From Erysipelotrichaceae bacterium (GTDB taxonomy: Bacteria > Bacillota_I > Bacilli_A > Erysipelotrichales > Erysipelotrichaceae), in assembly GCA_017441765.1 (NCBI GenBank), contig JAFRVK010000012.1, forward strand, positions 1 to 37,395: a DNA stretch of 37,395 nucleotides, given 5' to 3'. Positions 1 through 37,395 of this stretch are shown one piece after another. Below the pieces are notes generated by a model that saw only the letters and a program-made list of their open reading frames with translations, was not told the origin of the DNA and ran no database searches. A program made the translations under genes and the position numbers. Every line of letters begins with the position of its first letter. Within the stretch, counting starts at the first letter, position 1.

Positions 1-365
1 TACTTGGAATGGAAGGTGCCGACCAGAGGGATGTCGTGTTCTCTGGCATATCTGATCCCTTCCGCTCCGGCGATGAACGGAGTATGGACATGTACGATAT
101 CGAAGTTCGTCATCTTCAGACGTGCGTTATAGTGCAAGTCGAAGGCCGGAAGTCCGGCATCGTACTTACTCATGAGCGGCACAGAATGAGAATAGTAATC
201 GATGATCTCGAACGGAAACCTTCCGCGGTATCCGAATTTGTCCAGCGGCACGATCGCGGTACACTCATGGCCCTTGTTGGCGATCGTTTCACAGTAGTTG
301 TATACGACTCTTCCTACACCGTCGATGATGGGCAGGAAAGAATCCGAGAATTCTCCAATCTTCAT
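1..365 (-). CDS. GT4-type glycosyltransferase, N-terminal part (runs off window edge)
   Basis: This is the first ~121 residues of a glycosyltransferase read on the minus strand; the rest lies outside the window. It opens MKIGEFSDSF and contains DGVGRVVYNY, VPLDKFGYRG and HVHTPFIAG, the N-terminal nucleotide-fold signatures of GT4 enzymes that transfer sugar from a nucleotide donor, often to diacylglycerol or other envelope lipids. By eye about three quarters of the residues match the complete glycosyltransferase at 2584, so the two are paralogues about 2.2 kb apart in opposite orientation. Its ATG overlaps the TGA of the upstream acetyltransferase in an ATGA, so the pair is probably one translationally coupled operon. 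Acceptor and donor cannot be read from this fragment. Confidence 0.88.
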   Translation of the reverse strand, partial: MKIGEFSDSFLPIIDGVGRVVYNYCETIANKGHECTAIVPLDKFGYRGRFPFEIIDYYSHSVPLMSKYDAGLPAFDLHYNARLKMTNFDIVHVHTPFIAGAEGIRYAREHDIPLVGTFHSK

Positions 366-892
366 AAACTGATCCAATACCTTTCCATATAATCTTCTTC
401 CGGCGGATAGAATACGTCCTTCTCATAGACGCCGCCGTTATTCATGATCACCTTTCTGGAGCCTTCGTTGTTTCGGGAACAGGTGATCAGGATCTGATCC
501 AAACCGAATCTTTCTTTCGTGATCTCCAGCATGTCCTTCAGCATCGCCGTACCGATCCCCTGTCTTCTTCGGGAAGGTCTGACGTTGTATCCGACATGGC
601 CGCCGAAACGGCTCAGAAAAACGTGAGAAAGGGCCTCCGGACGTACATCGATCATTCCTACGACATCTCCTTCTTCCAGATAAAGGAACTGGAAACCCGT
701 GGAATAACCAGGCGGGACGGTCTCATGTTTCTCGAACAGGCGACAGTTCAGGTCCCACTTTTCGATGTCTTCGTAGTTTTCCAGTCTCTGGCACCCATCA
801 AAAAGACCATCACCGTTCAGGATCTCGGCCCTGTAACTGCGGATGGAATCGTAATACTCCGGCTTTACGGTGCTGAGATGAAACCCTCTCAT
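362..892 (-). CDS. GNAT-family N-acetyltransferase
   Basis: This 176-residue protein has the GNAT acetyl-CoA-binding signature: a VGYNVRPSRRRQGIG stretch (motif A, R/Q-x-x-G-x-G/A) followed by a helix and a C-terminal SRNNEGSRKVIMNNGG segment typical of motif B. Such enzymes transfer an acetyl group from acetyl-CoA to an amine; the substrate is unknown. The reading frame is open upstream, but that part would run antisense through tRNA-Trp, so I chose the ATG at 892. No Shine-Dalgarno sequence precedes it. Instead a TATAAT lies six bases upstream, suggesting a leaderless message. The stop overlaps the start of the glycosyltransferase at 365. Confidence 0.85.
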   Translation of the reverse strand: MRGFHLSTVKPEYYDSIRSYRAEILNGDGLFDGCQRLENYEDIEKWDLNCRLFEKHETVPPGYSTGFQFLYLEEGDVVGMIDVRPEALSHVFLSRFGGHVGYNVRPSRRRQGIGTAMLKDMLEITKERFGLDQILITCSRNNEGSRKVIMNNGGVYEKDVFYPPEEDYMERYWISL

Positions 893-927
893 ACTATAAT
901 TATACCTTGCGGAATCGTCAAGTTTAA
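893..927 (-). promoter_or_regulatory. Promoter(s) abutting the GNAT start codon
   Basis: On the minus strand, TTGACG (916-921) is followed after 17 bases by TATAGT (893-898), which touches the ATG. An overlapping alternative is TTAAAC (922-927), 17 bases, TATAAT (899-904). With the second arrangement transcription would start at about the ATG itself. With the first it would start inside the reading frame. The promoter lies back to back with that of tRNA-Trp. Confidence 0.5.
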
Positions 928-935
928 GATAAACT
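907..935 (+). promoter_or_regulatory. Probable tRNA-Trp promoter
   Basis: TTGCGG (907-912), a 17-base spacer and TAAACT (930-935) point toward tRNA-Trp with a start about 8 bases before the mature 5' end. Neither hexamer is close to consensus, so this is tentative. Confidence 0.35.
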
Positions 936-949
936 ATATTAGCACATAT

Positions 950-1023
950 AGGGGAGTAGTATAGCGGTAGTACATCGGTCTCCAAAACCGCTAGTGTGGG
1001 TTCAACTCCTACCTCCCCTGCCA
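950..1023 (+). tRNA. tRNA-Trp (CCA anticodon)
   Basis: The sequence folds as a tRNA. The acceptor strand AGGGGAG (950-956) pairs with CTCCCCT (1013-1019), the discriminator is G at 1020, and the 3' CCA is encoded (1021-1023). The anticodon loop CTCCAAA (980-986) gives anticodon CCA, which reads UGG. TGA is a normal stop in the neighbouring genes, so a second tRNA-Trp reading UGA is not expected. Confidence 0.96.
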
Positions 1024-1031
1024 TGAGAAGC

Positions 1032-1053
1032 AAGGCCCATTCAGGGCTTTTTT
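1032..1053 (+). terminator. Terminator after tRNA-Trp
   Basis: A short hairpin (GCCC 1035-1038, loop ATTCA, GGGC 1044-1047, extended by AA/TT around a bulged G) runs into six T residues (1048-1053). Confidence 0.7.
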
Positions 1054-1081
1054 CATTTCCAGATCATTGATAACAGCGGGT

Positions 1082-1134
1082 TTGACAATCGAAATAGTGT
1101 CATGGTATTATAAATATGCTCCAATTAGAGCATA
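1082..1134 (+). promoter_or_regulatory. Promoter and operator of the ribbon-helix-helix gene
   Basis: TTGACA (1082-1087), an 18-base spacer with an extended TGG, and TATTAT (1106-1111) form a strong promoter. An inverted repeat TATGCTC / GAGCATA (1115-1121 and 1128-1134) sits across the expected transcription start, just before the ribosome binding site. Its position at the start of a DNA-binding-protein gene suggests it is the protein's own operator. Confidence 0.65.
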
Positions 1135-1148
1135 ATAAGAGGATAATC

Positions 1149-1538
1149 ATGGAAAAGACAGAAAAAGTATCCGTAAACATGAATATCGGGACATTATCGC
1201 AGATCGATCTGTTGGTGGATCAGGGCTTCTACTCCAATCGCAGCGATTTTATCAATCAGGCAGTCAGAGAATGTCTGAATCAGAAACAGGAGCGTATCAA
1301 CGAAGTCAGAAACAGTCATGACAAGATGAATTTCATCTGGTTCCTTGGTGTCTATAATCTTCAGGCACAGGAACTGATGCAGATCAGACAGAACAACAAT
1401 ACCAAGACCATTTCCGGCTATGGCTTGCTGCATATCAGTGAGATGCTGGACGATCTGGTCCTGGAAACGATCTCTTCGATCGATGTCAAAGGCAAAGTGA
1501 TCTGCTCCGACAGGATCAAGGAACAGTATCATCTTTAA
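1149..1538 (+). CDS. Ribbon-helix-helix (CopG/NikR-like) transcriptional regulator
   Basis: The 129-residue product begins with a ribbon-helix-helix fold: a beta strand KVSVNMNIG (residues ~5-13), helix LSQIDLLVDQG, turn SNRSDF and helix INQAVRECLNQ (to ~46). RHH proteins bind inverted repeats as dimers through the strand. The remaining ~80 residues are mostly helical and contain a Trp-rich NFIWFLGVYN stretch, possibly for ligand binding or oligomerisation. The ATG at 1149 is preferred over the upstream in-frame ATG at 1116 because AAGAGGA lies 5 bases before it and the upstream one falls in the operator. A seven-base inverted repeat upstream suggests autoregulation. Target genes other than itself are unknown. 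Confidence 0.8.
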   Translation: MEKTEKVSVNMNIGTLSQIDLLVDQGFYSNRSDFINQAVRECLNQKQERINEVRNSHDKMNFIWFLGVYNLQAQELMQIRQNNNTKTISGYGLLHISEMLDDLVLETISSIDVKGKVICSDRIKEQYHL

Positions 1539-1557
1539 ACGCTGATTCATAACACTT

Positions 1558-1608
1558 GATAACAAGAAAACATCTTCCCAGGGAAGATGTTTTTATACTC
1601 TTGTTATC
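1558..1608. terminator. Bidirectional terminator nested inside a second inverted repeat
   Basis: The inner hairpin AAACATCTTCCC (1568-1579) / GGGAAGATGTTT (1581-1592) followed by T residues serves both converging genes. It is framed by a perfect 10-base inverted repeat, GATAACAAGA (1558-1567) and TCTTGTTATC (1599-1608). The outer repeat would extend the hairpin with a small internal loop. Confidence 0.85.
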
Positions 1609-1615
1609 TTTGCTT

Positions 1616-2434
1616 TCAGGATAAGATCTGTCCTTCAAGTTTCTTGACGAGCTTATCCAGAGAACCGCTCTGATAGTTCTCGATCTGTCCCTCATCTGCT
1701 GCAGAAGCCAGTTCAGGATCCAGCGGAAGTTTTGCCAGGATCTCCAGACCGTAACGTTCCGCAACATTCCCGGTTTCATCGTTGCGATAGATTTCGATCT
1801 GCTTGCCGCAGCCATCACATTTCACGTAAGCCATATTCTCCACCAGACCCGTGATCGGCTTGCTTACTTCCTTGGCCATATTGATCGCTTTTGCGACAAC
1901 CATGGAAACCAGTTTGGAAGGGGTCGTTACCATTACGAATTCATCGACCGGAATCTCCTGGATGACGGAAATCGCCACATCGGATGTCCCCGGAGGCATA
2001 TCGATGATCAGATAATCCAGATCGCCCCAGTGGACTTCGGTATAGAACTGTCGGATGATATTGCCTAAGATCGGTCCTCTCCATAAGACCGGATCATCCT
2101 CATTCTCCAGCATCATGTTGATGGAAACGACCTTGATCCCCAATGTCGATACAGCAGGGAAGATTCCCTGTTCATCGCCGTAGAGCTGGTCGGTCAGACC
2201 GAACATCTTAGGAATGCTCGGACCGGTGATATCCGCATCCATGATACCTACTTCATAGCCTTTTTCCTTTAATTCGATCGCCAGCAAGGACGATACCATC
2301 GACTTGCCTACACCGCCTTTGCCTGATAATACCCCAATGATCTTCCTGATCCTGGTGTCTTCGGTCGGCTTGATTTCTATTCTTTCTGCGCAGCTCAGAT
2401 TGCAGGAGCCGCAGTCATGATCACAATTTGGCAT
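1616..2434 (-). CDS. Mrp/ApbC-family Fe-S cluster carrier P-loop ATPase
   Basis: This 272-residue protein has an N-terminal Cys cluster CDHDCGSCNLSC (residues ~4-15), then a deviant Walker A SGKGGVGKS (~36-44), the MDADITGPSIP segment, Walker B-like LIIDMPPGTSD, and a late CDGCGK pair (~200). This is the layout of Mrp/ApbC/NBP35 proteins, which carry Fe-S clusters between scaffold and apoproteins in the cytoplasm with ATP binding at a dimer interface. The start at 2434 has GGAGG ten bases upstream; the longer frame from 2473 adds 13 residues without a binding site. It converges on the RHH gene over a shared terminator. Family assignment is secure; client proteins are not known. Confidence 0.92.
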   Translation of the reverse strand: MPNCDHDCGSCNLSCAERIEIKPTEDTRIRKIIGVLSGKGGVGKSMVSSLLAIELKEKGYEVGIMDADITGPSIPKMFGLTDQLYGDEQGIFPAVSTLGIKVVSINMMLENEDDPVLWRGPILGNIIRQFYTEVHWGDLDYLIIDMPPGTSDVAISVIQEIPVDEFVMVTTPSKLVSMVVAKAINMAKEVSKPITGLVENMAYVKCDGCGKQIEIYRNDETGNVAERYGLEILAKLPLDPELASAADEGQIENYQSGSLDKLVKKLEGQILS

Positions 2435-2498
2435 GTTTTTCTTTCCTCCAAACAGTATTTTAGCAGAAATCACAGGATATGCCGATGGAAATGAATCT

Positions 2499-2554
2499 TT
2501 GTATCTGCCGTAAAGAGAATGATATGATACAGATAGATAGAAGATGATCTATCT
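2499..2554 (+). promoter_or_regulatory. Promoter and 5'-leader dyad before the glycosyltransferase operon
   Basis: TTGTAT (2499-2504), 18 bases including an extended TGA, then TATGAT (2523-2528) form a promoter. Immediately after, AGATAGAT (2531-2538) and ATCTATCT (2547-2554) make a perfect 8-base inverted repeat spaced by 8 across the expected start site, either a repressor operator or a leader hairpin. Confidence 0.5.
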
Positions 2555-2583
2555 CTTTTAAAAAGAAAGGTGTTGATAAGCTT

Positions 2584-3741
2584 ATGAAAATCGGACAGTT
2601 TTCTGATTCATTTATACCTGTCGTTGATGGCGTAGGAAGAGTCGTATACAACTATTGCGAAACGATCGCCCGCAAGGGACATGAGTGCTATGCCATCGTC
2701 CCTTTAGACAAATTCGGCTATCGCGGACGTTATCCTTTCGATATCATCGATTATTATTCGACGTCTCTCAAGATCATGCCGCAGTATGATGTGGGACTGC
2801 CTATCTTTGACCAGCATTTCAAAGCCCGTCTGGATATGACCGATCTGGATCTTGTTCATGTGCATACTCCGTTTATTGCCGGAATCGAAGGCATACGCTA
2901 TGCCAAGGAACACAAGGTTCCGATCATCGGTACCTTCCATTCGAAGTATTACGATGATTTCCTGCAGATCACTGGATCGAAACATATGGCCGAACTGGGA
3001 ACCGATATCATCGTGAATTTCTATAACCACTGCGACGAAGTATGGGCGGTCTCGGAGAATTCCGCAGATACCTTGCGTTCCTACGGGTATGAAGGACCGC
3101 TGAAAGTCGTCCCGAACGGAATGGATGTGAAACAGCTGGATCCTTATCTGAGCATCCGTGCGAAAGAATACTTCCATATCGATGATGATCCATGTCTCTT
3201 GTTCGTCGGACAGATGAACTGGAAAAAGAATATCCAGCATATCCTGGAAGCCGCTTCCATTCTAAAAAAGGAGAATGTTCCATTCAATCTGATCCTGGCA
3301 GGCAAGGGTCCTCATGAAGGAGAGATCAGAGACAAGATAAAGGAACTGGGAATCGAGAACGATACCTATGTGGTAGGCCATATCACAGATGAAGACAAAC
3401 TGTTCGGTTTATATCAGCTGGCGGATCTTTTTGTGTTCCCATCGCTCTATGACAATGCTCCGATGGTCGTCAGGGAAGCTGCCAACGCAGGAACGCCATC
3501 TGTGGTCGTAGCGGGCTCCAGTTCCGCGGAAATCATCAGAGATAGAATCAATGGTTTCTACTGTGAAGATGATCCGCAGAGCATCGCGAACGTGATGAAA
3601 GAAGCGCTATCCGATCTGGAAAAGACGAAACGGATCGGCGAGAAAGCCCGTACCACGATTCCTGTGGCGTGGGATGAGATCATCGATCAGGTACTCGATG
3701 AGTATGCGTCGATGATTGAAACCAAGAATAAACAGCAGTAA
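2584..3741 (+). CDS. GT4-family glycosyltransferase
   Basis: The 385-residue protein has the two Rossmann-like halves of a GT-B, GT4 enzyme. The N-terminal half (1-~190) contains DGVGRVVYNY, VHVHTPF and FHSKYYDDF. The C-terminal half begins near LLFVGQMNWKKN and carries the donor-site segment REAANAGTPSVVV with a second Glu in SSSAEII (~297-316). Relatives make glucosyl- or galactosyl-diacylglycerols or transfer sugar to other envelope acceptors at the membrane face; the substrate is not determined here. AAAGGTG lies upstream of the start. A close paralogue begins at 365 on the other strand. The next gene starts 10 bases after the stop, so this is the first gene of a three-gene operon. Confidence 0.9.
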   Translation: MKIGQFSDSFIPVVDGVGRVVYNYCETIARKGHECYAIVPLDKFGYRGRYPFDIIDYYSTSLKIMPQYDVGLPIFDQHFKARLDMTDLDLVHVHTPFIAGIEGIRYAKEHKVPIIGTFHSKYYDDFLQITGSKHMAELGTDIIVNFYNHCDEVWAVSENSADTLRSYGYEGPLKVVPNGMDVKQLDPYLSIRAKEYFHIDDDPCLLFVGQMNWKKNIQHILEAASILKKENVPFNLILAGKGPHEGEIRDKIKELGIENDTYVVGHITDEDKLFGLYQLADLFVFPSLYDNAPMVVREAANAGTPSVVVAGSSSAEIIRDRINGFYCEDDPQSIANVMKEALSDLEKTKRIGEKARTTIPVAWDEIIDQVLDEYASMIETKNKQQ

Positions 3742-3751
3742 GGAGAAAAAG

Positions 3752-4927
3752 ATGGAAACGAATGTGGAAATCATGGCGAAGCATATTTCTGCCCAGGCAG
3801 AGATGTTCGGAAGATACGCGAAAGATCTGTATCAGAAATGCCTGACGATGCTGAAGAAATATGATGCGAAAGACAGGATAAAAAAAGTATACATTACCGG
3901 ATGCGGAGATTCGTATTTCGCGGGAATCTGTGTCCGTGATTTCTTTCTGAACTATGCCGGTGTTCATACTGAGGCCAGACATGCGATGGAACTGTCGCGT
4001 TACATCCTTCCTTATGAAGTCGACGAAAACAGTCTGGTCGTTTCCATTTCCGCTTCAGGCGCGGTCGCAAGGACTGCGGAGTGCGCGATCCGGGCAGGAG
4101 AAAAGGGTGCCATCAGCATCGGTATTACGACCAATCCAAAAGGTCGTCTGGCAGAAGTGGCTCCTGATCTGCTTTCTATCCAACTGGCAGAAAATCTTGG
4201 TCTGGCACCGGGAACGCAGTCGTACTGCGCCTCTTTGTTATCGCTGTATTGTCTGGGAACCGCCTTGGGTTATCTTAACGGAACGATCGGCGATACGCAA
4301 GTGAATCACATTTTCTCATATATCGCAGAAACCTGCGAAGCGATGAGAAAGACTGCAGAAGCGGATTCGAGCCTGATAAGGAAATATATCGAGGCCTATT
4401 TCAAAGAAAGCAATCCCTTTAAGGTTGATATGTATCATGTGCTGGCAGAAGGACCCAACTGGGGTACGGCACAGTTTGCGGTGATGAAACTTCTGGAAGC
4501 AGCAGGCTTTGATTCGATCGCCCAAGGCATCGAAGAATGGGCACATTCCCAGTATTTCACGACCCGGCCTTCAACTCATACGATCGTCATCGCTCCGAAA
4601 GGAAAGTGCCATGAACGGGCTCTGGAGATCCTTGGTGCGGTTACCGTAAAAGACGGTAAGAAGATTGTGATCGGTGAAGAGAACGATGATGAACTTCGCA
4701 GAGCTGCCGATATCTATCTTCCGATCATCGGAATGGGAAACATCGAAGAGGAGTTCTCTCCGCTTGTTTATGCGATCCCGCTGGAACTGCTGGCAATGCA
4801 TATCAGCGATCATCTGGGAAGATCCGGTTTTGATTTTGAAAACAAGCCTTGGGTCAAAGAAGAGAATTTCAGGCAGATCTTCGGCTCCAGGATCGTCACA
4901 TTGAAGGAGGAAGAAGATGGCAGGTAA
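3752..4927 (+). CDS. Double SIS-domain sugar isomerase/deaminase-like protein
   Basis: This 391-residue protein contains two SIS (sugar isomerase) halves. The first holds VYITGCGDSYFAG (~45-58) and the Ser/Thr-rich phosphosugar loop SISASGAVART (~98-108). The second starts near VLAEGPNWGTAQ (~229) and includes GIEEWAHSQYF, like GlmS isomerase-domain, AgaS or fructoselysine-6-phosphate deglycase proteins. The expected role is isomerisation or deamination of a phosphorylated (amino)sugar. The ATG at 3752 follows AAGGAG directly after the previous stop; the frame is open 12 codons further upstream without a site. Its end overlaps the next gene by 11 bases. The linkage to a BtpA barrel and nucleoside enzymes suggests a pentose-phosphate or related substrate, which is inference. 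Confidence 0.85.
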   Translation: METNVEIMAKHISAQAEMFGRYAKDLYQKCLTMLKKYDAKDRIKKVYITGCGDSYFAGICVRDFFLNYAGVHTEARHAMELSRYILPYEVDENSLVVSISASGAVARTAECAIRAGEKGAISIGITTNPKGRLAEVAPDLLSIQLAENLGLAPGTQSYCASLLSLYCLGTALGYLNGTIGDTQVNHIFSYIAETCEAMRKTAEADSSLIRKYIEAYFKESNPFKVDMYHVLAEGPNWGTAQFAVMKLLEAAGFDSIAQGIEEWAHSQYFTTRPSTHTIVIAPKGKCHERALEILGAVTVKDGKKIVIGEENDDELRRAADIYLPIIGMGNIEEEFSPLVYAIPLELLAMHISDHLGRSGFDFENKPWVKEENFRQIFGSRIVTLKEEEDGR

Positions 4928-5756
4928 TTATGCGAAAGCGGAACAGATGTATTTCGATGTGCCGCAAAGAAAAGGAAAGCCTGAGAATGTCCATACACCG
5001 AAGCAGCTGATTGTTTCACTTGGTGTAAAGGCTTCTCCTGCATATGAGATCAGCCGGATCTGTGAAGAAGCGGTTGAGGAAGCAAAAATACTATATGATG
5101 CAGGTACCAGGAACCTGATGGTACAGAATGTCAGAGATGTGCCGATGCTTGAGGGTTCAAGATTACCGACCGTTTCTGCAATGTCTGTCATCTGTAAAGC
5201 CATCAGAGAAGCGCTTCCTGAAGACTGTATCCTCGGACTCAGCATCCTGAAAGATCATGGGGAAGCATTGGTCACGGTTGCGGAAACGACCGGAATGGAC
5301 TACATCCGACCGAAATGCTATGTCGGGGCAGTCGTAGGCTATGACGGGATCCATGAGGGAATCATCAGCGATGTTTTGAAAGCCAAAAATGAGCTTCAAA
5401 GCAATGTCGAGATCATCCCGGATATCTTCGATCGCACTTCTGTCCCTCTTGGTTCGACAACACTGGTCGAAGCAGTAGGGCAGGCCGTCAGTTTCGGTCT
5501 GGCAAGGGCCGTCGTGCTTACCGGAAAAGACTTCTTGGAATCAGAAGAAATGGCCAGAACGGTGCGAAACGCTTTTCCGGACCTATATCTTTATCTTGGG
5601 GGCGGAGTGAATCCTGATAACCTGAAAGAAGCCTATGACTGTTTCGACGGTGTCTTCGTATCATCCTGCCTGAAGGATACCGGAAACATGACTGGCAAGC
5701 TGGATCCGGATAAACTCAGAACATTCATGAGTACCTATCAGCAGATCCTTCGATAA
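4917..5756 (+). CDS. BtpA/SgcQ-family TIM-barrel protein
   Basis: The 279-residue product matches BtpA/SgcQ-type barrels: an early VQNVRDVPM, the TVSAMSVICKAIRE helix, LGLSILKD, DYIRPKCYVGAVVGYDG, a late LGGGVNPDN phosphate-site loop and the terminal FVSSCLKDTG. The family takes its name from a cyanobacterial protein needed for photosystem I, but in heterotrophs it sits in sugar-utilisation loci and is presumed to be an enzyme acting on a phosphorylated compound. The start at 4917 lies inside the SIS gene just after GGAGG, so the two are translationally coupled. Reaction unknown; the family call is firm. Confidence 0.85.
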   Translation: MAGNYAKAEQMYFDVPQRKGKPENVHTPKQLIVSLGVKASPAYEISRICEEAVEEAKILYDAGTRNLMVQNVRDVPMLEGSRLPTVSAMSVICKAIREALPEDCILGLSILKDHGEALVTVAETTGMDYIRPKCYVGAVVGYDGIHEGIISDVLKAKNELQSNVEIIPDIFDRTSVPLGSTTLVEAVGQAVSFGLARAVVLTGKDFLESEEMARTVRNAFPDLYLYLGGGVNPDNLKEAYDCFDGVFVSSCLKDTGNMTGKLDPDKLRTFMSTYQQILR

Positions 5757-5785
5757 AAATCACAATCTGTACATATAAAATAGGG

Positions 5786-5819
5786 TATAATTAAAAAAAC
5801 AGATATCAGGAGGACGAAT
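5786..5819 (+). promoter_or_regulatory. -10 box and ribosome binding site of deoD
   Basis: A TATAAT at 5786-5791 with no good -35 hexamer precedes CAGGAGGACG. The ~64-base gap after the BtpA gene holds no convincing terminator, so deoD may be transcribed both from here and by read-through. Confidence 0.45.
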
Positions 5820-5820
5820 C

Positions 5821-6540
5821 ATGTCTACACCACACAATCAAGCACATATGGGAGAAATCGCCAAGACAGTTCTGATGCCGGGAGATCCATTAAGAGCGCA
5901 GTTCATTGCGGAAACCTATCTGGAGAATCCGGTTCAGTTCAATGTGGTCAGAAATATGTTTGGATATACCGGCACATATAAGGGCAAAGTGGTATCCGTC
6001 ATGGGCTCCGGTATGGGCATTCCATCGATCAGCTTGTATGCCTATGAACTGTATCAGTTCTATGGGGTCGAGAATATCATCCGTATCGGTTCGGCAGGAG
6101 CGTTCAGCGAAGATCTGCAGCTGTTTGACACGATCCTGGCCAGTGCTGCTTTCTCGGAGTCCAGTTATGCCATGGTACAGAATAACGACCCGAACAAGAT
6201 CCAGTATCCAAGTGAAGCGCTGAATGCGAAAATCGAAGCAGCAGCGGATCGTCTGGGCGTCGAACTGCACAAGGGTACCATTATGTCCAGCGATGTCTTC
6301 TATTATCAGGATGAAGTCATGGGCCATGTGAACGAGGTCGTCAAAGAGAATAATGTCATCGCGGTCGAAATGGAATCCTTTGGCTTGTTCGCGACAGCGA
6401 AAGCGTTAGGCAAGAATGCCGCATGTCTTCTGACGGTTTCCGACAGTATCGTCAACCATCAGGAAACGACGGCACAGGAAAGACAGACCAGTCTTCTCAA
6501 CATGATCCGGATCGCTCTGGAATCTTTGGAAGAAATGTAA
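5821..6540 (+). CDS. deoD: Purine nucleoside phosphorylase, DeoD type
   Basis: This 239-residue protein is full length for the hexameric DeoD family, which splits purine (deoxy)nucleosides with phosphate into base and (deoxy)ribose-1-phosphate in the cytoplasm. Visible signatures are LMPGDPLRAQ (~18-27), GSGMGIPS, RIGSAGAF with the phosphate-binding Arg, the SSDVFYYQ insert, the ribose-binding VEMESFGLF (~182-190) and TVSDSIV with the catalytic Asp. It follows the SIS-BtpA pair and precedes further nucleoside genes. A strong GGAGG lies 8 bases before the ATG, and a terminator follows. Confidence 0.95.
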   Translation: MSTPHNQAHMGEIAKTVLMPGDPLRAQFIAETYLENPVQFNVVRNMFGYTGTYKGKVVSVMGSGMGIPSISLYAYELYQFYGVENIIRIGSAGAFSEDLQLFDTILASAAFSESSYAMVQNNDPNKIQYPSEALNAKIEAAADRLGVELHKGTIMSSDVFYYQDEVMGHVNEVVKENNVIAVEMESFGLFATAKALGKNAACLLTVSDSIVNHQETTAQERQTSLLNMIRIALESLEEM

Positions 6541-6564
6541 AGGCAATTCATCACAAATCATATG

Positions 6565-6589
6565 ACGTGATCTCAGGATCACGTTTTTT
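6565..6589 (+). terminator. Terminator after deoD
   Basis: The perfect stem ACGTGATC (6565-6572) / GATCACGT (6577-6584), a four-base loop and a T tract to 6589. Confidence 0.88.
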
Positions 6590-6623
6590 ATATATCTAGT
6601 CACTCTAGGAGGAGAGGATATCT

Positions 6624-7589
6624 ATGAAATATATCGATATGCATTGCGATACGATGACGGTTTTATACAGGAAGAATGGCGACCTGCTGCACAACGATCT
6701 CCATGTGGATCTCGAGAAGATGGAAAAAGGGGAATGCCTGTTGCAGAATTTCGCTGTTTTCACCAATATCGCCAGGGACGATTCTTCTTTTACCTGGAAG
6801 GTGATCGATTTTTATGATCAGCAGATGGAACTGCATAAGGACAAGATCCGTAAAGTCATGAAATATGAAGATATCCTTGAGAATGAAAAAAACGGATACA
6901 GAAATGCCATGCTGACACTGGAAGAGGGAAGCGTAGTCGACAACGATCTCGATCAGCTGAAAGCCTTCTACGACAGAGGTGTCAGAATGATCACTCTGAC
7001 CTGGAACTATCCCAACGGGATCGGTCATCCGAATTTCACTTATTCAAAAGACAGTAAAGAGAATCCGTTATATACGTTCAACAAAAAAGACGGACTGACC
7101 GATTTCGGAATCGAATATATACGAAGGATGGAAGAACTTGGCATCATCATTGATGTTTCCCATCTTTCCGATGCGGGATTCTATGATGTATTGAAATACA
7201 GCACGAAGCCGTTTGTCGCTTCCCATTCCGGAGCGCGCAGCGTCTGTGGAGTTGCCCGGAACCTTTCCGATGATATGATCAAACTGCTTGCACGGAAGGG
7301 AGGCGTCACGGGAGTCAACTACTGTTCCGAATTCATTGAGGACCATAACGAAACCTATACATCTATCCAAGGTATGATCGATCATATCCGTCATATCGCC
7401 AAAGTGGGAGGGATCGACTGTGTCGGGCTGGGTTCCGATTTTGACGGAATCGAAAATCAACTGGAAATCAGGGATGCTTCGGGAATGCAGCTGCTGTATG
7501 AAGGATTGAAATCCTATTTCACAGAAGAGGAGATTGAAAAGATCTTCTATAAAAACGTCCTAAGAGTCTATAAAGAAACGCTGAAATAA
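6624..7589 (+). CDS. Membrane dipeptidase family (peptidase M19)
   Basis: This 321-residue zinc enzyme carries the M19 signatures in order: the metal-binding MHCDTM at the N-terminus (~6-11), LTLEEG with the bridging Glu (~97-102), ITLTWNYPNGIG, IIDVSHLSD and ASHSGARSV with the metal His residues, and GLGSDFDGI near the end. The family hydrolyses dipeptides, including some with D-residues or dehydro bonds. No signal peptide or membrane segment is visible, so it probably works in the cytoplasm. AGGAGGAG precedes the start. It stands alone between two terminators inside the nucleoside island; no functional link to its neighbours is evident. Confidence 0.9.
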   Translation: MKYIDMHCDTMTVLYRKNGDLLHNDLHVDLEKMEKGECLLQNFAVFTNIARDDSSFTWKVIDFYDQQMELHKDKIRKVMKYEDILENEKNGYRNAMLTLEEGSVVDNDLDQLKAFYDRGVRMITLTWNYPNGIGHPNFTYSKDSKENPLYTFNKKDGLTDFGIEYIRRMEELGIIIDVSHLSDAGFYDVLKYSTKPFVASHSGARSVCGVARNLSDDMIKLLARKGGVTGVNYCSEFIEDHNETYTSIQGMIDHIRHIAKVGGIDCVGLGSDFDGIENQLEIRDASGMQLLYEGLKSYFTEEEIEKIFYKNVLRVYKETLK

Positions 7590-7609
7590 AAGGTCCGATC
7601 GGACCTTTT
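7588..7609. terminator. Bidirectional terminator
   Basis: A perfect 22-base palindrome made of AAAAGGTCCGA and its reverse complement gives an A-stem-T layout usable from both converging genes. It overlaps the last stop codon bases of the minus-strand phosphorylase. Confidence 0.8.
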
Positions 7610-8345
7610 ACAATTCTTTTTCTAATCTATACATCGCTTCCAGTGCGGTAAGGATCTCCCGCCGTTCTCCTTCGGCTGTCCTTTGAGCTCCTTCCTGATA
7701 GGAACCGATGGAATCTTCAGTGTTCTCTCCCCATAGGACGACATTATTCAAGATCGAAGCGGCATGAACATTTCTGAGCCGTCCCACCGTATACAAGGCA
7801 GCTGTCTCAAAATCGGTTGCCAGCACGCCTTTTCTGGACCATTTCCGGGTATCCTGGGCATCTTCATCGTAGTAGAACGATTCATGAGAAAGAACGACAC
7901 CCACATGGTATTCATAGCCGAGATCTCTGGCAGCCTCCACGCAGTGGTTGATCAGACGGTAGTCCGGAGCTGCCGGATAGATCGGATCGATGTAGCACTT
8001 CGAGGTTCCTTCATCTCTCACAGCGGCTTCACAGATGACCAGGTCGCCCAGGTTGATTCCTTCCTGTAAAGCTCCGGCAGAACCGATGCGCATCATTGTA
8101 TGGACGCCGATATTTTTCAGTTCCTCGATGGCGATCGCAACGGACGATCCGCCCATGCCGGTGGAAATGCCGATGACCTTCATGCCCTTGTAGGTGCCAA
8201 TGATGGAACGGTATTCCCGGTTGAACGTCAGTTCCTGTACATTTTCAAGGCATTCCGCGATGACATCGACTCTTTTGGGATCTCCGGGCATCAGCGCGCA
8301 AGGCGCGCTTGCGCTTTCATCCAGCTGTATATGTGCCTGTTTCAT
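7608..8345 (-). CDS. Uridine phosphorylase-like nucleoside phosphorylase
   Basis: The 245-residue protein belongs to the NP-I nucleoside phosphorylase fold: ALMPGDPKRVD (~17-27), ISTGMGGSSVAIA, RIGSAGALQEGINLGD, and the EGTSKCYIDPIYPA stretch that resembles the pyrimidine-pocket region of uridine phosphorylases rather than DeoD. Its ribose-binding segment reads DFETAAL where the family normally has MES or MET; the Glu is kept but the preceding Met is Phe. The likely reaction is phosphorolysis of uridine or a related nucleoside. It overlaps the adenosine deaminase gene by 4 bases and is probably co-transcribed with it. The specificity call is less certain than the fold. Confidence 0.85.
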   Translation of the reverse strand: MKQAHIQLDESASAPCALMPGDPKRVDVIAECLENVQELTFNREYRSIIGTYKGMKVIGISTGMGGSSVAIAIEELKNIGVHTMMRIGSAGALQEGINLGDLVICEAAVRDEGTSKCYIDPIYPAAPDYRLINHCVEAARDLGYEYHVGVVLSHESFYYDEDAQDTRKWSRKGVLATDFETAALYTVGRLRNVHAASILNNVVLWGENTEDSIGSYQEGAQRTAEGERREILTALEAMYRLEKEL

Positions 8346-9373
8346 TCTTTACATACCTCGTCTAGACATTTTTCCAGTTCTTTGATGATCCTTTCCTTGT
8401 CTTCTTTCGGCATGAAGGAATACTTCGCTGAATTGATATTCATCAGGATCAGATCTTCATATTCAAAACCCATCTCATTCAGACAGTGGTCATATTCGAT
8501 ATCAAGATTGGTATCGGACATCGTCATATTATCGGTATTGATCGTAACCGGTACGCCTAAGGCATAGAGATTGTAGGCAGGATGTAGCTCATAGGTCTCT
8601 CTGGTCTGGCACTGGACATTGGAAGTCGGACAGATTTCCAGAGCGATCTCATGATCAGCGCAGTATCTTGACAGAGCAGGGTTTTCATAGACGTGATGGC
8701 CATGACCGATACGGACAGCACCCATGTCGATGGCATCTCTCACTGTAACCCAGTCCTGGGAATCGCCCGCATGACAGATCAGCGGAGTGCCCAGATCTTT
8801 CGCAGTCTTGAACAATGGCGCAAAATTCGTCAATGGCACGAAACCTTCCGCGCCGGCGAGATCCATGCATACGACGCCTTTGTCGAGATATTCATGCACG
8901 ATCGTGGCAGTTTCCATATTCGCATCCCAGTTCACCGTTTCCGCTCCCTGGCACATCAGGCAGCAGATGATGCCTACCTTGATCGTCGGATTCTCTTCCA
9001 TGCCGATCCTGGCGCCTTCCAGGACCGCTTCGATCGCTTCTCTTTGCGTCATGCCTTTGTTTGTATGCAGCTGCGGAGCGAAACGGATCTCGGCATAGAC
9101 CAGTCCCTGTTTCGCGATATCCTCGACCAGTTCTTTCGTGACACGGATCAGGGACTCCCTGTCCTGCATGACCATGAGCGGGGCATCGAAGGCCTTCAGA
9201 TACTCGTTGACCGCTCCGGAATGGACGCATTTGTAGATGAACTGCTTATAGCCTTCCAGCGTATCGGCAGGTGCAGGCGCATTCTGTTCCTGAACCAGTT
9301 CCCAGACCGTTTCCGGACGGAACGAACCATCCAAATGAAGATGAAGATCGATTTTAGGGAAATTATATTTCAT
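8342..9373 (-). CDS. add: Adenosine deaminase
   Basis: This 343-residue enzyme has the metallo-dependent amidohydrolase signatures of adenosine deaminase: IDLHLHLDGS (first two zinc His), a long helical insert, LICHAGDSQD, the catalytic GHGHHV segment, EICPTSNVQ, and TINTDNMTMSDT with the late Asp. It converts adenosine and deoxyadenosine to inosine nucleosides, which then feed the phosphorylases and hydrolases next door. An in-frame ATG lies four codons upstream (9385), but AAGGATGG is well placed only for the ATG at 9373. The gene overlaps the uridine phosphorylase-like gene by ATGA and diverges from the nucleoside hydrolase operon. Confidence 0.93.
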   Translation of the reverse strand: MKYNFPKIDLHLHLDGSFRPETVWELVQEQNAPAPADTLEGYKQFIYKCVHSGAVNEYLKAFDAPLMVMQDRESLIRVTKELVEDIAKQGLVYAEIRFAPQLHTNKGMTQREAIEAVLEGARIGMEENPTIKVGIICCLMCQGAETVNWDANMETATIVHEYLDKGVVCMDLAGAEGFVPLTNFAPLFKTAKDLGTPLICHAGDSQDWVTVRDAIDMGAVRIGHGHHVYENPALSRYCADHEIALEICPTSNVQCQTRETYELHPAYNLYALGVPVTINTDNMTMSDTNLDIEYDHCLNEMGFEYEDLILMNINSAKYSFMPKEDKERIIKELEKCLDEVCKE

Positions 9374-9446
9374 CGTGTTTACCATCCTTACATTCTAATT
9401 ATAACCATATGTTAAAATAAAACTATATTGGAAAGGCCTCTAAGCT
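9374..9446. promoter_or_regulatory. Divergent promoter region between add and the nucleoside hydrolases
   Basis: This AT-rich gap holds a minus-strand TATAAT (9398-9403) about 25 bases before the add start, and AT-rich plus-strand -10 candidates (TAAAAT at 9413-9418, TATATT near 9424) before the hydrolase. No clear operator repeat is seen. Confidence 0.4.
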
Positions 9447-10397
9447 ATGGATAATAAGAAAAAAAGACCGGTGATTCTGGATGGCGATCCTGGGCACGAT
9501 GATGCGATCGCCTGGGTCCTGGCTTCGACGATCGATGATTTTGATATCAAAGCGATCACGACAGTTGCCGGAAACCAGACACTGGAAAAAGTGACGTATA
9601 ACGCGCGAAGGATCGCGGCTTTGCTTCATCTGGATGTGCAAGTCGCAAAAGGAAGGAACAAGCCCCTTTGTTCCGATCTGATCATCGCTCCGAATTTCCA
9701 TGGGGAAACGGGACTCGACGGACCGAAACTGCCGGAGCCGCATCTTCCATTAAGCGATCTTTCTGCCATTGAAATGATGGCAAAAGTCCTTCAGGAATCG
9801 GAAGAAAAAGTAACGATCATTTCGACCGGCGCACAGACCAATGTCGCTGCGTTGCTTCTGGCACATCCCGAACTGAAAGAAAAGATCGAAATGATCTCGA
9901 CGATGGGAGGCGGCCTGCGAAACGGAAACTGGACTTCCGGAGCGGAATTCAATATCCTGGTGGATCCGGAAGCGGCATATACCGTCTATCACAGCGGCGT
10001 ACCGCTGCAGATGTGCGGGCTCGATGTCACGGAACAGGCTTTGGTCTATCCGGAAGAATTCGAGCGCATCAGGGCTTTGCATAATCCGATCGCCGAAACC
10101 GTGGCAGGCTGGTTCGATTTCTTTTTCATCCATGTGAAATCGCTAGGCTGGGCAGGAGCGACGACACATGATCCTTGCGCGGTCATGTCGCTGGTACATC
10201 CCGAGATCTTTGATATCCGCGATTATTATGTCGATATCGAACTGTCGGGACGCTATTGCCGCGGAGCGACGATCGCCGATTATCAGGGAAAACTGGGCAA
10301 AGAACCGAATTGTCGATGCGTCGTAGGACTGGATCGACAGAAATTCGTAGACTATCTGGTCGAAGCCTGCAGCAAGTATGAGGGATGGGAGGTCTGA
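9447..10397 (+). CDS. Nucleoside hydrolase (inosine-uridine preferring family), first copy
   Basis: This 316-residue protein begins with the calcium-binding signature VILDGDPGHDDAIAW (~9-23), and has TTVAGNQTLEK, ISTGAQTNVAALL, MGGGLRNGNW, AEFNILVDPEAA and a C-terminal HDPCAV. Family members hydrolyse the N-glycosidic bond of ribonucleosides with water, giving free ribose and base. GGAAAGG lies about ten bases upstream. The next gene begins one base after its stop and encodes a related enzyme, so the two are tandem diverged paralogues. Base preference cannot be assigned. Confidence 0.92.
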   Translation: MDNKKKRPVILDGDPGHDDAIAWVLASTIDDFDIKAITTVAGNQTLEKVTYNARRIAALLHLDVQVAKGRNKPLCSDLIIAPNFHGETGLDGPKLPEPHLPLSDLSAIEMMAKVLQESEEKVTIISTGAQTNVAALLLAHPELKEKIEMISTMGGGLRNGNWTSGAEFNILVDPEAAYTVYHSGVPLQMCGLDVTEQALVYPEEFERIRALHNPIAETVAGWFDFFFIHVKSLGWAGATTHDPCAVMSLVHPEIFDIRDYYVDIELSGRYCRGATIADYQGKLGKEPNCRCVVGLDRQKFVDYLVEACSKYEGWEV

Positions 10398-10398
10398 G

Positions 10399-11331
10399 AT
10401 GAACAAGATACCTGTATGGATCGATACCGATACCGGTGTGGATGATGCGGTCGCTCTGGTTACAGCATCGATGCTGGAAGAAATTGAAATCGTCGGCGTG
10501 TCGGCAGTTGCCGGCAATACATCGCTGGAAAATGCGTTCCGCAATGCCAGGGATGTCCTGTCTCTAGTTGGCCGGAAAGATGTCAGAGTCTTTCCCGGTG
10601 CGGACCGTCCTCTGATCATTGAAGGACGGACGGCAGCCTATGTGCATGGCAATAACGGTCTGGGCGGAGCGGAGATCCCTTTGTCTGATGCGCCAAAGGA
10701 GACCGGAAAAGCCTGGGACGCCCTGTATGAAGCGGCACAGCACTACAAGGGCGAACTGATCGTCTGTCCGATCGGACCGCTGACCAATATCGCGATCGCG
10801 ATCGCCAATCATCCCGATATCGTTGACTGCATCAAGGAACTCAACATCATGGGCGGAGCCCTGATCGGCGGGAATATCACTCCTTGTGCGGAATTCAATA
10901 TCCTTTGCGATCCGCAGGCGGCTGAAGCCGTCTTCCGATCCGGAATCAGGATCAACCTGTTCGGACTCGATGTGACACACAAGGCGTTTCTGAATGATGA
11001 TGATATCGATGAGATCATCTCCTATGGAAACCGGGTTTCCGATTTGTTCAGAGATTCCAATCATCTGCTGTACGAATACAGGGCACAGCTTCATTGGGAA
11101 GGGATCTGCGAACACGATTCCTGTCCGATCCTGTATATCGCTCACCCTGAATGGTTCGAAGGATACGAGTGCGGCATCTATGTCGAGACGCAGGGTACGA
11201 TCAGCTTCGGCAAGACCGTGAGCGATCTATGGACAGACTATAAATTTGAGGACCGTCACTGCAAGGCGTTCCTGAATGTAGATAGAGAAAAGTTTACAGA
11301 AAGAATCAAAGAGGCTTACAGATCTTTTTAG
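10399..11331 (+). CDS. Nucleoside hydrolase, second copy
   Basis: This 310-residue paralogue of the preceding gene has WIDTDTGVDDAVAL (~6-19), in which the usual DPG of the calcium loop is DTG, then SAVAGNTSLEN, CPIGPLTNIAIAI, MGGALIGGN, AEFNILCDPQAA and HDSCPI. The motif differences suggest a different nucleoside preference from its neighbour. I chose the ATG at 10399 because GGGAGG sits just upstream; an alternative ATG at 10378 would overlap the first hydrolase. Part of the island that degrades nucleosides to base and ribose. Confidence 0.92.
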   Translation: MNKIPVWIDTDTGVDDAVALVTASMLEEIEIVGVSAVAGNTSLENAFRNARDVLSLVGRKDVRVFPGADRPLIIEGRTAAYVHGNNGLGGAEIPLSDAPKETGKAWDALYEAAQHYKGELIVCPIGPLTNIAIAIANHPDIVDCIKELNIMGGALIGGNITPCAEFNILCDPQAAEAVFRSGIRINLFGLDVTHKAFLNDDDIDEIISYGNRVSDLFRDSNHLLYEYRAQLHWEGICEHDSCPILYIAHPEWFEGYECGIYVETQGTISFGKTVSDLWTDYKFEDRHCKAFLNVDREKFTERIKEAYRSF

Positions 11332-11344
11332 AAAGAGGTTAATG

Positions 11345-12712
11345 ATGAAAACAGTATGGGAAAAATATGATGCGAAGAAAATAAAGAAAGTCATGACATT
11401 TTCCGAGGAGTATAAAACATTCCTGGATCATGCCAAGACGGAACGGGAGGCGGTCGATGCTTCGATCGCTCTGGCAGAAAAAGCAGGTTTCAAGGAATTC
11501 AGGGATCCTAAGAAAGTCAAAGCCGGAGACAGGTATTATTTCAATAACCGCGGAAAATCGCTGGCATTGTTCGTGATAGGCGAAAACAAACTGGAGGATG
11601 GCATGAACATTTTGGGCGCCCATATCGATTCTCCGCGTATCGATCTGAAGCAGAATCCGCTGTATGAAGACAATGGTCTGGTCCTGATGGACACGCATTA
11701 CTACGGAGGGATCAAGAAGTATCAGTGGGTCGCGCTTCCTTTGGCCATCCATGGCGTTGTCTGCAAGAAGGATGGCAAAACCATCAAGGTCGTGATCGGT
11801 GAAGATGAAAAAGATCCTGTCGTGAAGATTTCGGATCTTCTGATCCATCTTTCACGCGACCAGCTGCAGAAGACCGGTTCGAAAGTCGTGGAAGGCGAAG
11901 ATCTCAATGCCCTGGTCGGTTCGATACCTGTAAAGAGGGAAGAAAAAGAAGAACCGGTCAAAAAGAATATCCTGAAGATCCTGAAAGAGGACTATGATAT
12001 CGAAGAAGAAGATTTCATTTCTGCGGAACTGGAACTGGTTCCATCAGGGAAAGCGAGAGATCTCGGACTGGATCGGAGCATGGTGATGGCCTATGGCCAT
12101 GACGATCGGATCTGTGCCTTTACGTCGCTGATGGCGATCCTTGAAACGAAAGATCCTGACAGGACTTCTGCTTGCATCTTGACCGATAAGGAAGAAATCG
12201 GTTCTGTCGGTGCGACCGGAGCGCAGTCCGCGTTCTTTGAGAACTGTGTCGCTGAATTGCTGGAGAAAGCAGATTCTCTTACTGGACTGAAACTGAGACA
12301 CTGTCTGGAACGGTCATTTATGCTGTCAAGCGATGTCTCTGCAGGTTTCGATCCGAATTATCCATCCGTCAACGAACCAAAGAATGCCGCATATCTCGGA
12401 AAAGGAATTTCTTTCAATAAATTTACCGGTTCGGGAGGCAAGGGCGGTTCCAGCGATGCGACGCCGGAATACATCGCCAAGATCCGCAGGATCCTGGATG
12501 ATAAAAAGATCGTCTACCAGTTCTCTGAATTAGGAAAGGTCGATCAGGGCGGAGGAGGTACGATCGCCTACATCCTCGCCAACAAGAATATGGATGTGAT
12601 CGATGCGGGCATTGCCGTACAGAATATGCATGCCCCGTATGAAGTCGCTTCCAAGGGCGATATCTATGAAGCCTATCAGGCATATAAAGTTTTCCTGGAA
12701 GAGATGGCGTAA
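11345..12712 (+). CDS. M18-family aspartyl aminopeptidase
   Basis: The ~455-residue protein matches M18 aminopeptidases, dodecameric dinuclear-zinc enzymes that remove N-terminal (often acidic) residues in the cytoplasm. Signatures are GAHIDSPRIDLKQNP (first metal His and Asp, ~95), MDTHYYGGIKKYQW, MAYGHDDRICAF, TDKEEIGSVGATGA with the catalytic Glu pair, LSSDVSAGFDPNY and the late FTGSGGKGGSSDA. Two ATGs lie in tandem at 11342 and 11345; AAAGAGG is better spaced (6 bases) for the second. It begins 13 bases after the second nucleoside hydrolase and may be co-transcribed with it, although the link is not obviously metabolic. Confidence 0.92.
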   Translation: MKTVWEKYDAKKIKKVMTFSEEYKTFLDHAKTEREAVDASIALAEKAGFKEFRDPKKVKAGDRYYFNNRGKSLALFVIGENKLEDGMNILGAHIDSPRIDLKQNPLYEDNGLVLMDTHYYGGIKKYQWVALPLAIHGVVCKKDGKTIKVVIGEDEKDPVVKISDLLIHLSRDQLQKTGSKVVEGEDLNALVGSIPVKREEKEEPVKKNILKILKEDYDIEEEDFISAELELVPSGKARDLGLDRSMVMAYGHDDRICAFTSLMAILETKDPDRTSACILTDKEEIGSVGATGAQSAFFENCVAELLEKADSLTGLKLRHCLERSFMLSSDVSAGFDPNYPSVNEPKNAAYLGKGISFNKFTGSGGKGGSSDATPEYIAKIRRILDDKKIVYQFSELGKVDQGGGGTIAYILANKNMDVIDAGIAVQNMHAPYEVASKGDIYEAYQAYKVFLEEMA

Positions 12713-12737
12713 GCCATTTCTTTCTTTTTCTCTTTAG

Positions 12738-12746
12738 TGATAAGAT
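12738..12746 (+). promoter_or_regulatory. Extended -10 element before the zinc-ribbon trio
   Basis: TGATAAGAT (extended TGN plus TAAGAT) ends seven bases before the ATG at 12754. A purine-rich GAAG is the only ribosome-site-like sequence, so the message may be leaderless or nearly so. Confidence 0.4.
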
Positions 12747-12753
12747 ATAGAAG

Positions 12754-13479
12754 ATGAAATGCAAAAACTGCGGCGGTATCTTTTCAGATGAACTGGATAA
12801 GTGCCCATACTGCGGCACGATGAACAAGAAAGGTGCCTATAAGAAATATCGTCAGAAGATCAGGGATATCATTGACCGTGTTTTCGGTTTGAAGGCTGAA
12901 GCATATAATTCCATCAGCAAGCTCATTCTAATGTCGATTTTAAGAGGCCTGCTGATGATTCTGATCGTGATCGGTCTGGCATACCTGGCAAGCCGTTTCA
13001 TGCGTGTGAACTACTTCAATGACCCAAAATACGATCAGGAAGCCTATGACGATATCATGTGGGAAGAAGAGAATATCGATAAGCTGAATGAAGCATTTGA
13101 AAACAATGATTTCTCTTTGATCAATACGCTTTATTATCAGAATACGCGAGTCGTTGGCCGGTGGTCTCACTATGATACCTATTGTCTGCGCAAACAGTAT
13201 CAGGATGTATCAGGTACTCTGGATTCTTCCTATTTCAACACCTATGAATTGACAAAAGTCCTTTATTTCCTCTGTGACCCGGATTATTTCTGCAGCCCGG
13301 AGAAGTGGACGCAGGATGACTGGAACGAATATGAAGAAGATCGCAGACAGATCATTTCGAGAATGGAAGAAAAGGGCTACAGCGAACAGGAACTTGTAGA
13401 GATCTATGAAACGCATGCCGATGAATACGGTTATCTCACTGCTTCTGAGCTGGATAAGTATCTCAAGGAGGGCAACTGA
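12754..13479 (+). CDS. Zinc-ribbon membrane protein, first gene of trio
   Basis: I do not recognise this 241-residue protein beyond its parts. Residues 3-20 form a zinc ribbon (CKNCG, then CPYCG). A basic linker follows, then one membrane segment (~64-83, ILRGLLMILIVIGLAYLAS), then ~150 residues rich in Tyr, Asp and Glu with Cys residues, probably outside the cell. The ribbon would be cytoplasmic. The extracytoplasmic part shares a loose pattern (acidic-Phe segment NNDFSLINTLYYQN) with the two following gene products. Its TGA overlaps the ATG of the next gene by one base. A sensor or envelope role is conceivable but unproven. Confidence 0.75.
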   Translation: MKCKNCGGIFSDELDKCPYCGTMNKKGAYKKYRQKIRDIIDRVFGLKAEAYNSISKLILMSILRGLLMILIVIGLAYLASRFMRVNYFNDPKYDQEAYDDIMWEEENIDKLNEAFENNDFSLINTLYYQNTRVVGRWSHYDTYCLRKQYQDVSGTLDSSYFNTYELTKVLYFLCDPDYFCSPEKWTQDDWNEYEEDRRQIISRMEEKGYSEQELVEIYETHADEYGYLTASELDKYLKEGN

Positions 13480-14201
13480 TGGTCAACTGTAAGAAATGCG
13501 GAGCGCCACTGTCTCTGGATCAGGCCAAGTGTCCTTACTGCGGCGAGATCAACGAAGAAGCCAAGGAACATCTTGAGAAGCTGGCGAAACTGGATAAAGA
13601 CTACAAGAAAACCAAACAGGAGGTCATGACCGAGGTCAAGAAGACCAAGAAGGGCTACAACCTGCTGATCGTTTTAGTCATGCTGCTGATTGCGAATATG
13701 CTGATGATCCCGGTATGGGGAGCCAGCTACGATATCGCGGAAAAGATCGCCGTTTCCGACCGGCCGGTCAGTGAAGTCAAGGAAGAACTCGACAGTCTGC
13801 TGAAAGATCGCGATTATCCGGCTTTTGTCGTATGCTACGACCGCAACGATGCCAACTACAGGGATTATCGCGAATATTCCATGGTCTACAGTATGGCTTA
13901 TGACTACTGCCAGGTCATCCGGAGTTTTACCAATCATCTTTATGTCAATCAGGATTACTATACCGACCCTCTTGTCAAGATGTGTCAGCACATCAAAGAC
14001 TTTGAGGATGATTATGTGAGTTCTCAGCGCTGGGAAGATGACCCTCTGGTGCTTCAATACATGAGTGAGATCAAAGAGGAATACGAACTGTTTCTTAAGA
14101 CCTTCCTGCATCTGACGGAGGAAGATATCGCCGGTCTTTCTTCAATGAATTCGAGCGCGATTGTGGTTTTAATCGATGAGAGGTTGAACAATGAAGAATA
14201 G
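13479..14201 (+). CDS. Zinc-ribbon membrane protein, second gene of trio
   Basis: This 240-residue protein has the same layout as its upstream neighbour: an N-terminal zinc ribbon (CKKCG, CPYCG; residues 4-21), a Lys/Glu-rich probably coiled-coil linker (~28-55), one membrane segment (~57-78, LLIVLVMLLIANMLMI) and a ~160-residue outer domain rich in Tyr and Asp. The segment DRDYPAFVVCYDRN lies where the first protein has NNDFSLINTLYYQN. The start overlaps the previous stop by one base, and its end overlaps the next start by 11 bases, so all three are probably made in fixed proportion. Function unknown. Confidence 0.75.
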   Translation: MVNCKKCGAPLSLDQAKCPYCGEINEEAKEHLEKLAKLDKDYKKTKQEVMTEVKKTKKGYNLLIVLVMLLIANMLMIPVWGASYDIAEKIAVSDRPVSEVKEELDSLLKDRDYPAFVVCYDRNDANYRDYREYSMVYSMAYDYCQVIRSFTNHLYVNQDYYTDPLVKMCQHIKDFEDDYVSSQRWEDDPLVLQYMSEIKEEYELFLKTFLHLTEEDIAGLSSMNSSAIVVLIDERLNNEE

Positions 14202-14574
14202 ATGGGTCTCTTTGGCACGTTTTCTGATCGTCCTGTTTACCATTGTGCTGTTCTGCAATGCCTTAGGAGCTTTCATGGAGATCAAGAACGATATCAGTTA
14301 TTTCAACCGGTCATACGGTCTCAGTGTCATGAATGACCATTTTGAAAATGGTGAATATTATGACATCTATGAGCTTTCTTTCAAAAACAAATACTCGCCG
14401 GAAGAGATCAAAGTCGATACCAGCGAGTATGAAGCATTCGGACGTTATTACTATGCCCATCTCATGGCACAGATGCATCCCGAGGATCCTGTGTATCAGG
14501 AAAGGATGCAGAAAGAAAAAGATCAGATTACTTGGAAGAGGATCCTGTATCTGATCGATGAATTAGAGAAATAG
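14191..14574 (+). CDS. Small membrane protein, third gene of trio
   Basis: This 127-residue product has one N-terminal membrane segment (~8-27, ARFLIVLFTIVLFCNALGAF) and a ~100-residue outer domain with NGEYYDIYELSFKN, positioned like the corresponding segments of the two preceding proteins. The zinc ribbon is missing, so it looks like a shortened member of the same family. It overlaps the second gene by 11 bases. Its TAG is followed at once by the stop of degV on the other strand, with no base between them and no terminator. Function unknown. Confidence 0.7.
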   Translation: MKNRWVSLARFLIVLFTIVLFCNALGAFMEIKNDISYFNRSYGLSVMNDHFENGEYYDIYELSFKNKYSPEEIKVDTSEYEAFGRYYYAHLMAQMHPEDPVYQERMQKEKDQITWKRILYLIDELEK

Positions 14575-15420
14575 CTATTTGCGGATATATGCGACAGCGC
14601 AGGCATTCGGGCCGATATGCGCACCGACGGTCGCTCCGACCGGAATGATGTGTTCCTCCGGAATGTCGTAGCCTGCTTCCAGGAGCTTGTCTCTCAGCTT
14701 ATATGCGTTATCCTTTACATACGTATACATCACATAGACCGGGTAATCCAGGTCTGTTTTATTTTCCATCTGATCGACGATATACTGGATCGCTTTCCTG
14801 ATACCGATGTGTTTGGCAGGAATATCGGCTTTGCCCTGACAGCTTGCTCCGTTATGCATGATCGGTTTGATGTGACCAAGCTGTGCGATATAGTAGCTCA
14901 CATTCGAAATACGCCCGTTCTTATACAGATACTCCAAAGTATCCATGATCGTCAGGATCTCGGTGCGGTATTTCAGTTCATTGATGAAATCGACGATCTC
15001 CAGGGCGGTCTTTCCTTCGTCCCGCAAAGCGACAGCCTTTTCCACCAGCAGCCTTTGTCCTCCTGTGCAGCTCATCGTATCGATGATATAGACCCGATCG
15101 TAACCGACCATATTCCTGACAGACATCGCGGTCTGATAGTCTCCGGAGAGTTCTTTCGATAACGGGATATAGATGACATCATCTCCGTTTGTCTGAGCCT
15201 TCTCAAACAGTTCTTCAAACAGGGAAGGGGCAGGCTGAGATGTCTTAGGAAAATTACTGTCGGTCTGCAGGCGTTCAAAGAACTGGTTCTTGGTGATCGA
15301 GATGTTTTCCAGATAGTTGTCATCGCCGAAACTGACGGACATCGGCAGATATTCGACGTTCATTTTTTGGAGTTCTTCCAGTTCGAAATCGGCAGCAGAA
15401 TCTGTAGCGATTATGATCAT
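14575..15420 (-). CDS. DegV-family fatty-acid-binding protein (FakB-like)
   Basis: The 281-residue protein is a typical DegV/FakB protein, which binds a single fatty acid in the cytoplasm and presents it for phosphorylation by the FakA kinase. Landmarks are the N-terminal IIATDSAADF, the YLPMSVSFGD segment, SQPAPSLFEE, IYIPLSKELSGDYQTA, SCTGGQRLLV, and the late VGATVGAHIGPNACA lid. No fakA is present in the window. The start has GAGGT eight bases upstream and diverges from tex. The substrate chain length cannot be inferred. Confidence 0.92.
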   Translation of the reverse strand: MIIIATDSAADFELEELQKMNVEYLPMSVSFGDDNYLENISITKNQFFERLQTDSNFPKTSQPAPSLFEELFEKAQTNGDDVIYIPLSKELSGDYQTAMSVRNMVGYDRVYIIDTMSCTGGQRLLVEKAVALRDEGKTALEIVDFINELKYRTEILTIMDTLEYLYKNGRISNVSYYIAQLGHIKPIMHNGASCQGKADIPAKHIGIRKAIQYIVDQMENKTDLDYPVYVMYTYVKDNAYKLRDKLLEAGYDIPEEHIIPVGATVGAHIGPNACAVAYIRK

Positions 15421-15447
15421 AATATTTACCTCTTGATTACATTCTAT

Positions 15448-15501
15448 ATTCTATCATTTTCTTTAAGAGCTTGTTAAAAAGAGATGCAAATGCGATACAA
15501 T
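15448..15501. promoter_or_regulatory. Overlapping divergent promoters for degV and tex
   Basis: For degV (minus strand): TTAACA (15472-15477), 18 bases with an extended TGA, TAGAAT (15448-15453). For tex (plus strand): TTGTTA (15471-15476), 19 bases, TACAAT (15496-15501). The two -35 hexamers occupy the same bases on opposite strands, so polymerase binding for one gene should exclude the other. Confidence 0.5.
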
Positions 15502-15524
15502 GGTCTTTGTGAGGTTTTAAGAAT

Positions 15525-17813
15525 ATGGATGCTACGATTATCAAAGCGATCGCCGAGCAGCTCAACGTGAGAATCGCTCAGGTGGAAACTGTACTGAAAA
15601 TGTTGGAAGAAGGGGACACTGTTCCGTTCATCGCCCGTTACCGTAAGGAAGCGACAGGGGCTTTGGATGAGGAACAGATCCTGACGATAGAAAAGACATA
15701 TAAATATGAACTGAATCTGGCAGAACGGAAAGAAGCCGTTCTCAATCTGATCGAGACGCAGGGGAAGCTGACCGACGAGCTTCGTCAGCAGATCAATGCG
15801 TGTACGAAACTTTCCCAGGTCGAGGACCTGTACAAGCCTTACAAGCAGAAGAAAAAGACCAGGGCAGCCATTGCCATCAAAAACGGACTGCAGCCTCTGG
15901 CAGATCTTCTGCTGAGTCTTCCGGAAACGGTCGATCTCGAGAAAGAAGCAGAAAAGTATCTCAATGAAGAAGTCAAAACGACAGAAGACGCCATCCAGGG
16001 AGCAAAAGATATCATCGCCGAAAATGTTTCGGATAACGCCCAGCTGCGCTGGAAATTCATGGAACTGATCGAACAGACCGCTTCCATCGAAACAAAACTC
16101 AAGAAGGATGCCGTCGATGAGAAGAAGATCTATGAGATGTACTATGATTATTCGGAGAAAGTGAAAGAGATCGCCGATCATCGGATCATGGCCATCGATC
16201 GCGCCGAGAAAGAAAAAGTCATCGGCGTCGATCTGTCTTATGATGTCGATCATCTCAAGGATCTTGCGCATCAGCATTATCTTTCCGATAAACGAAGCGA
16301 TGCCGAGCAGATCGTGAAGGACGCTCTGGATGACGGAATCGATCGCTTGCTACTGCCTTCGATCGAGAACGAAATCCGTGGTGATCTGTCCAAGCGCGCG
16401 CAGGATGCTTCGATCGAAGTATTCTCACTCAATCTGGAGAAGCTCTTGTCTCAGGCTCCATTGAAGGGCAGAGTCGTCTTGGGATTTGACCCAGGCTTCT
16501 ACAACGGATGCAAGCTTGCGGTCGTCGATGAGACAGGAAAGATGCTGGAAGTATCTAAAATATATCCGTTCCGCAAGAACAATACTGATATGAGCAGAGA
16601 CAAGAAAGTGCTGCTGGATCTGATCAGGCGTCATAAAGTCAGGATCATTGCCATCGGCAACGGAACAGCTTCCAGAGAATCCGAAAAACTGGTCAGCGAG
16701 CTGATCAAAGAAAACGATCTTGACGTGGAATATGCGATCGTCTCCGAAGCAGGAGCTTCTGTCTGGTCCGCCCAGGAAGAGGCACGGAAAGAATTCCCGG
16801 ATCTGCAGGTCGAAGAACGGTCTGCGGTATCGATCGGCAGACGTCTTCTGGATCCTCTGGCAGAGCTCATCAAGATCGATCCGAAAGCCATCGGCGTCGG
16901 ACAATACCAGCACGACCTGCCGGAAAAAGCTTTGAATGAACGTCTGGATGAAGCGATCATGAAGGTAGTCAACCGGGTAGGGGCGGATGTGAATACGGCT
17001 TCTACGGAGCTGCTGGAGCACATTTCAGGTCTGAACAAAGCCAGTGCCAACGAGATCGTCAATTACCGTAACAGCAATGGCAAGTTCAGTAATCGCAAAC
17101 AACTGCTGAAAGTCAAAAAGATCGGCGAAAAAGCCTATGAACAGTGTGCAGGTTTCTTGCGCATCATCGATGGCGAAGAGCCGTTGGATGCGACCAATAT
17201 CCATCCGGAATCCTATGAACTGGCAAAAGCTGTCATGAACGCCAGCAACATTGAACGCTTGGGTGATCCCGAGATCCGTTTCAATGACGAAAAGATCGCA
17301 GAACTATCAATCGATCCCTACACTCTGCAGGACATCAAAGACTGCATCAGGATGCCTTTAAGAGACTACCGTGACCAGTTCGATGGCGCGATCCTTAAGT
17401 CCGATATCCTGGAACTCTCCGATCTGAAAGTCGGAGATGAATTGTCAGGGACTGTACGTAATGTGGTCGATTTCGGTGCGTTCGTCGATATCGGCTTGCA
17501 TGATGACGGGCTGGTACATATCTCGCGGATGGCAAATCGAAGGATCTCTCATCCGAGCGAAGTCGTCTCGGTAGGCGATATCGTCAAGGTCTATGTTTAT
17601 GGCATCGACGAAGAGAAACACCGTGTACAGCTGTCTTTGCTTTCACTGAACGAATTGGCAGAACGGGATGCTCAACAGAAAGACAGATCATTGAAAAAAG
17701 CCAAAAACAGGCCGTATCATCAGAAAAAAGAAGAAATAAAAAAAGAAGAGCCAATCAATGAAGATGAGGCCATGAAACGTCTGCTGGAACGGTTCGGCAG
17801 CAAGTATAACTAA
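15525..17813 (+). CDS. tex: Tex-family RNA-binding transcription accessory protein
   Basis: This 762-residue protein is full length for Tex. In order it shows the helical N-terminal region with TVPFIARYRKEATGALDE (~29-46), the YqgF-like RNase H fold starting VLGFDPGFYNGCKLAVVD (~320), helix-hairpin-helix repeats (LNKASANEIVNYR, LLKVKKIGEKAYEQC), and an S1 domain (SGTVRNVVDFGAFVDIG, ~640-710) followed by a Lys-rich tail. Tex binds nucleic acid and affects transcription and toxin expression in several pathogens. The YqgF loop reads DPGFYN where many homologues have DPG(F/L)RT, a small oddity. GAGG lies before the ATG, and a strong terminator follows. Confidence 0.95.
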   Translation: MDATIIKAIAEQLNVRIAQVETVLKMLEEGDTVPFIARYRKEATGALDEEQILTIEKTYKYELNLAERKEAVLNLIETQGKLTDELRQQINACTKLSQVEDLYKPYKQKKKTRAAIAIKNGLQPLADLLLSLPETVDLEKEAEKYLNEEVKTTEDAIQGAKDIIAENVSDNAQLRWKFMELIEQTASIETKLKKDAVDEKKIYEMYYDYSEKVKEIADHRIMAIDRAEKEKVIGVDLSYDVDHLKDLAHQHYLSDKRSDAEQIVKDALDDGIDRLLLPSIENEIRGDLSKRAQDASIEVFSLNLEKLLSQAPLKGRVVLGFDPGFYNGCKLAVVDETGKMLEVSKIYPFRKNNTDMSRDKKVLLDLIRRHKVRIIAIGNGTASRESEKLVSELIKENDLDVEYAIVSEAGASVWSAQEEARKEFPDLQVEERSAVSIGRRLLDPLAELIKIDPKAIGVGQYQHDLPEKALNERLDEAIMKVVNRVGADVNTASTELLEHISGLNKASANEIVNYRNSNGKFSNRKQLLKVKKIGEKAYEQCAGFLRIIDGEEPLDATNIHPESYELAKAVMNASNIERLGDPEIRFNDEKIAELSIDPYTLQDIKDCIRMPLRDYRDQFDGAILKSDILELSDLKVGDELSGTVRNVVDFGAFVDIGLHDDGLVHISRMANRRISHPSEVVSVGDIVKVYVYGIDEEKHRVQLSLLSLNELAERDAQQKDRSLKKAKNRPYHQKKEEIKKEEPINEDEAMKRLLERFGSKYN

Positions 17814-17816
17814 AAC

Positions 17817-17854
17817 AAAAAGGCAACTCTGAATAAGTCAGGAGTTGTCTTTTT
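17817..17854. terminator. Bidirectional terminator between tex and a membrane-protein gene
   Basis: AAAAGGCAACTC and GAGTTGTCTTTTT pair with one G-T position around a 12-base loop, with A and T tracts on both sides. Confidence 0.85.
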
Positions 17855-17859
17855 CATAC

Positions 17860-18342
17860 TTAGAACAACAGTTCAACGATCTTTGCTATGATTGCTGCAA
17901 TCAACGGGAATCCGATCAGAGTGCCCAGCCACTTGCCGATCAGCGTTTTCTTGGGGATATACGGCTGCAGATCCTCCGTTCCGGGAATGATCCAGGCTTT
18001 CGTATGTCCCACCCAGTACCAGTCGATGAAGAGCCGATCGAACAGTCCGGCAATCAGATAGATCCCGCACATCTGTAAGAATGCATCTTTAAAACCGCTG
18101 GCACCATTGACACGGTAGACCAGCAGCGGAACCGCAAACAGCAATGGCGCAAACAGTGCGATCGAACTGATGATGGAACGTTTTCGGATTTCATCCTTCG
18201 TGATGAGCCCCAGTTCAACGACTCTTTCCTTGACATCATTTTCATAGAAAATGACACCGCCGACCGATCCATCCTTGATCAGGATGACGCAAATAAGCAG
18301 CAGCCAGAAACTGAATGCGATCCCTTCCAAAACAACAGACAT
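17860..18342 (-). CDS. Predicted four-helix membrane protein, unknown function
   Basis: I do not recognise this 160-residue protein. It has hydrophobic segments at about residues 5-23, 56-77, 85-104 and 138-158, with charged loops between (ENDVKERVVELG and KDEIRKRS), so it is an integral membrane protein. Conserved-looking features are Trp-rich DWYWVGHTKAWIIPGTED before the last segment. AAAGGAG sits 7 bases before the start. It is the last gene of a minus-strand run of four genes with gaps of 10 to 28 bases, which ends at the tex terminator. Confidence 0.75.
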   Translation of the reverse strand: MSVVLEGIAFSFWLLLICVILIKDGSVGGVIFYENDVKERVVELGLITKDEIRKRSIISSIALFAPLLFAVPLLVYRVNGASGFKDAFLQMCGIYLIAGLFDRLFIDWYWVGHTKAWIIPGTEDLQPYIPKKTLIGKWLGTLIGFPLIAAIIAKIVELLF

Positions 18343-18352
18343 AAGTTCTCCT

Positions 18353-18682
18353 TTACAGCGTCTGTTCCGACAGGATCTCGATCAGACGGGCATTTTCTTT
18401 GTATCTCGGATGATACTTGATCCGGACATGCTGGCCAGGAACGAGATTATCCGGAGCGTTGGTCAGGATCCCTTCGACTTCTTCGCCATCTTCGGTCGTA
18501 TAACGGGCACAGACATGGATGTCGATCTCATCCGGCTGGCCCGCATCGTAAACGCGCGAGATCACGCCTTCTGTTTCGATTCCTTCTTCCTTGATCTGCC
18601 GATTCAAGCGTTTGGAAAAGAAAACGCCAAACAGAAATACCGCAATAAACGCAGTCCACACTAAGATAAATTTCAGATCCAT
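18353..18682 (-). CDS. Small single-pass membrane protein with beta-rich tail
   Basis: This 109-residue protein has one N-terminal membrane segment (~4-22) followed by KRLNRQIKEEG and an ~80-residue domain with alternating strands: VISRVYDAG, IDIHVCARYTTEDG and VRIKYHPRYKENA. The pattern (membrane anchor, then strands ending in a YHPR-type motif) resembles DUF3592-like proteins, but the match is by pattern only. AAAGGAG precedes the start. It sits between the Cys-rich protein and the four-helix membrane protein in the same operon. Confidence 0.7.
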   Translation of the reverse strand: MDLKFILVWTAFIAVFLFGVFFSKRLNRQIKEEGIETEGVISRVYDAGQPDEIDIHVCARYTTEDGEEVEGILTNAPDNLVPGQHVRIKYHPRYKENARLIEILSEQTL

Positions 18683-18710
18683 AATAAATACTCCTTTACA
18701 TTTCTTCTGT

Positions 18711-19445
18711 TTATTTCTTTTTCAGATTGTCTGCAGCGACCGGATTGTTGGCGTGGATCGCTGCTATTTTCTCGCAGGTATCCATCTCTGCACAATCCGC
18801 GCAGGTTTCATATCCTTTTGCCAAGGCACATTGCCGGATCGGACAGATGAAAGCGCAGTAAGGCGTTTTTACACCCTCCAATCGGCAGCCCGTACAGTTG
18901 ATCATTTCTGCCGTGATCTCGGTCCGATTCAGTTCCGACCATTCTTTCGCTACCCGCTGGCGCATTTCATCATCATTCTGTTCCGTCGCGATGCGTGCCT
19001 CGCAAGTTTCACAATCCAGACCGCAGTAAGCGATATATTCTTTGGTCTTCTTCTTTCCTGTTCTGATGAATTTGATCAGTTCTTCCACATCATCGAATTC
19101 ATCATAATCGCCGATGATTCCCGTTCTATGATACACGATACCGGCTTTTTCATTCTCTTCCAGACGATCCAAAAGTTCTTCGACTCCAAAGCGTCTTGCA
19201 TACTCTGTAAAGGCCAGAGCCTTAATCTTTTCAGCAAACAGTCCTTTTCTGCAATCGGTATTGCTGCAAGCCCAGCAAGCCGTCAGACCATTTTCGATAC
19301 AGCAGTTTCGGTTTTCACACCACTCTGCATCCTTGCACCAGGACAGATCAAGGAATCCATCCTGCTTGCAGCCTTTGCACGTGACATTTTCGCTGCACAA
19401 GCAGCAGGCCAGTCCGCATCTGGCGATACCAAGTTCCCGTTTCAT
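18711..19445 (-). CDS. Cys-rich protein with two DUF3795-like halves
   Basis: The 244-residue protein contains about two dozen Cys residues in two related halves. The N-terminal half starts ARCGLACCLC and continues with CKGCKQDG, CENRNCC and CWACSNTDC. The C-terminal half starts AYCGLDCETC and continues with CTGCRLEGV, CPIRQCA and CADCAEMDTC. The CGLxCxxC opening is characteristic of the DUF3795 metal-binding-type family. The duplication within one chain suggests two metal centres. The ATG at 19445 has GGAG upstream; the longer frame from 19502 overlaps the previous gene and is not favoured. It follows the Ntn hydrolase gene by 13 bases. Function unknown. Confidence 0.78.
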   Translation of the reverse strand: MKRELGIARCGLACCLCSENVTCKGCKQDGFLDLSWCKDAEWCENRNCCIENGLTACWACSNTDCRKGLFAEKIKALAFTEYARRFGVEELLDRLEENEKAGIVYHRTGIIGDYDEFDDVEELIKFIRTGKKKTKEYIAYCGLDCETCEARIATEQNDDEMRQRVAKEWSELNRTEITAEMINCTGCRLEGVKTPYCAFICPIRQCALAKGYETCADCAEMDTCEKIAAIHANNPVAADNLKKK

Positions 19446-19458
19446 ACTGTCTCCGTTT

Positions 19459-20145
19459 CTAAAATGTTTTCTGTAAAATGGTATCCCATTGCCTGTTTTC
19501 ACACCAGCAGATCGTTTTTTCCGTTACATCATAAACCATGGATACGACCGTAGGACAGACCGTCTGCGACACTGCTTTGAGGATATTGAAACAATCCTCT
19601 ACAGAAAAATCATCTGTCGTTTCTTTCAGCATCTCTTCTGCTTTCCGGTAGCGGTCCCAGCCCATCCATGGATGCGTTTCTGCATCCATCTTGAATGGAG
19701 AGAAGTTTGTCATTAAGGCATATTCCGGTTTTTCCTGATAGACAGATCCCTGTCCCGGAACGATGTGCAGCACATTGCCTTCACAGTCAGATAAAGAGGA
19801 CATGAAGGTCAGACCCGGCACGCTGCAGATGTCTTCGTTCTCAACGATCTCTTTGATCTCCTGCAGGGTCTTCTTCTTCGTCAGAAGGTCGATATCCAGA
19901 AGGATGACATTCCATTCATTACCTGAAACCGGATCGCTGCGTCGGTCATATGGCCAGCAGGTCGGCATGCCGACAAAATCACCGCGGACATTGCCTCCAA
20001 ACAGCGGCATCCATCCTTCTTTGGCATCGTTGATCTCGATGAAAACGCCTTCTTCAGAAGGCCTGACACGATATTCCATATCCAGAAGATCCAGATTCCA
20101 TCCGACGATCGTTTTCTTCTTGTTTACTATGACACTTGTACACAT
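19459..20145 (-). CDS. Ntn-hydrolase, choloylglycine hydrolase/acyltransferase-like
   Basis: The 228-residue protein starts MCTSVIVN, so removal of Met would expose Cys2 as the nucleophile, as in bile salt hydrolase, penicillin V acylase and C45-type acyltransferases. VGWNLDLLDMEYRVRP corresponds to the GRNLD-type oxyanion and substrate segment, and a MTNFSPF segment follows later. At 228 residues it is ~100 shorter than typical bile salt hydrolases, so a smaller C45-like linear amidase is more likely than a true bile salt hydrolase. It is the first gene of a minus-strand operon under a consensus promoter. Substrate unknown. Confidence 0.7.
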   Translation of the reverse strand: MCTSVIVNKKKTIVGWNLDLLDMEYRVRPSEEGVFIEINDAKEGWMPLFGGNVRGDFVGMPTCWPYDRRSDPVSGNEWNVILLDIDLLTKKKTLQEIKEIVENEDICSVPGLTFMSSLSDCEGNVLHIVPGQGSVYQEKPEYALMTNFSPFKMDAETHPWMGWDRYRKAEEMLKETTDDFSVEDCFNILKAVSQTVCPTVVSMVYDVTEKTICWCENRQWDTILQKTF

Positions 20146-20186
20146 AACGGTTTTCTCTTTTCTATCAGATAAACAAAATCATGCTC

Positions 20187-20215
20187 ATTATAGCCAATGG
20201 AAACAGGCATGTCAA
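20187..20215 (-). promoter_or_regulatory. Perfect consensus sigma-70 promoter
   Basis: On the minus strand, TTGACA (20210-20215), a 17-base spacer and TATAAT (20187-20192) match both consensus hexamers exactly. It drives the Ntn-hydrolase operon, with a leader of about 35 bases. Confidence 0.85.
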
Positions 20216-20274
20216 AATGAAAACAGAGCGCAATTCAGTTTGGAATCAGTTAGAATGGTATTGAGGATAAACAT

Positions 20275-21516
20275 ATGAAAAAAGATGTAGAAGAACTGTA
20301 TGCATTAGGGGATGAACTGTTCCGGCATCCTGAACTGGGATACAAAGAATTCACCAACAAGAGGATATTGACGGAGTACTTCGAGAAGCATGACTTGAAG
20401 GTGACCGATCTGGGACTGAGAACGGCCTTCAAGGTCAGCGTCGGTTCAGGTTCTCCCCGGATCGGGCTGATTGCCGAACTGGATGCGATCCCGACGCTTG
20501 GACATCCGTTTGCGAATAAAAACGACAGCAATGCCGCGCACAGCTGCGGGCATTCTACGCAATGCGCTATCATGGCTTATGCATTGGTTCGGCTGAAAGA
20601 GATTCTCGGAAAAGGTACCATAACGCTCTATTTTACGCCAGCCGAAGAGTTTACCGACATCGCTTTCCGTGAAGAACTGATCAGAAAGAAAGAAATCAGG
20701 TATATCGGCGGGAAAGTGAATATGCTGGCGGAAGGAATGTTCGATGAAGAAGATCTTTTCATTCATCTGCATACCATGGGCCAGGGGAACTATCATTTTT
20801 CTTTGAATACTTCTTTGTGCGGTTTCATCTACAAGAAGATCACTTTTAGGGGCAAAGCCACCCACGCTGCGGTTTCTCCGGATCAGGGGATCAATGCGCT
20901 GAATGCGTTTGTATTGTTTGATAATGCGGTCAATATGCTCAGAGAGACATTTAAAGAAGAGGATCACGTGCGTATCCACGGCATCCTGGCAGAAGGAGGG
21001 CAGACCGTCAATTCGATTCCGGAAAAGACCGTATATGAGTGCTATGTCCGTTCATCGAATCAGGAAACGCTGCAGGAAGTCGCGGCAAAAGTCGATCAGG
21101 CTGCAAAATACTGCGCAAAAGCCATAGGCGCCTCTGCTTCGATCCAATCGATGCCTGGCTATCTGCCGATGCACCAGTCCGGACCGATCAACGATATCAT
21201 CAGAGAAAAGATGCTGAACTATTGCACTCCGGATGAGATCCATGACAACGAACTCTCCATGGCGGCAGGGGACATCGGAGATCTGTCCTGCTTCAAGCCG
21301 ACGGTGCAGTTCGGCTACAGCGGTTTTTCCGGTAACTGCCATGGAAAGGATCTGTGCATCGCTGATAAAAAAAGAGCCTACCTGGAGCCTGCCGAGATCG
21401 TCATCGATACGGTACGATACCTGTCAGAGAATCCGGAATATGTCCGGAAAATCAAGAAAGAATTCAAAGCATCTTTGTCGAAAGAAGAGTATTTCCAATA
21501 TTTAAATAATAAATAA
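20275..21516 (+). CDS. M20-family amidohydrolase (M20D-like)
   Basis: This 413-residue dinuclear-metal enzyme has the M20D signatures: DELFRHPELGYKE (~13-25), IGLIAELDAIP with the first metal Asp, AHSCGHSTQCAIM, TLYFTPAEEF with the catalytic Glu, HLHTMGQG, the dimerisation part with GKATHAAVSPDQGINAL, and the final GNCHGKD His. Relatives remove acyl or amino-acid groups from amides, for example N-acyl amino acids or aminobenzoyl-glutamate. The usual CGHD reads CGHS here, which may shift specificity. GAGG lies upstream of the ATG. The MFS transporter follows 77 bases later and could import its substrate. Confidence 0.88.
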   Translation: MKKDVEELYALGDELFRHPELGYKEFTNKRILTEYFEKHDLKVTDLGLRTAFKVSVGSGSPRIGLIAELDAIPTLGHPFANKNDSNAAHSCGHSTQCAIMAYALVRLKEILGKGTITLYFTPAEEFTDIAFREELIRKKEIRYIGGKVNMLAEGMFDEEDLFIHLHTMGQGNYHFSLNTSLCGFIYKKITFRGKATHAAVSPDQGINALNAFVLFDNAVNMLRETFKEEDHVRIHGILAEGGQTVNSIPEKTVYECYVRSSNQETLQEVAAKVDQAAKYCAKAIGASASIQSMPGYLPMHQSGPINDIIREKMLNYCTPDEIHDNELSMAAGDIGDLSCFKPTVQFGYSGFSGNCHGKDLCIADKKRAYLEPAEIVIDTVRYLSENPEYVRKIKKEFKASLSKEEYFQYLNNK

Positions 21517-21549
21517 ATCATCAGCCATGATATATGACACAATGCGTGT

Positions 21550-21555
21550 TATAAT
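21550..21555 (+). promoter_or_regulatory. -10 box before the MFS gene
   Basis: TATAAT at 21550-21555 preceded by a TGACAC-like region; the -35 hexamer is poor. The ~30-base T-rich leader ends in GGGGGATC. Confidence 0.4.
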
Positions 21556-21593
21556 AAGCACTGGTTGGTTTTATTTTCTTTGGGGGATCGTTT

Positions 21594-22940
21594 ATGAGTG
21601 AAAAGAAAAACAAAAAGACGTTGGAAATTCATCGAAACGAGAAAGGCCTGCGGGTTCTTACAGGCAAAGAATGGCTTTTTGTGGTAATTGTCGGATTGGC
21701 CGGTCAGCTGATCTGGTGTGTTGAGAATACCTGGTATCCTAATTTTGTATACACCAAGATCGCTCCGGATGCTTCGATCATTTCCTGGATGGTGGCTTTA
21801 AGCGCTCTGGCCAGCACATTCGGCTGTTTCGTCTGGGGAACGTTAGGCGACCGTCTGGCAAAACGCAGACCGCAGATGCTGATCGGTTATGCTGCCTGGG
21901 GTATTACGGTCGTTCTGTTTGGTCTGACAGAATATATGGATCATTCGAATATGGTCGCGCTGACGGCTCTGGTTGTCATTGCTGACTGTGTGATGAGTTT
22001 CATCGGTGCAATGGCAAACGATTCGGGTTTCATTGCCTGGACGACGGATATTACCGAAGAGGGAAACCGCGGCAAGATGGGCGCAGTTGTCGCCGTACTG
22101 CCGGTCGCTGGAACGATCCTGGGCGGCTTGCTGTTTGGTAAGATCATCGAGAAGATCGACTACTTCAAGTTCTTCATCGTGCTTGGCGTCTTCCTGGTCC
22201 TTATGAGTATCGGCGTCCACTTCATGGTCAAAGATGCTCCGGATCTGATACCCAATAAGGATCCGAAAGGATTCTGGCATCAGGTTTTTGCTGTCTTTGA
22301 TTTCTCGATCCTGAAGAAAAATGTGCTGATGAAAGATATCTGCATCATATTTGCGACCTATTTCATCGGTTTCCAGATGTATTTCTCGCATCTGACAAAC
22401 TTCCTGGTCTATACCCAGGGCTACACGACAGGCAATGCCGGACTGGTTCTGGGACTGCCGCTGATTGCGGCTTTGCCTTTTACTTTCCTGTGTTCCAGAT
22501 ATCTTGATAACGGCAAGTTCTACAATATCATGTATATCTCCGTCGCACTCACGATCGCCGGTCTTTTGATCGTCTGGATCCCGAATACGATCGTGACCTG
22601 CCTGGGCATCTTCCTGTTCGGTACGGGATACATGTGCATCTATCAGGCGCTGATGGTCATGCTGAAGAACTGCATGCCTCAAAGCATGCACGGACAGTCG
22701 GAAGGCATACGGCAGATCTTCTATGTGGTCATTCCGATGTGCATCGGCACGCCGATCGGTTCGTTCCTGATCAAACATTTCGGTTTTGCGATGCAGAACG
22801 AATACGGCGTCGCCGGTTATTCGGCAAACTGGGTGACATTCATCGTTGCCGCTTTGTGGATGCCTCTGGTCCTGATTCCGATCGCCAAAGCAAAAAAAGA
22901 CTATCTCGAGTACCTGAAAAACAATGGCAGCAAAGAATAG
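21594..22940 (+). CDS. MFS transporter
   Basis: The 448-residue protein has about 12 hydrophobic segments in two six-helix halves, beginning near residue 25 (WLFVVIVGLAGQLIW). The loop GTLGDRLAKRRPQM between helices 2 and 3 is the MFS G-D-R motif. A longer hydrophilic stretch (PDLIPNKDPKGFWHQ) separates the halves. An Asp/Glu pair (TDITEEGNRGKMGA) in the first half resembles the cation-sugar symporter type of MFS carriers. Substrate cannot be assigned; the adjacent M20 amidohydrolase is a hint. The gene ends inside the acyltransferase gene (17-base overlap). Confidence 0.88.
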   Translation: MSEKKNKKTLEIHRNEKGLRVLTGKEWLFVVIVGLAGQLIWCVENTWYPNFVYTKIAPDASIISWMVALSALASTFGCFVWGTLGDRLAKRRPQMLIGYAAWGITVVLFGLTEYMDHSNMVALTALVVIADCVMSFIGAMANDSGFIAWTTDITEEGNRGKMGAVVAVLPVAGTILGGLLFGKIIEKIDYFKFFIVLGVFLVLMSIGVHFMVKDAPDLIPNKDPKGFWHQVFAVFDFSILKKNVLMKDICIIFATYFIGFQMYFSHLTNFLVYTQGYTTGNAGLVLGLPLIAALPFTFLCSRYLDNGKFYNIMYISVALTIAGLLIVWIPNTIVTCLGIFLFGTGYMCIYQALMVMLKNCMPQSMHGQSEGIRQIFYVVIPMCIGTPIGSFLIKHFGFAMQNEYGVAGYSANWVTFIVAALWMPLVLIPIAKAKKDYLEYLKNNGSKE

Positions 22941-24126
22941 CGATGTCCGAAAAGGACTGATCCGTCATAAATTCGTCTATCATTTCTTAAGATATCTGAT
23001 CGGATGGCTCATCGTTATCATCCGGAACTTTTCCTATAAATACCGCAAAATCGAAGGAAAGCCTGTGCTGATTCTTTCGAATCATAATTCCGATTTCGAT
23101 CCGTTGCTGATGGTCATCAGCATGAAGAAGCACTTCAGATTCGTGGCAAGTGCCAATATCATGTCCGGACCGGTCGGCAAGATCATCAAGTTTCTGGCGG
23201 GTCCGATTCCCAGAAGCAAAGGCGCCAGCGCGGATGAGACCGTACAGCTGATCATCGAGAATCTGAATACCGGCATCGATGTCGCAATGTTTCCGGAAGG
23301 CAACAAATCCTGGGACGGGGCTACCTGTTTCATTTCCAAGAGGACAGCGGAAATCTTCAAGCAGTGCAAGTGCGGGCTGGTGACTTACCGTTTCGACGGC
23401 GGCTATCTGCGTTCGCCAAGATGGGCAAGGAATCCGCGAAAGGGGAAACTGTTTGGGAGCATTGTCAATGAGTATTCCTATGAACAGCTGAAAGACTTGA
23501 GCGTCGATGAGATCTATGAGATCATCGTCAGGGATCTGGATGCGGATGCGTATGCCTACCAGGACAAGCATCATATCCCTTACAAGGGAGAAAACCTTGC
23601 GGAGGGGATCGAGAACCTGACTTATCTGTGTCCCGTATGTGAGAGATTCGATACCATTCATGCGAAAGGGAATGAGATCTCCTGCACTTGCGGAGTGAAA
23701 GCCATTTATGATGAATATGGCTATCTTCAGGGAGAGAAGATCAAAGAATGGAATAATACGATCAAATGGAACAGTTTCCAGAAGAACTGGCTCAGAAAGC
23801 ATAAAAGAAAACTGAAAAAACAATCTGATTTTCCATTCTCACAGGATGATGAACTTCATCTGTATAAGATCATCAAAAATGAAAGGACCTTACTGAAAGA
23901 TGATATAAAAGTTCAGATCTATGGCGATCGCATCCTGCTGACAAGCGATGACGGCTTTGCGATGACCTTGAACTGGGACCAGATCAGCAAGCTTGGCATG
24001 TTCCGCAACAACAGTCTCTATCTGACCTATCACGATGAACGTTACGAACTGCATAAACCTTCCGGTTTTTCATTGTTAAAATACTTCTCGCTGTGGCGGG
24101 TCCTTACGGATAAAGAACTGTATTAA
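22924..24126 (+). CDS. PlsC-type acyltransferase fused to zinc ribbon and PH-like tail
   Basis: The 400-residue protein starts with a membrane helix (~18-34, LRYLIGWLIVIIRNF) and a PlsC acyltransferase domain. That domain has the HX4D catalytic motif in SNHNSDFDP (~53-61), GPIPRSKGAS and the FPEGNKSWDG acceptor-site motif. After ~residue 235 comes a zinc ribbon (CPVCERFD and CTCGVKA), then a basic WLRKHKRKLKK helix and a beta-rich segment (YKIIKNERTLL, VQIYGDRILLTS, LYLTYHDERYEL) that looks like a PH-type domain. PlsC enzymes acylate lysophosphatidate at the membrane. The C-terminal additions are unusual. It overlaps the MFS gene by 17 bases. Confidence 0.85.
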   Translation: MAAKNSDVRKGLIRHKFVYHFLRYLIGWLIVIIRNFSYKYRKIEGKPVLILSNHNSDFDPLLMVISMKKHFRFVASANIMSGPVGKIIKFLAGPIPRSKGASADETVQLIIENLNTGIDVAMFPEGNKSWDGATCFISKRTAEIFKQCKCGLVTYRFDGGYLRSPRWARNPRKGKLFGSIVNEYSYEQLKDLSVDEIYEIIVRDLDADAYAYQDKHHIPYKGENLAEGIENLTYLCPVCERFDTIHAKGNEISCTCGVKAIYDEYGYLQGEKIKEWNNTIKWNSFQKNWLRKHKRKLKKQSDFPFSQDDELHLYKIIKNERTLLKDDIKVQIYGDRILLTSDDGFAMTLNWDQISKLGMFRNNSLYLTYHDERYELHKPSGFSLLKYFSLWRVLTDKELY

Positions 24127-24150
24127 CAGTTCATTCAATAATATGTATCT

Positions 24151-25020
24151 TCAGATCTCGTGAAACAGCGGGATCATTTTTTCATAGGTACAGATCTTAT
24201 CGATGCCGATTTCATTCTTCAGTATCGCCCGGGCATCTCTGATATGATCGCCGAGATACCTGGTTGTATGCGCATCCGAACCGATCGTGACGATCGTGCC
24301 GCCCAGATCCTTGTACAGTTTCAGTATCTTCCTGGAAGGCATAGTATCTTTCAGACCGTAATGCCAGGAGGAAGTATTGATTTCAATGCCTTTTCCATCT
24401 TTGATCGCCAGTTTCAGGATTTCAGCGATCCTGTCTTCCACTTTTTCGAAAGGATAGATCCCTTGCAGATCATAGCGGACCATCAGATCCAGATGAGCAA
24501 GTACGCAATAATCCTTGAATCGTTTCTGTACTTCGTAGATCTCATTGTAGTAGCCTTCGTTGTATTCCTGCTGGGTCTTGCCGCGCTGGTAGTCCTGAGT
24601 CGTCCCCAGTTCCAGGTTATCGATCTGATGCATCGACAGCAGCGTGAAGTCCAGTTCATCCCGATAACGGTCATATAATTTCAGATATTTATCGACGGTG
24701 ATCGTCTGGACGCCGAATTCCAGGCCTTTCTTTATGCTTATCCTGCTGCGGTATTGTTCCTGCATCAGCGACAGTTTCTCGAAATACCGGGGATAATCCA
24801 CGTTAGCCAGAGGTTCCAGATCGACAGAATCCGTGCTTAAACCATCTCCCTTTCTCCATTGGATCTCTCCTTCTTCCCAGTCTTTCTTGATTCCATAATC
24901 CACATGATCGGTAAAACAGATCTCGTCAAAACCCAGTTCGATCGCTCTTTCGACCTGATTCTCCATAGGTTCTTTTGCATCATCTGAAAACTCGCAATGC
25001 AGGTGATAGTCAGCCAACAT
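24151..25020 (-). CDS. PHP-domain phosphatase, histidinol-phosphatase (HisJ/HisK) type
   Basis: This 289-residue protein has the four PHP motifs: DYHLHCEFSDDA at the N-terminus (~4-15), ICFTDHVDYG, the middle LLSMHQIDN and YCVLAHLDLMVRYD, EINTSSWHY, and TIGSDAHTTRYLGD near the end. These His and Asp residues bind a trinuclear metal centre. Histidinol-phosphate phosphatase is the usual annotation, but no other histidine genes are present, so another phosphate monoester is possible. GGAAGGAAG precedes the start. Its final codons overlap the terminator that serves the acyltransferase. Confidence 0.88.
   Translation of the reverse strand: MLADYHLHCEFSDDAKEPMENQVERAIELGFDEICFTDHVDYGIKKDWEEGEIQWRKGDGLSTDSVDLEPLANVDYPRYFEKLSLMQEQYRSRISIKKGLEFGVQTITVDKYLKLYDRYRDELDFTLLSMHQIDNLELGTTQDYQRGKTQQEYNEGYYNEIYEVQKRFKDYCVLAHLDLMVRYDLQGIYPFEKVEDRIAEILKLAIKDGKGIEINTSSWHYGLKDTMPSRKILKLYKDLGGTIVTIGSDAHTTRYLGDHIRDARAILKNEIGIDKICTYEKMIPLFHEI
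24154..24182 (+). terminator. Terminator embedded in the 3' end of the PHP gene
   Basis: GATCTCG (24154-24160) pairs with CGGGATC (24169-24175), including one G-T pair. The loop is eight bases and ATTTTTT follows. It is oriented to stop transcription coming from the acyltransferase gene while lying within the antisense coding sequence. Confidence 0.6.
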
Positions 25021-25063
25021 GTTTCTTCCTTCCTGTCTGATAATGTTACATCATTCCTATCTC

Positions 25064-25120
25064 ATTATAGCAGTAAAAATACCGGTATATTTCAACACGC
25101 GTATTATCGCAGAGTATAAT
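25064..25120. promoter_or_regulatory. Divergent promoter region with 10-base palindrome
   Basis: Minus strand: TATAAT (25064-25069) for the PHP gene. Plus strand: TCAACA (25092-25097), 17 bases, TATAAT (25115-25120) for the amidase. Between them ATACCGGTAT (25079-25088) is a perfect palindrome that could be an operator. Confidence 0.45.
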
Positions 25121-25155
25121 GAAAGTATTGAAAAGAAGTGTATTGAGGTAATGGA

Positions 25156-26049
25156 ATGCGTATCTTTGCTTTGGAACTGAACAATGATCTGAAAGGGATC
25201 GATAAAAGAAAAGAATACATCGAAGGACTGATAAGCCGACTTCCTTCTCCGGATCTGGTGGTTCTTCCCGAACTGGCTTTGTGCAGCTATATGGCCAGTC
25301 AGCAGATCTGGAACTATGCGGATGACTGCGGGAAGATGACTTCGAAGTGGGCGACCGGAATGGCAAAGAAGTATCATGTTTATCTCGGTGTCGGCTATCT
25401 GGATAAAGAAAAGGATGACTTTTATAACCGCTACATGATCGCGGGTCCGGATGGCGTATATGGAACCGTGTCCAAGTCGGAAGGGGAATCCGCGGTATTC
25501 AAGCGCGGTGATTTCGGCAGTAGCATCGATACGCCGTTTGGGAGAGTGGGAGTCGCGATCTGTTTCGATTCCCGCAGGAAACATTTCTATGAGAATGTGA
25601 AAAATGAAGAACTGTCGCTGATCCTGTTCCCGCATGGAGCGCCTGCCGATCCTAATAAACCTGAAGTCGAACATCAGGAGAATGATGAAAGATGTATGCT
25701 GTATACGGAAGCATTCGAGGTGCCCGTGGTTTATGTCAACAGTACAGGCAGTCTGGAATACATGCCCGGCATGATGGGTTCCATGATGGAGAAACATGGC
25801 TTCCGCATGAATGGGATGAGCAGGATCTATGCCAAAAACGCAAAAAACATTGAAACAGACATTCCGGAAGCGATCGGAGCAGAGATCAGTCTGATCCCTC
25901 ATAAAAGAGTCAGAGACATCCGTTTCCATGGCGAAGATATTTTGCCGGGGAACTGGCTGTTCAAGAAACTGATCCTTGGCCCCGACACCAGAGCCGGGAT
26001 CCGTTCCTATGAAGCGAATCATCTGATCTATCAGGAGACGAAACAATGA
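25156..26049 (+). CDS. Carbon-nitrogen hydrolase (nitrilase superfamily)
   Basis: The 297-residue protein has the Glu-Lys-Cys signatures of the nitrilase superfamily: LVVLPELAL (catalytic Glu ~39), a Lys in VSKSEGESA in the position of the second residue, and VGVAICFDSRRK with the nucleophilic Cys (~138). Family members hydrolyse or transfer amides, N-carbamoyl compounds or nitriles. The C-terminal ~60 residues (FHGEDILPGNWLFKKL) are not a standard part I recognise. GAGGTAATGG precedes the ATG. It overlaps the acetyltransferase gene by ATGA, so the two form an operon. Substrate unknown. Confidence 0.85.
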   Translation: MRIFALELNNDLKGIDKRKEYIEGLISRLPSPDLVVLPELALCSYMASQQIWNYADDCGKMTSKWATGMAKKYHVYLGVGYLDKEKDDFYNRYMIAGPDGVYGTVSKSEGESAVFKRGDFGSSIDTPFGRVGVAICFDSRRKHFYENVKNEELSLILFPHGAPADPNKPEVEHQENDERCMLYTEAFEVPVVYVNSTGSLEYMPGMMGSMMEKHGFRMNGMSRIYAKNAKNIETDIPEAIGAEISLIPHKRVRDIRFHGEDILPGNWLFKKLILGPDTRAGIRSYEANHLIYQETKQ

Positions 26050-26564
26050 ATCTTTCCAGAATGATTGATCGAATTGAAACGCAACGGCTCATTCTGTTTC
26101 CTTACACCAGCCAGAATCTGCTGCTTTTCAATACGGATCTTCCGCGTTTCGAAGAAGAATACGGAGTCGTTTATCAGGGAGAAGAACTTGATTATCTTTT
26201 GAAAGGATTCCTGGAAAAACTGCAGAAAGAGATCGAGAGTGATCCTGATCATTATCTCTTCTTTACTGAATTTCTGATCGTACTGAAAGAGAACAGCCAT
26301 ATCATCGGATCGATCGACTACAAGTATGTTCCGATCGATGGCGTGACGGAAGTCGGATATGGGATGAATCCCAAATATACCGGGAATGGCTACATGACGG
26401 AAGCATTGAACGCTTTCCTTGAATTCGGAAAACAGCACGGAATCCGGATTGTCCGTGCCGATACGAAGTCCGACAACTATAAGTCCCAGAATGTCCTGAA
26501 ACGATGCGGTTTCTATTATTTGAAGGAAGATGGAAATCTCTGGTGGGAAATCGATCTGAAATGA
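26046..26564 (+). CDS. GNAT-family N-acetyltransferase (RimJ/RimL-like)
   Basis: This 172-residue protein begins RIETQRLILFPYTSQ, typical of RimJ/RimL-type acetyltransferases, and has GSIDYKYV, VGYGMNPKYTGNGYMTEAL (acetyl-CoA loop, ~100-118) and the terminal NYKSQNVLKRCGF. It would acetylate an amine, perhaps a protein N-terminus or an antibiotic; the substrate is unknown. The start overlaps the stop of the amidase gene, and a strong terminator begins at its stop codon. Confidence 0.88.
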   Translation: MNLSRMIDRIETQRLILFPYTSQNLLLFNTDLPRFEEEYGVVYQGEELDYLLKGFLEKLQKEIESDPDHYLFFTEFLIVLKENSHIIGSIDYKYVPIDGVTEVGYGMNPKYTGNGYMTEALNAFLEFGKQHGIRIVRADTKSDNYKSQNVLKRCGFYYLKEDGNLWWEIDLK

Positions 26565-26595
26565 AAAATGTCTTCCTGTAGCGGAAGACATTTTT
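26564..26595. terminator. Bidirectional terminator
   Basis: AAAAATGTCTTCC (26564-26576) and GGAAGACATTTTT (26583-26595) pair perfectly around a six-base loop, serving the acetyltransferase and the converging aldo/keto reductase. Confidence 0.92.
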
Positions 26596-26612
26596 GATTC
26601 AGCAGCGATTGT

Positions 26613-27572
26613 TTATCGGTTGCATGTGATCGGATGAGGCACATAGAGTTCGTCGATATAGGCGACGTCTTCTTTGTCTAGTTCGATTTCCAATGCATTC
26701 ATCGTGTCATCAAGATGCTTTTCTTTGGTGATGCCGACGATAGGGGATGCCACACCTTTGGCATACTGCCAGGCCAGGCAGATATTGCTCATGCTGCAGC
26801 CGTGTCTCAGAGAAAGCTCATAGATCCTTTCGGCGATCTTCCGATCTTCCTCCTCGAGTCTGTCATAGCGGGTCCCTTCCTTGGAATCCAGTTCATAGCG
26901 CAAGGAATCGGCAGACCAGTCCCTGCGTGCCAGCCGTCCTGCGGCATATGGTGCAAAAGAAGTGCGTGAGACATTGAACTGCCTGGCAACCGGAATGAGA
27001 TCCCGTTCATCTTCCCGATAGATCGGACTGTAGTGATTCTGCAATGTCGTGAAAGGCTGGTATCCTTTCTCTTGCGCTTTGTAGCAGTATTCCGCGAACT
27101 GATAGCCGTACATCGCACTTGCGCCATAGTAACGGATATGGCCTTTCTGAATTTCTTCCCGCAATGCATCAAGTGTTTCTTCGACAGGTGTGTCATAATC
27201 AAAACGATGCAGCACGAGGATATCGATATGACCGGTATTCAGATTGTTTAATGATTTCTCGACTTCCCGATGGATCGCTTCGGCTGAGAGTCTCCCTTCA
27301 TTGAAATAACACTTCGTGGTGATCACATAGGAATCACGGGGATAGTCTTTCAAGGCTCTGCCCAGGAACTGTTCGGAAGTACCATCGGAATAGTTGTTGG
27401 AAGTATCAAAGAAATTGATTCCCTGATGGTAGGCTTTCTGAATGATCTTCTCGGCGTCGTCATAATCCAGCGTCCACTGGTATTGCCCGACTTCCGGTTT
27501 GCCGAAAGACATGCAGCCAAGGCAGATGCGCGAGACTTTCAGATCGGAATTGTTTAATTCAATGTATTTCAT
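26613..27572 (-). CDS. Aldo/keto reductase
   Basis: The 319-residue protein is a full-length AKR barrel. It has ISRICLGCMSFG-type opening (VSRICLGCM), INFFDTSNNYSDGTSE with the catalytic Asp and Tyr (~50-57), VITTKC with the Lys, LVLHRFDYDTPVEET with the His, and the NADPH-binding end RTSFAPYAAGRLARRD and SPIVGITKEKHLDD. It reduces aldehydes or ketones with NADPH in the cytoplasm. The family usually begins MKY, so I chose 27572. No Shine-Dalgarno precedes it, and TATAAT lies only seven bases upstream; longer starts at 27581 and 27593 exist. Confidence 0.88.
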   Translation of the reverse strand: MKYIELNNSDLKVSRICLGCMSFGKPEVGQYQWTLDYDDAEKIIQKAYHQGINFFDTSNNYSDGTSEQFLGRALKDYPRDSYVITTKCYFNEGRLSAEAIHREVEKSLNNLNTGHIDILVLHRFDYDTPVEETLDALREEIQKGHIRYYGASAMYGYQFAEYCYKAQEKGYQPFTTLQNHYSPIYREDERDLIPVARQFNVSRTSFAPYAAGRLARRDWSADSLRYELDSKEGTRYDRLEEEDRKIAERIYELSLRHGCSMSNICLAWQYAKGVASPIVGITKEKHLDDTMNALEIELDKEDVAYIDELYVPHPITCNR

Positions 27573-27663
27573 CAATATCATTATACCTACCATGCTTGCA
27601 GTAAAGTCAAAATTCAGAATGAACCTGCCATAGGAATCTAGACTGTTTTATAATAGAAACAGG

Positions 27664-28020
27664 ATGTTTTTCTTCAACAAAGATGTCAGGAAATCACGGA
27701 AAAATTACACGCTTCGTGAGACGACTTTTTTTGATGAAAAAGGCAGAAAGACCGGTACAGCCCGCAAGAGTGTCTTTCATCATGACCAGGTGGATTATGA
27801 TGACAAGAACCGGAAACAGGTGGGCTATTCCCGTCCGAGCTACTGGCATCATGATGAAACGGTCTATTATGACAAAAACGGTCAGAAAGTCGGTTCATCC
27901 AGAAAGAATTACTTTCATGATGGAGTGACCGATTATTATGACAGGAATGGCAAAAAAATAGGAGATTCCAAACGAAACGATATCTTCCATAATGGAGAGA
28001 CGATCTTCCGTAAGAAATAG
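27664..28020 (+). CDS. Small Tyr/Asp/Lys-rich repeat protein
   Basis: This 118-residue protein consists almost entirely of four tandem repeats of 22-25 residues (from ~21 to 112), each with the pattern [FY][FYD]D-K/R-N-G-x-K-x-G-x-S/A-R-K, followed by a His-rich F-H-H-D/N-[GQE] turn. The alternating strand-turn pattern suggests a small beta-meander, like MORN- or YD-type repeats, but I do not recognise a named family. No signal peptide is visible. A TATAAT ends nine bases before the ATG with only AGG between, so translation initiation is unusual. Terminated strongly downstream. Function unknown. Confidence 0.75.
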   Translation: MFFFNKDVRKSRKNYTLRETTFFDEKGRKTGTARKSVFHHDQVDYDDKNRKQVGYSRPSYWHHDETVYYDKNGQKVGSSRKNYFHDGVTDYYDRNGKKIGDSKRNDIFHNGETIFRKK

Positions 28021-28047
28021 CGCTTTATAAAATACCGAGATTCATAA

Positions 28048-28077
28048 AACAGGCACGGTTTCCCGTGCCTGTTGTTT
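28048..28077. terminator. Bidirectional terminator after the repeat protein
   Basis: AACAGGCACGG (28048-28058) and CCGTGCCTGTT (28063-28073) pair perfectly across a TTTC loop, with A residues before and a broken T tract after. Confidence 0.88.
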
Positions 28078-28089
28078 GTAGCAATATTG

Positions 28090-28653
28090 TTATTTCAGTT
28101 TCAGACCGTCTTTGAAGGCTTCGCCGATACGTTTTCCTACCTGATAGTAGCCATGGGTAAATGGATCGAAAGCGATGATCTGCAGGGCATCAACATCGAC
28201 TTTGCCATCTTTAAGAAATGTTTCTTCGACAGAAGTACGCAGTACCTTGGCAATTACTCCGATGCCTGTTTCATCATCCTGGAATTCGATGAATTTACAC
28301 TCGATGGCGATAGGCAGTTCATTGATGATCGGCGCATCGACCAGTTCCGATTTCGTATAGGTCATTCCGGTTTTGGATAGCTTGTCTGTGATCTGATTTC
28401 CACTGACCAGACCGAAATAGTCTGCCTCGGTCACATGTTTCACATCCGCCAGATGAACGACAAGACCCTTGCGGTTTCGGATGTTTTCGACTGTCTTATG
28501 GGTCTCGTCCAGGTTCAATGCGAATACGTCATGGTCCAGCATCGTTCCCCAGGCGGCATTCATCACGTTGACTGTTCCGTCTTCATTGAAGGTCGCTATC
28601 AGCAATACCGGCATAGGGAAGATGGCGCTTTTTGTTTTGATCTGTTGTTTCAT
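28090..28653 (-). CDS. Flavin reductase-like FMN-binding protein (flavoredoxin type)
   Basis: The 187-residue protein matches the flavin reductase/flavoredoxin family: an N-terminal PMPVLLIATFNEDGTVNVMNAAW-type strand pair (quoted as PMPVLLIATF and NVMNAAWG), ALNLDETHKTVENIR with FMN-phosphate contacts, LVVHLADVKHV, and ECKFIEFQDDE in the dimer face. Such proteins bind FMN and pass electrons from NAD(P)H or ferredoxin; the partner is not shown. AAGGAGG precedes the start. It is the last gene in a run of four closely spaced minus-strand genes. Confidence 0.85.
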   Translation of the reverse strand: MKQQIKTKSAIFPMPVLLIATFNEDGTVNVMNAAWGTMLDHDVFALNLDETHKTVENIRNRKGLVVHLADVKHVTEADYFGLVSGNQITDKLSKTGMTYTKSELVDAPIINELPIAIECKFIEFQDDETGIGVIAKVLRTSVEETFLKDGKVDVDALQIIAFDPFTHGYYQVGKRIGEAFKDGLKLK

Positions 28654-28676
28654 TTGTTTCCTCCTTAATGATGAGA

Positions 28677-29132
28677 TCAGCGTCTGCTCTTGTGTATTTC
28701 TTGTGAGATCTGTTCGCCGCGAAGATCACGGAAACGCTGATTCAGTTCTTTTAAAAGTTCGATGTCCTGATCAGAATAGTCCTTGTACTGTGAGATCCTG
28801 TTGCTGTCCCAGCGGATCCTGCCATCGGCTTCATCATCATAAATGATACGGTATTCCCAGGGACTGTAATCTGTCGCGAACAGGTCGCTGTCTTTCCGAT
28901 CCTTTAGTGAAGTGATGTCTTTATCTTTGAGATACTTTTCAAATTCCGTGACTGCTTCCAAAGAAACGCCATACGTCGTGATGATCGTGGGATCGTTGAT
29001 CGACTCGCAGTCTTCACTTACGAATACCCATTCTCCCTTTTCATTCTTTTTTAAGAACTCCCGGTGATAGGCACCGCGCATATCGCTGTAGCCGGGGCTG
29101 TAGCTGAATTCTCTTAATTTCTTATCTGCCAT
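28677..29132 (-). CDS. Hypothetical soluble protein
   Basis: I do not recognise this 151-residue protein. It is hydrophilic, begins with KKLREFSYSPGYSDMRGAYH, contains an aromatic/acidic core (SPWEYRIIYDDE) and ends with a basic RSRR-like tail after a helical LLKELNQRFRDLRGEQ. No signal peptide or membrane segment is visible. AAGGAG lies six bases before the ATG. It starts 15 bases after the preceding unknown gene, so the two are probably co-expressed and may act together. Confidence 0.7.
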   Translation of the reverse strand: MADKKLREFSYSPGYSDMRGAYHREFLKKNEKGEWVFVSEDCESINDPTIITTYGVSLEAVTEFEKYLKDKDITSLKDRKDSDLFATDYSPWEYRIIYDDEADGRIRWDSNRISQYKDYSDQDIELLKELNQRFRDLRGEQISQEIHKSRR

Positions 29133-29147
29133 CGTTTCTCCTTGTGT

Positions 29148-29816
29148 TTATGATTCAAATCCGAAGAACTCTCTGAGTCCTTCTCTTTCTTTCAGCATAT
29201 CTGCTGTAAAGCCGTAATGTTCCGCGGCAGAAAGCGTTACGACATGATTCAGGAATTCCTCATAAGGAAGTACAAACCATTCCTCGGGGATCTCCTGACG
29301 GATGGTTCCTCCGTCATTGTGTCCGCCGCCCCACCACCATGCTTCATCTAGTTCCGTTTCATAAGTCCCATCATCCATTCTGTTGAAGGCATACCAGGAA
29401 GCCCATTCCCGCATTCCTTCCGGCGTATTCGGCCCTTCATGATGAGGCGCATCATGAGGAAGGGGGGAATAGTCCGGATCTCCCTCGTTTGCTGCACGCC
29501 GGTAGACTGAGAAACGTTCACCGGTTTCTTTCGGTCTTCGTTCCAACGTCAATGGATCTTTCTGATAGATGATCCGTTTCCGGCCGGGAACGCGAAACCT
29601 GTCGTCGATCAGTTCATCAAACAACGGGATTGAATCATCTGTTTTGAATTCTTTATTCAGTCCTAATGTTTTCAGTTCCTCTTCAATATCCCATGGACAA
29701 CCCCATGCGACAGAATAGGAAACCCCGCCATCTTCATAGATGTAATAATAACCGATCGTTTTGTCTTTATATCTTATTTCATACTGATCCAATAGATATG
29801 ACATGATTTCGCACAT
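29148..29816 (-). CDS. Hypothetical Trp-rich soluble protein
   Basis: I do not recognise this 222-residue acidic protein. It contains repeated aromatic patches (VAWGCPWD, REWASWYAFNR and DEAWWWGGGHNDGG) and no membrane segment. The WWWGGGHNDGG patch is the most distinctive sequence. Two in-frame starts compete, at 29816 and 29804. Neither has a Shine-Dalgarno sequence, and an extended -10 (TGATATAAT, 29823-29831) ends six bases before the first, so a leaderless transcript is possible. Followed after 15 bases by another unknown gene. Confidence 0.68.
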   Translation of the reverse strand: MCEIMSYLLDQYEIRYKDKTIGYYYIYEDGGVSYSVAWGCPWDIEEELKTLGLNKEFKTDDSIPLFDELIDDRFRVPGRKRIIYQKDPLTLERRPKETGERFSVYRRAANEGDPDYSPLPHDAPHHEGPNTPEGMREWASWYAFNRMDDGTYETELDEAWWWGGGHNDGGTIRQEIPEEWFVLPYEEFLNHVVTLSAAEHYGFTADMLKEREGLREFFGFES

Positions 29817-29822
29817 GCAGTA

Positions 29823-29831
29823 ATTATATCA
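29823..29831 (-). promoter_or_regulatory. Extended -10 promoter element
   Basis: TGATATAAT on the minus strand lies in the 23-base gap after the alpha/beta hydrolase stop, six bases before the next start codon. No good -35 hexamer is visible, as is common for extended -10 promoters. Confidence 0.45.
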
Positions 29832-29839
29832 GTTTTATA

Positions 29840-30685
29840 TTAGCCGATCTTTACTGGCTCCCAGTAGTAGCCGGATTTCGTGACATTCTCATAGAAGCGG
29901 TTGGCCTCAAAGGCAAGTTCTTCATAGATATCGATCCCATGAGGGAATCCGCCGTAGATCACAAGCTTGCAGTTTGGAAGATTCTCCATCGTCCGTACCA
30001 TCAGATCATTGCGGCTGATCGGGTCATCGCCACCGCCAAGGATCAGCACAGGCGTCTGAATCGTATGAAGCAACGCTTTGAGATTCTCTTCATTCTCCAG
30101 ATAGGCAAGAGGACGTCCGTAATGAAGATTCTTGACTTCATCGACATCATAGTATTTCTTATATTCTTTCGATTGGAATACCTGCTCCATCTCTTCCTTG
30201 GCAAGTCTTCTTCGTTCCAGCAGGGCAGGATCATCGAACTTGGAGACACTTTCTTTCAGAACGATCAGCCCTTTCTCTATCATTTCCTTGAAAGACATCT
30301 TGCCTTCATCCAGACTGTGAGGTCCAGGTACGACTGCAAAGAAACAGATCACCCGTTCCGGGTAGTTCTTGACCACGCTCCAGCCGCAGCCGGCCCCATG
30401 GGACGCTCCGGAATAGACGAACCTGTCGATACCCATCTGATCCGCAAAATGTACGACATCGTCCGCAAAACGGTCATACCAGTAGTCACCATAATCTTCT
30501 GTGAGATGCGTACTTCTGCCAAAACCCCGGTTTGTCAAAAGAAAGACATGGAAGCCATAGTTCACCAGTTCTTTTTCCAGGGAACGTCCGGCATGGCTCT
30601 GTTGGGAGCAGATCAGATACTTGTCTCCGCTTCCGTATTCTTCGTAATAGATTTCGATTCCTTTTTCCGTTTCAACCACAGGCAT
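29840..30685 (-). CDS. Alpha/beta hydrolase
   Basis: The 281-residue protein has the alpha/beta hydrolase order: strand and turn LTNRGFGRST (~51-60), nucleophile elbow SGASHGAG (Ser in GASHG, ~95), VPGPHSLDEG, an inserted helical lid (~125-200), PVLILGGGDDPIS with the acid, and the late GGFPHGID with the catalytic His. The reaction is hydrolysis of an ester, lactone or similar bond in the cytoplasm; the substrate is unknown. AGGAGG precedes the ATG. A perfect dyad lies in the intergenic region it shares with the divergent unknown gene. Confidence 0.88.
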   Translation of the reverse strand: MPVVETEKGIEIYYEEYGSGDKYLICSQQSHAGRSLEKELVNYGFHVFLLTNRGFGRSTHLTEDYGDYWYDRFADDVVHFADQMGIDRFVYSGASHGAGCGWSVVKNYPERVICFFAVVPGPHSLDEGKMSFKEMIEKGLIVLKESVSKFDDPALLERRRLAKEEMEQVFQSKEYKKYYDVDEVKNLHYGRPLAYLENEENLKALLHTIQTPVLILGGGDDPISRNDLMVRTMENLPNCKLVIYGGFPHGIDIYEELAFEANRFYENVTKSGYYWEPVKIG

Positions 30686-30735
30686 AGGATGATCCTCCTA
30701 TCTACAATATATAACGAAACCGCTGACAGGAAAAT

Positions 30736-30752
30736 GTCGTTTCAGAAACGAC
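30736..30752. promoter_or_regulatory. Perfect inverted repeat between divergent genes
   Basis: GTCGTTTC and GAAACGAC flank a single central A, giving a 17-base dyad. It lies about 50 bases from each start codon, close to the -35 zone of the leftward gene, where a repressor could control both directions. Confidence 0.5.
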
Positions 30753-30799
30753 CTCGATAGTAGTTCTTTCTGTCACAATAACGATGGAGGGAAAGAGAA

Positions 30800-31243
30800 A
30801 TGAAACTTGATGAACAGAAAATCGTTGATTATTTAAAGAACCATATCGGAGAGAACACGACGACTTATCGTCTGGCAAGAGATTCCGGAGCCGTCAAAGG
30901 AGAGTGCGATGATATGAAAGCGGATCAGAAGATCCGAAAGATCGCCGAAAAAAACAGATTCAGGCTGAATAACGATCACAATTACATTAAAGTATTAGGC
31001 ATGCCCTGGGTCATCGATTTCTATATCGAAGAATACGACAGGGACGAAGTGATTTCCGAGATCATGAAAGAACCGCGTCCGCAAAGAAGGATCGCCATGA
31101 TCCGGAACGAATACGGGATCTATGACGAAAATCGTCTTATTGAATTCAGATACGATATTCCCGATGTTTTGAGGGAACTCTATGAAAAAGACTGCAACGA
31201 TTTGGATCGGCTGTCCGTGGAAGGGAAGGCCGATAATGACTGA
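30800..31243 (+). CDS. Hypothetical protein at the edge of the accessory region
   Basis: I do not recognise this 147-residue protein. The N-terminal ~65 residues (EQKIVDYLKNHIGE, TTYRLARDSGAVKG, IRKIAEKNRF) look like a small winged or helical DNA-binding fold, followed by an aspartate-rich middle and a helical end (VLRELYEKDCNDLDRL). Base composition resembles the chromosome to its left rather than the AT-richer DNA to its right, so it may be the last native gene before the phage-like block. GGAGG lies upstream. Its TGA overlaps the next ATG by one base. Confidence 0.65.
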   Translation: MKLDEQKIVDYLKNHIGENTTTYRLARDSGAVKGECDDMKADQKIRKIAEKNRFRLNNDHNYIKVLGMPWVIDFYIEEYDRDEVISEIMKEPRPQRRIAMIRNEYGIYDENRLIEFRYDIPDVLRELYEKDCNDLDRLSVEGKADND

Positions 31244-31506
31244 TGACAGAAAATAAAAATCGCTTATACTTTGAAGGAATGAAAATTTATAGAGTTCAAT
31301 TGTGTGACAAGAAACCGCCATACATATATACTCCTGATTACATGGTGGATGAAACAGATTTCATGGTAAGCAAAATGCGTGTCGAATATAGAGATGAATA
31401 TGCTGTATGCGTTTGGGCAGAGGATGAAGACCACGCCTTGAAGATAGCAATCGACAAAATTGCCGAATACAAATATAACGACGTGATTAAAAGGTGGTGC
31501 GAATGA
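31243..31506 (+). CDS. Small phage-type hypothetical protein
   Basis: This 87-residue acidic protein begins the AT-richer accessory DNA. It contains KIYRVQLCDKKPP, a short tyrosine-rich stretch, and CVWAEDEDHALKIAIDKIAE, typical of small phage hypotheticals. The natural start may be the ATG at 31279 (MKIYRV), because the first 12 codons could be a by-product of the junction; neither start has an ideally spaced site. It overlaps the next gene by ATGA. Confidence 0.6.
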   Translation: MTENKNRLYFEGMKIYRVQLCDKKPPYIYTPDYMVDETDFMVSKMRVEYRDEYAVCVWAEDEDHALKIAIDKIAEYKYNDVIKRWCE

Positions 31507-31775
31507 AAGCAATATTAATTGTAGATATGCCAAAGTCTTGTGAGGATTGCCATTTAAGATTTAGTGGCGAACCGAACGAATGGTGTTGGTATTTAAGACA
31601 CGGACTTGATGACATTACATCAAAGCCATCTTGGTGTCCATTAAGACCGATGCCAAAACTCAAAGAACCTAGAGGAATGATAAAGTCAGGTGGAACGATA
31701 ACCGAAATCTATGACAATGATGAGGATGTCGGTTATAACAAAGCCCTTTATGAAATCATGGGAGAAACAGAATGA
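31503..31775 (+). CDS. Small phage-type Cys-rich protein
   Basis: This 90-residue protein starts MKAILIVDMPKSCEDCHLRF and later has WCWYLRH and SWCPLRPMP. Short MKAIL...CxxC...WCPL proteins are common in prophages and conjugative elements of Bacillota; the four Cys and nearby residues suggest a zinc site. AAGGTGG lies upstream. It overlaps genes on both sides by ATGA, so it sits within a tightly coupled early-type gene string. The beginning of a second copy of this gene is seen at 31930. Confidence 0.72.
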   Translation: MKAILIVDMPKSCEDCHLRFSGEPNEWCWYLRHGLDDITSKPSWCPLRPMPKLKEPRGMIKSGGTITEIYDNDEDVGYNKALYEIMGETE

Positions 31776-31933
31776 TAACAATCAAAGAGGAAATAACCAT
31801 CACACAAGATGACCCACTTGCTGAACAAATAGAGGGCAAATTAACAAAGCAAGATGGATGGTACATGACAGAAACAACTGTAACAAAGACATTTAAAAGG
31901 GTACAGTTCATAGGCACAGGAGAAACAGAATGA
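31772..31933 (+). CDS. Very small phage-type protein
   Basis: A 53-residue reading frame starts MITIKEEITI at an ATGA overlap with the previous stop and ends in GTGETE. Its ending (GETE, then TGA overlapping ATG) copies the ending of the previous gene (MGETE), showing a repeated gene-to-gene join. Hydrophilic, Thr-rich, with no recognisable domain. Confidence 0.5.
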   Translation: MITIKEEITITQDDPLAEQIEGKLTKQDGWYMTETTVTKTFKRVQFIGTGETE

Positions 31934-32084
31934 AAGCAATATTAGTAAAATCTATGATGGTGTCCCAGTTCTTTTCCATGAACTCTTTTTCCGTTGCATC
32001 ATCAATGTGGATAAGGTCATCAATTTCCGGGCATTCATAAAGGGCATCATAGATCTTCTCGAATCTTTCAAGCAGGTATGTCAT
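31908..32084 (-). pseudogene. Reverse-strand small gene truncated at its 3' end
   Basis: A 58-codon frame starts MTYLLERFEKIYDALYECPE, overlapping the stop of the upstream gene by ATGA, and reads sensibly through EKNWDTII. It then runs into the antisense of the forward MKAIL gene fragment and ends in a hydrophobic tail (FILFLLCL). I infer that about 42 codons are original and the rest is junction sequence. Confidence 0.55.
31930..31957 (+). pseudogene. Truncated second copy of the MKAIL gene
   Basis: After another ATGA overlap, 17 bases (31928 onward, GAATGAAAGCAATATTA) repeat the start of the gene at 31503, giving MKAILVKS. The sequence then changes into the antisense of a reverse-strand gene, so the copy is cut after about nine codons. 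The accidental frame continues to a stop at 32040. Confidence 0.6.
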
Positions 32085-32683
32085 TCCACCACCTCCGGCA
32101 ATGCAAGGATGATGCCTTTCCGGTCATCTCTCCACTCATCACTCCACTTGTAGTAGCTCTTATTGATGTCTACTACTTTGCATCCATGGTCAAGGAACCA
32201 GAATAGGTTATCCATCAATGTGGAGTTGAACAAGTGAATCCTCTTGAATCCGCAAAGCAATGCATAGAGATACACGTACTCACATTCATCATCATCCCAC
32301 ATATGGTCATCAATGTAGAGATCATCCATTTCAATGTACTTGTCAAACTTGTGGCCCATTGTCCAATCCTCATTGCAACTATATGCAATCTTGTAGAGCG
32401 CATCCCATATGCGGCGCTCTTTCTCGTTTTTGCCATATGCCCTCCAGGGTTTGAGATTTGCAAGAAGAGGATACCTTGAAAGGAGTTTCTGCTCTTCTTC
32501 AACAAGTAAGTATCCTCTTGAGTCAAGCTTTTCTTTTACATCATTGATGGTGCAATACCTTTGGGTAGCTTCCACATCCTTGTTAAATGATTCTCTCTGC
32601 ATAAGCAAGTTCCTACGGTATTCCCTTTTCTTTTGCTGCATTTCTTCAATGGCAGCAAGTTCTTTCTTTGTTTGTTTTGCCAT
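32081..32683 (-). CDS. Hypothetical phage-type protein
   Basis: I do not recognise this 200-residue protein. The N-terminus is a Lys/Glu-rich coiled helix (KKELAAIEEMQQKKREYRRN), followed by a WRAYGKNEKERRIWDALYK segment and an acidic, aromatic C-terminal half (MDDLYIDDHMWDDDE). It may be a small DNA- or protein-binding phage factor. AGGAGAG lies upstream, just after a run of three hairpins (32703-32764). It overlaps the following reverse gene by ATGA and precedes the left rearrangement junction. Confidence 0.65.
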   Translation of the reverse strand: MAKQTKKELAAIEEMQQKKREYRRNLLMQRESFNKDVEATQRYCTINDVKEKLDSRGYLLVEEEQKLLSRYPLLANLKPWRAYGKNEKERRIWDALYKIAYSCNEDWTMGHKFDKYIEMDDLYIDDHMWDDDECEYVYLYALLCGFKRIHLFNSTLMDNLFWFLDHGCKVVDINKSYYKWSDEWRDDRKGIILALPEVVE

Positions 32684-32702
32684 TATTCTTTTCTCTCCTT
32701 CT

Positions 32703-32772
32703 AGTGCCTATTGCACTCTAGAGTATCCAATCACTTGGGTACTCTAGACTACCATCGGGTAGTCATGATTGG
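32703..32772 (-). ncRNA. Three tandem hairpins before the 200-residue gene (leader element A)
   Basis: In transcript order: 32764-32747 (7-base stem GACTACC, loop CGAT), 32746-32719 (stem TAGAGTA, a C-A mismatch, a CC/GG clamp, 8-base loop AAGTGATT) and 32717-32703 (stem AGTGC). They are almost back to back, and the last ends a few bases before GGAGAG. The sequence 5' of them (32772-32766, CCAATCA) is exactly complementary to TGATTGG in the middle loop and clamp, so a pseudoknot can form. No T tract follows, so this is not a terminator. The layout matches element B. Confidence 0.65.
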
Positions 32773-33132
32773 TTAGATCTCAATATCTCCAAAGTTCTCT
32801 TTGAGGATCTTTTCTTTTGACCAGTCTGGGTAGTTTGGGTTGTTGTAGAAATAAGCGCCTGCCCACCAGTTGACATATTTTGTTACAAAGAAATCATCAT
32901 CTTTTTCCATTGATTCTTTCATGATGAATATCATGTCCCAACCTGGTTCGGATAGAACTATGATTGGTCTGAATAGTTCTATCTTTTCATCATCCCAATA
33001 CCACCCAAAGGCATGCTCATCATCATGTGGGTCTAACCACGTCGTTGCATCATCCAATTCCATTTCCTTGAGATGTGGAAGGTATAAGTATGCACCTGCA
33101 AGATCACCAACCGTTTTAATTTTCTTAATCAT
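32773..33132 (-). CDS. Hypothetical phage-type protein
   Basis: This 119-residue acidic protein begins with a basic KKIKTVGDLAGAYLYLP and then has DDATTWLDPHDDEHAFGWYWDD, a hydrophobic LFRPIIVLSEPGWDMIFIM and WWAGAYFYNNPNYPDWSKE near the end. I do not recognise the family; it looks like a compact alpha/beta protein. The ATG at 33132 is favoured because GGAGAG lies before it, directly after hairpins 33148-33209. The frame is open 14 codons upstream, through the hairpins. Confidence 0.65.
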   Translation of the reverse strand: MIKKIKTVGDLAGAYLYLPHLKEMELDDATTWLDPHDDEHAFGWYWDDEKIELFRPIIVLSEPGWDMIFIMKESMEKDDDFFVTKYVNWWAGAYFYNNPNYPDWSKEKILKENFGDIEI

Positions 33133-33147
33133 TCTTTTCTCTCCTTT

Positions 33148-33209
33148 GGTATATTCATACCTTTGACCATCCAATTGTTTGGGTAGTCAAAGCTAGGAAT
33201 TTACCTAGC
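33148..33209 (-). ncRNA. Three tandem hairpins before the 119-residue gene (leader element B)
   Basis: In transcript order: 33209-33192 (stem GCTAGG, loop TAAATT), 33191-33162 (stem TTTGACTA with one G-T, then a C-A mismatch, a CC/GG clamp and 8-base loop AAACAATT), 33161-33148 (stem GGTAT, loop GAAT). There are no bases between the three. The middle hairpin has the same mismatch, clamp and AA..ATT loop as element A, although the stem bases differ. The sequence after it (AAAGGAGAGAAAAGA, then ATG) also matches element A's. Confidence 0.65.
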
Positions 33210-33213
33210 CACA

Positions 33214-33303
33214 TTAGTCTTCATCAACATCAAATGCAATGTCATCTTCTTCTACCAGGACTCCATCATTCAATGCATTTTGCAAATCAACCACAAAACA
33301 ATC
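33214..33303 (-). pseudogene. C-terminal fragment of a reverse-strand gene
   Basis: A reverse frame reads YAYDCFVVDLQNALNDG, then an acidic tail VEEDDIAFDVDED and stop TAA at 33214. Upstream it is soon closed by a stop where the forward polyvalent-protein sequence begins (~33306-33325). Its start is missing, so it is the 3' remainder of the first gene of the reverse block. Confidence 0.5.
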
Positions 33304-33305
33304 AT

Positions 33306-36300
33306 ATGCATAAACTAATAGTTTTTACAGAAACATTTGACTACAAAAAAAGACAAGTAATTGTCCCAATACTGATTAATGACCTAAGCCAATACGAGGG
33401 TTCATTTGACGAATACAATGTTGTCACATCAGCTCATGGAAGGTCGGGCATTAAAAACTTTATTCAGCGGCAGATCGATGACGGTTATGTGGTTGTATAT
33501 TCCGACACAAAAAAAATACAGAAGTTAAACGTTGAAGACGGGGTGCAATACCCAGCCAGCGTTTATTCTGTATCTAATATTAATGTAACACAGGATGACA
33601 AAACTGGCAAGACACAAAACTCTTTAGGCGAAACTAGCGATCTCAACATGACGGATGAAGAGATGGACAAGTATATGAAACAGTCCGTTCCTACCAAGAG
33701 TCAGATGGATGCAGCAAACAAGTCTCTCGCCAAAGTATTAAGTGAAACTCCTGAAAAAGAAAAGAAGAGCAATCTTAAGAAATGGGCAAGGGATCTGCTG
33801 AGATTCAAGTTTGTCGACAGGTATACCGGAGTCGTCGATCTTGCCGAAAGCAAAGGCAATGAAAGACTCAAGGACCTGACCGACTGGGCGATCACTTCCA
33901 ATGCTAGAGCATCTAACACGATCTACAAGGGAAGATTCGACCAGAACGGAAAGAAGAAGATAGGCAAGAGCCTAACTGAAATCCTTGGCACTCTTCCAAA
34001 GACGGACAGGCAGTTGTTCTTCGAGTATATGTATCATTGGAGAAACGTCGATGATATGTCTCTGAACGAAAGGTTTGGCGAAGATAACAAACCCGTATTC
34101 GGAGATGACTTCACCGACGATGATTCCAGACAGAGGATAGCGGAGATCGAGCAATCCCATCCGGAGTTCAAAAAGAGAGCTGAGGAGATCTGGAACTACG
34201 TCCAGGAAGACCTGAAGATGCAGATTGGCGGTCTTATCTCCCAGGATGGATACAATGATCTGCTGAAGAAGAGACCTCACTATGTTCCAATCGAAAGGAA
34301 CGTAGAGAACCAAAAGGGCAATTCCTCTACGGATGCCAACAAGCTTCTGAAGAAGATGAAAGGCAGCAATCTCGATATTCTTCCTCTTGATGAATCATTG
34401 AAGAGGTACACCCAGAGAGCGTACAAGACGTTCGACAGAAACAATCTGTTCAGTGAGATCGCAAAGACTATGGGAGTCACGGACAATCTTGAGAATGAAG
34501 CCATTGATGATGTGATGGAGAATGACATCGAATCGGCAATCGAGGCGGATGGCAATTATATGCTTACCTTCTACCGCAATGGGCAGAAGATGTCCGTCCC
34601 TGTCGACAAAATCATCTATGACGGATTCAAGTCCGGCACACAGATGAATGAGGATCTGAAGAAAGTGGCCGACAAGTGGGCGAAAGTAAACCAGGTGAGA
34701 AAGAATCTTCTTACCGCCTGGAACCCGTTCTTCGCTATCAGGAATGCTTCCAAAGACTTGCAGGATGCAGGATGGAATACGAAATATGCGAAGAATTTCC
34801 CTGCAAAATATGCAGAAGCATGGGCACAGATAGCCAACCATGGAGAGTTCTACCAGCAGTTTGTGAATCTTGGAGGTGGCATGAGCAACTATTCTGCTCG
34901 TGATCTGGCGGACGCGTTCAACGAGCAGCAGTCAGACAAAGGGATGAAGAAAGTCGTAAACAGACTTCTGGAAATCAATGATGATGTCGAAACCGCTCCT
35001 AGACTTGCGGAGTTCATGGCGTCTCTGGAAGCGGGAAACTCTGTGGAGAAAGCGATGCGTGATGCAGCTGAGATCACAACCAACTTCAAGCGAGGCGGCA
35101 CGGTTTCCAAAGCGGTGGACAAGTATGGTTTCACATTCCTCAACGCATCCATCCAAGGATATGACAAGCACGTCGGCGACTGGAAGAGCAACGTGAAAAA
35201 AGCAAGGAAAGCCGGGATAGGCGGAGTCCTCTCCCTGATGGCCAAACTTACTCTTGCATCGGGTCTTCCATTGAGGCTCTTGCAGGATTTCCTGTGGAGA
35301 GATGACAAGGACTATGAGGAACTTTCGGATTACATTAAGGATAAATATTATATTTTAGGCAAGACGAAAGGTGGCAAGTTCATAAGGATCAATAAGGGTA
35401 GGATCGCAACATTCTACCAGACCGTTCTGATGAACGCTGCCGAGACCATCCAGGGCAAGGTGAACATGTGGGATGCTATGGTTGATGATGCAACTTCATT
35501 TATTGACAACATTGCTCCAAACAATCCTCTGGAGAACAACATCCTTGCTCCTATCTCTCAGACTATGAGCAATAAGACCTGGTATGGGGATGACATTGTA
35601 TCTTCGCGTCTGCAGGGTTACAACGAGTGGGATCAGTATGATGAATCCACCGATGAACTTTCCAAAGCGATAGGAAGACTGTCAAAGAAAATGGCGGATG
35701 CAACCGGATCCAAAGTGTTCGCATTGAGTCCAAAGAAAGTCAATTATCTTCTGGACCAGTATTCCGGCGTTATAGGAGATGTGGTGCTTCCAGCACTTAC
35801 ACTGGAAACCGAGACATCGGTAGACAATCCTCTGCTGAAAGGCCCGGCTACGGCATTGCTCAATTCATTTACAAGCGATCCAGTTCTGAAGAACCAGAAT
35901 GTGGCAGACTTCTACGCTCTCAATGAGCAGTTGCAGAAAGACACCAAGGACAAGAATGCCACTGATGAACAGATCCTCTCTGCCAAGTATATGGCAAGCG
36001 TCAGTTCGGAAATGGGCAAACTGTATGCACAGATGCATGAGGTCCAGGGCAGCGATTTATCCAACAAGGAGAAGATGGAACAGACAAGGGAACTCAAAAA
36101 GCAGATCAACGACCTTGCCCGTGCCGCCTTGGATAACTATGACAACATGGATATCTCCGGTCAGTATGCTTCGGTAGGCGGAGTCCAGTACTATCAGAAA
36201 GATGATGGCTCATGGGTGAAGCCATCCAAGACCGCTTTAGAGAAACTGGATGCAGCCGGTCTCAGCGATGAGGACAGAGGATATTACTTCTCTACTTATG

Positions 36301-37028
36301 GCGAGATCGATACCATCCGCAAAGACATCAAGGCAAACACTCCGGAAGGTCAAAGTGCTGACTACACCCAGGCTACCATCGATGCGATCAATGATTCGGA
36401 AATGTCCTACAAAGGGAAGAATACTTTACTGGATTCCTATTATCCCGGTAAGTTCACCGATCACGTCAACTCGATGAGCCTGAGCGATGAAGAAAAGTAC
36501 AATCTCAAGGTGGCGAACAAGTTAGCCAAGGGCGAAAAGGATAAGAACGGCAAGACCGTTGCCAACTCCAAAGCCAGGGCGACCGCTGCTGCCTACCGTG
36601 AGCTGGGATTGCTGGATGACGTGTTGCAGTACATCAAGGATAACGATATCAGTCCTACCGAGATGGGCTTATCCAAGACGGTCTACAACGAGCTTCTCAA
36701 GGGAGATACGAGTTACCTTGGCGCTTATTCAAAGACATCCAAAAAGTCCTCAGGATCGAAGAAAAAGGGCTCCAAAAAGAGTTCTAAGAAGGGCGGAACC
36801 ATCAAGAAACCGTCGGCAATCACCGGCGGCAAGACGATGCTCATAAAGAACCCTGGAATGAAGTCTCCTCAAGTGAAGAAGAGCTATCTCAATGCCTATT
36901 CCAATATAATGAGGCAGGGTTCTAAGAATGTATCTCAGGGATCCAGCTCTTCAAATGTATGTCCTAACTGTGGAAACAGGGTATCTCCTGTTAATGGAAA
37001 ATGTCCTATCTGCGGAGCAAAATTGTGA
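33306..37028 (+). CDS. 5'-truncated phage polyvalent protein (LPD38-like region, C-terminal zinc ribbon)
   Basis: The ~1240-residue frame starts without a ribosome site at a junction, so its true N-terminus is missing. Residues ~1-90 (LIVFTETFDYKKRQVIVPI, IKNFIQRQIDDGYVVVY) resemble the nuclease/toxin-type modules attached to MuF polyvalent proteins. A linker and a helical region (~130-450) follow, then RKNLLTAWNPFFAIRNASKD (~468), which matches my knowledge of the LPD38 domain of large phage virion proteins. A hydrophobic patch lies at ~636, with long helical repeats to ~1170, a Lys/Ser tail (KKSSGSKKKGSKK) and a zinc ribbon CPNCG/CPICG (~1218-1236). The protein would be a virion or injected component. 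Domain names are by eye. Confidence 0.75.
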   Translation: MHKLIVFTETFDYKKRQVIVPILINDLSQYEGSFDEYNVVTSAHGRSGIKNFIQRQIDDGYVVVYSDTKKIQKLNVEDGVQYPASVYSVSNINVTQDDKTGKTQNSLGETSDLNMTDEEMDKYMKQSVPTKSQMDAANKSLAKVLSETPEKEKKSNLKKWARDLLRFKFVDRYTGVVDLAESKGNERLKDLTDWAITSNARASNTIYKGRFDQNGKKKIGKSLTEILGTLPKTDRQLFFEYMYHWRNVDDMSLNERFGEDNKPVFGDDFTDDDSRQRIAEIEQSHPEFKKRAEEIWNYVQEDLKMQIGGLISQDGYNDLLKKRPHYVPIERNVENQKGNSSTDANKLLKKMKGSNLDILPLDESLKRYTQRAYKTFDRNNLFSEIAKTMGVTDNLENEAIDDVMENDIESAIEADGNYMLTFYRNGQKMSVPVDKIIYDGFKSGTQMNEDLKKVADKWAKVNQVRKNLLTAWNPFFAIRNASKDLQDAGWNTKYAKNFPAKYAEAWAQIANHGEFYQQFVNLGGGMSNYSARDLADAFNEQQSDKGMKKVVNRLLEINDDVETAPRLAEFMASLEAGNSVEKAMRDAAEITTNFKRGGTVSKAVDKYGFTFLNASIQGYDKHVGDWKSNVKKARKAGIGGVLSLMAKLTLASGLPLRLLQDFLWRDDKDYEELSDYIKDKYYILGKTKGGKFIRINKGRIATFYQTVLMNAAETIQGKVNMWDAMVDDATSFIDNIAPNNPLENNILAPISQTMSNKTWYGDDIVSSRLQGYNEWDQYDESTDELSKAIGRLSKKMADATGSKVFALSPKKVNYLLDQYSGVIGDVVLPALTLETETSVDNPLLKGPATALLNSFTSDPVLKNQNVADFYALNEQLQKDTKDKNATDEQILSAKYMASVSSEMGKLYAQMHEVQGSDLSNKEKMEQTRELKKQINDLARAALDNYDNMDISGQYASVGGVQYYQKDDGSWVKPSKTALEKLDAAGLSDEDRGYYFSTYGEIDTIRKDIKANTPEGQSADYTQATIDAINDSEMSYKGKNTLLDSYYPGKFTDHVNSMSLSDEEKYNLKVANKLAKGEKDKNGKTVANSKARATAAAYRELGLLDDVLQYIKDNDISPTEMGLSKTVYNELLKGDTSYLGAYSKTSKKSSGSKKKGSKKSSKKGGTIKKPSAITGGKTMLIKNPGMKSPQVKKSYLNAYSNIMRQGSKNVSQGSSSSNVCPNCGNRVSPVNGKCPICGAKL

Positions 37029-37048
37029 TATAATAATTAAGTACCCAT

Positions 37049-37064
37049 GTGTTGATTCTAACAC
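37049..37064. other. Short hairpin after the polyvalent gene
   Basis: GTGTT and AACAC flank GATTCT, giving a five-base stem immediately before the terminator at 37067. Confidence 0.35.
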
Positions 37065-37065
37065 G

Positions 37066-37096
37066 AAGAGGGAGTTTGCCGACTCCCTCTTTTTTT
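37066..37096 (+). terminator. Terminator of the polyvalent-protein gene
   Basis: AAGAGGGAGT and ACTCCCTCTT pair perfectly across a six-base TTGCCG loop, followed by a T tract to 37096. Confidence 0.92.
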
Positions 37097-37177
37097 GTGG
37101 CAAAAACGTGGCAGAAAATAGGGAAATAAAAGACCAAAAATGGAAGTAAAAGGGTAGTAATGAAACAAGCACTGAAA

Positions 37178-37209
37178 TTAAAAAAAGCCCCATTTTAAGG
37201 GACTTTTTT
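37178..37209 (-). terminator. Terminator for tRNA-Leu
   Basis: On the minus strand AAAAAAGTCCC, loop TTAAAAT, then GGGGC and seven T residues, with one mismatched position. It sits about 47 bases after the tRNA 3' end. Confidence 0.65.
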
Positions 37210-37258
37210 GGACATTTACGTACATTTCAGTACATAAATGGGTAGCGTACAAATGTCC
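37210..37258. repeat. Nested inverted repeats at the tRNA-Leu 3' end, possible attachment site
   Basis: GGACATTT (37210-37217) and AAATGTCC (37251-37258) form an outer repeat whose right arm overlaps the tRNA acceptor end. Inside, ATTTACGTAC (37214-37223) and GTACATAAAT (37230-37239) pair with one mismatch. A phage-like block lying directly 3' of a tRNA is the classic place for an integrase site, but no integrase gene and no second tRNA-end copy are seen in the window. Confidence 0.45.
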
Positions 37259-37335
37259 GGGATAAGGGACTCGAACCCCCACGGTCGCCCACCAGATTCT
37301 AAGTCTGGCGCGTCTACCAGTTCCGCCAATCCCGG
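37256..37335 (-). tRNA. tRNA-Leu (UAG anticodon)
   Basis: On the minus strand CCGGGAT (37335-37329) pairs with ATCCCGG (37263-37257), followed by discriminator A at 37256. D-arm GCGGAACTGGTAGACGC, anticodon loop CTTAGAA giving TAG (reads CUA/CUN Leu), a long variable arm and the T-arm GGGTTCGAGTCCC are all present. CCA is not encoded: the next bases are CATTTG. An AT-rich region with TATAAT-like boxes precedes it at about 37340-37360. Confidence 0.93.
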
Positions 37336-37386
37336 AATGCTTAATTATATTATAATAAATCACTAGAAATTGCAACGATAAACCTG

Positions 37387-37392
37387 TATAAT
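37387..37392 (+). promoter_or_regulatory. -10-like box at the window end
   Basis: TATAAT at 37387-37392 points rightward toward a gene outside the window. A -35 could not be confirmed. Confidence 0.3.
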
Positions 37393-37395
37393 GAA

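Follow-up and report, generated by a model that had tools for sequence, protein, structure and literature searches.

Two leaders of 62 nt, each a row of three packed hairpins, precede consecutive minus-strand genes of an orphan operon that lies in a prophage remnant within the window (the whole 37,395-nt stretch of DNA that was analysed). The pair of structured leaders is real, whereas its function can only be inferred. The proposal in the initial annotation, an RNA structure under selection in the leader of a phage-associated mRNA, is well supported, because (i) the folding is not that of chance sequence, (ii) the middle hairpin carries compensatory changes, (iii) the position relative to the SD sequence is fixed and (iv) no terminator is present. 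The reading to which we assign about even confidence is that the leaders are two copies of a single structured mRNA element between cistrons, of which the middle hairpin is recognised. Its features suggest an RNA control element that has no earlier description and is of a kind with precedent.

Leader 1 (positions 32764–32703, minus strand) fills the gap between the stop codon of a 119-aa ORF (32773–33132, minus strand) and the SD of a 200-aa ORF (32081–32683, minus strand). Leader 2 (33209–33148, minus strand) lies between the stop codon of a partial upstream gene and the SD of the 119-aa ORF. By-eye reading places the C-terminal end of this upstream gene at 33214–33300 (minus strand), cut at the edge of the segment. 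A third ORF of 58 aa (31908–32084, minus strand) follows; its start and the stop codon of the 200-aa ORF overlap. It has no hairpin leader and is probably shortened by the segment edge. Leader 1 is composed of H1 (32764–32747, 7 bp, loop CGAU), the middle hairpin H2 (32747–32718, 8 bp followed by a C·A mismatch, CCAA/TTGG and the loop GUGA) and H3 (32717–32703, 5 bp), with H1 and the outermost pair of H2 competing for C32747. The corresponding hairpins of leader 2 are H1 (33209–33192, 6 bp), H2 (33191–33162, 8 pairs including one U·G, then the C·A mismatch, CCAA/TTGG and the loop ACAA) and H3 (33161–33148, 5 bp). In both leaders, H1 begins 4–8 nt past the preceding stop codon, the 3′ end lies 2–3 nt ahead of AGGAGAGAAAAGAAT and H3 ends 3–4 nt from GGAGAGAAAAGAAT. 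The latter is the SD region shared by the 200-aa ORF (32685–32698, minus strand) and the 119-aa ORF (33131–33144, minus strand), where it runs into the ATG. Sequence and folding thus confirm the three back-to-back hairpins that the initial annotation had reported ahead of each of the two minus-strand genes, and its coordinates and stems were right.

Comparison of the two H2 hairpins reveals which parts are kept. The minus-strand sequences are CTAGAGTA-C-CCAA-GTGA-TTGG-A-TACTCTAG in leader 1 (32718–32747) and TTTGACTA-C-CCAA-ACAA-TTGG-A-TGGTCAAA in leader 2 (33162–33191), so that in each copy eight variable pairs are followed by a C·A mismatch, by CCAA/TTGG as an invariant stem and by a tetraloop, GUGA in leader 1 and ACAA in leader 2. 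The mismatch position and the inner stem are identical in the two copies. An earlier description of this tip as a CC/GG clamp with an 8-base AA...ATT loop holds for the C·A mismatch and has to be revised for clamp and loop, as two further A-U pairs extend the stem and close a tetraloop. Compared pair by pair, eight of 12 H2 pairs are identical, three are altered on both sides, one is altered on one side (U-A to U·G) and none is broken; the pairing is lost when it is shifted by 1–3 columns. The stems are therefore variable and still paired, as had been claimed, with less divergence than that claim implied. An equally good outcome was obtained in 52 of 500 shuffles, which is about what two sequences allow. 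With n = 2, both from one genome, the statistical support for covariation is weak. The stretches kept between the leaders are the H2 tip and the SD; H1, H3 and the base of H2 have diverged, H1 and H3 keeping their shape and not their sequence.

We scanned the window for consecutive hairpins of which the last of three ends ≤8 nt from GGAG. Among the 244 GGAG sites of the window, the leaders score 22 and 21.5, and the next best site scores 15.5. Of 150,000 random 85-mers matched to the local dinucleotide composition, 6 scored ≥21, corresponding to a chance of ~4 × 10⁻⁵ per site. With flanks, the two leaders fold with z-scores of −4.6 and −4.4; without flanks, the blocks reach −5.7 and −6.0. Predicted helix probabilities are mostly 0.9–1.0. 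In these folds, the SD of leader 2 is 97–99% unpaired; that of leader 1 is about half open (0.45–0.95), and its ATG is paired inside the coding sequence. No intrinsic terminator (GC-rich hairpin followed by a T tract) was found and no T tract follows the leaders, in line with the initial annotation.

The row of three hairpins occupies all of the space from the stop codon to the next SD and, in computed folds, leaves the SD of leader 2 open and that of leader 1 partly so. With the predicted SD accessible to this extent, it is unlikely that the leaders simply sequester it. Conservation points to H2 as the part that would be recognised, by its invariant CCAA/TTGG top, C·A mismatch and tetraloop on a variable stem. 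Its reader would most likely be an RNA-binding protein or nuclease of phage or host, which would set, separately for each downstream cistron, how stable the mRNA is or how it is processed. Most economically, a protein would be bound at H2, or an enzyme would cut or be stopped there. H1 and H3 would probably serve as both spacers and shields that keep ribosomes of the upstream gene and exonucleases off the next start, and the action as a whole would be post-transcriptional, cistron by cistron. The sequence does not separate stability or processing from translational repression, and the degraded prophage possibly does not express the operon.

If a phage protein bound H2 (and H3, by the SD), it might instead block the ribosome and co-repress both genes, in the manner of coat proteins or T4 gp43. 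We regard such a translational operator as possible but doubtful. A variable stem capped by an invariant top that includes a mismatch and a tetraloop resembles a protein-binding hairpin, and H2 is common to two genes. The precedent, for this account as for the favoured reading of a recognised middle hairpin, is the gene 43 operator of T4 and RB69, a hairpin ahead of the start codon that combines a constant top with a variable base: between relatives, top and loop are identical, and length and base differ (PMC3014915). This operator differs from the leaders in being a single hairpin with the loop UAAC that serves autoregulation of a DNA polymerase, and no polymerase gene is present here. Against an operator, H2 precedes the SD by ~20 nt, which puts it at the margin of a 30S footprint or outside, the SD of leader 2 is not sequestered, and no RNA-binding protein was recognised near the leaders by family searches of the neighbouring proteins.

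Intercistronic hairpins commonly set mRNA stability, and phage operons carry stabilising or processing hairpins between cistrons, for example the T7 RNase III sites. The leaders are likewise placed between consecutive cistrons; they differ from hairpins of the T7 type in forming a row of three with a constant middle tip. It is conceivable, and in our view quite unlikely, that they are generic stabilisers or processing spacers devoid of specific recognition, their shared core reflecting a recent intergenic duplication. H1 and H3, which keep shape alone, would fit this account. A recent duplication, however, predicts similarity throughout, whereas only the H2 tip and the SD are conserved, and the compensatory changes in H2 require selection.

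The H2 core could also act as DNA: CCAANNNNTTGG is a 12-bp palindrome and might be an operator for a dimeric DNA-binding protein, with the hairpins being incidental. Consistent with this, the plus strand folds as well as the minus strand; on the plus strand, the conserved C·A mismatch becomes U·G and the U·G of leader 2 becomes a mismatch. Because both strands are equally foldable, the sense strand is assigned from gene order and not from thermodynamics, both blocks lying directly ahead of an SD and a long minus-strand ORF. Yet a DNA operator requires no fixed distance to the SD, no unrelated hairpins such as H1 and H3 next to it and no flanks that vary between copies while staying complementary, and no promoter-like excess is seen, which renders this alternative very unlikely. 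Two further candidates were rejected by eye: (i) an attenuator switch, in which CCAATCA before leader 1 would pair with TGATTGG and for which leader 2 has no counterpart, and (ii) integron attC sites, the GTTRRRY core of which is missing here.

Contrary to the initial annotation, which knew of none, a named element of this layout does exist. The Rfam family freshwater-2 (RF02980), a cis-regulatory candidate present on more than 100 phage contigs, has three tandem hairpins followed by AAAGGAGAAAACAAATG. Rfam 15 at gathering score returned only two tRNAs for the whole window. At low threshold, RF02980 aligns to leader 2 with 19.6 bits (gathering cut-off 49.9; E ~0.3 for 131 nt). The alignment covers model positions 1–84 of 84, extends from H1 as far as the start codon and is carried mainly by H1 and the SD, and H2 of the model is not aligned to H2 of the leader. 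Leader 1 gave no match to RF02980, nor did the model find a member in the leaders' own genome. A consensus pattern of freshwater-2 matched at least 120 stretches in IMG/VR, and nine of 11 pattern-matched loci scored above the cut-off of the Rfam model. The tested loci show a variable H1, a conserved H2, a short H3, AAAGGAG and the ATG of a protein starting with MGRP. They thus share with our leaders the row of three hairpins followed by SD and start codon of a phage gene, and, as here, the middle hairpin is the most conserved part and H1 is variable.

The differences are equally clear. The freshwater-2 middle hairpin is TATGCGG, a 7-nt loop and CCGCGTA, as opposed to CCCAANNNNTTGGA here, and TATGCNG...CNGCGTA is not present in the leaders. 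Spacing from H3 to SD is mostly 15–18 nt (where H3 is measurable) versus 2–4 nt here, and the gene that follows encodes the MGRP-starting protein on aquatic phage contigs, to which the genes here are unrelated. In some members, an outer helix additionally closes the row and CTCC pairs with the SD. Since the two elements differ in middle hairpin, in spacing and in downstream gene, and the score lies under the cut-off, the leaders are, judged by sequence, an analogue of freshwater-2 and not a family member. That they form a divergent branch of the family is hardly credible: although leader 2 aligned over the full model, its score is far from the cut-off, H2 stays unaligned and leader 1 unmatched. 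The literature searched contained no published function of freshwater-2. In a subgroup of freshwater-2 loci (L066, L069, L163 and similar), the outer helix GTTCAA/TTGGAC closes the three hairpins and CTCC pairs with the SD; this arrangement is absent from the Rfam consensus structure as shown. On two IMG/VR phage contigs, glutamine riboswitches (glnA leader, RF01739; L133:5126–5178 and L148:7886–7933) occur within ~1 kb of a freshwater-2 RNA.

We ran a covariance model (R1) on the leaders' own genome, on 316 genomes from its order and on 392 from its phylum, a kind of search that the initial annotation had asked for. Across the three sets, the two copies were the only ones found. One weak match (28.4 bits, in genome G077) consists of two ordinary hairpins without the core and was rejected. 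Pattern scans of IMG/VR (H2 core plus SD; SD context) and of GTDB contigs (core plus SD) gave only matches in which complementary flanks or the three hairpins are missing. Genomes of the family yielded no further copies, and a same-genus prophage (genome G136; L186, L190, L191) has no comparable leader. The missing copies are uninformative and not refuting, since the operon proteins likewise have no relatives in the sets searched. The 200-aa ORF has no convincing family match in Pfam, PHROGs, NCBIfam or PADLOC and no tblastn relative; the 119-aa ORF has no family in the same collections and no convincing relative. Searches with the operon proteins of IMG/VR, GTDB contigs, phages, plasmids and the family and phylum genomes gave chance matches only, and DNA comparison with phages gave only short chance pieces. 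A weak protein match in MT836828 was rejected, as the gene containing it reads as that of a recombinase. AlphaFold, run with no alignment, produced poor models of both proteins (mean pLDDT 57 and 45).

The leaders might be the sole sequenced members of a new class of intercistronic RNA element in phages, its constant CCCAANNNNTTGGA tip read by a dedicated protein at many genes of an unsequenced phage, a proposal we hold to be rather unlikely. If it is true, then together with freshwater-2 it would mean that three-hairpin rows with a recognised middle hairpin arose more than once for the control of phage cistrons. Structured leaders of phage genes are little explored. That the layout recurs without sequence similarity, once in the leaders and once in freshwater-2, hints at a common mechanical role, in which the start of a cistron is isolated from its neighbour and one hairpin is presented for recognition.

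Positions 31243–37200 of the window are a prophage remnant at tRNA-Leu (37255–37335, minus strand). Besides small plus-strand phage genes, it contains the minus-strand orphan operon as an insertion and the C-terminal portion (1264 aa) of a MuF_C/LPD38 polyprotein. In a second genome of the genus (G161, L188), host genes are present up to the gene at 30800 and these phage genes are absent; its tRNA-Leu region is apparently the same, judged by translation. The plus-strand ORF 33234–37028 (MuF_C, LPD38, zinc ribbon) matches the end of a 2961-aa protein of G136 (L186), and hence looks 5′-truncated in sequence comparison. On the left, a broken gene start, ATGAAAGCAATATTA after an SD (31919–31945, near 31930), stops after about five codons. 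This start borders the minus-strand segment on its left and resembles that of the 31494 ORF (MKAIL...). The operon (~31945–33300) is flanked by two opposite-strand phage pieces with broken genes, between which either recombination or assembly may have placed it, and we infer its phage origin from position only. An assembly or chance artefact, for which these broken flanks and an incomplete assembly of 65 contigs might speak, is scarcely tenable, as both leaders and both ORFs lie inside the segment and would be internally coherent even if it were mis-joined, and as chance is as low as computed above. Within the orphan ORFs, repeated CATCATCA...GGTCATCAAT stretches at 31997–32024 and 32287–32314 encode Asp-rich motifs.
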